Of a stretch of 32,229 nt of DNA, positions 1 through 32,229 are shown piece after piece. The notes under the pieces were generated by a model. It did not search any database and was not told where the DNA came from. It worked only from the letters and a program-made list of their open reading frames with translations. The position numbers and the translations under genes were made by a program. Numbering within the stretch: position 1 is the first letter of the stretch; the number at the start of each line of letters is the position of its first letter. This DNA is from a virus, in IMG/VR virus record IMGVR_UViG_3300020185_000163, positions 1-32,229 of that record. The stretch is one strand, 5' to 3'.

Positions 1-944
1 TTGGCTAAGTTTGCTTCGGCGGAAGCTTTTGCTTGTTCGTTAATTGTTATCTCGTCTTCTTCTTCTTGCTGGTCTAACACTGTTGGTGGGTAAAGCGCGG
101 CTCCTTCTGTCTGCAATCTTCGCAATTGTTCTTGTGATCTTGGTATAGATGCTTGAAGATTCGCTCCATATGGAAAAGTCTCACTGCTAAACTGTTCGCC
201 GTCGTCGCCGCTGTTCCACCCTAGGGGGTGTTCGTGAATTACACCAAAATCAAGGTTTAGTTCGATCATTTTCGGCAATATGTTTCCGCCGGCATACTCA
301 AACACACCAAAGTCAGGATTTTCTATATTATGAGCAATCGATAAGTTTTTAACGAATCCCAATAGACCGGATCCAGTGATGTCATCCGAAGTATTTCGAT
401 CGAAGATTCGACCAGGACCCATGCCCGAGTCCAAAGCCTCGTAAGTGTAGCCTTCGTCGGAGAACAGGTCGTTAACGTTAACTGAGGATTCCCCTGCAGC
501 GGCTCCAACGTTTGAAGCTAAGTTCATAACCCTCATTCTTATTAAGGGAGACTGAGAGATAGTAGAAGAATTGTCGACATCTGTATAAGACGGATACAGG
601 TAACTGATTAGTTTTTGTATTTTCGCAAGATTCTCGAAAGCTTCACTTTCAGAGGCTGCTGGGACGTTCAATCCTAGCGTGATACTTCTTGAGTTCTGCT
701 TAAACATCCGAATCGGGTCCACTCTACCATAAACTGATTCTTCTGACCAATCAGAGTTGAATGATTCATTAAATGCGGTTATGAATGCTTTAAAGAAGAC
801 AGACTTTCCGCTTGGAACGTGCTGGAAACTGACTGTAAAGCCTTTGTTTGCCATGGCATCGGATCCGTCGACCAATTGCGGCTTCGCCGGCGTTTGCTTC
901 GGGTCACCTATTAGCTTAAATGCATTAAAATAGTTATCTGCCAT
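1..944 (-). CDS. Baseplate or tail structural protein, partial (C-terminus off the left edge)
   Basis: An open frame runs from an ATG at 944 to the window edge without a stop, giving at least 314 residues. The start is supported by an AAAGGA ribosome binding site seven bases upstream, and it lies 15 bp after the tape-measure stop. The protein begins MADNYFNAFKLIGDP. Around residues 70-115 it carries a YGRVDPIRMF stretch followed by NSRSITLGLNVPA and a NLAKIQKLISYLYP segment. I associate this pattern with structural proteins encoded after the tape measure in marine myoviruses. In T4 the tube-initiator and cap genes (48, 54) follow the tape-measure gene, so a baseplate or tube-initiator role is a positional inference. 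The visible end is Glu-rich (QQEEEDE). The exact family is not recognised. Confidence 0.7.
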   Translation of the reverse strand, partial: MADNYFNAFKLIGDPKQTPAKPQLVDGSDAMANKGFTVSFQHVPSGKSVFFKAFITAFNESFNSDWSEESVYGRVDPIRMFKQNSRSITLGLNVPAASESEAFENLAKIQKLISYLYPSYTDVDNSSTISQSPLIRMRVMNLASNVGAAAGESSVNVNDLFSDEGYTYEALDSGMGPGRIFDRNTSDDITGSGLLGFVKNLSIAHNIENPDFGVFEYAGGNILPKMIELNLDFGVIHEHPLGWNSGDDGEQFSSETFPYGANLQASIPRSQEQLRRLQTEGAALYPPTVLDQQEEEDEITINEQAKASAEANLA

Positions 945-959
945 TTTTTAATCCTTTGT

Positions 960-3494
960 TCATGTTCTTTCGTTGGCGCAGTCGAGGTACAGTTGTCCGT
1001 TTTCCGCTCTCGTAATATCTATAACTTTGTTTTCGAATACTTGACCATCCAAGACAAAATTAACTGTCAACTTTGCCGCCCCGCTAGCGCTACTGCCTGT
1101 TGCGTTGGCAGCGGAAGCAGCAGGAGTTGCAGCAGCTGCAGGGGCTGCCGCCACAGCTGTCATCGCCATAGCAAGCGGCGCAATCTTGAGTGAACTAACT
1201 TCGTTAATGGAACCCGCGATCTCAGCAAATCCGGTTTGAATAGATAACATTTTGGCTTTAGTGATGTTGCCCATAGCGGTGAACACCCCCTCCATCTTAT
1301 TAGCCATTATATTACCGACAGACGATAGGGTGGTTACTCCCAGAATCGACAACGGGTTACCTAATGCTGCTAGCGATCCCGCGAGAGTGTAAAAAGATAG
1401 GGCTAACGCGCCCACTCCCGTAGCAAATTCATATATCCCTCCGCCGGCGTTTGCAAATTCGACTAAGCTCTCGACGATCCCACCCATTCCTTCTATCAAT
1501 TGACCGATACCTGCTGCGGCGATCCCAATACCAGCACCAATCAACAGAATTGCTGCACCGAAGGGGATAAGACCGGCGGCCGCTGTTGCTGTGGCGGGAG
1601 CTAGACCCGCTAAGGCATATATAATAGCGCCAATGCCTCCAGTAATCACGCCCGTAGCGATGAGCGCTTCACCACTCAAGCCCTTAAGTGATTCCGCCAT
1701 GTTTCCAATTCCGGTGGCTGCCAAGTAGATTCCTCCACCTATCAAAACAACTGCTGCGCCAAACGATAGCATATTAAGCGCTGCTGTACCAGCTGCTTTC
1801 CCAGCCCCAGCGGTGATTTCGGTTCCTCGTTTCTGAGCGCTGTTAAGGGCTTCTTGGGCAGCTGTCTGAGCTATCAGACTTTCAGTACTCACTACTGTTC
1901 TGGCGGCGAGGATGGTCTGAATTCCATTATACAGACCCAACCCGAAGGAAAGCGCTTTCAGACCGATGGCGGCGAGTCCGATGTACTTCCCGTACTCTTG
2001 CAAAAACTCAGCAGCGCTCTCGATATACCCAATATAATCTATCATAAGTTCAGAGTTTTCAGCGAACATTGCATTTATCTTTTCTTGAACAGTCATTAGA
2101 TCTTGTGCGCGTTGCTTTTGCTCAATAAGGGCGGCAGCTGACTCATTTGAGGAGCCAGACATCATATCCATATTGCCTGACATCATAAGAGCCAAGTCAC
2201 CGACATCCGATAAACCTAGAGAGTTTGTATAAAACTGCTTTTGGTAATAAGACATATCATCAAATGACAACCCAGTGCTTGTAATAGCATCTCTGATCAT
2301 CCCAAATCGTTCTGCTGGATCTGTTGCCATCATTAGATCCATTGCGTTAACAAAGTTTCCACCCAGTGCTGCGTTAAGTTGTCCAGCCTGTTCTGCGGCT
2401 CCTTCAAAGGTATCAAACTTGTTTGTGATTGCTAACACCTTTTCCATTTCCATACCGGTGATCTTGGAGATTCTTGCAAGATCTTTGAATGCTTTGCCGG
2501 CTTGGGTACCAAACTTAGAGAACTGTGGACCCATCGATGCAAACTTTGCGGCTAGTTGTGCGGGCGGAACACCAAGAGCTTCTGCTGTTGCAGCTAGTTC
2601 TCTCTGGTATCCTTCTGCTTGCATCGATGTCATACCCATCATCTTCGTGGCATTCTGCATTCCACTTGCGAAATCCCCATTGGCGATCCCGTAGGCTCTC
2701 TCTAATGTTGTTGCTGTTTCTGCGATCGCTTCCTGTTGCGTGCCGGCTATCATTGTGAAGTCTGTGAAACCTGTGGCTAGTGCTCCATACGCTTTCGTGA
2801 CATCTTCTACTGACGCGCCATATTGGTTCATCTCTTTGTATAGAGACTTAATTTGATCTTGAGAAGCCTCCCCTAATGCATACTGCTTTTCGAAAGCCTT
2901 TGACTGTTTATCATAGCTCACTAGTAGTTCATGAATAGAGCTTACTTGCTTATCAATGAACGAGGTAGCAGCGGAGTCAGCTAATCTCATTGAGGTCGCC
3001 ATCACAGACTTCATAGCTGCGCCCATGTCTTCTGTGGCAACTTTTGCCATTAAGACCGCCTGAGTAACCTTTCTTGACAAGCCTGTCGACATATCGAGGC
3101 TTTTATTAAACTCCTTCGAAGCGTCAAGCATAGCATTTTGAGCATCTAGTCTTTTCTTAAGCTCTGTAACTTCCCGCGCACCCTCCGCTGCGGCTTCTCC
3201 TCCGAGTTGCAGTTTCTTCTCGGCTAGTTCTATTTCCCTCCTTGTTAGCTCTGCTGCAGCCTCTCGCTTGAGTATGTTACTGTCGAGGTTTGTGCCTATT
3301 TTACTCAAGCCTGCGATGTATTTCTCTTGAGCCCTAATCGAAGCTTCGATTGCTTCTACACTCTGCGTGTGCAGTTTGACTTCTTTTTCGAGTTCTGCTA
3401 TCCTCTCTTTATTTGCTTCTGCGTCTTCAGCTTTGAGTTTGGCTATCTCTTTCTGCAATTCCAACACTGAGCGGAGATTATCTTGTTCTGACAT
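960..3494 (-). CDS. Tail tape measure protein
   Basis: The 844-residue product has classic tape-measure architecture. The N-terminus (about residues 1-130) is rich in Glu, Lys, Ala and Leu and looks like coiled coil. A helical middle follows, then a Gly/Ala-rich hydrophobic region with several membrane-like segments at about residues 500-670, for example FGAAVVLIGGGIYLAATG. The C-terminus includes an Ala/Pro-rich linker and a small beta-like end. It functions inside the tail tube, setting tail length and probably helping DNA passage. At roughly 0.15 nm per residue, 844 residues would imply a tail near 125 nm; this is inference. The ATG has an AGAGGAG ribosome binding site. A terminator and a CTAYTTAW-type motif lie in the upstream gap, so this gene may start its own transcript. 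It corresponds in position to T4 gp29. Confidence 0.85.
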   Translation of the reverse strand: MSEQDNLRSVLELQKEIAKLKAEDAEANKERIAELEKEVKLHTQSVEAIEASIRAQEKYIAGLSKIGTNLDSNILKREAAAELTRREIELAEKKLQLGGEAAAEGAREVTELKKRLDAQNAMLDASKEFNKSLDMSTGLSRKVTQAVLMAKVATEDMGAAMKSVMATSMRLADSAATSFIDKQVSSIHELLVSYDKQSKAFEKQYALGEASQDQIKSLYKEMNQYGASVEDVTKAYGALATGFTDFTMIAGTQQEAIAETATTLERAYGIANGDFASGMQNATKMMGMTSMQAEGYQRELAATAEALGVPPAQLAAKFASMGPQFSKFGTQAGKAFKDLARISKITGMEMEKVLAITNKFDTFEGAAEQAGQLNAALGGNFVNAMDLMMATDPAERFGMIRDAITSTGLSFDDMSYYQKQFYTNSLGLSDVGDLALMMSGNMDMMSGSSNESAAALIEQKQRAQDLMTVQEKINAMFAENSELMIDYIGYIESAAEFLQEYGKYIGLAAIGLKALSFGLGLYNGIQTILAARTVVSTESLIAQTAAQEALNSAQKRGTEITAGAGKAAGTAALNMLSFGAAVVLIGGGIYLAATGIGNMAESLKGLSGEALIATGVITGGIGAIIYALAGLAPATATAAAGLIPFGAAILLIGAGIGIAAAGIGQLIEGMGGIVESLVEFANAGGGIYEFATGVGALALSFYTLAGSLAALGNPLSILGVTTLSSVGNIMANKMEGVFTAMGNITKAKMLSIQTGFAEIAGSINEVSSLKIAPLAMAMTAVAAAPAAAATPAASAANATGSSASGAAKLTVNFVLDGQVFENKVIDITRAENGQLYLDCANERT

Positions 3495-3566
3495 ATTTGT
3501 ACTCCTCTCTTTGTGTTTCGCGCTATGCTTTGTTAATTAGTCTGCTTAAGTAATTAGTTAATAACG

Positions 3567-3601
3567 AAAAAAGGACAAGAAACCAACGCTCTTGTCCTTT
3601 T
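3567..3601 (-). terminator. Rho-independent terminator after the gp26-like/frameshift genes
   Basis: A 12-bp perfect stem (3569-3580 with 3590-3601) has a 9-nt loop. On the minus strand the stem ends in a run of six T residues. It separates the tail-chaperone pair from the tape-measure gene. Its A-rich and T-rich flanks would also permit function in the opposite direction, but no gene reads that way here. Confidence 0.8.
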
Positions 3602-3634
3602 CATTTATTAGCTAACTAATCTTATACTTTTATC

Positions 3635-3650
3635 AAGAGCGAATGCTCTT
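3635..3650. repeat. Perfect inverted repeat at the stop of the frameshift ORF
   Basis: AAGAGC-GAAT-GCTCTT forms a 6-bp stem with a 4-nt loop and overlaps the TAA of the downstream-frame ORF. No T run follows, so it is more likely an mRNA 3' stabilising hairpin or a helper to the nearby terminator than a terminator itself. Confidence 0.5.
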
Positions 3651-3906
3651 ATCTCTTCATTCTGTCTGCTAACTCTTTTGGCATTTGTGGTGAGTTAAAC
3701 GCCGTTAAATCTTGAGAACCACTTCTGCCCTTCGAAGACTTTTCTGCAGCCTCCTGTTCCATCTCAAGTTGCTTAACGAGCCTCTTAACAAACCAAAGCC
3801 TCAAACCAATTGGCAAATTGTATGCCTCTGAAAACGACCAACCGCCTGAATATTTTAAAAAGAAGAACTGCTCATAAATGTTCTCCATATACTCAGCGGT
3901 CAGGCC
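3649..3906 (-). CDS. Downstream-frame extension of the gp26-like tail protein, probably made by frameshifting
   Basis: This reading frame encodes 85 residues after the slip site and begins GLTAEYMENIYEQFF. It continues with a GGWSFSEAYNLPIGLRLWFV stretch and a charged tail. Read as a separate gene it would need a TTG at 3969, deep inside the upstream gene, or an ATG at 3888. Neither has a convincing ribosome binding site. The frame joins the upstream gene by a +1 (or -2) shift at the seven-T run 3907-3913. Its position just before the tape-measure gene matches the lambda G/T tail-assembly chaperone arrangement. A joined product would be 279 + 85 = 364 residues for a +1 shift. The alternative is a single fused gene with a one-base homopolymer error in the sequence. 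Confidence 0.7.
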   Translation of the reverse strand, partial: GLTAEYMENIYEQFFFLKYSGGWSFSEAYNLPIGLRLWFVKRLVKQLEMEQEAAEKSSKGRSGSQDLTAFNSPQMPKELADRMKR

Positions 3907-3935
3907 AAAAAAAGTCCGCTGATAGCGGCACCTCC
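3893..3935 (-). promoter_or_regulatory. Candidate programmed frameshift site with stimulatory elements
   Basis: The sense strand reads GAC TTT TTT TGG in the upstream frame. The seven Ts occupy 3907-3913. A TTT codon in the P site can re-pair perfectly after a +1 slip, moving ribosomes into the downstream frame. A Shine-Dalgarno-like GGAGGT lies at 3930-3935, 16 nt before the run. A small hairpin, CCGCT-ATC-AGCGG on the sense strand (3916-3928), sits two bases before it. An alternative 7-bp stem (3916-3922 with 3893-3899) would place the run in its loop and the zero-frame TGA in its 3' arm. Confidence 0.55.
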
Positions 3936-4744
3936 ATGTCCTGTTCGTGACCGCACTCTCCGCACTCAAAGTTTTGAGTTAGATCGACGTTTGGTGCCAC
4001 GTGGCGGTAAGATGAGCGCAAGTGGCGAGCATCAAGGGATGGAATGTTCTCAATTAGATAACTGACTGCTTGCATTGAATCGTCTCCGTTAACAGAGACA
4101 ACCATATTACGAATTTGTGTTGTGATAGCCTGCTCCGGACGCTTTCTCTTACGAGCCGTCTCAAGCTGGTTAACCATATTCTTTTCATCTACACCGGTTA
4201 AGAGCCTAAACGTGGTCTGCACCCTAGTCTTCGGCAAAGTTGTTGTAAATGTGCCGTCGTCATTATCGATGATACCTAATGCTTCAGCAGTATCTCCGCC
4301 ATATACGTCAGCGTCACTCAAATCAAAGTTATATTCTTGAACCGCTCCACAGGATGGGCAGCCAACCTTAGTCTTGTATTCATTTCCATAGCCGGAAATA
4401 CGAGCAGCAATAATAATTGCGTTACGATCTCCTACGAGCATTGAATCAGGATTTATTCTCTTATTGACAATAAGGCTCTGAATAACACGCTCAATAGCAA
4501 CGCCGCTCTTTAGAAGAGTTCTAGACGTTAGCATATCCTCTTCTTTTGCAGTCATCTGCTTAATCTCAATTGTGGTCTGCCCATGTAGTGGGTGGGTTTC
4601 TGGATAGAACCTACCTCCCGATGGCATCTCCACAAACTCTGTTGGAACAACAAACGAGAAACCTGGGGTTTCTTGATGAGCTTGTGGAGGGGCAGAGTTA
4701 TCTTGTGGGGTCGGGTTCCCCATTCGATCTCTATTCCGTGACAA
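3893..4744 (-). CDS. T4 gp26-like baseplate hub / tail assembly protein
   Basis: The 283-residue protein has two CxxC pairs (Cys129/132 in VGCPSCG and Cys261/264 in ECGECGHE), suggesting a zinc ribbon split across the chain. The C-terminus is ADFFWPDR; to my knowledge an FFWP ending is common in the gp26-like baseplate family of T4-type phages. The N-terminal half has a conserved-looking MPSGGRFYP and TAKEEDML pattern. The start at 4744 is TTG, chosen because GAGGTG lies six bases upstream. The internal ATG at 4723 is the alternative but has only a weak GAGA upstream. The gene sits between the tail tube and tape-measure genes, where assembly chaperones are typical. Its last codons hold the candidate frameshift site. 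Whether it is a hub component or a chaperone is uncertain. Confidence 0.75.
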   Translation of the reverse strand: MSRNRDRMGNPTPQDNSAPPQAHQETPGFSFVVPTEFVEMPSGGRFYPETHPLHGQTTIEIKQMTAKEEDMLTSRTLLKSGVAIERVIQSLIVNKRINPDSMLVGDRNAIIIAARISGYGNEYKTKVGCPSCGAVQEYNFDLSDADVYGGDTAEALGIIDNDDGTFTTTLPKTRVQTTFRLLTGVDEKNMVNQLETARKRKRPEQAITTQIRNMVVSVNGDDSMQAVSYLIENIPSLDARHLRSSYRHVAPNVDLTQNFECGECGHEQDMEVPLSADFFWPDR

Positions 4745-4787
4745 TATACACCTCTTCTTCTATTTTATTTATTATATCACAAGTCTA

Positions 4788-5375
4788 TTAGACTTTAAAG
4801 AACTCTTGACCGCCACCAACTGTTGCAGCTGATGGACCGGCTGTCTCGACGCGAGCCCAGTCATACCGAAGACTAACAGAGATCTCTGTCAAATCATCGT
4901 TGCCGTACTCTAGGTTGTCACCATACTTGACTTCTGTAACAAAAGAGTTCCATAGTGTCCAAGTTTCAAGTGGGTTACCATCTGAATCAAGCTGAGTAAT
5001 GATAACTGTACCAAGAGCCGCTGCAGACTTCGCCTTAGAGATACTTGTCATTGTCTCGGCGTCTGTAGGGGGAGTATACCCGGAGCCCTGAATGATTGCT
5101 GATAAGGTAGCAGTCAGATCTGGATCAACTGGGTCGACCATAGTCACAGTAATTGGTTCCCAAGTAACATTACCTGGGTAGTAAAAAGTGTGGTTTAGGT
5201 ACTTATGCTCAGCTGCGTTAATTGCAAATGATGGCTTTCCACAAGACTTGGCGTACCAAAGCTTAGCTCCACCTTGAGCAGCTTGAATTCCTTGGAATTC
5301 AACAGAGAATCTAAAGTTTCTCTTTGGATCGTTGAGAGAAGCGTTCTCTCCGAAATTTTCAGACCAGAATGGCAT
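4788..5375 (-). CDS. Tail tube protein (T4 gp19-like)
   Basis: The 195-residue product starts MPFWSENFGENASLNDPKR and continues with RFSVEFQGI. It contains the WYAKSCGKPSF and KYLNHTFYYPGNVTWEPITV segments that typify gp19-family tube proteins. An NSFVTEVKYG segment and a C-terminal beta region (EISVSLRYDWA) follow. It polymerises into the inner tube of the contractile tail. Its place directly after the sheath gene is the standard order. The ATG has an AGGAG ribosome binding site. A hairpin and a CACTACTTAAA motif lie in the 65-bp gap upstream, so it may be transcribed independently of the sheath gene as well as with it. Confidence 0.93.
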   Translation of the reverse strand: MPFWSENFGENASLNDPKRNFRFSVEFQGIQAAQGGAKLWYAKSCGKPSFAINAAEHKYLNHTFYYPGNVTWEPITVTMVDPVDPDLTATLSAIIQGSGYTPPTDAETMTSISKAKSAAALGTVIITQLDSDGNPLETWTLWNSFVTEVKYGDNLEYGNDDLTEISVSLRYDWARVETAGPSAATVGGGQEFFKV

Positions 5376-5400
5376 GTTGGGTTACTCCTGTTAATCTATT

Positions 5401-5413
5401 TTTAAGTAGTGAT
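5401..5413 (-). promoter_or_regulatory. CTAYTTAW intergenic motif upstream of the tail tube gene
   Basis: The sense strand reads ATCACTACTTAAA, 26 nt before the tube ATG. The same 13 bases recur exactly at 11071-11083. A role as the core of a phage promoter is inferred only from recurrence and position. Confidence 0.35.
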
Positions 5414-5414
5414 T

Positions 5415-5432
5415 CGGGGGGAAATTCCCCCG
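5415..5432 (-). terminator. GC-rich hairpin between sheath and tube genes
   Basis: CGGGGG pairs with CCCCCG across a short A/T loop, eight bases after the sheath stop codon. The sense strand lacks a strong T run after the stem. It could be a weak terminator or attenuator, or an mRNA end protector, that sets the sheath to tube ratio. Confidence 0.4.
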
Positions 5433-5440
5433 ACATTTTA

Positions 5441-8293
5441 TCAATCATCAAACGAGGCACCGGTTGAGGCAACCACGAAGTCAATCGCGATGTACTCAAT
5501 GGCACGTGCTGGTTTGACCATAATCTTCGCATACATGATGTTCTGATCAATAAGGTCTGGGGTTGTTGTTGTCTCGTCGAGAATCAAGCGGTAATCAGTG
5601 ATACCGAACTGAACCTTAACATTTGCTAGGAACGGCTCAACTAGTGACCTAAAGCGGTTCCAAGTAGACTGCACGTTCTGCTCGAATAGAACCTGAGTAG
5701 AGAGAATGGAAATCTGCTTCTTAAGGTAGATTACCAATCGTCTTACATTGATTCTATCAAGAGCCGACTGGTTCTCCTGAAGAGTCTTCTGTCCAAACGC
5801 TACAATGCCGGTAGAAGGGAAAGAAGCGATTGGGTTAATGCTAGCCTCGTACAACTTGTCTCTCTCCTTGGATGTTAGTCTCTCAGTTACGTTCGTAACT
5901 GGGATTCCTGCTGCACCATCAGAAAGACCGCCGCGATTGAAGCCGGCTGGAGCATACCAAAGGTGGGTGGAAGCCTGAGAACTAGCTAAGACTCCCAACA
6001 TTGCGACAGAAGGCGGAATCCAGAGAAGGCGTCCGCTAGCGTCGTCACGAGTCTGAACCCATGGGTAGAAGGTCGCTCCATAAGAGGAGTCAATTCTTCT
6101 GCCCTTAAGCGCTTGGGCTACGGAATCTACACCGGAGCCGCGACGAGCCGCTCTAGATGCGTTGTATGCCTCGTGAGCAGGGGTGTAAACATCCGAAAGG
6201 TCGATAATCGACATTGCGTCTGCGCGATCCTCACACACATTCACCAAGTGAGTCGTAAGGGTATCATTAGTCAACCCAGGGACGGTCATTAGGTTCATAT
6301 CCAAGGACTCAGGGTCAGCAACTGTATCGATTGATCTCTTGAGAGTGTAGTACGGAGAACTAGTTGTCTCAGAAGCGCTGGTCAGTCCTGCGTTGTAGAA
6401 AGGATCTGGCTTGATAAGATCGAGTCCATCAAAACCACCGAATACCGGAGAAGTGAACCTGTCGTAACCTGCATCTAGCAGAGTCTTATATGTTCCGCCG
6501 GCGTTTATACTAACAGCATCGCCGCTGGCAAAAGAGCCAGACTCGTAATAATATCCTGTGCCACTGTTCTTTCTAACATCGTTTAGAGAGAAGACATATG
6601 CGTACTCTGAGCCAGCTGGGGCGCTAGTAGAAGTGTCCACGCTCTGTAGAAATCTTCCATCCAACATACCGTGGACATCTCCAACACTCAAGTCCGCTCT
6701 TGTGGAAGCAGCAGTTCGGGTGTTCATCATTCCAAAGTATGCGTTTCTTGCGTCAGCTAGTCCGCCATCAGAAGCGCTAACGCGCAACCTAACAGACGGG
6801 AATACTAGTGAACCGGATACACCAACTGCTCCGCTGGACTCCAAGACGCTAGCTCCGGCACCTACAAGAGTAGAGCCCCAGTGGATCATTCTCCCGACAG
6901 GAGCGACGGCGAGGTCAATAATTTTCGCATCTGAGTACTTGGGAGGACCAAAGTAACCAAATGGCAAGTACAGTGCATTTGTTGCACCCTCTTCCACATC
7001 AGGGTTGCACTCAACATAGACATACTTAGACTGACTCTGGTAGTCGCCATAGGTCTTTAGTCTGCGCTGTGTCTCATCCCATACAGAGTACATGTTACCG
7101 ATTTTCCTAGCAACAAAGTTAGGAGAAGATGGGTCGAGAGTAAGGTTGTCGAACCTCTCAAGAACTTGCACGCGGTTATCGGTGTCATTGAGTCGACGAA
7201 GAACCACAGAGAACGTTCCATAATCTGTTGTTGTGGTTGTAGACGCTCTGATTTTTTCGATAGACACCTTGACGTTCTTGTTTAGCCACTCTCCGTGTCC
7301 TCGTCCAATGAGGCGGAATAGTTTCTGCTGATCTTGCGGCTGCCAACCGGCTGCCACACCATCCAGATCCTGACCAATAAACCAGCCAGTGTTTGCTTCT
7401 TGGTGTGGGACTCGGTTCTCGTGAGGTCCCGTTGTCGCGGCAGAGTCTAAAGCAAGAGGTAGAATTACCGCGTGCTTAGTTCCGGTGTCCAATGATGCAT
7501 CTCGGACTTCCTGCTCGAAAGTCTGACCTAGCCAATATGGAGCGAAGGAAGAAGAGGGGTAAAACTCGCCCTGGTCTGATGCCAGTTGCGGGTTTGTACT
7601 AAATACTTTACGGATGAAGGTGTCAGCGCTATCATCAAAGCCAAACTTGATTTTCTTGTTCCAAGAGCCGATAGAGCTAGTTACCACTGCGGTAATCAAC
7701 CCATCAGACCCAATGTCCATAACTTTCCCGATGCCCTGAGCAGGCACGACCGTACCAGAGCCGATTAGGTTACCACTTAGCTGAATGGAGGCAGACTTGT
7801 TTAGATAGAAAACAGCAGCCAAGCTACCAGTACCGATTCCGCCGGCGGCAATGCTGAAAGAAGCACTTGGGAACAGGAACAAGCCGTAGGCTCCTCCGTT
7901 CTCTGCCAAAGTAGTTGCAGGATCCTTAACAGTCTCCCAACCAGCTTTTCCGTCTGCAGTTGCGTCTGCGGACTCTTCACCCAATAGGCGGATATAAGTA
8001 AGAGGGGCAACGTTGGAAACTAAAAATGCCTTTGCTGCGTATGTTCCGTACATGGGAGACTGATAGTTACCATCTCTGGATACATCTCCGCCAGCACCAC
8101 CGGGTACTGTGTCACCAAACATCTCAACAAATTCTGAATAAGACTGAACCTTGATCGGCTGCAGTGCTAGTCCGCGCGTGGAACGACCGACAACGACTGG
8201 TCCAATCGCGTCCGATGATCTCGGGATAAATGAGTTATCAATCTCGTTGATAAACACCCCAGGAGATACAAATTTAAAACTCTTTACTGACAT
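5441..8293 (-). CDS. Tail sheath protein (T4 gp18-like)
   Basis: The ATG at 8293 is chosen because AGAGGGAA lies just upstream; an in-frame start at 8338 has no such site. The 950-residue product opens MSVKSFKFVSPGVFINEID, the usual sheath N-terminus, followed by GPVVVGRSTRG and the FVEMFG segment. The C-terminal 150 residues contain the typical helices and the ending NRFRSLVEPFLANVKVQFGI and IEYIAIDFVV. It forms the contractile outer sheath. At 950 residues it is much longer than T4 gp18 (659), so large extra surface domains are probably inserted in the middle (about residues 150-650), rich in Ser, Gly and Thr. It lies next to the tube gene as expected. Confidence 0.95.
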   Translation of the reverse strand: MSVKSFKFVSPGVFINEIDNSFIPRSSDAIGPVVVGRSTRGLALQPIKVQSYSEFVEMFGDTVPGGAGGDVSRDGNYQSPMYGTYAAKAFLVSNVAPLTYIRLLGEESADATADGKAGWETVKDPATTLAENGGAYGLFLFPSASFSIAAGGIGTGSLAAVFYLNKSASIQLSGNLIGSGTVVPAQGIGKVMDIGSDGLITAVVTSSIGSWNKKIKFGFDDSADTFIRKVFSTNPQLASDQGEFYPSSSFAPYWLGQTFEQEVRDASLDTGTKHAVILPLALDSAATTGPHENRVPHQEANTGWFIGQDLDGVAAGWQPQDQQKLFRLIGRGHGEWLNKNVKVSIEKIRASTTTTTDYGTFSVVLRRLNDTDNRVQVLERFDNLTLDPSSPNFVARKIGNMYSVWDETQRRLKTYGDYQSQSKYVYVECNPDVEEGATNALYLPFGYFGPPKYSDAKIIDLAVAPVGRMIHWGSTLVGAGASVLESSGAVGVSGSLVFPSVRLRVSASDGGLADARNAYFGMMNTRTAASTRADLSVGDVHGMLDGRFLQSVDTSTSAPAGSEYAYVFSLNDVRKNSGTGYYYESGSFASGDAVSINAGGTYKTLLDAGYDRFTSPVFGGFDGLDLIKPDPFYNAGLTSASETTSSPYYTLKRSIDTVADPESLDMNLMTVPGLTNDTLTTHLVNVCEDRADAMSIIDLSDVYTPAHEAYNASRAARRGSGVDSVAQALKGRRIDSSYGATFYPWVQTRDDASGRLLWIPPSVAMLGVLASSQASTHLWYAPAGFNRGGLSDGAAGIPVTNVTERLTSKERDKLYEASINPIASFPSTGIVAFGQKTLQENQSALDRINVRRLVIYLKKQISILSTQVLFEQNVQSTWNRFRSLVEPFLANVKVQFGITDYRLILDETTTTPDLIDQNIMYAKIMVKPARAIEYIAIDFVVASTGASFDD

Positions 8294-8344
8294 ATTTAGT
8301 TTTCCCTCTTTATAAAACGGTATTAATTGATGTTTCAATCATAC

Positions 8345-8356
8345 TTTAAATAGTAT
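8345..8356 (-). promoter_or_regulatory. CTAYTTAW motif upstream of the sheath gene
   Basis: Sense ATACTATTTAAA lies 52 nt before the sheath ATG, in a 121-bp gap. A TTGACA sits about 26 nt further upstream, too far away for an ordinary sigma-70 pair with this motif. Confidence 0.35.
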
Positions 8357-8414
8357 TTTCGTTTTCAAAAGGATATCAGGATGTCAAGAAAAACAATGGA
8401 TTTAGTTCCTGAAC

Positions 8415-9296
8415 CTATTTATCGTCCTCAAACCACGTGATATTTCCGACAGGTACTGTACTTTCTTTTGGGAACTGGTATTCGACTGTGTTTTCATCAA
8501 TCCTGACAATAGGTCGATCATCGTTGATTCCCTCTCCGATTAGATAGCCAAGAACTCGGATGTTGACTTCTGTGTTGAAGAGTCTAGTTTCCTCGTTTAA
8601 TGAGGCTAGGTTATTAGAATGAGTAAAGTTCTGTTCAATAAACACTTCATAGTTGTGCCCATTTCTATGCAGGGATAGCGCGTTTATCTGCCCTGTGCGA
8701 GTAATAAACGGTGTTACTAGATCGTTCATTTGTTGTTGGTATTCTGTCGTAATCCTTAACTTGTATTCTACGTTAATATAAACAGGGATCGGAATTGAGA
8801 TTGTTTTGATAACGATCTTATGATTTTTTCTCGGGTAGTACAGCTGATCTGCCCCAGAGGGATTGTTCCTGGTGTTGGCGACGGTTGCGAAGTTCCTTGT
8901 CTTATCCTGAACTATTTTCTTGGCAATCACAAACCTTCCTGCGCGACCATTTCTATCGTCAGAAAAATAATGCGCCTGAAAGGAGCCCTTTCTCTCGGGA
9001 TCTTTAACTATGCCGGTCCTTTCAATGCTTATCAGCGGAAGCTTGAGAGCACTGTTGTCGTCTCTTAAGTCTGCCTTGTTCTTGATCTGATATGACCTCT
9101 CTGGAACTTGCCAAAGAACTGGAATCTCTCGTCTACCTTCGTTTGTGATTGTGTAGAGATTGAGATCCTTCTTTAGCCACGATGTGATCACATAGTCAAC
9201 ATCTTCGATGGTAGACGAGTACATTCCCATCTCTTTCAGAGAGAACGTGTGAGAGCCAGTTGGCAACATGGCGAAATCAAAGTTATTAGGTAGCAT
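8415..9296 (-). CDS. Tail completion / sheath stabiliser protein (T4 gp15-like)
   Basis: The 293-residue product contains ISIPIPVYINVEYKLRITTE followed by QQQMNDLVTPFITRTG. This matches the pattern in T4 gp15, where a beta strand and a YEDDMFQIVEQILPYF-type helix occur. The later NTEVNIRVLGYLIGE also fits. gp15 caps the tail and joins it to the head. The start at 9296 (ATG, AGGGA about nine bases upstream, 11-bp overlap with the preceding gene) is preferred over an upstream TTG at 9362 that lacks a ribosome binding site. The neighbouring sheath gene downstream and neck genes upstream support the call. Sequence similarity is only at pattern level. Confidence 0.75.
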   Translation of the reverse strand: MLPNNFDFAMLPTGSHTFSLKEMGMYSSTIEDVDYVITSWLKKDLNLYTITNEGRREIPVLWQVPERSYQIKNKADLRDDNSALKLPLISIERTGIVKDPERKGSFQAHYFSDDRNGRAGRFVIAKKIVQDKTRNFATVANTRNNPSGADQLYYPRKNHKIVIKTISIPIPVYINVEYKLRITTEYQQQMNDLVTPFITRTGQINALSLHRNGHNYEVFIEQNFTHSNNLASLNEETRLFNTEVNIRVLGYLIGEGINDDRPIVRIDENTVEYQFPKESTVPVGNITWFEDDK

Positions 9297-9774
9297 CGAA
9301 TAGTCCCTGTCTGGATCGCTTGCAAGTAGCGGTGATTTCGAAATCTCGATTTGCCTGCCCAAATAGTAGGCGAGGCTCCACCAACTTAACTATCTCATAA
9401 TAATTATCGTTATACAAAACAAAATCACCTTCTCGAACATATATGTTTTGATCCTCTTCAACTCTCCTCTTGTGAAAGTGAATATTGATCTCCCAAGTTT
9501 TATCAATTCCGAAGCCTTCCATATAATCTGTAGAGAAGTCTGTGTATTCAACGAGAGCATATACTCGGACTGGTGGCAAATAGGTTTTCTCGATTGCTTC
9601 CCCATACAGATCGTGAAAGTTAGTAGTTTCCATATCAATAGAATAATACAGTATCTGTTGCCCAATGACCTTTTCAATAAGTTCATCGTTGACTTGCTTT
9701 ACTAGGTCTCTCTCCTTTTTACCTAAGAACAAGGGAGGAGGTGGAGATGCTGGTCTTTTCCATTCGTCTGACAT
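9286..9774 (-). CDS. Neck protein (T4 gp14-like)
   Basis: The 162-residue product has a Pro-rich N-terminus (SPPPPLFLGKKERDLVKQVN) followed by a helix. A conserved-looking FHDLYGEAIEKTYLPPVRVY block comes next, then a beta-rich C-terminal half with FHKRRVEEDQNIYVREGDF and the ending RSRQGLFDA. This is the pattern of head-tail connector proteins that sit between gp13-like and gp15-like genes in T4-type phages. It would help form the collar where the completed tail docks. It begins six bases after the preceding gene, without a strong ribosome binding site, so translational coupling is likely. T4 gp14 itself is longer (256 residues), so the assignment is by position and pattern. Confidence 0.65.
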   Translation of the reverse strand: MSDEWKRPASPPPPLFLGKKERDLVKQVNDELIEKVIGQQILYYSIDMETTNFHDLYGEAIEKTYLPPVRVYALVEYTDFSTDYMEGFGIDKTWEINIHFHKRRVEEDQNIYVREGDFVLYNDNYYEIVKLVEPRLLFGQANRDFEITATCKRSRQGLFDAT

Positions 9775-9780
9775 CTACTG

Positions 9781-11052
9781 TTATCCCACAAATATTGGCA
9801 AGGGGGTTATCTTAAGAACATTGGCAGCTGCGTCAGTAACTTCCTGATCTTGTTTAGCTAGGGCTGGGTACTCGACTTCCTTCAGCAACTCTTTTAGTTT
9901 CTCTTTGAGTTCTGATTGCTCTTCTTTCGCTTGTGATAGGAGATCTGAGTGATTCAGCGTTACGCTTTCGCCAGGAATCGGAATTGTTGTAAACTTGCCG
10001 CGAATCTGCCCCAACATCTCCTTGCAGAGCGCTAAGCAATACTTTCTTATCCACTGCATACCCATTGAGTTGATATTTTCGTATGGCAAGTTATCAAATG
10101 GTATTGTATTCAAGTTGTTGATGCCATCGACACCGCTGTTGTAGGAGCCTGTAGCGAACGGTTCTAGGTCTACTTGGAACCTAAACCAGATTCTTTCTGC
10201 CAATCCGTCGGAGCTATAGTGACTTGGGGTTGGGAATAGTCTCAACTCGTTGTTTGTGAGGTCGTAGGAGTAGTGTGAGGTGCGTGTATAAATCGAATCC
10301 TCGTACATAATCGCTTGCATTTTATTTTGCCACGTAGGGACAACCTCGAAGGTAGAATCATCGGCGTACTGACCGTAGGTTGAAGAGTTGCCCACAACTC
10401 CGATGCCTCCGTAGTAACCGTAGAAGCGCCACATAGCACGCGGAGACTTAAAGAAAACCTGCGTGATAAGTACACGGCTATCTCCGACTTTGCCTGAGTA
10501 ATCAACTGCAGTTCCTTCATCATCGACGCCCGAAGTTGATGCACTCTGAATAATCGATTGCAGGTTATAACTTTGCTTATTCTTTACTGGCTTAAACGAT
10601 GCAGAATATATAGGAGTTGTGCCTCCGAAACCGCCAGCGGTGGCTGCCCCGTCACCAACCCTACGAGAATAGCCCAGAGAAAATCGAGGATACTTTAAGT
10701 TCGAACCAGACGGACCTGATGTTAGGTCTCCTTTATGATCGAAAGTTCCTGTCGCTTGTCCCAGGATAGAAGATAATACATTCTTTCCCTGGTGTGTGTT
10801 GATTATATATGAGTATTCTAGAACAGCTTCTTCGTATGCCGCATAGACGTTTGAGGGTGTCAACTCGATGTCTACTACATCTCCACCCAACTTCTTGTAA
10901 ACATAAGCAACTTGAGTGGCTGCGCCGCTGATAAATTCATTGGAGCTGCTGTATACCCCAAACGGTAACGATGCTGCTACATTTGCAGTACTCCCCGTAG
11001 AGGTTAAGACAATCGCGCTGGTTGTGCTTTTTGGTTCTAAGTTGGTTGGCAT
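9781..11052 (-). CDS. Head completion / neck protein (T4 gp13-like position)
   Basis: The 423-residue product contains DIELTPSNVYAAYEEAVLEY and YIINTHQGKNVLSSILG near residues 60-100. It also has Tyr-rich beta stretches such as WRFYGYYGGIGVVG, and a C-terminal helix rich in Glu, Lys and Leu. It is the first of three consecutive neck-type genes (13-, 14- and 15-like) upstream of the sheath, so a role closing the filled head is inferred. T4 gp13 is shorter (309). A strong AGGAGG ribosome binding site lies eight bases before the ATG, with a terminator and a recurring motif upstream, suggesting a new transcript begins here. I recognise the type from marine myoviruses but not an exact family. Confidence 0.65.
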   Translation of the reverse strand: MPTNLEPKSTTSAIVLTSTGSTANVAASLPFGVYSSSNEFISGAATQVAYVYKKLGGDVVDIELTPSNVYAAYEEAVLEYSYIINTHQGKNVLSSILGQATGTFDHKGDLTSGPSGSNLKYPRFSLGYSRRVGDGAATAGGFGGTTPIYSASFKPVKNKQSYNLQSIIQSASTSGVDDEGTAVDYSGKVGDSRVLITQVFFKSPRAMWRFYGYYGGIGVVGNSSTYGQYADDSTFEVVPTWQNKMQAIMYEDSIYTRTSHYSYDLTNNELRLFPTPSHYSSDGLAERIWFRFQVDLEPFATGSYNSGVDGINNLNTIPFDNLPYENINSMGMQWIRKYCLALCKEMLGQIRGKFTTIPIPGESVTLNHSDLLSQAKEEQSELKEKLKELLKEVEYPALAKQDQEVTDAAANVLKITPLPIFVG

Positions 11053-11070
11053 GCAAGAGACCTCCTATTG

Positions 11071-11085
11071 TTTAAGTAGTGATCA
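11071..11085 (-). promoter_or_regulatory. CTAYTTAW motif upstream of the neck operon
   Basis: Sense TGATCACTACTTAAA lies 19 nt before the ATG, directly after a terminator. It contains the same 13-base ATCACTACTTAAA found before the tail tube gene. Confidence 0.4.
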
Positions 11086-11091
11086 CATAAA

Positions 11092-11116
11092 CAAAACCCC
11101 CAGCGGACTGGGGGCT
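11092..11116 (-). terminator. Rho-independent terminator before the neck genes
   Basis: The stem is CCCCCAG/CTGGGGG (11097-11103 with 11108-11114) with a CGGA-type tetraloop. On the minus strand it is followed by TTTTGTTT. It ends the transcript carrying the small genes after the capsid gene. Confidence 0.85.
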
Positions 11117-11139
11117 CTGATTACAAATGATCGATATTT

Positions 11140-11403
11140 TCAGCCTTTCTTAGAAACTGTTTTTCTTTTTGTCCTCGACTTTCTTGCAGGAATCTTCTTT
11201 TCCTCGGCACTTACACTTGGTAGTGGGGCTGCTTCTTCGAGTTCTGGCTTAGCCTCTGCTAGCTCAGGCTCAACAACACTCTCTACGATATGCTCGGCAG
11301 GCTTTGCAGTTTCCAAAACAACTGGCTCGACCTCTGCTACTAGTGATTCCATGCTCGACTGCATACGTGCGCGGTGCTGCATACGTTTCCAACTTTTACC
11401 CAT
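11140..11403 (-). CDS. Small highly charged protein, unknown function
   Basis: The 87-residue product starts MGKSWKRMQHRARMQSS. Its middle is rich in Ala, Glu, Pro and Val and probably disordered. It ends in a very basic tail (ARKSRTKRKTVSKKG). The ATG has an AAAGGAG ribosome binding site. It lies between a decoration-like gene and a terminator. The basic tail could contact DNA or an acidic virion surface, but no family is recognised. It is probably a real gene because it fills the gap with good initiation signals and a terminator directly follows. Confidence 0.65.
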   Translation of the reverse strand: MGKSWKRMQHRARMQSSMESLVAEVEPVVLETAKPAEHIVESVVEPELAEAKPELEEAAPLPSVSAEEKKIPARKSRTKRKTVSKKG

Positions 11404-11461
11404 AATGATCTCCTTTGATTCTTTTGATAATATTTATTAATAAATTGTTTAGGTTATGGCA

Positions 11462-11902
11462 CTATGCTAATACTGATGCATCATTGATTATGCCATCGAT
11501 ATACCAATTGGTGCCATCGCTCCAAAACTCTAACCTATCTCCGATGGCTTTATTAGAGCCGAGTGTGATGCTTTTCTTGTCGACGACCGCAACGCGGACG
11601 ATTGTTGTCGCATTAGTGTTGTGTCGATAGTTTCCTTGTAGGATCGTTGCTTCGCTATCCGTCTGAATTTTATGCAACTGGGCTGTGGCTGCGTATATTT
11701 CGAAATGTAGCCCCACGTCTGGTGCCGGCAAGGTTATTGTGCAGATTCCACCTGCATTAGCCATAAGAACTAGCGCTCCGGAATCCGTTGCTGATAATAC
11801 TTTGGTTGCGCCGGTTACTGAAATAACGTTCATTCTGCGTGGGACTTCTTCAGTAATCCCCATTAGCTTCTTAAGCCTTTGTCTGTTTGGTGTAACTGCC
11901 AT
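11462..11902 (-). CDS. Small virion decoration- or fibre-like protein
   Basis: The 146-residue product follows the capsid gene. It has a short basic N-terminus (TPNRQRLKKLMGI), then a beta-rich region containing SATDSGALVLMANAGG and ITLPAP, and ends with DRLEFWSDGTNWYIDGII. The LP..G....SNG..W-type ending resembles the C-terminal module of the fibre-like proteins encoded at 15197-21386. A capsid decoration or head-fibre role is inferred from its position next to the major capsid gene. An AGGAGA ribosome binding site precedes the ATG. Confidence 0.6.
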   Translation of the reverse strand: MAVTPNRQRLKKLMGITEEVPRRMNVISVTGATKVLSATDSGALVLMANAGGICTITLPAPDVGLHFEIYAATAQLHKIQTDSEATILQGNYRHNTNATTIVRVAVVDKKSITLGSNKAIGDRLEFWSDGTNWYIDGIINDASVLA

Positions 11903-11941
11903 TTTAAGAGTCTCCTATTTGTATGTGTCTCTCGTACAAAA

Positions 11942-11950
11942 CTAAATAGT
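11942..11950 (-). promoter_or_regulatory. CTAYTTAW motif after the capsid terminator
   Basis: Sense ACTATTTAG lies 40 nt before the ATG of the 146-residue gene and just past the capsid terminator. It is embedded in a near-palindrome, AAACTAAATAGTTT on the plus strand. Confidence 0.35.
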
Positions 11951-11961
11951 TTGTTAAAAGA

Positions 11962-11999
11962 CAAAAGCCCCCCTTGACAATTGTCAAGGGAGGCTTTTG
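11962..11999 (-). terminator. Strong terminator of the major capsid gene
   Basis: A 19-bp inverted repeat with a single mismatch (11962-11980 with 11981-11999) has almost no loop. On the minus strand it ends in GGCTTTTGTCTTTT. It lies 19 bp after the capsid stop, as expected for a gene needing a discrete abundant transcript. Confidence 0.85.
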
Positions 12000-12018
12000 G
12001 GTTTAGACGACTTAAGTA

Positions 12019-13809
12019 CTAAGCGCCGGACTCACCAAGAAGTCCTCGGACAACCACTAGACCATACATATCAGGACGAACCATCTGCTTGGCATAGCGA
12101 GTCATCACGCCCTTGCGGGGCACGAAGTCCTCTGGACCGAAGATGGTAGGTGTTGTCTGTAGTGGGACATAAGGGGCGTATACGTATCCGCTCTCTAGGA
12201 AAGAGGAGCCGCGACGACCAACGAGAACCACGTTGCGTAGGAAGTAAGGGTCAACAATGACATCAAACTTCTTGCTCAAAGAGCCTACAGCAACAGCACC
12301 GATGGAACCAGTCTCAGAGTCAGCTGTGACGCTGGCACGGAATCCGGAGGTGAACTCAAGGATGTTTGCAACTTCAGGTCCTACGACGACGAAGTTAGCA
12401 CCACCACGAAGAGTCTTACGGTGAATGGCAGCAGAGACATCATTAATTGTCTCAGCTAGAGTCTCATACCACTCGGACACAGTACCGGTGAAATCAGGAG
12501 CCTTAGCGCTAGCACCAACCTCGTTACCGTTGACATCTAGGAAGAGACCAGGGGCACGGGACCAGTAGCGGGTAGCTGCGGTTGCGCCGTTAACGAGGTC
12601 GGCAAGGATCTCGCGGTCAATCTCTAGAGCAATCTGCTCGGAGAGGATGCTGGTAAGCTCAACCTCTGCATCCATGTTGTGGTATGCGTTGAGGTCCTGA
12701 CCAAGCTCTGGACTCCACTTAGCCTTGAGCTTCTTGGTCTGAGCGGTGACAGCGATGGAATCCACCTTAATGTCAATCTCAGGAATCTCAGAAGAACCCT
12801 CTAGTCCCCAAGTGGTGGTACCAACGACAGAGCCGAGAGCGCCGCCACCAGTTAGACCATCAACCTGTGGGTAGGAGGCGCTGAGGTTACCGACAGTAGT
12901 AAAGGCACCATCGGGAATGTTGATGCCTGTCGCACCTGAAAGGGCGGAGAAATACAGAGCCAAGTTACCAGAGGAATCCTCGCGCTGTAGGCGACGAACC
13001 TGCTGCAGAGTAGTGGCATTTAGACCAGAACCAGTGATTGCGACGACTGCGGCTGCTAGAGCCTGTACTGCGGCAAAGTTGTCCTTGTCTAGATCGCTAG
13101 GAACGTCTGCAGATGCAACAATAACCTCTAGAACCTTGTGGGTAGCACCAGCGCCAGTAGCTAATGCTAGAAGGTCTGGATCCCACTGGATCTTCTTAAG
13201 GTTAGCATTTGTCATATCCGCTCCAGCGGCACCAGACAAATCGATAACAGTCGCGGTTAGGTTGCCAGTAGCAGCGACAAAGGAGCCACTTGGGGATCCA
13301 TATGCGTAACCACGAGCAGAGGTGCGAGGACCAGAAAGGTCGCCACCAGAAGAACCAACGATGTTAACACCGCCAGTGACCTGGGAACCAACACGGTCTG
13401 TACCGTAGATGGAAGAACCAGTGGTGTTACCCATTCTGCTAGCATCTGCTGTGCCAGTACCGATATCTCCCGAGAATGTGAAATCAAGGAAGAAGATGAG
13501 ACCCGATGGGAGGCTCATTGGCTGAACGGAAACGAGATCGTTTGCGATCAACCCTGCGAAGACACGACGTACAATCGGGAATGCGACGGCTGCGAAGCCC
13601 TCAACATCACCAGCCTGCATTGTTGTGCTCTCACGAAGAAGCTCTTTAGCTTGGTTCTCTAGGAGACGTGCCATTGAGTTCTTCTTACGATCATTTTCAA
13701 GTCCTTCTAGTAGACCTGTGCGCTCCCACTTTGCTAACAAAGCGTGACCTTCAGCGCGCATATCACGGTTAACGACACCTTCGCTTAACCTTTCAATTAT
13801 ACCAGCCAT
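12019..13809 (-). CDS. Major capsid protein (T4 gp23-like)
   Basis: The 596-residue product contains VEGFAAVAFPIVRRVFAGLI and NDLVSVQPMSLPSGLIFFLD, the signature N-terminal region of gp23-type capsid proteins, and ends with VRPDMYGLVVVRGLLG. It builds the icosahedral shell after scaffold-guided assembly. A likely prohead-protease cleavage site is LRE|S at residues 58-61, matching the T4 pattern of hydrophobic-x-Glu and close to the T4 site at residue 65; the exact bond is inferred. A strong AGGAGG ribosome binding site precedes the ATG. It directly follows the scaffold gene and is followed by a strong terminator. A 14-nt interrupted palindrome (13840-13853) overlaps the scaffold stop codon about 30 nt upstream. 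Confidence 0.96.
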   Translation of the reverse strand: MAGIIERLSEGVVNRDMRAEGHALLAKWERTGLLEGLENDRKKNSMARLLENQAKELLRESTTMQAGDVEGFAAVAFPIVRRVFAGLIANDLVSVQPMSLPSGLIFFLDFTFSGDIGTGTADASRMGNTTGSSIYGTDRVGSQVTGGVNIVGSSGGDLSGPRTSARGYAYGSPSGSFVAATGNLTATVIDLSGAAGADMTNANLKKIQWDPDLLALATGAGATHKVLEVIVASADVPSDLDKDNFAAVQALAAAVVAITGSGLNATTLQQVRRLQREDSSGNLALYFSALSGATGINIPDGAFTTVGNLSASYPQVDGLTGGGALGSVVGTTTWGLEGSSEIPEIDIKVDSIAVTAQTKKLKAKWSPELGQDLNAYHNMDAEVELTSILSEQIALEIDREILADLVNGATAATRYWSRAPGLFLDVNGNEVGASAKAPDFTGTVSEWYETLAETINDVSAAIHRKTLRGGANFVVVGPEVANILEFTSGFRASVTADSETGSIGAVAVGSLSKKFDVIVDPYFLRNVVLVGRRGSSFLESGYVYAPYVPLQTTPTIFGPEDFVPRKGVMTRYAKQMVRPDMYGLVVVRGLLGESGA

Positions 13810-13842
13810 TTTAAATACCTCCTGTTAATTATTGTATTTGTA

Positions 13843-15024
13843 TTATTTAATACCAGCTAGTCTCTTCATTCTCTCAGAAAGAGGGTCAGAGATTGTGCTC
13901 TCTTGACGAGAAGCACGAATAAAAGATGATCGCTTATTGCTGATTGCTTCGCTCAATGATTTTGGGCTTCGCTTGGGCTTAGCCTCCACTGTGCTTTGAA
14001 GGGTTTCGTAAATAACCTTTGCATCTGATACTGAACCAGCGTTAGAAATAGTTTCGGCAATCTTTTGTTTTTGCCGCTCATTTAAGGAGGGATCTCTAAG
14101 TACACGGTTCGTGTAAAGCAAGCGGGCGTTAGAAAGGTTTATATCATATAAACTTTCCTTAAGTTCGCCAATTGCATGCTCATATTTAAAAAGTTTCTCA
14201 CTGAGTTGGCTATTTTCAAAAACCAACTCTTCTTGAGCTTTCTTTAAAGTTTTTAATTCATCCTGAACATCGGTGGAGCGCCGATGGGCTAGCTCCTTCT
14301 CGATTTCATATGTGATAGATTCGGAAGAGCGTCCTGCCCAACCAGATAGGTCTGCGCCCATATCGACGGTAAGCTTCTCGACAATTGCATCAACAAGAGA
14401 GTCTGTGACTTCTTCGAGTCCTGCGTTTTTCATAGCAATCGAGTCGGCTGTTTCGGAGGCTGCTTCACCGCCGGCGGGATCTCCCTTTTCATCGTCAACT
14501 CCCGCAGTATAATCCACGTCGGCTTCCGGGTCTGGTAGTCCGGAGTCTTCTTCGTCGAGAAGAGCCTCTAGGATATCCTCAGTAATCTCTATTTCTTCGT
14601 CTTTGCGTAGAGCAGCGAAGTCATCGGCATCGATATCCCCATCATCGTCCTTGTCTAGCTCACCCTGATTACCAGATAGTTCTTCTTCTAACTCTGCCTC
14701 CAGGGAGGCTACTGCTTCTTGGAGAGCGTCAAGATCAACAGTGACCCCAACTGGTTCACCCTCTTCTGTCATATTCTCTGGCATATCTCCCTCCTCCTCT
14801 GAAAGGTTGTCGGTGGCTGCTAATGGGACACCTTCTGCGACCTCTTCTACAGATCCGGAGTCTTCTTCTAATCCCAAAGATGTGTCGTCTTGCTCAAGAA
14901 GCTTATCGAGTGTTTCTTTGACTTCTGATGCATACTTCTCGATAATTGTTGTTTCGGCGTTCTTGAGTGCCGAGTCACGTAGCGCTTTTGCGTCAACGAT
15001 AGCTTCTCTTAGCAAGCTTGACAT
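13843..15024 (-). CDS. Prohead core scaffold protein (T4 gp22-like)
   Basis: The 393-residue product starts with EAIVDAKALRDSALKNAE and a helix, followed by a very acidic central region (residues 45-200). Its C-terminal half is coiled coil with KKAQEELVFENSQLSEKLF and a NRVLRDPSLNERQKQKIAE segment. The final region is basic and ends SERMKRLAGIK. This is the architecture of gp22-type scaffolds, which fill the prohead and are then digested by the protease. It sits immediately upstream of the capsid gene. Residues 124-135 (14620-14655) form a textbook EF-hand loop, DKDDDGDIDADD, unusual for a scaffold. An AGGAG ribosome binding site precedes the ATG. Confidence 0.88.
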   Translation of the reverse strand: MSSLLREAIVDAKALRDSALKNAETTIIEKYASEVKETLDKLLEQDDTSLGLEEDSGSVEEVAEGVPLAATDNLSEEEGDMPENMTEEGEPVGVTVDLDALQEAVASLEAELEEELSGNQGELDKDDDGDIDADDFAALRKDEEIEITEDILEALLDEEDSGLPDPEADVDYTAGVDDEKGDPAGGEAASETADSIAMKNAGLEEVTDSLVDAIVEKLTVDMGADLSGWAGRSSESITYEIEKELAHRRSTDVQDELKTLKKAQEELVFENSQLSEKLFKYEHAIGELKESLYDINLSNARLLYTNRVLRDPSLNERQKQKIAETISNAGSVSDAKVIYETLQSTVEAKPKRSPKSLSEAISNKRSSFIRASRQESTISDPLSERMKRLAGIK

Positions 15025-15056
15025 GTATTTGTCTCCTAAAATAGCAAATGTTCAAA

Positions 15057-15068
15057 AATAAATAGTAT
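15057..15068 (-). promoter_or_regulatory. CTAYTTAW motif upstream of scaffold and capsid genes
   Basis: Sense ATACTATTTATT lies about 34 nt before the scaffold ATG, in the longest gene-free gap (15025-15196). A TTGCTT lies 17 nt before TATTTA, so a weak sigma-70-like reading is also possible. Confidence 0.4.
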
Positions 15069-15196
15069 GTAATTGAAGTAAAAGCAAGTGTTTGTTACTA
15101 TCAATTTGGAGTGCCAACAATAAATCAACTACTCCTAGCTAATAGTTTCAATCTTGAGCGATATCAGTTAGCAAAAGATATTGCATACGTTACCAT

Positions 15197-16435
15197 TTAT
15201 TTTTGCCCCATAATCGCCCATCCGTTAACACCGTTGCCGGCAATTATTAGCGCGCCCCAGTCAGCCTCAATCTTTGCTTGCGCATTCCCGTCGATTGTTT
15301 CAGAGCCAGAAGCAGCAATTACTATGTTTTTTGTCGATGCCACACCCTGTATATCCTTGAAGACTAGAGTCGCTCCCTGTCCCAGTACGCTGGCTGCTGG
15401 CAAGCTAGCGGTTATGTGACTGGCGTTTCCAGAAACTACTAGATAATAAGATCCCAGCTCAACGTTAAAGTCTGCACTCTTCACCTCCGTGTTGTGTCTT
15501 ACGGTGCCCTGCATGATCGTTGTGTTTGAGACTGTGACATCCCCAGCACCGTTGATCTGAAATATCGGATTCTTTGTGTCTGACTTGGTTGAAAATATTA
15601 TCCCAGAGTCCGAGCCACTTAGATCGAGTACCGCGTCAGGAACTAACGTATTAATTCCGACCCTCTTCGCGGAAGAAGAGACAAATAGGGTACTGTCTGC
15701 AACAGATCTATTATTGTCATCGCCAACAAAAAGACGCCCTTTATCTAAATTTGGTGTTGCATTTGTGCGACCAGCTCCACCAACTTTGATCTGATTATCT
15801 CCGCCGACGCCGTTTCGAACAACTGATCCGATATTTTGCAATAAATTACCCTGCCCAGCTGGAGCAGTGTTAGTCAGACTGCCAGACGTGCCACCAGAAC
15901 CAGTTTGAACGAATAAAGTGGATCCTTGAGTAAATGTCTCACCTGGAAATAGAGTGCCTAAGTTAAGATTCCCTACCGAGCCGAAGGTTACAATTTGAAC
16001 GCTTGCATTTTGCGCAACGGTTGAGTCCGCAATGCCAAAAGCTGGCATTTTGCTTGGGTCATCTGCAGCTGCGAGTGCCACCGTCGGGGTCTGACCCTGG
16101 ACGCCGTTAATATAGACAACTTGACCTCTTGTAATAGTCGCGCCCTCATCGTTTACTGCATCAAACCGAACAGAGCCTTCTAGATCACCAATCACCTCTT
16201 CTACGTGCAGTCGGCTCCATTGCAGGTCTGTTGAGCCGAGATCGCTGGTTAGCGTAATACTTGGCACAATATTAACTGACGATGTAATCGCCGAACCAGA
16301 AACAATAAACCTTTGCTGTCCATTTGTTTTTATCGCAACAAAATCGTTCTCAAAATCGATTTGGGTGTCCAACGGATCTGATTCAAACTTAATGTCTCCG
16401 TGTTGTTGTGGACCTTTCGAGCTATTGTAAGCCAT
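15197..16435 (-). CDS. Fibre-like virion protein A (paralogous cluster)
   Basis: The 412-residue product begins MAYNSSKGPQQHGDIKFESD. Residues about 100-250 hold a module with RGQVVYINGVQGQTPTVALA and MPAFGIAD, common in phage fibre proteins. A region with VGINTLVPDAVLDLSG follows, resembling tail-fibre repeats. The C-terminal 85 residues carry a beta module: YYLVVSGNA, SLPAASVLGQGATLVFKD, ASGSETIDG and GWAIMG. It is likely a fibre or decoration on the virion surface, but the attachment site and ligand cannot be told from sequence. It begins 26 bp after gene B, with a TGGAGA ribosome binding site. Confidence 0.7.
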   Translation of the reverse strand: MAYNSSKGPQQHGDIKFESDPLDTQIDFENDFVAIKTNGQQRFIVSGSAITSSVNIVPSITLTSDLGSTDLQWSRLHVEEVIGDLEGSVRFDAVNDEGATITRGQVVYINGVQGQTPTVALAAADDPSKMPAFGIADSTVAQNASVQIVTFGSVGNLNLGTLFPGETFTQGSTLFVQTGSGGTSGSLTNTAPAGQGNLLQNIGSVVRNGVGGDNQIKVGGAGRTNATPNLDKGRLFVGDDNNRSVADSTLFVSSSAKRVGINTLVPDAVLDLSGSDSGIIFSTKSDTKNPIFQINGAGDVTVSNTTIMQGTVRHNTEVKSADFNVELGSYYLVVSGNASHITASLPAASVLGQGATLVFKDIQGVASTKNIVIAASGSETIDGNAQAKIEADWGALIIAGNGVNGWAIMGQK

Positions 16436-16461
16436 TGTTAATATTCTCCATTATTGTTTTC

Positions 16462-17592
16462 TCAAGTACCTCTTCCACCAATAAGCCACCAGCGATCGCC
16501 ATCGGACTGAAACGTTCTTGTTGAATAGTTCATCTTAATTATGCAAGTGTCTGATAAATCGATTGGTCCCTCTTCACAAGAAACTTCGACCACACTGGAT
16601 GTGATCTTATATTTATCTGAATTGGTTTTTTTAATTATTAGTATTCTTCCGTGATTGTTGTTGGCTGGCGGGAGTTTAACTTTCACTTTGTTCTTCAAAG
16701 TATCACACAAGACAGTATAATCTTCTTTCTGTATTTCGTATACTGGCGTATCGGTCTTTTTGATGTTGTGGTACACAGAACCCTCACAAACAAACTTGCT
16801 ATCTATTTTTAGACTGTCTGTCTGAATCTTACCATCGACCTTCAGTAAATTTGCTGCGGAGTCATACGTAAGTTTAGCCGACGATTCAAATTCACGTGCG
16901 CCCTTTAGCTGTAGTTGTCCCTTGGAGCCGGCTGCGTGAGGTACCTTCGTATTAATATAGCTATCATACAAGTTTCTCAGAGTGGTGCTGTTTGTGGAGC
17001 CTCGGGAAACATCCCCCACAATTAGCAAGTCGTTGTCTGAGAGATTTTGACCTTGTGAGTTTATTTTCTCTGCTTTCGCCGGATCTATACAGAGCTTGTG
17101 GTTCTTGATTGACAGTGCTGAAGTTGTCGATATGTTTAATTCTATTCCTTCAGTGTCGTCACATCTGAGACCGTGACCGGTCTTAACTTGTAGGCTGCCC
17201 CTTACGTTGATCAAGCCAGGACCGCTTCTTATAAAGCGCGCAGGAATTGTGCCAATAAACTTATCTGCCGGCAGATCTGATAGTTGGGTAGCTGAGCCCT
17301 CGTACAAGTCTGCTGCAATTTTCTTTACTTTAAGTTTGTCCCCGTCATAAGTTAAGTCGTGATACGAGCGAGCGCCGGTCTCACGATCACACACTAAAAG
17401 ACTGTTTTGTGAGCCACCTTTGATATTTGTGATCGCAACATCTTTCATCGTCGCACACGGGCTTTGCGCATCAGTGTCATAAAACACACTAGCGCTAATA
17501 GTATTTTTAAATACTTTGACTCCCCCGATCTCCTGATCGCCATACTGATCAACAGATCCTTCTACGATACCTTTTAATACATTATAAGCCAT
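16462..17592 (-). CDS. Fibre-like virion protein B (paralogous cluster)
   Basis: The 376-residue product begins MAYNVLKGIVEGSVDQYGD, sharing the MAYN..KG start with genes A and D. Its middle has KGQLQLKGAREFESSAKLTY, the module also present in genes D and E. The C-terminal part, with VKVKLPPANNNHGRILIIKK and DRWWLIGG, is a diverged copy of the shared C-terminal beta module. It is richer in Lys and Asp than the other members. A terminator lies upstream and recurring motifs precede its AGAGGA ribosome binding site, so it may lead a separate transcript with gene A. Confidence 0.68.
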   Translation of the reverse strand: MAYNVLKGIVEGSVDQYGDQEIGGVKVFKNTISASVFYDTDAQSPCATMKDVAITNIKGGSQNSLLVCDRETGARSYHDLTYDGDKLKVKKIAADLYEGSATQLSDLPADKFIGTIPARFIRSGPGLINVRGSLQVKTGHGLRCDDTEGIELNISTTSALSIKNHKLCIDPAKAEKINSQGQNLSDNDLLIVGDVSRGSTNSTTLRNLYDSYINTKVPHAAGSKGQLQLKGAREFESSAKLTYDSAANLLKVDGKIQTDSLKIDSKFVCEGSVYHNIKKTDTPVYEIQKEDYTVLCDTLKNKVKVKLPPANNNHGRILIIKKTNSDKYKITSSVVEVSCEEGPIDLSDTCIIKMNYSTRTFQSDGDRWWLIGGRGT

Positions 17593-17608
17593 TATATTCC
17601 TCTACTCT

Positions 17609-17620
17609 CATAAATAGATC
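17609..17620 (-). promoter_or_regulatory. CTAYTTAW motif upstream of fibre gene B
   Basis: Sense GATCTATTTATG lies 18 nt before the ATG. A second related site, sense GCTACTTATAG (17639-17649), lies between it and the terminator. Confidence 0.35.
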
Positions 17621-17653
17621 TTTGTTTTCTTTATCTCCCTATAAGTAGCAAGC

Positions 17654-17687
17654 AAAAAAAAGGATGCCCCTCTTGCGAGGGGCACCC
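17654..17687 (-). terminator. Strong rho-independent terminator after fibre gene C
   Basis: The GC-rich stem GGTGCCCCTC/GAGGGGCATCC has one bulged base and a GCAA tetraloop on the sense strand, followed by eight T residues. It separates gene C from genes B and A. Confidence 0.9.
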
Positions 17688-17725
17688 AGTATTATTAGAT
17701 TGTCCTAGTCGGAACAAAGTTTAGA

Positions 17726-19690
17726 CTAGAAGAGTCTCCAGAGATCACTACCAGCATCAATGCAAACCATAGAAACGGCGGCAAATGGCGACTCAAGAAC
17801 GATAGCGGTCTCGCCATCGACTGTTGCGCCCTGGATTGTAATGGTTAGGGTGGAACTGCAGTTAGCAGGAGCCTTAACCTGAACGATGTCACCAGCTTCG
17901 CCTGGAGCAGGCATTGTCAAAACGCGAGCAGCAGTCAAGTTAGCGGTACCGTAGTTGAAGCCCTCTACGAGGTTGGCATCTGCGTCGGCGTATGCAACTG
18001 GTGCAGTCGCGGAATCAACAGAAAGCTGTCCACTAGCAGATAGACTGAGACCAGCGCCAGCAACAGACGACTTGAGCTTGAGACCACCAGCGTCAACCTC
18101 AAAGGAGGTGGAACCAGAAAGCAACATTGCAGCCTGGAACGCGCCGGTAGCAGAATCATAGCTCATATCGATACTGTTTGTATCGACAACGCTGAAGTGA
18201 GCGCGTGTCTCAGCAGCAGATGGACCGGTGTATGTGAACACGCCGGAACCACTGTTGTAAGCGAAGGAACCGTCACCACCAGCATCTGTAGCAGACACCG
18301 AAGCGCGAGAACGCACGTCTGTGTAGTAAAGGTTTGTCTCTTCAGGAAGGTCAGCTGTGCTGACCTGACCTGCGCCAGTTCCAAAATCAATGTGAGAATC
18401 CTTGACACCATCAGCTTTCAGCTGTAGTGTATCAACGTTGATCTCGATACCAGAATCATCGACGAGAACTGCTAGAACCTCGGAAGTGAATCCGATACCA
18501 GCACCAGCGACGGAAGAGTCCAATCTCATTACTCCGCCATCATCAGCTAGAGCAGTGCCACGCTGTAATTTATCAGCAGGGATACTGCCAGAAAGCATAG
18601 CGGCTGTGATACCAAGAGCCTTGACGCGAAGTGAATCAGCGTTTGTCTCGATAGAAGAATCATCGACGTTGACAGCTAGAACTTCAGAAGAGAAGCCAAG
18701 TCCATCGCCAGCGACGGAAGAATCTAATCTCATTACGCCAGCATCATCAGCTAGGGCTGTACCACGACGTAGCTTGTCAGCAACAATGTTGCCAGAAAGC
18801 ATAGAGTTTGTGATACCAAGAGCCTTGACTCGAAGTGCATCAGAATCTGTCTCGATAGAAGAGTCGTCAACGTTGACAGCTAGGACTTCAGAAGAGAAGC
18901 CAATGCCATCACCAGCGACGGAAGCGTCTAGTCTCATCACGCCAGCGTCGTCAGCTAGGGCTGTTCCGCGCTGCAGCTTGTCGGCAGCAATGTTGCCAGA
19001 AAGCATGATGTTTGTGATCTTGCTGTTGCCGATGGAAATAACGCCAGCGTTCAAGGTAGCGTCACCGCTCATTAAAACGTATGCTAGGTCAGTTCCGTCA
19101 GACTGTAAGAACTGGTGGGCGGGGCCCACAGATAGGGCAGCTGGGTCACCAGAAGCATCACCGTGAAGGATAGAACCGCGAGCGATTCCAGCCATCTTAG
19201 CGAGAGTAACACCATTGTCTTTGAGACGTAGTGCATCAGCGTTGATCTCAATTCCGCTGTCATCGACGTTGACAGAAGCAATGCCGGAAGACCAGCCGAG
19301 ACCATCACCAGCGATAGAGGAAGAAACAGCAACCGTGACGGCGGCGCTGTTGTTGAAGCTAAAGGCAGCGATACCTTCGCCCTGAGATACTGCGAACTCT
19401 GTTAGTCCCTTAGCGACACCACTAAAAGCGATATCACCAGTGACGCCCATTTCGCTGCCGTCGAATGTGAAGTTAGCGGAATCCTCAAGCTCACCAGAAG
19501 TGCCAACAAGTGTGACGCGACCAGCTGTGAGATCAGAAACAGCTAGGGAAGTTAGGGAACCGACGCGGGAAGCGTCGATTGCGGTGGCACCAGCCATCTT
19601 GAGTGCGCCGGATTCGGTGATGTCTACATCACCCTCCTGCTCTAATGCACCACTTAAGACTGCTTGACCAAATTGAAATTTATAAGCCAT
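17726..19690 (-). CDS. Fibre-like virion protein C with tandem repeats
   Basis: The 654-residue product begins MAYKFQFGQAVLSGALEQEG. It contains three tandem 68-residue repeats at residues 225-292, 293-360 and 361-428, with cores LSGNI..DKL.RGTALADD and SSEVLAVNVDDSSIE. Half-copies flank them (SSIAGDGLGWSSG before, SSVAGAGLSLSASG after). The C-terminus has a diverged form of the shared module (VLTMPAPGEAGDIVQVKAP, then ETAIVLESPFAAVSM) and ends SDLWRLF. The low-complexity Ala, Ser, Asp and Gly composition fits an elongated fibre shaft. The start has a GGAGGG ribosome binding site. It is the largest member of the cluster. Confidence 0.72.
   Translation of the reverse strand: MAYKFQFGQAVLSGALEQEGDVDITESGALKMAGATAIDASRVGSLTSLAVSDLTAGRVTLVGTSGELEDSANFTFDGSEMGVTGDIAFSGVAKGLTEFAVSQGEGIAAFSFNNSAAVTVAVSSSIAGDGLGWSSGIASVNVDDSGIEINADALRLKDNGVTLAKMAGIARGSILHGDASGDPAALSVGPAHQFLQSDGTDLAYVLMSGDATLNAGVISIGNSKITNIMLSGNIAADKLQRGTALADDAGVMRLDASVAGDGIGFSSEVLAVNVDDSSIETDSDALRVKALGITNSMLSGNIVADKLRRGTALADDAGVMRLDSSVAGDGLGFSSEVLAVNVDDSSIETNADSLRVKALGITAAMLSGSIPADKLQRGTALADDGGVMRLDSSVAGAGIGFTSEVLAVLVDDSGIEINVDTLQLKADGVKDSHIDFGTGAGQVSTADLPEETNLYYTDVRSRASVSATDAGGDGSFAYNSGSGVFTYTGPSAAETRAHFSVVDTNSIDMSYDSATGAFQAAMLLSGSTSFEVDAGGLKLKSSVAGAGLSLSASGQLSVDSATAPVAYADADANLVEGFNYGTANLTAARVLTMPAPGEAGDIVQVKAPANCSSTLTITIQGATVDGETAIVLESPFAAVSMVCIDAGSDLWRLF
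18407..19018 (-). repeat. Three tandem 204-bp repeats in fibre gene C
   Basis: In-frame units occupy 18815-19018, 18611-18814 and 18407-18610. All are exactly 204 bp. Differences fall mostly at third codon positions, so the array is maintained at protein level and may change copy number by recombination. Confidence 0.85.
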
Positions 19691-19814
19691 GTTTAAAAAC
19701 CCTCCATGTTATAGTTTTTGAATAGCATTGAGCAGACGCACCTATCCAAACATAATCTAGATAAAAAAGTACCGACTGCTCGACTATAACTAGAGCTTTC
19801 GATTTATAAGATTC

Positions 19815-20681
19815 TTAGCAGATATAATATTTGTCGAGCCCGTTACAATAAAGGTGGATCGATGCATAAGGTGACTCTAAAATAACTGAATTTTGACTAT
19901 CGATTGTTTGCGATCCTGAAGCTATAATTGTCACATTGTTCGTGTGTGCGGATCCGCCCTCGTCCTTGATAACATAAGTCTGACCATCTTGCAAAGCTCC
20001 CGCATTTGGCAAGCTGATACTAACCGGAGAGGCGGCTGTATTAACCCCAATATAGTAATCAGAAGTCGAGGCTGTCAACGAAGCAGATGTATGTATTCTG
20101 TTCAGCTTTAAGCCGCCATTAACCTGTAGGACGTTGGAGGAAAACACCAGTTCAGAAGAACCACTGAACTCTCCCGATCCGGCTTGATACTGTAACGATC
20201 CTACTGGACCAACTGCTGCGGAGCCACTACCAGCAGAGTTGCTTAAGTTTATCCAATATCCATCAGAGTTCTTGTATTGTATTGTGCCGGCATTATCTCG
20301 AATACCATACCCTAGACTCCCAACAGTCCCTCCCCAATTCAAGTAAGCAGAAGAAGCAGATAGGTGTATCCCTCCGCTCACTACCACATCTGAGCCGAAT
20401 TGAGCGCCAGTAGTGGCAACCAAGTCTCCTGTTATGTTTAACTGGCTCCCATCAAAAGTAAGATTACTTTCACAAGTTAGTGTGTTGGCATCTCCACCTA
20501 CATTGATAACTAAAGCGTTATCTGTGGCATTCGATAAGCGCGGTATATTTAGGATCTCTGCGCCGTCGGACGTACTCAAGTTACCAGATACTATTGGAAC
20601 TATTATCTGACCATTCCGGTCCTGCCTAGGCACCAGAGCATTCGGCTGCATGACTGTTCCAGACAGATTATTATATGCCAC
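19815..20681 (-). CDS. Fibre-like virion protein D (paralogous cluster)
   Basis: The 288-residue product starts at a GTG at 20681, preceded by AGGAG eleven bases upstream, and reads MAYNNLSGTVMQPNALVPR. Its middle has GPVGSLQYQAGSGEFSGSSE. Its end has the shared C-terminal module: SISLPNAGALQDGQTYVIKD, ASGSQTIDS and ILESPYASIHLYCNG. Both modules are closely matched in gene E. It is probably a trimeric or oligomeric surface fibre or decoration protein; this is inference. The 124-bp gap after it (19691-19814) shows only weak inverted repeats, with no clear terminator. Confidence 0.7.
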   Translation of the reverse strand: MAYNNLSGTVMQPNALVPRQDRNGQIIVPIVSGNLSTSDGAEILNIPRLSNATDNALVINVGGDANTLTCESNLTFDGSQLNITGDLVATTGAQFGSDVVVSGGIHLSASSAYLNWGGTVGSLGYGIRDNAGTIQYKNSDGYWINLSNSAGSGSAAVGPVGSLQYQAGSGEFSGSSELVFSSNVLQVNGGLKLNRIHTSASLTASTSDYYIGVNTAASPVSISLPNAGALQDGQTYVIKDEGGSAHTNNVTIIASGSQTIDSQNSVILESPYASIHLYCNGLDKYYIC

Positions 20682-20705
20682 GTGCTTCGTGTCTCCTTTT
20701 ATTAA

Positions 20706-21386
20706 CTAGAAGACAAACCAGTTTGCGCCGTTAGAATATAAGCTAATGGCTGGCATAGTACCGGTGAGCACATAAGATGTTGAGCCATCGATCGTGTACC
20801 CTGAAGAGGCAGTCAATATGATGTTTGCTCCTCCTCTTACTGCTACCTCGTCCTTCACTAGCAATATAGATCCAGAATTATATAATGATGCGCTTGGGAT
20901 TAGGATCTGTACGTTGGCTGCATTCTGTACTCCCAATATATATGTTGGGGCGCTAGCAGTATAAGCAGTCACTGTCACAGCTTTATATAGAACGTTAAGC
21001 CCTTGAACTGTTGTTGCTTGTGTCGCGGTGCTTACACTGAATAACGGAGAAGATGCCCCAGATAAAGAAATCGACATACTTCCTGTTCTAGTGTGTACGT
21101 CGTCATTAGTGTTTCCAAAGCGAGTAGATCCGCTAGCGTCGATCTCTGTAACGTCTTTAATGTGGTAGTGGCTTGCGCTAATCGTCCCTGTTACTACCAA
21201 TGTCCCAGAAAGAACAATTGTGCTCGGCTCATAGCTGCCAAAAGAAGCAGTATAATATATTAAGTTATTGGAGCCGCTAGTGGAGTTGGCTCCTGTCAAA
21301 AACTGTAAAGATCCGGTGGGTCCGGCAGCTTGACCGCCACCGCCACCAGAACCAGTACAGTCTACATAAGCCCATCCAAAAGCCAT
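20706..21386 (-). CDS. Fibre-like virion protein E (paralogous cluster)
   Basis: The 226-residue product has a short N-terminus (MAFGWAYVDCTG), a six-residue Gly/Ser linker and a GPTGSLQFLTG module. A beta-rich shaft with SGTLVVTGTISASHYHIKD follows. The shared C-terminal module is ILIPSASLYNSGSILLVKDE, TASSGYTIDG and ISLYSNGANWFVF. It is the smallest complete member of the module family and keeps the C-terminal module best. It starts three bases after gene F ends, so the two are probably co-translated. Confidence 0.68.
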   Translation of the reverse strand: MAFGWAYVDCTGSGGGGGQAAGPTGSLQFLTGANSTSGSNNLIYYTASFGSYEPSTIVLSGTLVVTGTISASHYHIKDVTEIDASGSTRFGNTNDDVHTRTGSMSISLSGASSPLFSVSTATQATTVQGLNVLYKAVTVTAYTASAPTYILGVQNAANVQILIPSASLYNSGSILLVKDEVAVRGGANIILTASSGYTIDGSTSYVLTGTMPAISLYSNGANWFVF

Positions 21387-21389
21387 TGT

Positions 21390-21788
21390 CTATCCAACCC
21401 CTACAGACCCTGACCACGAAGTGCCAGAATCAGTGTTTACTCTCTGTGGCAGTATCGACGTTAGTCCAGCCACAACGCTTGTGCTAGCGCCGCCGCCCCG
21501 TAGGTGAATTTCAGATACTTTGATCTCTATTCTTCCGGTTGAACCACTAACTGGAACTTCAAAATAGTTTGTAGCAGTTAGTCCGAGATCGGAGAAACCC
21601 ACTTTTAAGATTGCAGGTCCCATATTAATAACTTCGAACCACCTTGAAACATAAGGAAACTCAATCTTTACGTTTGCTGATGTGGCATCGATAGAGCCGC
21701 TGGCGAATGGGGTGCCACTTGTCTGGTATGCCGGAACGTGGTTCAGTCCCACGTGAGATTCTTGAGATCTGATAAAACTGCTGGCCAT
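21390..21788 (-). CDS. Small virion protein F, beta-sandwich-like
   Basis: The 132-residue product reads MASSFIRSQESHVGLNHVPA and includes KIEFPYVSRWFEVIN, LKVGFSDLGL and YFEVPVSGSTGRIEIKVSEI. Small proteins of this type are common next to fibre-like genes in marine myoviruses, to my knowledge without assigned function. The strand-rich composition suggests a small beta-sandwich on the virion. A TTGGAGC ribosome binding site precedes the ATG, and it leads the fibre cluster directly after the bS21 gene. It lacks the shared C-terminal module of genes A-E. Confidence 0.6.
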   Translation of the reverse strand: MASSFIRSQESHVGLNHVPAYQTSGTPFASGSIDATSANVKIEFPYVSRWFEVINMGPAILKVGFSDLGLTATNYFEVPVSGSTGRIEIKVSEIHLRGGGASTSVVAGLTSILPQRVNTDSGTSWSGSVGVG

Positions 21789-21817
21789 ATTAAAGCTCCA
21801 ATGAGTTAGTAATTACA

Positions 21818-21829
21818 TTATAAATAGTC
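21818..21829 (-). promoter_or_regulatory. CTAYTTAW motif upstream of the fibre cluster
   Basis: Sense GACTATTTATAA lies about 31 nt before gene F, in the 39-bp gap after the bS21 stop. On the plus strand it reads TATAAATAG, matching the T4 late promoter core, but no gene lies in that direction. Confidence 0.4.
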
Positions 21830-22064
21830 ATTTATTATTTCTATTCCGTCTTTCTTTCGCTCGGGCATTCTTTTGCTCTTCACGTGATCGCTCACGTGCA
21901 GCACGAATCCTCTTTTGACGTTTGCTGACAGAGGGCTTTTTGTAGTACTTTCTATCTACACACTCTTCAACGATTCCCTCGCTCTTTGTCTTTCTAATAA
22001 ACTTTCTTACCATCTTGTCAACGTTTCCACGACATTCTTTGGCAGTTACTACAAAATTAGCCAT
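21828..22064 (-). CDS. rpsU: Phage-encoded ribosomal protein bS21
   Basis: The 78-residue product has the complete bS21 layout. A short beta strand and VTAKECRGNVDKMVRKFIRK lead into a helix. KSEGIVEE and the diagnostic RKYYKKPSVSKRQKR follow, with a long Arg/Lys-rich tail. Bacterial bS21 sits on the 30S platform near the anti-Shine-Dalgarno sequence and affects initiation. Phage homologues are known from marine and metagenomic phages and are thought to enter host ribosomes. Start ATG has AAAGGA upstream, formed by the last codons of the preceding gene, which ends one base before it. Its place inside the virion operon implies expression with late genes. The C-terminal extension past the usual end is somewhat longer and Asn/Arg-rich. 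Confidence 0.9.
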   Translation of the reverse strand: MANFVVTAKECRGNVDKMVRKFIRKTKSEGIVEECVDRKYYKKPSVSKRQKRIRAARERSREEQKNARAKERRNRNNK

Positions 22065-22065
22065 T

Positions 22066-22518
22066 CTATTTCATTCCTTTCCATATTTTGGTTGCGCCGC
22101 CCATTAGCGAACTAATATCCACGCCGGCATCGGCAGGACTCCCTAAGTCAACAGAACCGGGCTGGGCGGCAGGTCTTTCTTGCGCAGAAAGCGGTTCTGT
22201 ATTTTCAAATAAATTGACTCCATTGTAAGCATTTGCTCCAATAGCGTCCATCATCTTTGCTCTCTGTTCTTTCATCTTTTTCTTGCGCTTCTCGTTCTGG
22301 GCATCAAGTGAAGCCTGTTGAGACTGGCTAGCTCTGCGATCAGTTTGCTGAACAGCAGGGATGCTGTGGGCAGGGGCAGCTTCAACCATAAGGCTTCCTT
22401 GCAGTCCTTTCGCTACTTCCGATACAACGTTCGATAGCAAGCCCTCTTCTAATAGTACTTCGTGAATGCACTCTTTTACGAGGGGCTTGATTAGTTTCTT
22501 CAAATCTGACTTGTTCAT
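22066..22518 (-). CDS. Conserved head-region protein, unknown function
   Basis: The 150-residue product has an amphipathic N-terminal helix (LKKLIKPLVKECIHEVLLEE) followed by a Gln/Ala/Ser-rich segment. A basic helix, EKRKKKMKEQRAKMMDAIG, and a flexible C-terminus come next. No enzyme motif is visible. It lies between the 219-residue protein and bS21, two genes after the prohead protease, so a prohead-core or virion role is possible but only positional. The start has no clear ribosome binding site and lies two bases after the preceding stop, so re-initiation is likely. Confidence 0.7.
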   Translation of the reverse strand: MNKSDLKKLIKPLVKECIHEVLLEEGLLSNVVSEVAKGLQGSLMVEAAPAHSIPAVQQTDRRASQSQQASLDAQNEKRKKKMKEQRAKMMDAIGANAYNGVNLFENTEPLSAQERPAAQPGSVDLGSPADAGVDISSLMGGATKIWKGMK

Positions 22519-22520
22519 AG

Positions 22521-23180
22521 TTATTCTGTGGCTGGGGGTTTTCTTTGGATATAATGCACAATTATGGAAGAGATCTTTATGATTTCGGGGTGTTTATTCG
22601 GCATCGACCGAATAATTCGTATAGCGCCGTGATCATCAGGCAGCTTCTTTAATGCGGCGGAAACATCTCTCTCTCGGCTTCGCAATAAATCGGTATCCGC
22701 TAGTTTGTCAATCTTGCTCGCTTTGTTATCTCCTGCACTCTCCGCTATCTCTGTATATAAATATTTACTTTTAAATGGTCCGATAACTTGCATAAAAGCA
22801 TATAAGTCTTCTTCGAAATTGGCTCTTCCATCATATTTTTTTTTGTGTACTTTCTCTAGCCTTTTGTATTCCTCTCTGTTTTTGACCTTCTGCAGATGAT
22901 CTCCAAAGTAGTCGTAAACGTATTCCGGCTTTGGTGCTGCAGCAACAGGGACAGGCTCGGGCTCTGCTGTCGCACCTGCTGTCGCAGGGACCTCTTTTTT
23001 CGTCTTAACATTTCCCCGCCCTAATCCCGATAGTGGTGAGGGTGTGCCTTGCCCCTTGGCTGCGGCGGCTATACTTTTAGCAGTGTTGATTATATCAGAA
23101 ACATACTCGTTCAAGATTCCTGTATCTGTGGCTTTTGTTTCTTCAATAAAGCTTAGCCATTTTCTCTCATACTCAGTCAT
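22521..23180 (-). CDS. Conserved head-region protein, unknown function
   Basis: The 219-residue product begins MTEYERKWLSFIEET. It has an Ala/Pro-rich linker (about residues 60-85), then a compact C-terminal domain with YVYDYFGDHLQKVKNREEYK and FEEDLYAFMQVIG, and ends with a helix containing IIKISSIIVHYIQRK. The start overlaps the protease stop by 8 bp, so it is probably translationally coupled to it. Coupling to the protease suggests a prohead component, though no family is recognised. Confidence 0.7.
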   Translation of the reverse strand: MTEYERKWLSFIEETKATDTGILNEYVSDIINTAKSIAAAAKGQGTPSPLSGLGRGNVKTKKEVPATAGATAEPEPVPVAAAPKPEYVYDYFGDHLQKVKNREEYKRLEKVHKKKYDGRANFEEDLYAFMQVIGPFKSKYLYTEIAESAGDNKASKIDKLADTDLLRSRERDVSAALKKLPDDHGAIRIIRSMPNKHPEIIKISSIIVHYIQRKPPATE

Positions 23181-23775
23181 CTTCTAACACTTCGTTTAGC
23201 AGTCGGTTGATCCTATCTGCCTTTGTGAATAGTTTGCCTTGGAGTTCTACCGACTCCTTCATCATAAATGCTCCGGGGGTCGAAGGCTCCGAAACCATAT
23301 CAAAGCAAATCAGTTGAAAGTCATCCTCAACGATTGTCTCTCCCCCGACACTCTCTCTAACTGAACCCATACCTCTCGAAGAGATACCAACGCTCACCCC
23401 ACCGCGCACCAACTCTTGGAGTACTTGTCCAGCACTCGTATTGAGCACTTTAATTTTACCCATCACATCTTTGCCTTCCATCCAAATTTCAGTTACCATG
23501 TGAGAAACTGAAGCAAGGTTGACGACGTTAGACTCTGGATGATCTAGTTCGCCTATTGCTCTGCTTTCTTTTACTAGCTTGGAATAGTTCTTCACTTCTC
23601 TGCGAAGAACGTGCTCGGGATAAATACGGTTATTGCCGTTACGAGTGTCAGCCTTCTGCATAATGCCTGTTAAGTAAATGCCGCCTTCCGCTACGTGTCT
23701 TTTCTCTTCCTCGGTCAGAAGATCTTGGCAGACTCCGCCTTCACACAATTGGTAAAATTCTCGTAGTAGTTTCAT
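23173..23775 (-). CDS. Prohead core protease (T4 gp21-like, serine protease)
   Basis: The 200-residue product carries the gp21-type catalytic motifs. His79 lies in IGELDHPES and the nucleophile Ser is in VGISSRGMGS (Ser132 or Ser133). The upstream GIMQKADTRNGNNRIYP segment is also typical. The enzyme is made in the prohead core, cleaves scaffold and capsid proteins at hydrophobic-x-Glu sites during maturation, and then destroys itself. The length matches the family (T4 gp21 is 212). The ATG overlaps the TGA of a possible mini-ORF (ATGA), and a hairpin lies about 20 nt upstream. Only a weak GGAAA precedes the ATG, so the mini-ORF may control its translation. Confidence 0.93.
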   Translation of the reverse strand: MKLLREFYQLCEGGVCQDLLTEEEKRHVAEGGIYLTGIMQKADTRNGNNRIYPEHVLRREVKNYSKLVKESRAIGELDHPESNVVNLASVSHMVTEIWMEGKDVMGKIKVLNTSAGQVLQELVRGGVSVGISSRGMGSVRESVGGETIVEDDFQLICFDMVSEPSTPGAFMMKESVELQGKLFTKADRINRLLNEVLEDD

Positions 23776-23867
23776 TTGTTTTTCCGTTGAGTGCGGGCGT
23801 TACCCGCGTGAGTTAGGAGCCTTTGCAGCAACGACGAACGGGCTGCAGCATCCACTTGTTTGTCCAT
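23772..23867 (-). CDS. Possible 31-residue mini-ORF coupled to the protease
   Basis: The ORF runs from ATG 23867 to a TGA that overlaps the protease ATG. It reads MDKQVDAAARSSLLQRLLTH at the start and ends with a basic stretch (ARTQRKNK). It is in the same frame as the preceding membrane-protein gene, separated by that gene's TAA. The predicted helix with a basic tail looks protein-like, and it fills most of a 104-bp gap. The ribosome binding site (GAAG) is weak. It could be a leader peptide, a small core protein (T4 has small core genes in this region), or a chance ORF. Confidence 0.35.
   Translation of the reverse strand: MDKQVDAAARSSLLQRLLTHAGNARTQRKNK
23793..23807 (-). promoter_or_regulatory. 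GC-rich hairpin before the prohead protease
   Basis: GCGGG-TAACG-CCCGC on the sense strand forms a 5-bp G/C stem inside the mini-ORF. It ends 18 nt before the protease ATG. With no T run it is not a terminator; a translation-control role is inferred. Confidence 0.3.
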
Positions 23868-23879
23868 GTATTCTTCATC

Positions 23880-24221
23880 TTACTCTTCTCCTGAGAAGTT
23901 ATTATATTTATGATTTTGCGTCACCTGGATCCCAGCATCGCTGAAAACCATGTTAAGAATATATGAAGTTCCCGAAGACAAAGATCCCAGAAGGAAGAAA
24001 TTGAACACAGAAACGTCAAAACTAAATAGTTCGGTGAATGGAGAAAGCAGCATTAAAAACCAACCGACGTGAAATCCCATACACATAGGACAGTGAAAGA
24101 CCTTGCCGTAACCCTTGTAGGATTCTTTGTGAGGGCGTAGTTTTTTTATTACGGGCATATCGCTATAAACTAATATTTGTGTTAGTCCGTAGGCTATTAG
24201 GACGAATAGTATAAGTTCCAT
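23880..24221 (-). CDS. Small membrane protein with a CxxC motif (DUF1360-like)
   Basis: The 113-residue product has an N-terminal membrane segment (residues 2-19) and a cytoplasmic basic stretch. FHCPMCMGFHVGWFLMLLSP follows (Cys44, Cys47), and a further hydrophobic segment lies near residues 70-93. The CPxCxGFxVG pattern is typical of the DUF1360-type family found in bacteria and phages, function unknown. It starts within the stop of the preceding gene (TAATG). A membrane protein among head genes is odd; prohead assembly on the membrane through a gp20-type initiator is one possible context, but this is speculation. Confidence 0.7.
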   Translation of the reverse strand: MELILFVLIAYGLTQILVYSDMPVIKKLRPHKESYKGYGKVFHCPMCMGFHVGWFLMLLSPFTELFSFDVSVFNFFLLGSLSSGTSYILNMVFSDAGIQVTQNHKYNNFSGEE

Positions 24222-24826
24222 TATTGTTCTCCTTGCCTAATGTCTGGCTCATCTGTATCTGGGTGGGCACCCACATTATCCTGAAACCATTTTTCTAATT
24301 CTTTATTCAGATTTGGCAGTGGTTCATCAGATTTTGCATTTGCCTTAGCGTATCGTATTATACCAACAGCCCATTTTTTTAATTTTTGTTTGTCAACAAG
24401 TTGCTCATATTCATCTTCAATTCCCAATTGTGAATAGCCGGGTATGTCTTTTGTTAAAGAATCGTCCATCCCAATTAGATCATCAACTATAAATGCCCCT
24501 ATTTTGCCACCTTTTTCTTTAGCAGCATTCGCAAGCCATTCTGTTGCTTGTTCGGAGCCTTGCTTTAATTTTTCTTCAAGTTCGTCAGGAATGAAATCCA
24601 ATACATCTTCTAAATCTCCTATAGTGTCAAAGGTCTGTCTTAGTCTCCCCGTGGCAACTTTAAATCCAAACTTCAATAGAGACTTGCCGATCCTCGGGAA
24701 CCTCTCGGCTGCTATATTTAATAAGATGTTCTGACCAAGATCACCCCAAGTCTTGGGTTCGTTTGCATTTTCTAAGATAATAAACTTATCCCAGCGTTCC
24801 ATTATGACTTTCATTTCACTTGGCAT
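24221..24826 (-). CDS. Conserved head-region protein, unknown function
   Basis: The 201-residue product has a short N-terminus (MERWDKFIILENA) followed by a helical region with SLLKFGFKVATGRLRQTFDT. An acidic segment, DLEDVLDFIPDELEEKL, and a GKIGAFIVDDLIGMDDS segment come next, and the C-terminus is acidic. The start at 24826 is chosen for AAGGGA seven bases upstream. It sits in the portal-protease interval, where T4 has its small core genes 67 and 68, but no similarity to those is seen. Confidence 0.68.
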   Translation of the reverse strand: MPSEMKVIMERWDKFIILENANEPKTWGDLGQNILLNIAAERFPRIGKSLLKFGFKVATGRLRQTFDTIGDLEDVLDFIPDELEEKLKQGSEQATEWLANAAKEKGGKIGAFIVDDLIGMDDSLTKDIPGYSQLGIEDEYEQLVDKQKLKKWAVGIIRYAKANAKSDEPLPNLNKELEKWFQDNVGAHPDTDEPDIRQGEQ

Positions 24827-24846
24827 TATACATTCCCTTTAGGTGC

Positions 24847-25380
24847 TTAGTAGCCGTAGCTTAAGGAGTTTGGACTACTAGTAAACCCTGGTCGTATAGA
24901 TCCCTTCTCTGTGGACTGGGGGACTTCTCCCAATTCTGTAGAGTCTGTCTTGTCTGGATCAGAAAGCTCGTCATCAGACATAGAGATTATTGCTTCTGTG
25001 GACTCAAAGTATGGGCGCTCTTCATCAATAAATTTAGATATATTAATCAAGGTCATTTTGGCTGTATTCAAATCTTCTTTGAATGGCTGCTCCATTGTTG
25101 CCTCGAACGCTCCACAAAAAGAGGAGCCAATAATAGACTCTGGAATGACCAACCCCTTCTTTCTCAGGTGAGTGAATAATCTATTTTGGGCTCCGTAAGA
25201 CAACTCAGTCATAGTATCTTTAGGAAAGGCTAACACTTTGTTCTTTGACGGAGAGATTACGATATCGATATCCCCGTGATCAAATATAAGCAAATCCCCA
25301 CTCATGCTCTTGCGCAGATCCAACTCAAGGCGAATTACTGCTGTCTGGTTTTGTCTTCCGATTTTAATCGTTAACGGCAT
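24847..25380 (-). CDS. Conserved head-region protein, unknown function
   Basis: The 177-residue product opens with a beta-strand pattern (MPLTIKIGRQNQTAVIRLEL). GDLLIFDHGDIDIVISPSKN then FPKDTMTELSYG and TYPE-like helices follow, and it ends in an acidic Ser/Asp-rich tail (residues 130-165) and SLSYGY. The start overlaps the preceding stop by 17 bp and has AGGAG ten bases upstream. The overlap implies co-regulation with the portal group. No family is recognised. Confidence 0.68.
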   Translation of the reverse strand: MPLTIKIGRQNQTAVIRLELDLRKSMSGDLLIFDHGDIDIVISPSKNKVLAFPKDTMTELSYGAQNRLFTHLRKKGLVIPESIIGSSFCGAFEATMEQPFKEDLNTAKMTLINISKFIDEERPYFESTEAIISMSDDELSDPDKTDSTELGEVPQSTEKGSIRPGFTSSPNSLSYGY

Positions 25381-26194
25381 TTGACTGAAACTCCTTGACT
25401 ATTGCTTGTGTGCGCAAGATAGTGGTTATTGTGTTATCGTTAAGGGTAGCCTCTTTAAGCGACTCCATTCTATCGATTACCTTCTTTGTCTTCAGGAGCA
25501 TGTCAGAGTCTTCTTGCAGGATATGAGTGTTCAAGCTAGCTCTTAACTCTTCCTTTAGACGCGCCACTTCATTGTTTAAATATACTTTCAGAGATAGAGA
25601 GTTATCTGCGAATGAAGCAATATAGTGGGACAGCAAGACTTTCTGTTCTTCTATTAACTTATCTTCGTATTTTTCATTGAACTTCTGAACGAAGGTGTTT
25701 AAGGTTATGTTGTCTATATCTTTTGTTTTGTCGAAAACATTTTTTTCACACATAATCTCCACAATCTTATTTTCTAACAAAACTCTTTCTTTCGGCGATA
25801 AATTGTCAGAAAAGATTTGATGAATCGTTGCTAGTGTCTTGTAGTTCGGAACAAAGTTGGAAAAGATGGAAGGATCGACTTTTTTGTTAATATCGTGAAT
25901 CGTTCTTGTTTGTGCCTCGAAAAGTTCTTTTGGATCAAGAGAAGCTCTCTGTCTCTTTGCTTCTAAAATAATTCTCTGCGAGGTCTCGGCAGATAAATCT
26001 CGCGTTTCGTATATAGAACGATAACAGGACAGATCTTTGTTTAAAGTTGTGCCAATAGAAAAGTGTTCTTTTAAAATTGAGATGATAGCCTGCTTTCTGC
26101 TATTATCCCCCTTTAGTATAGCTGCCGTCATATCTTTCAAAAGAGTCTCGTATATAACAGCTGTGTTTCTTTTTTTATTGTGCTTTACTTTCAT
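25364..26194 (-). CDS. Helical protein downstream of the portal, unknown function
   Basis: The start ATG at 26194 (MKVKHNKKRNTAVIYETLLK) is preferred over an upstream in-frame start at 26287 because AAAGGA lies nine bases before it and it begins just after the portal stop. The 276-residue product is almost entirely helical and charged, with a basic N-terminus. It includes NYKTLATIHQIFSDNLSPKE and later LKTKKVIDRMESLKE. In T4 the prohead core genes 67 and 68 follow the portal gene, so a core role is a positional guess. Confidence 0.7.
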   Translation of the reverse strand: MKVKHNKKRNTAVIYETLLKDMTAAILKGDNSRKQAIISILKEHFSIGTTLNKDLSCYRSIYETRDLSAETSQRIILEAKRQRASLDPKELFEAQTRTIHDINKKVDPSIFSNFVPNYKTLATIHQIFSDNLSPKERVLLENKIVEIMCEKNVFDKTKDIDNITLNTFVQKFNEKYEDKLIEEQKVLLSHYIASFADNSLSLKVYLNNEVARLKEELRASLNTHILQEDSDMLLKTKKVIDRMESLKEATLNDNTITTILRTQAIVKEFQSNAVND

Positions 26195-26198
26195 CTTT

Positions 26199-28199
26199 TT
26201 ATTCCTTTGGCTTTTCGTTACTCTCAAGTCCCGCCAGTAGCTTCCTGACAGAATCGTTGAGTTCGAACAGTTTATTTTCCTCAGCATCCTCTCTTAAAGT
26301 ATAACTAGGTAGTTGTTGCTCATAAATACCTTTTGCGATAGAAGAGCCGACCTTCAAAGAGTTGATTTCTGCGCCTGGAAAGACATTCCGAGTTGTATTG
26401 CTGCTCTTCTCAGTCTTGCTTTTGGCTGCATAAGATCTTGTTCTCGGACCTGTGTCCTTGCGTCGGTCATTATCCACAGGCTTGTAGCTGCTCTTCTCGT
26501 AAGTTCGAACATCTTTGCGAGAACCGGGAGGAACTGCCAATAGAGGAGACTCATCGCCTGCTGGCTCATCAGTCGGCTCGGCTCCGCCTGCCTCTCCACC
26601 GGCGTCACTAGCCGGCATCTCTTCGGGTCCGCCAAGATCTCCCCCAAGGTCAAGGTCATCACCCAATCCCAGATCATCGCCTAGACCGCCACCTAGATCG
26701 CCGCCTAACCCGCCACCACCGCCGGCGACTGCAGCTTCTGCCACAGCTTGCAGCTTAGCATCGTGTGTACGATCGTAATACATCTCTTTTTGGTTCCTGG
26801 CAAATTCTTCGTGAGACATACCAAAAATATGTTCCGACACCCAACGACGAGAGAAGAAGCCTTCTGTTGCAGAACCAGCAATATCGAACTTAGCTTTCCA
26901 GTGCTCCACCTCTTGCAACTCAGCAATCTTGGAGGGATTGTTTAAAGATAACTTAAAGCTCAAGAGATCATCGCCGCGAAACCCAAGAGTGTAAAGGTGG
27001 ATAATCCCTATCTTTTCAAGCTCTGCTACGATTACTCGCTGCAATCTTTGAATCGTTCTTGCGAATCTAATGTCTTTTTGTGCAAGTGTTGTCTTGTCTT
27101 CCGATGCTCCGTCACCCATTGCCAAGTATGCCTGGGGAATTTTTAACGCGGAAAAAAGCTTATCTCTGAGGTATTTGATATCATCAATTGCTGTAATGTT
27201 TGTGCCGCCGGCAAGATTGGTTATCTCTGTGGCGGATCCTGCTCGGACTGGAATGAAATAATCTTCTTCGATAGACATCGGGTTGTATCGCAAGTCTACG
27301 CGACCGGTCTTTGAGTCAACTACAGAGTGACGCTTAAGTTGCGTAACGATCTTTTCCATAAACTGCTCCACCTCATTGGGAGGAACTGCTCCGACATCAA
27401 TCTTAAACACACGGCGCTCAGATGAGCGTACAACACGATAAGCCATCATCGCATCCTCCATAAGAGTAAGTTGTCTCCAGATACGTCGTGCTGGCTCAAG
27501 AATCGAAGTTCCGTAAGGTGCGTACTTATCATTTCCAAGCACGCGGAAGTGGGCAATCTGCCAATTCTCGAAGGTCATTCCTGCAGAGTTCCACTGGTAT
27601 TGGACGTAGTTCGCGTTAGTTGCGTCTTGACCTTCGAGTCGCTCGACCTCTTGGACGGGCATTGCAATAACTGATTTCACTCCAAAATTATCATCGATGT
27701 CTAAATACAAAAAGAAATCCCCGTACTTGCACATTGTGCGTGCCCAGCCAAAAAGATTATATTGAAGGTTTAGGGTGTTGTCGTACAGAGAGCCAAGGAC
27801 CGCTTTGATCTCTTCATTCGAGCACTTGATATTCAGCATAGGCTTTAGATCAGAATACGTAGTCATTTCATCGGCGTAGATATCCATAGTGGATGCGATC
27901 TCTGGAGTATACTCCATTTGATCGAAGTCAATGTATCTCTCTGATCGGCGCTGGTTTCCGATCGCGTTTGTAGCAATGTGGTCTAGCGGGTTATAGAAAG
28001 TCTTCTTAAACTGCTGACCGGAAGCTGATTTAAACCTAGCAGCATACTTGTCTAAGTGCTGTCGACGGATGCGGCGGCCTGACTGAGAACGATAGTTTAC
28101 AATCGGTCCAGAGAATAACCTTGTCAGCCTCTTAAAGAGTTCTGACTGCTCATTGGCAGGGTTCTTGCCTTTGTTAATATTTCTGTTTCTCGGTGCCAT
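26199..28199 (-). CDS. Portal protein (T4 gp20-like)
   Basis: The 666-residue product includes FKKTFYNPLDHIATNAIG, YIDFDQMEYTPEIASTMDIY, and the stem/clip region with MEDAMMAYRVVRSSERRVF and KIPQAYLAMGDGASEDKTT. This is the gp20 pattern. Twelve copies form the vertex ring through which DNA is packaged. The C-terminal part is unusual. Residues 493-525 (26625-26723) are a Gly/Asp/Leu low-complexity run (GGDLGGGLGDDLGLGDD), followed by an acidic stretch and a basic tail (residues 560-605). It lies eight bases after terminase, the usual order. The ribosome binding site is weak (GTGAGAAA). Confidence 0.95.
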   Translation of the reverse strand: MAPRNRNINKGKNPANEQSELFKRLTRLFSGPIVNYRSQSGRRIRRQHLDKYAARFKSASGQQFKKTFYNPLDHIATNAIGNQRRSERYIDFDQMEYTPEIASTMDIYADEMTTYSDLKPMLNIKCSNEEIKAVLGSLYDNTLNLQYNLFGWARTMCKYGDFFLYLDIDDNFGVKSVIAMPVQEVERLEGQDATNANYVQYQWNSAGMTFENWQIAHFRVLGNDKYAPYGTSILEPARRIWRQLTLMEDAMMAYRVVRSSERRVFKIDVGAVPPNEVEQFMEKIVTQLKRHSVVDSKTGRVDLRYNPMSIEEDYFIPVRAGSATEITNLAGGTNITAIDDIKYLRDKLFSALKIPQAYLAMGDGASEDKTTLAQKDIRFARTIQRLQRVIVAELEKIGIIHLYTLGFRGDDLLSFKLSLNNPSKIAELQEVEHWKAKFDIAGSATEGFFSRRWVSEHIFGMSHEEFARNQKEMYYDRTHDAKLQAVAEAAVAGGGGGLGGDLGGGLGDDLGLGDDLDLGGDLGGPEEMPASDAGGEAGGAEPTDEPAGDESPLLAVPPGSRKDVRTYEKSSYKPVDNDRRKDTGPRTRSYAAKSKTEKSSNTTRNVFPGAEINSLKVGSSIAKGIYEQQLPSYTLREDAEENKLFELNDSVRKLLAGLESNEKPKE

Positions 28200-28207
28200 T
28201 TAATTTC

Positions 28208-29791
28208 TCACTTTATGATCCACTTGTATTGACTATACAAGTCTTCAGCTTCACTCATCTTACCAAATAAGTTGTCACTTTTGTAGCCTTGTTGTCCTCT
28301 AATCTGAGTGTTCATAGTTGTTTTTGTGCTGATTATTGATTTAACAAATGCTTTTTGATAGTTAAGATCTCTCGCTGAAGATTGCAAGGCAGTGTCTCTT
28401 ACCCAGCAGGCTATTGCTAACGCCATAACTAGATCGTCGTGGTATCCTCTCATCGCCTGCGGTTTGCCGTTTTTCCAAACAAATGTCTTCATCTCTCCGA
28501 TTGTGCGCGAGGAGTATATGGTAATTAGTTTGTTTCTAATAAACTCTTCTAACTTCGCTACAATAAGAGGTCTCGTCTTCATCGATGTTGTAAATCCCGC
28601 GACAGCAGAATTTCCTACTTCTGCCTGATGCTGCTCTACATACTCATGTGTAGACTTTATGGAATAGTATAGATTTGGATACCCATATCCAATAAGTTTA
28701 TCTAAGACGGTATAACCTATATTATTATTCTCCACTACGAGCATTGCATTTCCGAACTCTCTCCCCACTTGGTTCAAGAAATTTGCATACATATCTGGTG
28801 TTGGTTTACCTTGGTATTCGCCCACCACTTCTAGAGTTTCTAGTTTTAGAATGTGTAGCGTGGAATAGTCCGCTCCATCGCCGCGTGAAACATCTGCAAC
28901 AGCAAGATAGTTGTGAGCAGGATCATAGTCTTCCCAGATCCAAAGGTTTCGATCAAATCCGGTTCTATATTTCGGTTCTTTCGTTTTCTGTAGTAACCAA
29001 GTCATACTGTCCGAACCTATAACTGTTTCGCCGGAAGTATTGAAGTTGCACTCCAGCTCTTGCGCAATCTGGCGCTTGGACATATTTTTGGTTTCTTTCT
29101 TGAACCATTCTTCATCTCGCTCTGGGTGTACGTCCCACATAAGAGTTGTCAGGTTGAAGTTATTTTCGCCACTCTCGGCACCGACACAGGTCTTATGGAA
29201 CCAGTTGCCAACACCGTTAGGGGTCGATAGTGCAATGCAGCGCCCACCAGTCGACAGTGTTGGGTATAGCCCGGTCCAAAGATCCTCTAGTCCCTCAATG
29301 TGTGCTGCCTCGTCTAGAACCAAAAGGGACAAAGCCTCGGAGCGACCAGCGTCTCCAGAAGTGGACGCTGCCTTGATCGAAGATCCGTTGGATAGAATAA
29401 AAGAGGTTCTGTTATCTATATCGATACTTGCAATACGAATCCAGTCTGGAAGATTCTTCATAATCTTCTTAACCTTGTTGACCAAGTTTCCAGCAGTCGC
29501 AAACTTGGTAGCCATAACAAGTACAGCTTTATCGCGATGAAAAAGCATCATCCATACAATATAACCCGCAGTTAAGGTAGATATCCCAAGCTGGCGACCT
29601 TTGTTGATTACATTAAATCGATAATCGTTAAAATCTCCCAGTAGGAGATCTTGATAATCAAAAGTATTGAAGAGGATTAGACCGTCGATTGGGTGAGAAA
29701 TTCTAGCGTAACTCTTTAAAAAGTAGGCTGGGTTCTTTCCGCACTTAAGTATTTCTCTTACTTGCTCTTTTTTGCTTAACTGAAACGCCAT
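28208..29791 (-). CDS. Terminase large subunit (T4 gp17-like)
   Basis: The 527-residue product has the packaging ATPase in its N-terminal half. The Walker A-type motif is GRQLGIST (residues 65-72), Walker B is LLVLDEAAH (Asp160, Glu161) and the coupling motif is STPNG (189-193). The C-terminal nuclease has AVADVSRGDGADYS (Asp300), VVENNNIG (Glu354) and GYHDDLVMALAIA (Asp452/453), the RuvC-like acidic residues. It cuts concatemeric DNA and pumps it into the prohead through the portal. The Walker A lacks the canonical Lys found in T4 (SRQLGKTT), a variation I recall in related marine phages. Its ATG overlaps the previous stop (TGATG), implying coupling. No small subunit is recognised. Confidence 0.96.
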   Translation of the reverse strand: MAFQLSKKEQVREILKCGKNPAYFLKSYARISHPIDGLILFNTFDYQDLLLGDFNDYRFNVINKGRQLGISTLTAGYIVWMMLFHRDKAVLVMATKFATAGNLVNKVKKIMKNLPDWIRIASIDIDNRTSFILSNGSSIKAASTSGDAGRSEALSLLVLDEAAHIEGLEDLWTGLYPTLSTGGRCIALSTPNGVGNWFHKTCVGAESGENNFNLTTLMWDVHPERDEEWFKKETKNMSKRQIAQELECNFNTSGETVIGSDSMTWLLQKTKEPKYRTGFDRNLWIWEDYDPAHNYLAVADVSRGDGADYSTLHILKLETLEVVGEYQGKPTPDMYANFLNQVGREFGNAMLVVENNNIGYTVLDKLIGYGYPNLYYSIKSTHEYVEQHQAEVGNSAVAGFTTSMKTRPLIVAKLEEFIRNKLITIYSSRTIGEMKTFVWKNGKPQAMRGYHDDLVMALAIACWVRDTALQSSARDLNYQKAFVKSIISTKTTMNTQIRGQQGYKSDNLFGKMSEAEDLYSQYKWIIK

Positions 29792-30345
29792 CAGTCACTT
29801 TTAGACTTTGGGCGTGTGTCGTTCTCTGGTCTCTTACCGCCTTCACCGTCCCATCCACCCAGAGAGAGGAACTTTTCCCAATTAGCTTCGGGCTTAGTAT
29901 CTGCTTCTGCTGATACTTCCATAGACTCGTCTAAGCCGCCAATCCGGTAATGCATCTTAGCAGTGACCCACGAGCGGACACGGGAAGCATTTTCGACGCG
30001 CACGTCTATTTCGCCTTCTTTCGAAAGAGTCACAGATTCTCCACGAATCTTACGATATTCTTTTTTGAGAAAAGAAGCGATATCTGCAACACGCTGCTCG
30101 ATATCTGACTCGAAACCATTTGCGTAAACTTCCTTAAGTTTGACTTCGGACTGATAACTAAGGCACATCATGTTCCCGTAGAACTTGACGCCGAAGCCGT
30201 CCATCACTCTTTGATCAAGAATAGGGTCACCTTCTTCTCTCTGTAAACCAGCCTTCAGTGGCACTCCCTTATCGTCAAGAGCCCCATCGTATGCATTTGC
30301 TGCGGCTTGCGAAAGCCCTTGTACTATTTCGTAAACTGTTGCCAT
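29791..30345 (-). CDS. Conserved protein upstream of terminase, unknown function
   Basis: The 184-residue product begins MATVYEIVQGLSQAAANAYD, then LQREEGDPILDQRVMDGFGV. It also has an SEVKLKEVYANGFESDIEQR helix and an FLKKEYRKIRGESVTL segment, and ends in a charged, probably disordered tail. The block structure looks highly conserved-type, and similar proteins occur beside terminase genes in marine myoviruses to my knowledge. It occupies the slot where a small terminase subunit is often found, but no DNA-binding fold is evident, so I do not assign that role. TGATG coupling with terminase suggests joint expression. Confidence 0.72.
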   Translation of the reverse strand: MATVYEIVQGLSQAAANAYDGALDDKGVPLKAGLQREEGDPILDQRVMDGFGVKFYGNMMCLSYQSEVKLKEVYANGFESDIEQRVADIASFLKKEYRKIRGESVTLSKEGEIDVRVENASRVRSWVTAKMHYRIGGLDESMEVSAEADTKPEANWEKFLSLGGWDGEGGKRPENDTRPKSKSD

Positions 30346-30347
30346 TA

Positions 30348-30665
30348 TTATTGGTTTCCTTTCATTTTGAGTAACTTTAATACTAAGGTGTTGATTGCGG
30401 TACCCCTGTTTCCAAAGATTGATTCAAGCACATTCTTTCTAACTTGGGCTGTTACATTTGGAGTAAGGAGGATTTGGGCTAGCATTTTCTTGTACTCTTC
30501 CTCTCCGAGCTTGCCTCCTTGGGTTGTGCTGGTGGTTACCTTTTTTGTTCTTTGTGTCTCTTCGCCATCAGAGGCATCGGCTGTGGGAAGTTCGCCGGCT
30601 AATTCGCTGATTTTATCAAACTCTTCCTTGATGAGCCGCTTTATCTGTGATTTAGTGATTTTCAT
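30348..30665 (-). CDS. Small conserved ORF, unknown function
   Basis: The 105-residue product starts MKITKSQIKRLIKEEFDKIS, a basic amphipathic helix. It has a Thr/Ser-rich linker (residues 38-50), then a helical C-terminal domain with EEYKKMLAQILLTPNVTAQV. The ATG overlaps the preceding gene by 14 bp and has a GGATGGAGA site upstream. N-terminal helices of the KxxIKxLIxEE type recur in the 150-residue head-region protein, so the two might share a binding partner. That is inference only. Confidence 0.65.
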   Translation of the reverse strand: MKITKSQIKRLIKEEFDKISELAGELPTADASDGEETQRTKKVTTSTTQGGKLGEEEYKKMLAQILLTPNVTAQVRKNVLESIFGNRGTAINTLVLKLLKMKGNQ

Positions 30666-31038
30666 TGGGTCTCCATCCTTTTAGCCATCTTTCCTCTCTG
30701 CCTTCCACATATTGGATGTGGCAGGTGCTGCAACATTCAAATTTAATAAGGCAAACATCGTCCATTGCTTTCTTTGGAAAAACTCCACAGATCGGACAAT
30801 TTTTTAAGGATTCTCTATTAAGTAGTTTTTGTGATATCTTTATGCCATTAACCTCAACTTTTTCTTGTGCCGGCGATTCTTGTGTTAAGCGAGCGTACAA
30901 CTCTTTCATCTGCTTTCTGTACTCTTTCTCTTTTTCTTCTCCCCAATTTGATTTAGGGTTGGCGATCGCTTCCTCGCCATATTTCTGCTTTATTGCCTTC
31001 TCTATCGCGGCAATCTTGTCGTAATTTTTATTGCTCAT
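30652..31038 (-). CDS. Zinc-binding phage protein, conserved type
   Basis: The start ATG at 31038 (MSNKNYDKIAAIEKAIKQKY) is preferred to one 21 bases upstream because AGGGTG lies just before it. The 128-residue product has a helical N-terminus with GEEAIANPKSNWGEEKEKEY. Its C-terminal zinc-finger-like domain uses Cys81, Cys84, Cys96, Cys102/103 and Cys106 (CPICG, then ECCSTC) and ends with QYVEGREERWLKGWRP. I recognise the combination from marine T4-like phages, without known function. The domain may bind nucleic acid or a protein. It overlaps the preceding secreted-protein gene by 11 bp. Confidence 0.75.
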   Translation of the reverse strand: MSNKNYDKIAAIEKAIKQKYGEEAIANPKSNWGEEKEKEYRKQMKELYARLTQESPAQEKVEVNGIKISQKLLNRESLKNCPICGVFPKKAMDDVCLIKFECCSTCHIQYVEGREERWLKGWRPNENH

Positions 31039-31459
31039 TAAACACCCTGTATGCTCCATATGATAAGGCTATCCCACTTACGAGTCCGGCAGCTGTCCAT
31101 ATAGCAGGATTTCTCTTGGTCTGTTTTTGTAGCGCTTCTGTTAGCGCTTCATTTTCTTTTTCCAAGGAACTTGCTCTCGCATCACATTCGCTAGCCAATG
31201 AGTCATGACGAATTCGTAAGTTTTGTAATTCTAGCGCATGTTCAGTCGCTTGTGTATCTAAAGCGTACTTCATTTTTATGTCGCACTGAGACTGTACTGC
31301 TGTATGTTCTGCTAGTATTGTTGCAGTCGCTGCGGGATCAAACAAAACACCCTCGAACGGAGCGCACTGATCTTGTCCTAAAAATGTAAACTTCCCCGGC
31401 TCTTGAGCGAATGCAGCGCTACTCCACAAGCTCAAAACCATAAGCGTTAATGATCTCAT
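31028..31459 (-). CDS. Secreted coiled-coil protein with C-terminal membrane anchor, possible spanin partner
   Basis: The 143-residue product has a signal peptide (MRSLTLMVLSLWSSAAFAQ) with a good cleavage site after AFA. A periplasmic region with Cys32 and Cys59 follows, then a coiled coil (about residues 70-110). A C-terminal membrane segment (WTAAGLVSGIALSYGAYRVF) completes it. There is no lipobox, so it is not a classical Rz1 lipoprotein or u-spanin. Its AAGGAGGGG ribosome binding site lies within the Rz-like gene, overlapping by 41 bp. The overlap recalls nested spanin gene pairs, but this topology is unusual. An alternative is a membrane-anchored periplasmic protein unrelated to lysis. 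Confidence 0.6.
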   Translation of the reverse strand: MRSLTLMVLSLWSSAAFAQEPGKFTFLGQDQCAPFEGVLFDPAATATILAEHTAVQSQCDIKMKYALDTQATEHALELQNLRIRHDSLASECDARASSLEKENEALTEALQKQTKRNPAIWTAAGLVSGIALSYGAYRVFNEQ

Positions 31460-31802
31460 TGGTTAGCCCCTCCTTGTCTTGAGAAAATTGACGCAAGTAT
31501 GCACTCTTCTTTTTTCTTTTAGCTAACTCAAGCTGCTCTTGAGCCTCAGCGTGGCTTCTTTGAATCTCCTCAAGAGCTTCTTTATAATCTTCGAGTGCTT
31601 CTTCTCGCTTTCGTAACTCTTGCGCGTGAATATCTCTCAAAGATGTGAGTTGTGTTTCCATCGCTTGATTAGATACCTCATATGCCTTACTTAATGTGCG
31701 ATAATCCATATGCGTTTTGAAAGCCATTGTCGAAAGACATAGAATTATCACCAACTCTTTCCAGTTCTTGAGAATGAATCCTATTATCTTCTGCTTTATC
31801 AC
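31419..31802 (-). CDS. Rz-like inner-membrane spanin candidate
   Basis: The 127-residue product starts at a GTG directly after the holin stop (TGAGTG). It has one N-terminal membrane segment (about residues 14-30, ELVIILCLSTMAF) followed by a long periplasmic coiled coil rich in Glu, Lys and Arg. This is the size and topology of i-spanins, which join inner and outer membranes during lysis of Gram-negative hosts. The holin-like gene upstream and the overlapping secreted protein downstream support a lysis cassette. Similarity is structural only, so the call is moderate. Confidence 0.65.
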   Translation of the reverse strand: MIKQKIIGFILKNWKELVIILCLSTMAFKTHMDYRTLSKAYEVSNQAMETQLTSLRDIHAQELRKREEALEDYKEALEEIQRSHAEAQEQLELAKRKKKSAYLRQFSQDKEGLTNEIINAYGFELVE

Positions 31803-31994
31803 TCAAGCACCTTTTAGTTTTGCTATGCCATCAATAACAGTTTGTCCACCAATATAAATGCCTGAGATGATTATCCAGTCTGATGATTCTAAACCAGCAG
31901 CGACCATCAACACTGTGGCTGTCAACCAAACCAAAAACTTGCGAGAGATAATCTTTTCTACAAATGTATCTAATTTTGCTTTTGCTACCTCCAT
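31803..31994 (-). CDS. Holin-like small membrane protein
   Basis: The 63-residue product starts MEVAKAKLDTFVEKIISRKF. It has two membrane segments (about residues 21-36, FLVWLTATVLMVAAGL, and 40-58, WIIISGIYIGGQTVIDGIA) with a short polar link. Small two-segment proteins of this kind next to spanin genes usually act as holins. The ATG at 31994 overlaps the preceding stop (TGATG); a GTG three bases earlier is also possible. No endolysin gene is visible in the window, so lysis-enzyme partners must lie elsewhere. Confidence 0.6.
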   Translation of the reverse strand: MEVAKAKLDTFVEKIISRKFLVWLTATVLMVAAGLESSDWIIISGIYIGGQTVIDGIAKLKGA

Positions 31995-32229
31995 CACATT
32001 TCACCTCTTTCGTCGGGTTTATTATCAACATACTCTTCCGGAGATACACCTGTAAACCACGCATCATAAGGGTTTTGTTCTGGATCCTCTGTGAATTCGA
32101 ATCCTAGTTCTGCGACCAATCTTGCCCATTCTTCAAACTTAATTTGTTTCTCTTGTTTGTGGGGTGCTCTATCTGATTTCTGTTGGTCTCTGAACTGCTC
32201 ATCTTCTTCTATTTGATTACGAATCTCTT
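31994..32229 (-). CDS. Acidic protein, 3' end only, unknown function
   Basis: An open frame enters from the right edge and ends at TGA 31994-31996, giving 77 residues of C-terminus. It is rich in Glu, Asp, Gln and Lys (IEEDEQFRDQQ) and includes FEEWARLVAELGFEF and NPYDAWFTGVSPEEYV. The short Trp- and Tyr-containing segments suggest a folded end. It is coupled to the holin-like gene by a TGATG overlap. The start and any function lie outside the window. Confidence 0.6.
   Translation of the reverse strand, partial: EIRNQIEEDEQFRDQQKSDRAPHKQEKQIKFEEWARLVAELGFEFTEDPEQNPYDAWFTGVSPEEYVDNKPDERGEM

Follow-up and report, generated by a model that had tools for sequence, protein, structure and literature searches.

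Two open reading frames overlap just upstream of the tape-measure gene in the viral DNA analysed here (32,229 nt, referred to throughout as the window), and they raise the question of whether the second is expressed only as a frameshifted continuation of the first. A first-pass annotation had proposed that ribosomes shift by +1 (or -2) at a seven-T run, so that a gp26-like protein is fused to a tail-chaperone extension. The overlap itself is as claimed, with the open ORF2 frame spanning 3649-3969 (-), in +1 relative to ORF1 (Table 1). ORF1 begins at a TTG with AGAGG 6 nt upstream, and many relatives have an ATG (MSRN..) at the same place. A ribosome passing into ORF2 would gain ∼85 residues after the shift, yielding an ORF1-ORF2 fusion of ∼364 aa. 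The T run is exactly seven (3913-3907) in the context GAC TTT TTT TGG, and the junction (3935-3893, -) reads GGAGGT G CCGCTATCAGCGG AC TTT TTT TGG CCT GAC CGC TGA. The 3' end of GGAGGT lies 16 nt before the T run, again as had been claimed, and GGAGG lies 17 nt from the run. The spacing of 12 nt from the P-site codon to the zero-frame stop is kept in 95/134 relatives.

Table 1. Coordinates of the ORF1/ORF2 junction, its putative signals and the flanking tail genes in the window.
Feature	Coordinates	Strand	Description	Family or remark
ORF1, gp26-like short form	3893..4744	-	283 aa, ends ...SADFFWPDR	PF12322, phrog_150
ORF2, +1-frame extension	3649..3909	-	begins FGLTAEYMENIYEQFFFLKY...	+1 in relatives; no usable start codon
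Slip site TTT TTT TGG	3905..3913	-	proposed P-site TTT 3910-3908, A-site TGG 3907-3905	
GGAGGT, Shine-Dalgarno-like	3930..3935	-	upstream of slip site	GAG codon 46/46
Hairpin CCGC-TATCA-GCGG	3916..3928	-	between GGAGGT and slip site	
Zero-frame stop TGA	3893..3895	-	12 nt after P-site codon, following W P D R	
Tape-measure-position gene	960..3494	-	844 aa, directly downstream	
Tail tube gene, gp19-like	4788..5375	-	directly upstream	phrog_4542, E=1.3e-23

The tail tube gene also matches PF06841 (E=8.9e-6), slightly below the family cut-off. The gene in the tape-measure position has no family match of its own among Pfam and PHROG profiles; the gene in this position carries a tape measure annotation in immuto and LIS04. 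Between ORF2 and the tape-measure gene lies a terminator-like hairpin of 14 pairs followed by a T tail (3568-3602, -), and it is possible therefore that the chaperone pair is transcribed partly apart from the tape measure. Further upstream, the tail sheath gene (5441-8338, -) encodes 965 aa against 496 positions in the phrog_23 sheath profile, a roughly twofold length that suggests a large inserted domain, and a GC-rich inverted repeat, TCGGGGGGAAATTCCCCCGA, is present at 5414-5433 (+) between the tube and sheath genes.

A scan with ORF1 as the query recovered 80 viral contigs; each of the 80 has a single GCGGA[CT]TT[TC]TTTTGG where ORF1 ends and keeps ORF2 in the +1 frame, the run being T7 in 74 and TTCTTTT in 6. 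With ORF2 alone as the query, the junction is TTTTTTTGG at 77 of 80 loci and TTCTTTTGG at the other 3, with ORF2 in +1 throughout. With a profile of more distant ORF1 sequences, the 80 loci divide into 65 with TTTTTTTGG, 6 with TTCTTTTGG and 9 whose junction was read as TTTCTTTGG, and all 80 place ORF2 in +1. The same +1 junction, TTT_TGG or CTT_TGG, is present in all 240 loci of these three viral scans, which have contigs in common such that the 240 are not all distinct. In bacterial and archaeal assemblies, at 23-53% ORF1 identity, exactly TTTTTTTGG with ORF2 in +1 was found at 14 of 16 loci; the remaining two carry TTTTTTTTCCC and TTCTTTCAT with ORF2 still in +1, and two of the sixteen (L104 and L105) are copies of each other. 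Overlap between scans was handled by clustering the sites into 134 representatives, a list that is pattern-selected, although the underlying scans were not. The P-site codon is TTT in 126 representatives and CTT in 8, and TGG follows in all 134; elsewhere in ORF1, TTT makes up 75% of Phe codons. Because the junction recurs at every locus of each viral scan and at nearly all of the distant loci, its conservation is far beyond chance, and the overlap is a real observation. The alignment of related phages suggested by the first-pass annotation as a check on the overlap and the T run shows that the overlap is conserved, as is the run except in 15 of the 134 representatives.

A referee might object that the two frames are separated by an assembly or sequencing error in the homopolymer, or that ORF2 is a decayed gene. 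Homopolymer runs are error-prone, and a wrong T count had been recognised from the outset as a possible refutation. However, the frame relation is the same in hundreds of contigs as well as in the isolates Mel-JY01, immuto and SP-15, and it is kept in variants that lack a long T run, such that this explanation is all but excluded.

A second objection is that ORF2 is simply a separate small gene, translated from an internal start or by reinitiation near the ORF1 stop. In its favour, an ATG is present at ORF2 residue 8 in most close relatives, and the extension ORF may have an ATG of its own in other lineages (Cygsa01, possibly S-SCSM1). In the window, however, ORF2 has no start codon preceded by a Shine-Dalgarno sequence, and the sole ATG ahead of its conserved core is 22 nt beyond the slip codon. 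Up to ORF2 residue 25, the +1 frame contains no ATG, GTG or TTG in 12 of the 134 representatives and no ATG in 34; 116 are without a start preceded by a Shine-Dalgarno sequence, and in 25 the +1 frame opens just 12 nt ahead of the first ORF2 codon. The residue-8 codon is ATA, ATT or AAT in many relatives, and a separate gene would leave unexplained both the fixed slip codons and the conserved residues upstream of the ATG. We consider this reading very unlikely; the earlier claim that ORF2 lacks a credible ribosome binding site holds. In the GenBank records of SP-15 (L085, 2229-2448), LIS04 (L087, 2208-2439), Deifobo (L092, 2313-2537) and S-RIM8 (L096, 3181-3369), the extension ORF is either not annotated or given an internal ATG as its start.

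Synonymous identity in ORF1 averages 0.45 over 46 diverged sequences and rises to near 1 at the junction, where the codons GAG (46/46), CCG (45/46), GCG (46/46) and the second TTT (46/46) are kept, CCG and GCG being minority codons elsewhere. Of 251 sites, 187 have GGAGG at -22 relative to the first Phe codon and another 34 have it at -28 (221/251 together). The CCGC/GCGG arms are paired in 95% of cells, compared with 26-50% when slid, and a GC-matched synonymous-codon test gave a mean z of -0.77 (Fisher 6e-11, albeit with sequences that are not independent); the covariation of the hairpin was not significant by shuffles, the variation being too low. The hairpin is kept in most relatives, and some distant members have others in the same place (GCTCCC-TCT-GGGAGC, AACCGTC-CCGAT-GACGGTT and GCCC-ATT-GGGC), but it is absent from some distant T7 members (L231, L264, L270). 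It is probably a common but dispensable stimulator, although that role is inferred. The second of the two hairpins claimed in the first-pass annotation is a long stem in the window mRNA (3830-3907, -) that encloses the zero-frame stop (-26 kcal/mol), and relatives do not preserve it in any defined form. We make no claim for a conserved pseudoknot or hairpin downstream: the 81 nt past the slip site do fold more stably than synonymous controls matched for GC (mean z -1.24), but a structure common to the relatives did not emerge.

For the T7 majority, the chief competing explanation is stem-loop-assisted transcriptional slippage, in which RNA polymerase omits one U of U7 after a GC-rich hairpin. 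The hairpin, AC and T7 of the window score as terminator-like by pattern, and it is a caveat to our interpretation that this hairpin adjacent to a homopolymer run looks like both an intrinsic terminator and a stem-loop transcriptional-slippage element. A Roseiflexus IS630 element uses a hairpin beside its tract (PMC5009743), and dropping one U would yield the same fusion protein. Several observations count against it. ORF2 remains in +1 in the 15/134 representatives in which the T run is broken (TTCTTTT or TTTCTTT), and the hairpin of L232, stronger than any other, precedes a broken run, TTTCTTT. C can occupy the wobble position of the first Phe codon but never that of the second, GGAGG plays no part in transcription, and the distant T7 members named above have no hairpin. 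On balance, we regard transcriptional slippage as unlikely.

A -2 ribosomal shift in the style of phage Mu, which the first-pass annotation had left open, would reach the same frame with one extra residue, and T7 permits re-pairing either way. With TTC TTT TGG, however, it would place tRNA-Phe on UCU, a middle-base mismatch, and re-pairing is also poor with TTT CTT TGG, whereas +1 re-pairing is possible in every variant of the scans (UUU_U to UUU or CUU_U to UUU). Both a -2 shift and polymerase slippage need a longer T run, which those 15 representatives do not have, and both are therefore disfavoured; the +1 direction is favoured over either because the TTCTTTTGG and TTTCTTTGG variants fit a P-site +1 slip better. 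A -2 shift is thus very unlikely. The predicted +1 junction peptide is ...SADFFGLTAEYMENIYEQ... (DFFGLT), and the -2 form would have one more residue.

Our preferred reading is that the long form of a tail chaperone pair arises when the P-site tRNA slips +1 on the ribosome, which we consider likely in the absence of protein or reporter data. The majority of ribosomes would terminate four codons past the slip site to give the gp26-like short form, and some would slip +1 while tRNA-Phe occupies the second UUU and UGG (Trp) is in the A site. Re-pairing of this tRNA from UUU to the overlapping UUU would let reading restart at GGC, adding the extension. Behind the ribosome, GGAGGU would base-pair with 16S rRNA, and the small hairpin would probably shorten the distance between GGAGGU and the slip site or pull the mRNA outward, favouring a forward slip; its folding would place GGAGG at roughly the distance seen in initiation, and its refolding behind the ribosome may pull the mRNA in the +1 direction. 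Both forms would then act like lambda gpG and gpGT, each binding the tape measure, with the extension recruiting tail-tube subunits. Ribosomal slippage, its rate, the roles of GGAGGU and the hairpin, and the binding partners are all inferred from sequence alone; a set product ratio and absence from virions would be expected by analogy with other G/GT-type pairs. Further caveats are that GGAGG is farther from the slip site than in RF2, and that the hairpin is not universal among distant members.

That a programmed frameshift joins the gp26-like ORF1 to ORF2, and is real and conserved, is likely, albeit on evidence that is entirely computational with no protein measured. Strong support for this central claim of the first-pass annotation comes from conservation, from the lack of ORF2 start codons, from constraint on synonymous sites and from a fold match obtained independently. 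ORF1 matches PF12322 (T4_baseplate) with E=7.6e-18 (65.4 bits, curated cut-off 24.5) and the phrog_150 baseplate hub family with E=4.6e-20. The top PDB match by Foldseek to its AlphaFold model (pLDDT 91, 51 aligned sequences) is 2ob9, the HK97 tail assembly chaperone (probability 0.72, E 0.38), which is not significant alone. Realignment gave Z 5.7 for 2ob9 (84 aligned, rmsd 4.7) and Z 5.4 for Bacillus subtilis YqbN, 3klu (79 aligned, rmsd 3.3), which we take to be an XkdN-type tail chaperone. These are the two best structures, the next row being at Z 3.3; the Z values are modest and cover only ORF1 residues ∼23-120. A PDB sequence search gave no relevant match, and a single-sequence structure model of the ORF1-ORF2 fusion was useless (pLDDT 35). 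As the two best structure matches are the HK97 chaperone and YqbN, and the genes lie between tail tube and tape measure, ORF1 and ORF2 are most likely a lambda G/GT-type tail assembly chaperone pair of a T4-superfamily myophage, although the binding partners are inferred.

ORF2 of the window has no direct match to phrog_634, the gp51 C-terminal (hub assembly catalyst) family. A profile-profile comparison with the set of cyanophage and T4 extensions gave 88%, with E 3.5e-6 for that single comparison, and the T4 gp51 C-terminus alone gave no score against the ORF2 profile. The connection is weak by sequence and rests mainly on position behind a PF12322 domain ending FF; similarly, a direct BLASTP of the window ORF1 against cyanophage gp26 gave no match, and that link rests on PF12322. 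ORF2 (3712-3888, -) scores 15.6 bits against DUF6760 (PF20546), below the cut-off of 27, and a link to contractile injection systems through this family was dropped, the matches in control genomes all being below cut-off. Were the likeness real, the same chaperone extension could possibly occur in other contractile systems.

The two-ORF design recurs in many large phages with contractile tails, T4-related cyanophages among them. It is found with a +1 relation in Mel-JY01 (T7GG), immuto (CTT_TGG), LR756508, SP-15, LIS04, GXN1 and BRock, the slip codon being uncertain in SP-15, LIS04 and GXN1. We note that these three (L085, L087, L088) have CCCGATT in common a few codons past FF, with ORF2 in +1, and their slip codon may differ from TTT_TGG. 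A -1 relation at U_UUU_UU[CU] is present in RAS14, Serratia BF, Deifobo, Atu_ph07, LR756511, Vibrio Bakedbeans and cyanophage S-RIM8. The S-RIM8 gp26 scan returned 80 loci on contigs of T4-like cyanophages. In each of them the end of ORF1 carries TTTTTTC in the -1 register, the classic -1 heptamer U_UUU_UUC, and a gp51-type ORF lies in the -1 frame; a pattern picked out 76 of these ORFs, and reading the other 4. A start codon is lacking from the tested stretch in 19 of the 80 loci, and in 75 no start is preceded by a Shine-Dalgarno sequence. A viral scan with the gp26 of Vibrio phage Bakedbeans found no relatives.

T4 has been stated to be an exception to G/GT frameshifting. Its gp26 and gp51 both match PF12322, gp51 being longer by ∼48 residues, and phrog_634 is matched both by residues 147-246 of T4 gp51 (E 1.2e-23) and by the cyanophage -1 ORF (E 1.2e-30); T4 therefore appears to hold both forms as separate genes. 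Sullivan et al. report that cyanophage gp51 lacks the first ∼200 residues of T4 gp51 (PMC3037559). With no protein measured, it is nonetheless likely that this 'truncated gp51' would be what frameshifting adds to the end of gp26, so that the ∼200 'missing' N-terminal residues would be gp26 itself. A bolder reading, which we also judge probable, is that the gp26/gp51 family is the T4-superfamily version of lambda G/GT, with at least three modes of expression: +1 in the window phage and its wide marine clade, -1 in cyanophages and several jumbo phages, and two paralogous genes in T4. T4 would then be no exception to the G/GT rule, cyanophage gp51 would not be truncated, and the +1 cassette of Shine-Dalgarno sequence, hairpin and UUU_UGG would be a new +1-stimulator arrangement at a sense codon. 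We found no report of gp26-family frameshifting in the open-licence PMC literature searched, and an earlier report elsewhere is not excluded. The first-pass annotation had expected a +1 shift on a gp26-type protein to be unusual, and this failed in part: the gp26 type seems to serve the T4 superfamily as its chaperone family, the pattern is widespread beyond the window phage, and a prediction in HSTV-2 (below) provides precedent. If this reading is true, many annotations would need correcting, and the direction of frameshifting would have changed during evolution within one family with the product design unchanged.

Among known systems, RF2 resembles the cassette in its +1 direction, its CUU_U or UUU_U shift codons (the RF2 shift site and a known minority form; PMC5009743) and its upstream Shine-Dalgarno sequence. 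It differs in that the window A-site codon is the sense codon UGG and not UGA, and in that the window Shine-Dalgarno sequence is much further upstream, usually with a hairpin between. The cassette works like the RF2 type but is not a member, because of this A-site and because GGAGG is at -22 or -28 and not a few nucleotides from the slip codon. The Roseiflexus IS630 element also has a GC-rich hairpin just upstream of a homopolymer run, and loss of one base restores frame; it differs in acting at transcription and in the composition of the run. The Mu-type -2 shift does not fit the window family, whose TTCTTTTGG and TTTCTTTGG variants disallow -2 re-pairing. For the haloarchaeal myovirus HSTV-2, a +1 tail-chaperone frameshift is predicted (cited in PMC5009743).

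The cyanophage gp26 and 'baseplate hub assembly catalyst' gp51 are similarly arranged, with an extension ORF that overlaps gp26 directly at its end and prolongs it by frameshift, but theirs is -1 at U_UUU_UUC where the window has +1, and the ORF2 sequences are merely remotely alike. The T4 gp26 and gp51 hub assembly chaperones belong to the same PF12322 family, gp51 being a gp26 paralogue with a C-terminal extension; the long form comes from a separate gene without a frameshift in T4, and by a probable frameshift in the window. Hardies et al. describe a two-gene G/GT tail chaperonin in Bacillus phage 0305phi8-36 (PMC2147016), in which two paralogous genes encode the short and long forms, the arrangement that we propose for T4; this chaperonin is of another protein family and has no frameshift, but it provides a precedent for the two-gene step. 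With lambda gpG/gpGT, HK97, P2 and Mu, the window differs in its PF12322 family, its zinc-ribbon-like CxxC pairs and length of 283 aa, its +1 shift at UUU_UGG and its long contractile-tail, T4-type context. It is alike in having two overlapping ORFs between the tail tube and tape-measure genes, and a short form with a frameshifted long form. The main value of the comparison is that it unifies gp26/gp51 with G/GT: gp26 would be G and gp51 would be GT, suggesting a role for these poorly understood T4 proteins.

Follow-up and report, generated by a model that had tools for sequence, protein, structure and literature searches.

A phage-type bS21 gene coupled to a partner gene in the head-gene cassette of a T4-like virus group

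Results

bS21 lies among the head genes of a T4-like genome fragment

The window analysed here is a 32,229-base fragment, an IMG/VR virus record. Its main genes are all encoded on the minus strand, and they are arranged as in a T4-like head and tail module: terminase, portal, unknowns, prohead protease, an unknown, up1, bS21, dn1, fibre-like genes, a probable scaffold, the major capsid protein and the tail genes (Table 1). An initial annotation had placed a bS21 gene between a head-region unknown and the fibre cluster, inside the late structural operon, and both statements hold. The portal, the protease and the head unknowns are found upstream of bS21, and the fibre-like genes, the probable scaffold and the capsid gene downstream, while bS21 itself is on the same strand as the structural genes and directly coupled to the gene that precedes it. 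The window bS21 is located within about ten genes of terL, the portal, protease or capsid gene, like the structural-cassette phage bS21 genes of Chen 2022 (PMC9723584).

Table 1 Positions of bS21, its neighbours and the head genes in the window
Feature	Position	Strand	Description
Large terminase, gp17-like	28208..29791	minus	PF03237, E 9.4e-9; PHROG 2, E 4.6e-51
Portal protein, gp20-like	26199..28199	minus	PF07230, E 1.3e-77
Prohead core protease, gp21-like, Peptidase_S77	23173..23775	minus	PF03420, E 2e-32; PHROG 207, E 8.6e-52
Gene between protease and up1	22521..23180	minus	No Pfam or PHROG match
up1, 150 aa	22066..22518	minus	bS21 ATG begins 1 nt past its stop codon; N-terminal helix, then LLEEG as candidate prohead-protease site
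Ribosome-binding site of bS21, AAAGGA	22075..22080	minus	Inside the end of up1; duplex energy -5.6 kcal/mol
Phage bS21, 78 aa	21828..22064	minus	Conserved rRNA-binding core, three-residue insert K9-E10-C11, longer basic tail
dn1, downstream of bS21	21390..21788	minus	Directly adjoins bS21 in 49/81 loci
Probable scaffold, gp22-like by position	13843..15024	minus	No PHROG match; just before the capsid gene; several [LI]xE[AGS] motifs; presumptive assignment
Major capsid protein, gp23-like	12019..13809	minus	PHROG 138, E 4.9e-71

Between bS21 and the probable scaffold, positions 15197-21386 hold a run of fibre-like genes that start with MAYN, MAYK or MAFG and have similar-looking C-terminal ends. 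A strong terminator-like hairpin is located between two fibre-like genes, on the minus strand at 17662-17687 (11 pairs, 8 of them GC, followed by 8 T), and it is possible that the bS21-containing transcript ends there. The T4 late promoter TATAAATA matched the window twice, both times on the opposite strand and at chance level, and a promoter scan also gave matches at chance level only. Searches of the window for Rfam families and for tRNAs found none.

The gene encodes a genuine bS21

The bS21 ORF is complete and starts with ATG. Its product scored above the cut-offs of both Pfam Ribosomal_S21 (PF01165; E 5.3e-9, 36.1 bits, cut-off 27) and NCBIfam TIGR00030 (E 1.1e-9, 37.9 bits, cut-off 28.95), and it matched PHROG 21469, 'ribosomal protein S21'. 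When the PDB was searched with a profile of the bS21 relatives, the 36 distinct sequences retrieved were all bS21 or bS21m, including plastid and mitochondrial proteins (best E 3e-8). The AlphaFold model of the window protein is helical (pLDDT 91.7), and a fold search with this model gave five PDB matches, weak ones (E >0.4), all of them ribosome entries at S21-type chains.

The protein contains the motif KYYKKPS, in which K43, P44 and S45 vary little or not at all among 57 distinct family members, and F22, P44, S45 and R57 are present without exception across these phage proteins. The residues shared by phage and bacterial bS21 are V6, R20, F22, R36, R38, Y41, K43, P44, R49 and A55. The core features of bS21, namely RRF, Y/F-x-KP-S/T and a basic second helix, are all found in the window protein. 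Judged by these sequence matches, the ORF encodes a genuine, full-length bS21 with the KYYKKPS signature, as the initial annotation had claimed.

Phage bS21 proteins form a separate clade

The phage bS21 family was compared with 67 bacterial bS21 proteins, whose rRNA-binding core it retains. The three-residue insert of the phage proteins is missing from all 67, and the phage tail is longer than the bacterial one and basic. In E. coli numbering, the phage proteins have I for K at position 20, K for E at 24, and E at 30; at position 27, most phage relatives have R or K for G, and the window protein keeps G. Divergence in the same stretch of bS21 has been described in other phages, as Arg21, Phe23, Asp25 and Thr28 (Chen 2022, PMC9723584).

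A tree of bS21 proteins had been suggested as a means of finding the host. No host could be read from the tree built here, of 91 rows and 74 columns, in which the phage proteins form their own clade, distinct from both the Bacteroidota set (100/100) and the E. coli-like Pseudomonadota set. The bS21 of Pelagibacter phage HTVC008M joined a second Pseudomonadota set, which also holds the Maricaulis MAG's own bS21. With only 74 columns and several long branches, the tree gave no firm deeper placement or sister group for the phage clade.

The nearest matches among genome_contigs were in MAGs of Flavobacteriaceae (L163), Acidiferrobacteraceae (L164) and Maricaulis (L166). They were rejected as host evidence because these are phage contigs binned into MAGs: the same loci carry the protease, up1 and other phage genes, and the MAGs have their own, different bS21. 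The many matches in Omnitrophota are probably a product of the search pattern and were likewise not taken to indicate a host. The psbA gene, a cyanophage sign, was absent from eight long relatives, which is not decisive.

Shine-Dalgarno use and the residue at position 54 together point away from a Flavobacteriia-type host

Anti-Shine-Dalgarno pairing at -4.5 kcal/mol or better was found at 25 of the 33 window starts (76%), a conservative count because a few start codons are uncertain, e.g., the tail-sheath start at 8338. Of 191 internal ATGs, 19% reached the same threshold (p about 1e-9), as did 25% of shuffles, upholding the earlier remark that the phage genes carry strong sites. In Flavobacterium bS21, Tyr54 blocks the anti-Shine-Dalgarno, according to PMC9723584, which cites the F. 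johnsoniae ribosome. Clades a-e of Chen 2022 keep an aromatic residue at this position, whereas all 56 of the phage bS21 proteins that reach it here have Arg. Most other sampled Bacteroidota also have Arg there, and the residue alone is therefore not diagnostic. Taken with the Shine-Dalgarno use, it speaks for a host with Shine-Dalgarno pairing and against one of the Flavobacteriia type. The group is also set apart from the Bacteroidetes phages described in Chen 2022, in which bS21 retains the residue that prevents such pairing.

bS21 is present at one site in all testable relatives

Viral-contig scans with the protease and capsid proteins provided 160 loci, and six-frame searches gave 80 bS21 sequences, counting those of the window itself and of a copy of the window's record. 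bS21 was on the same strand as the structural genes in 71/71 testable loci (the window and 70 prohead-protease relatives with enough downstream DNA), whereas in clades a-e of Chen 2022 it is on the opposite strand, a criterion that marks those clades and not all phage bS21. The distance from the protease to bS21 in the 71 full-protease loci ranges from 313 to 3090 nt downstream. The 17 protease loci that lack bS21 are all truncated no more than 1.7 kb from the protease, and absence was seen in none of the loci with at least 4.5 kb downstream of a full protease. The dN/dS of the closest bS21 pairs was about 0.05-0.15, with a median of 0.26 over 47 pairs. The same-strand conservation and the purifying selection exclude a chance occurrence of bS21.

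Seven of the eight long relatives have exactly one bS21 copy; the eighth, L086, ends before the bS21 region, as indicated by the 4.8 kb that this contig contains upstream of the capsid gene. A cultured-phage search with the window bS21 as the direct query gave no match. One relative (L054:8952-9362) encodes a bS21 of 119 aa, in which EAKDRRYYKKPSVRKREEQAKAERRRRRDELKKQRAE is duplicated in tandem.

up1 is the constant upstream partner of bS21

In 79/79 readable loci, the gene immediately before bS21 belongs to the up1 family. The spacing of the two, counted from the stop of up1 to the start codon of bS21, falls between -4 and 16 nt for 55 of 56 genes. The pairing was examined both ways by independent scans, which favour the loci most like the window and leave the most distant relatives outside the sample: bS21 adjoined up1 in 77/77 loci with room when the scan was anchored on up1, and up1 was just upstream in 79 of 80 loci when it was anchored on bS21. 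In most rows scored as 'not adjacent', both genes are present and their stop-to-stop frames overlap; L314, L349 and L352 are truncated. The exception in the bS21-anchored scan, L437 (2288-2977), is the sole locus seen with the two genes apart, about 690 nt lying between them.

The up1 family is well conserved (62% mean column identity), has no match in Pfam or PHROGs, and yielded a structure model of low confidence. The N-terminal helix of up1 ends in [LI]EEG in 30 of 34 distinct members. The T4 prohead protease cuts after E in (L/I)xE(A/G), and motifs of this type are present in the window's up1, protease, probable scaffold and capsid protein. The window bS21 has none, and any such motif was found in only 2 of the 57 bS21 family members. 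up1 is possibly a prohead-core protein, and it may be cleaved by the prohead protease or packaged. Elsewhere in the window, a small protein at 30348-30665 has the N-terminus MKITKSQIKRLIKEEF, which resembles the N-terminal helix of up1 and that of an L164 protein (1442-1936); this is possibly a shared targeting signal.

Discussion

A proposed role for the phage bS21

The identity of bS21, its conservation, its position and its coupling to up1 are established at the level of sequence. Building on these, we consider it moderately probable that the gene supplies a phage-adapted bS21, which is made late from the head-gene polycistronic message, enters ribosomes and adjusts initiation for the phage. 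From the gene order, bS21 would be transcribed with the head operon, late. Host bS21 binds loosely to the platform of the 30S subunit, next to the 16S 3' end. The phage protein could exchange with it there, as suggested by bS21 biology and by the recovery of another phage's bS21 in E. coli ribosomes (Mizuno 2019, PMC6375957). The altered first helix and loop, the N-terminal insert and the longer basic tail might then change initiation, which is the least certain step, and this change would either favour the Shine-Dalgarno-led late phage mRNAs or bypass a host translation shut-down. In other phages, bS21 is highly transcribed with the structural genes (PMC9723584). In the literature, we found no study showing that any phage bS21 gives phage messages an advantage.

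In-vitro translation was cut to about 5% with the HTVC008M bS21 in E. coli ribosomes (PMC6375957), and the effect of a phage bS21 could therefore be inhibition and not preference. The least unlikely alternative takes up this result and holds that bS21 poisons or remodels host ribosomes, leading to late host translation shut-off rather than a preference for phage messages. The helix-1 residues, strongly altered relative to bacteria, are consistent with such a role. However, the phage needs the genes around bS21 to be translated, and the drop seen with E. coli ribosomes may stem from a host mismatch, as the authors of that study pointed out.

Next in standing, and likewise unlikely, is the possibility that bS21 is a head-internal protein, small, basic and nucleic-acid-binding, which is packaged together with the DNA, perhaps via up1, and injected to act on ribosomes early. 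The location of bS21 in the prohead-core cassette near the protease, the constant company of up1 and the net charge of about +17 are consistent with this, the [LI]EEG after the up1 helix fits a T4-type cleavage site, and encapsidation was also proposed by Chen 2022 (PMC9723584). On the other hand, such a basic charge is normal for bS21 (+14 in E. coli), bS21 has no N-terminal helix comparable to that of up1, and the model of up1 is of low confidence. Moreover, 55 of the 57 bS21 proteins lack a prohead-protease motif, which weakens the case for packaging.

It is doubtful that bS21 has its role away from the ribosome, for instance in head assembly, where it could bind RNA as a partner of up1. 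The invariant pairing with up1 would suit this, and an extra-ribosomal bS21 partner is reported for a bacterium (PMC12054373), but the ribosome-contacting core is conserved, and the bS21 genes of HTVC008M and Microcystis phage Mel-JY01 have no detectable up1 nearby. We give still less credence to a two-gene module in which protease-cut up1 carries bS21 into the head; if it did exist, ribosomes would be reset once the DNA enters the next cell. Finally, although single host-origin genes are common in phages, the chance retention of a recently acquired host gene with no phage role is hardly credible for a gene that is present in all testable relatives at one site, under purifying selection and as a phage-specific subfamily.

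Comparison with known phage bS21 genes

The idea itself is already published: phage copies of bS21, their structural location, their late expression and the virion hypothesis were described in PMC9723584, and ribosome entry in PMC6375957. In the Bacteroidetes phages of Chen 2022 (PMC9723584), bS21 is beside the terminase, portal, protease and capsid genes and is transcribed late, and preferential translation was proposed alongside encapsidation. The window group resembles these phages in having bS21 near the terminase, portal, prohead protease and capsid genes, and theirs also has a conserved hypothetical neighbour. In contrast to them, bS21 is here coupled to up1 in a phage that uses Shine-Dalgarno sites. 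The group thus differs from the Chen clades in strand, bS21 subfamily and partner gene, and still belongs to that known kind. The new finding is that bS21 occupies one and the same place, beside one and the same partner, in nearly all of the relatives studied. Across a large T4-like group comprising hundreds of metagenomic contigs, bS21 appears to be as fixed in the head cassette as the protease, and the naming of up1 as its invariant coupled partner makes the function of phage bS21 testable with two small genes.

Among cultured phages, Flavobacterium phage immuto (MW353176) has the closest TerL (46%) and protease (44.5%) and a similar head-gene order, but neither bS21 nor up1 was detected in the 14.5-kb head region read. 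Mel-JY01 (PP395634), also cultured, carries terL, the protease, a small gene, RpsU and the capsid gene on one strand, and its TerL is 43% identical; its bS21 is, however, very divergent, and the gene upstream of it is not detectably related to up1. Like the window, HTVC008M encodes a phage bS21, one that has been shown to enter E. coli ribosomes (PMC6375957), but its gene is located near DNA-replication genes and not in a head cassette.
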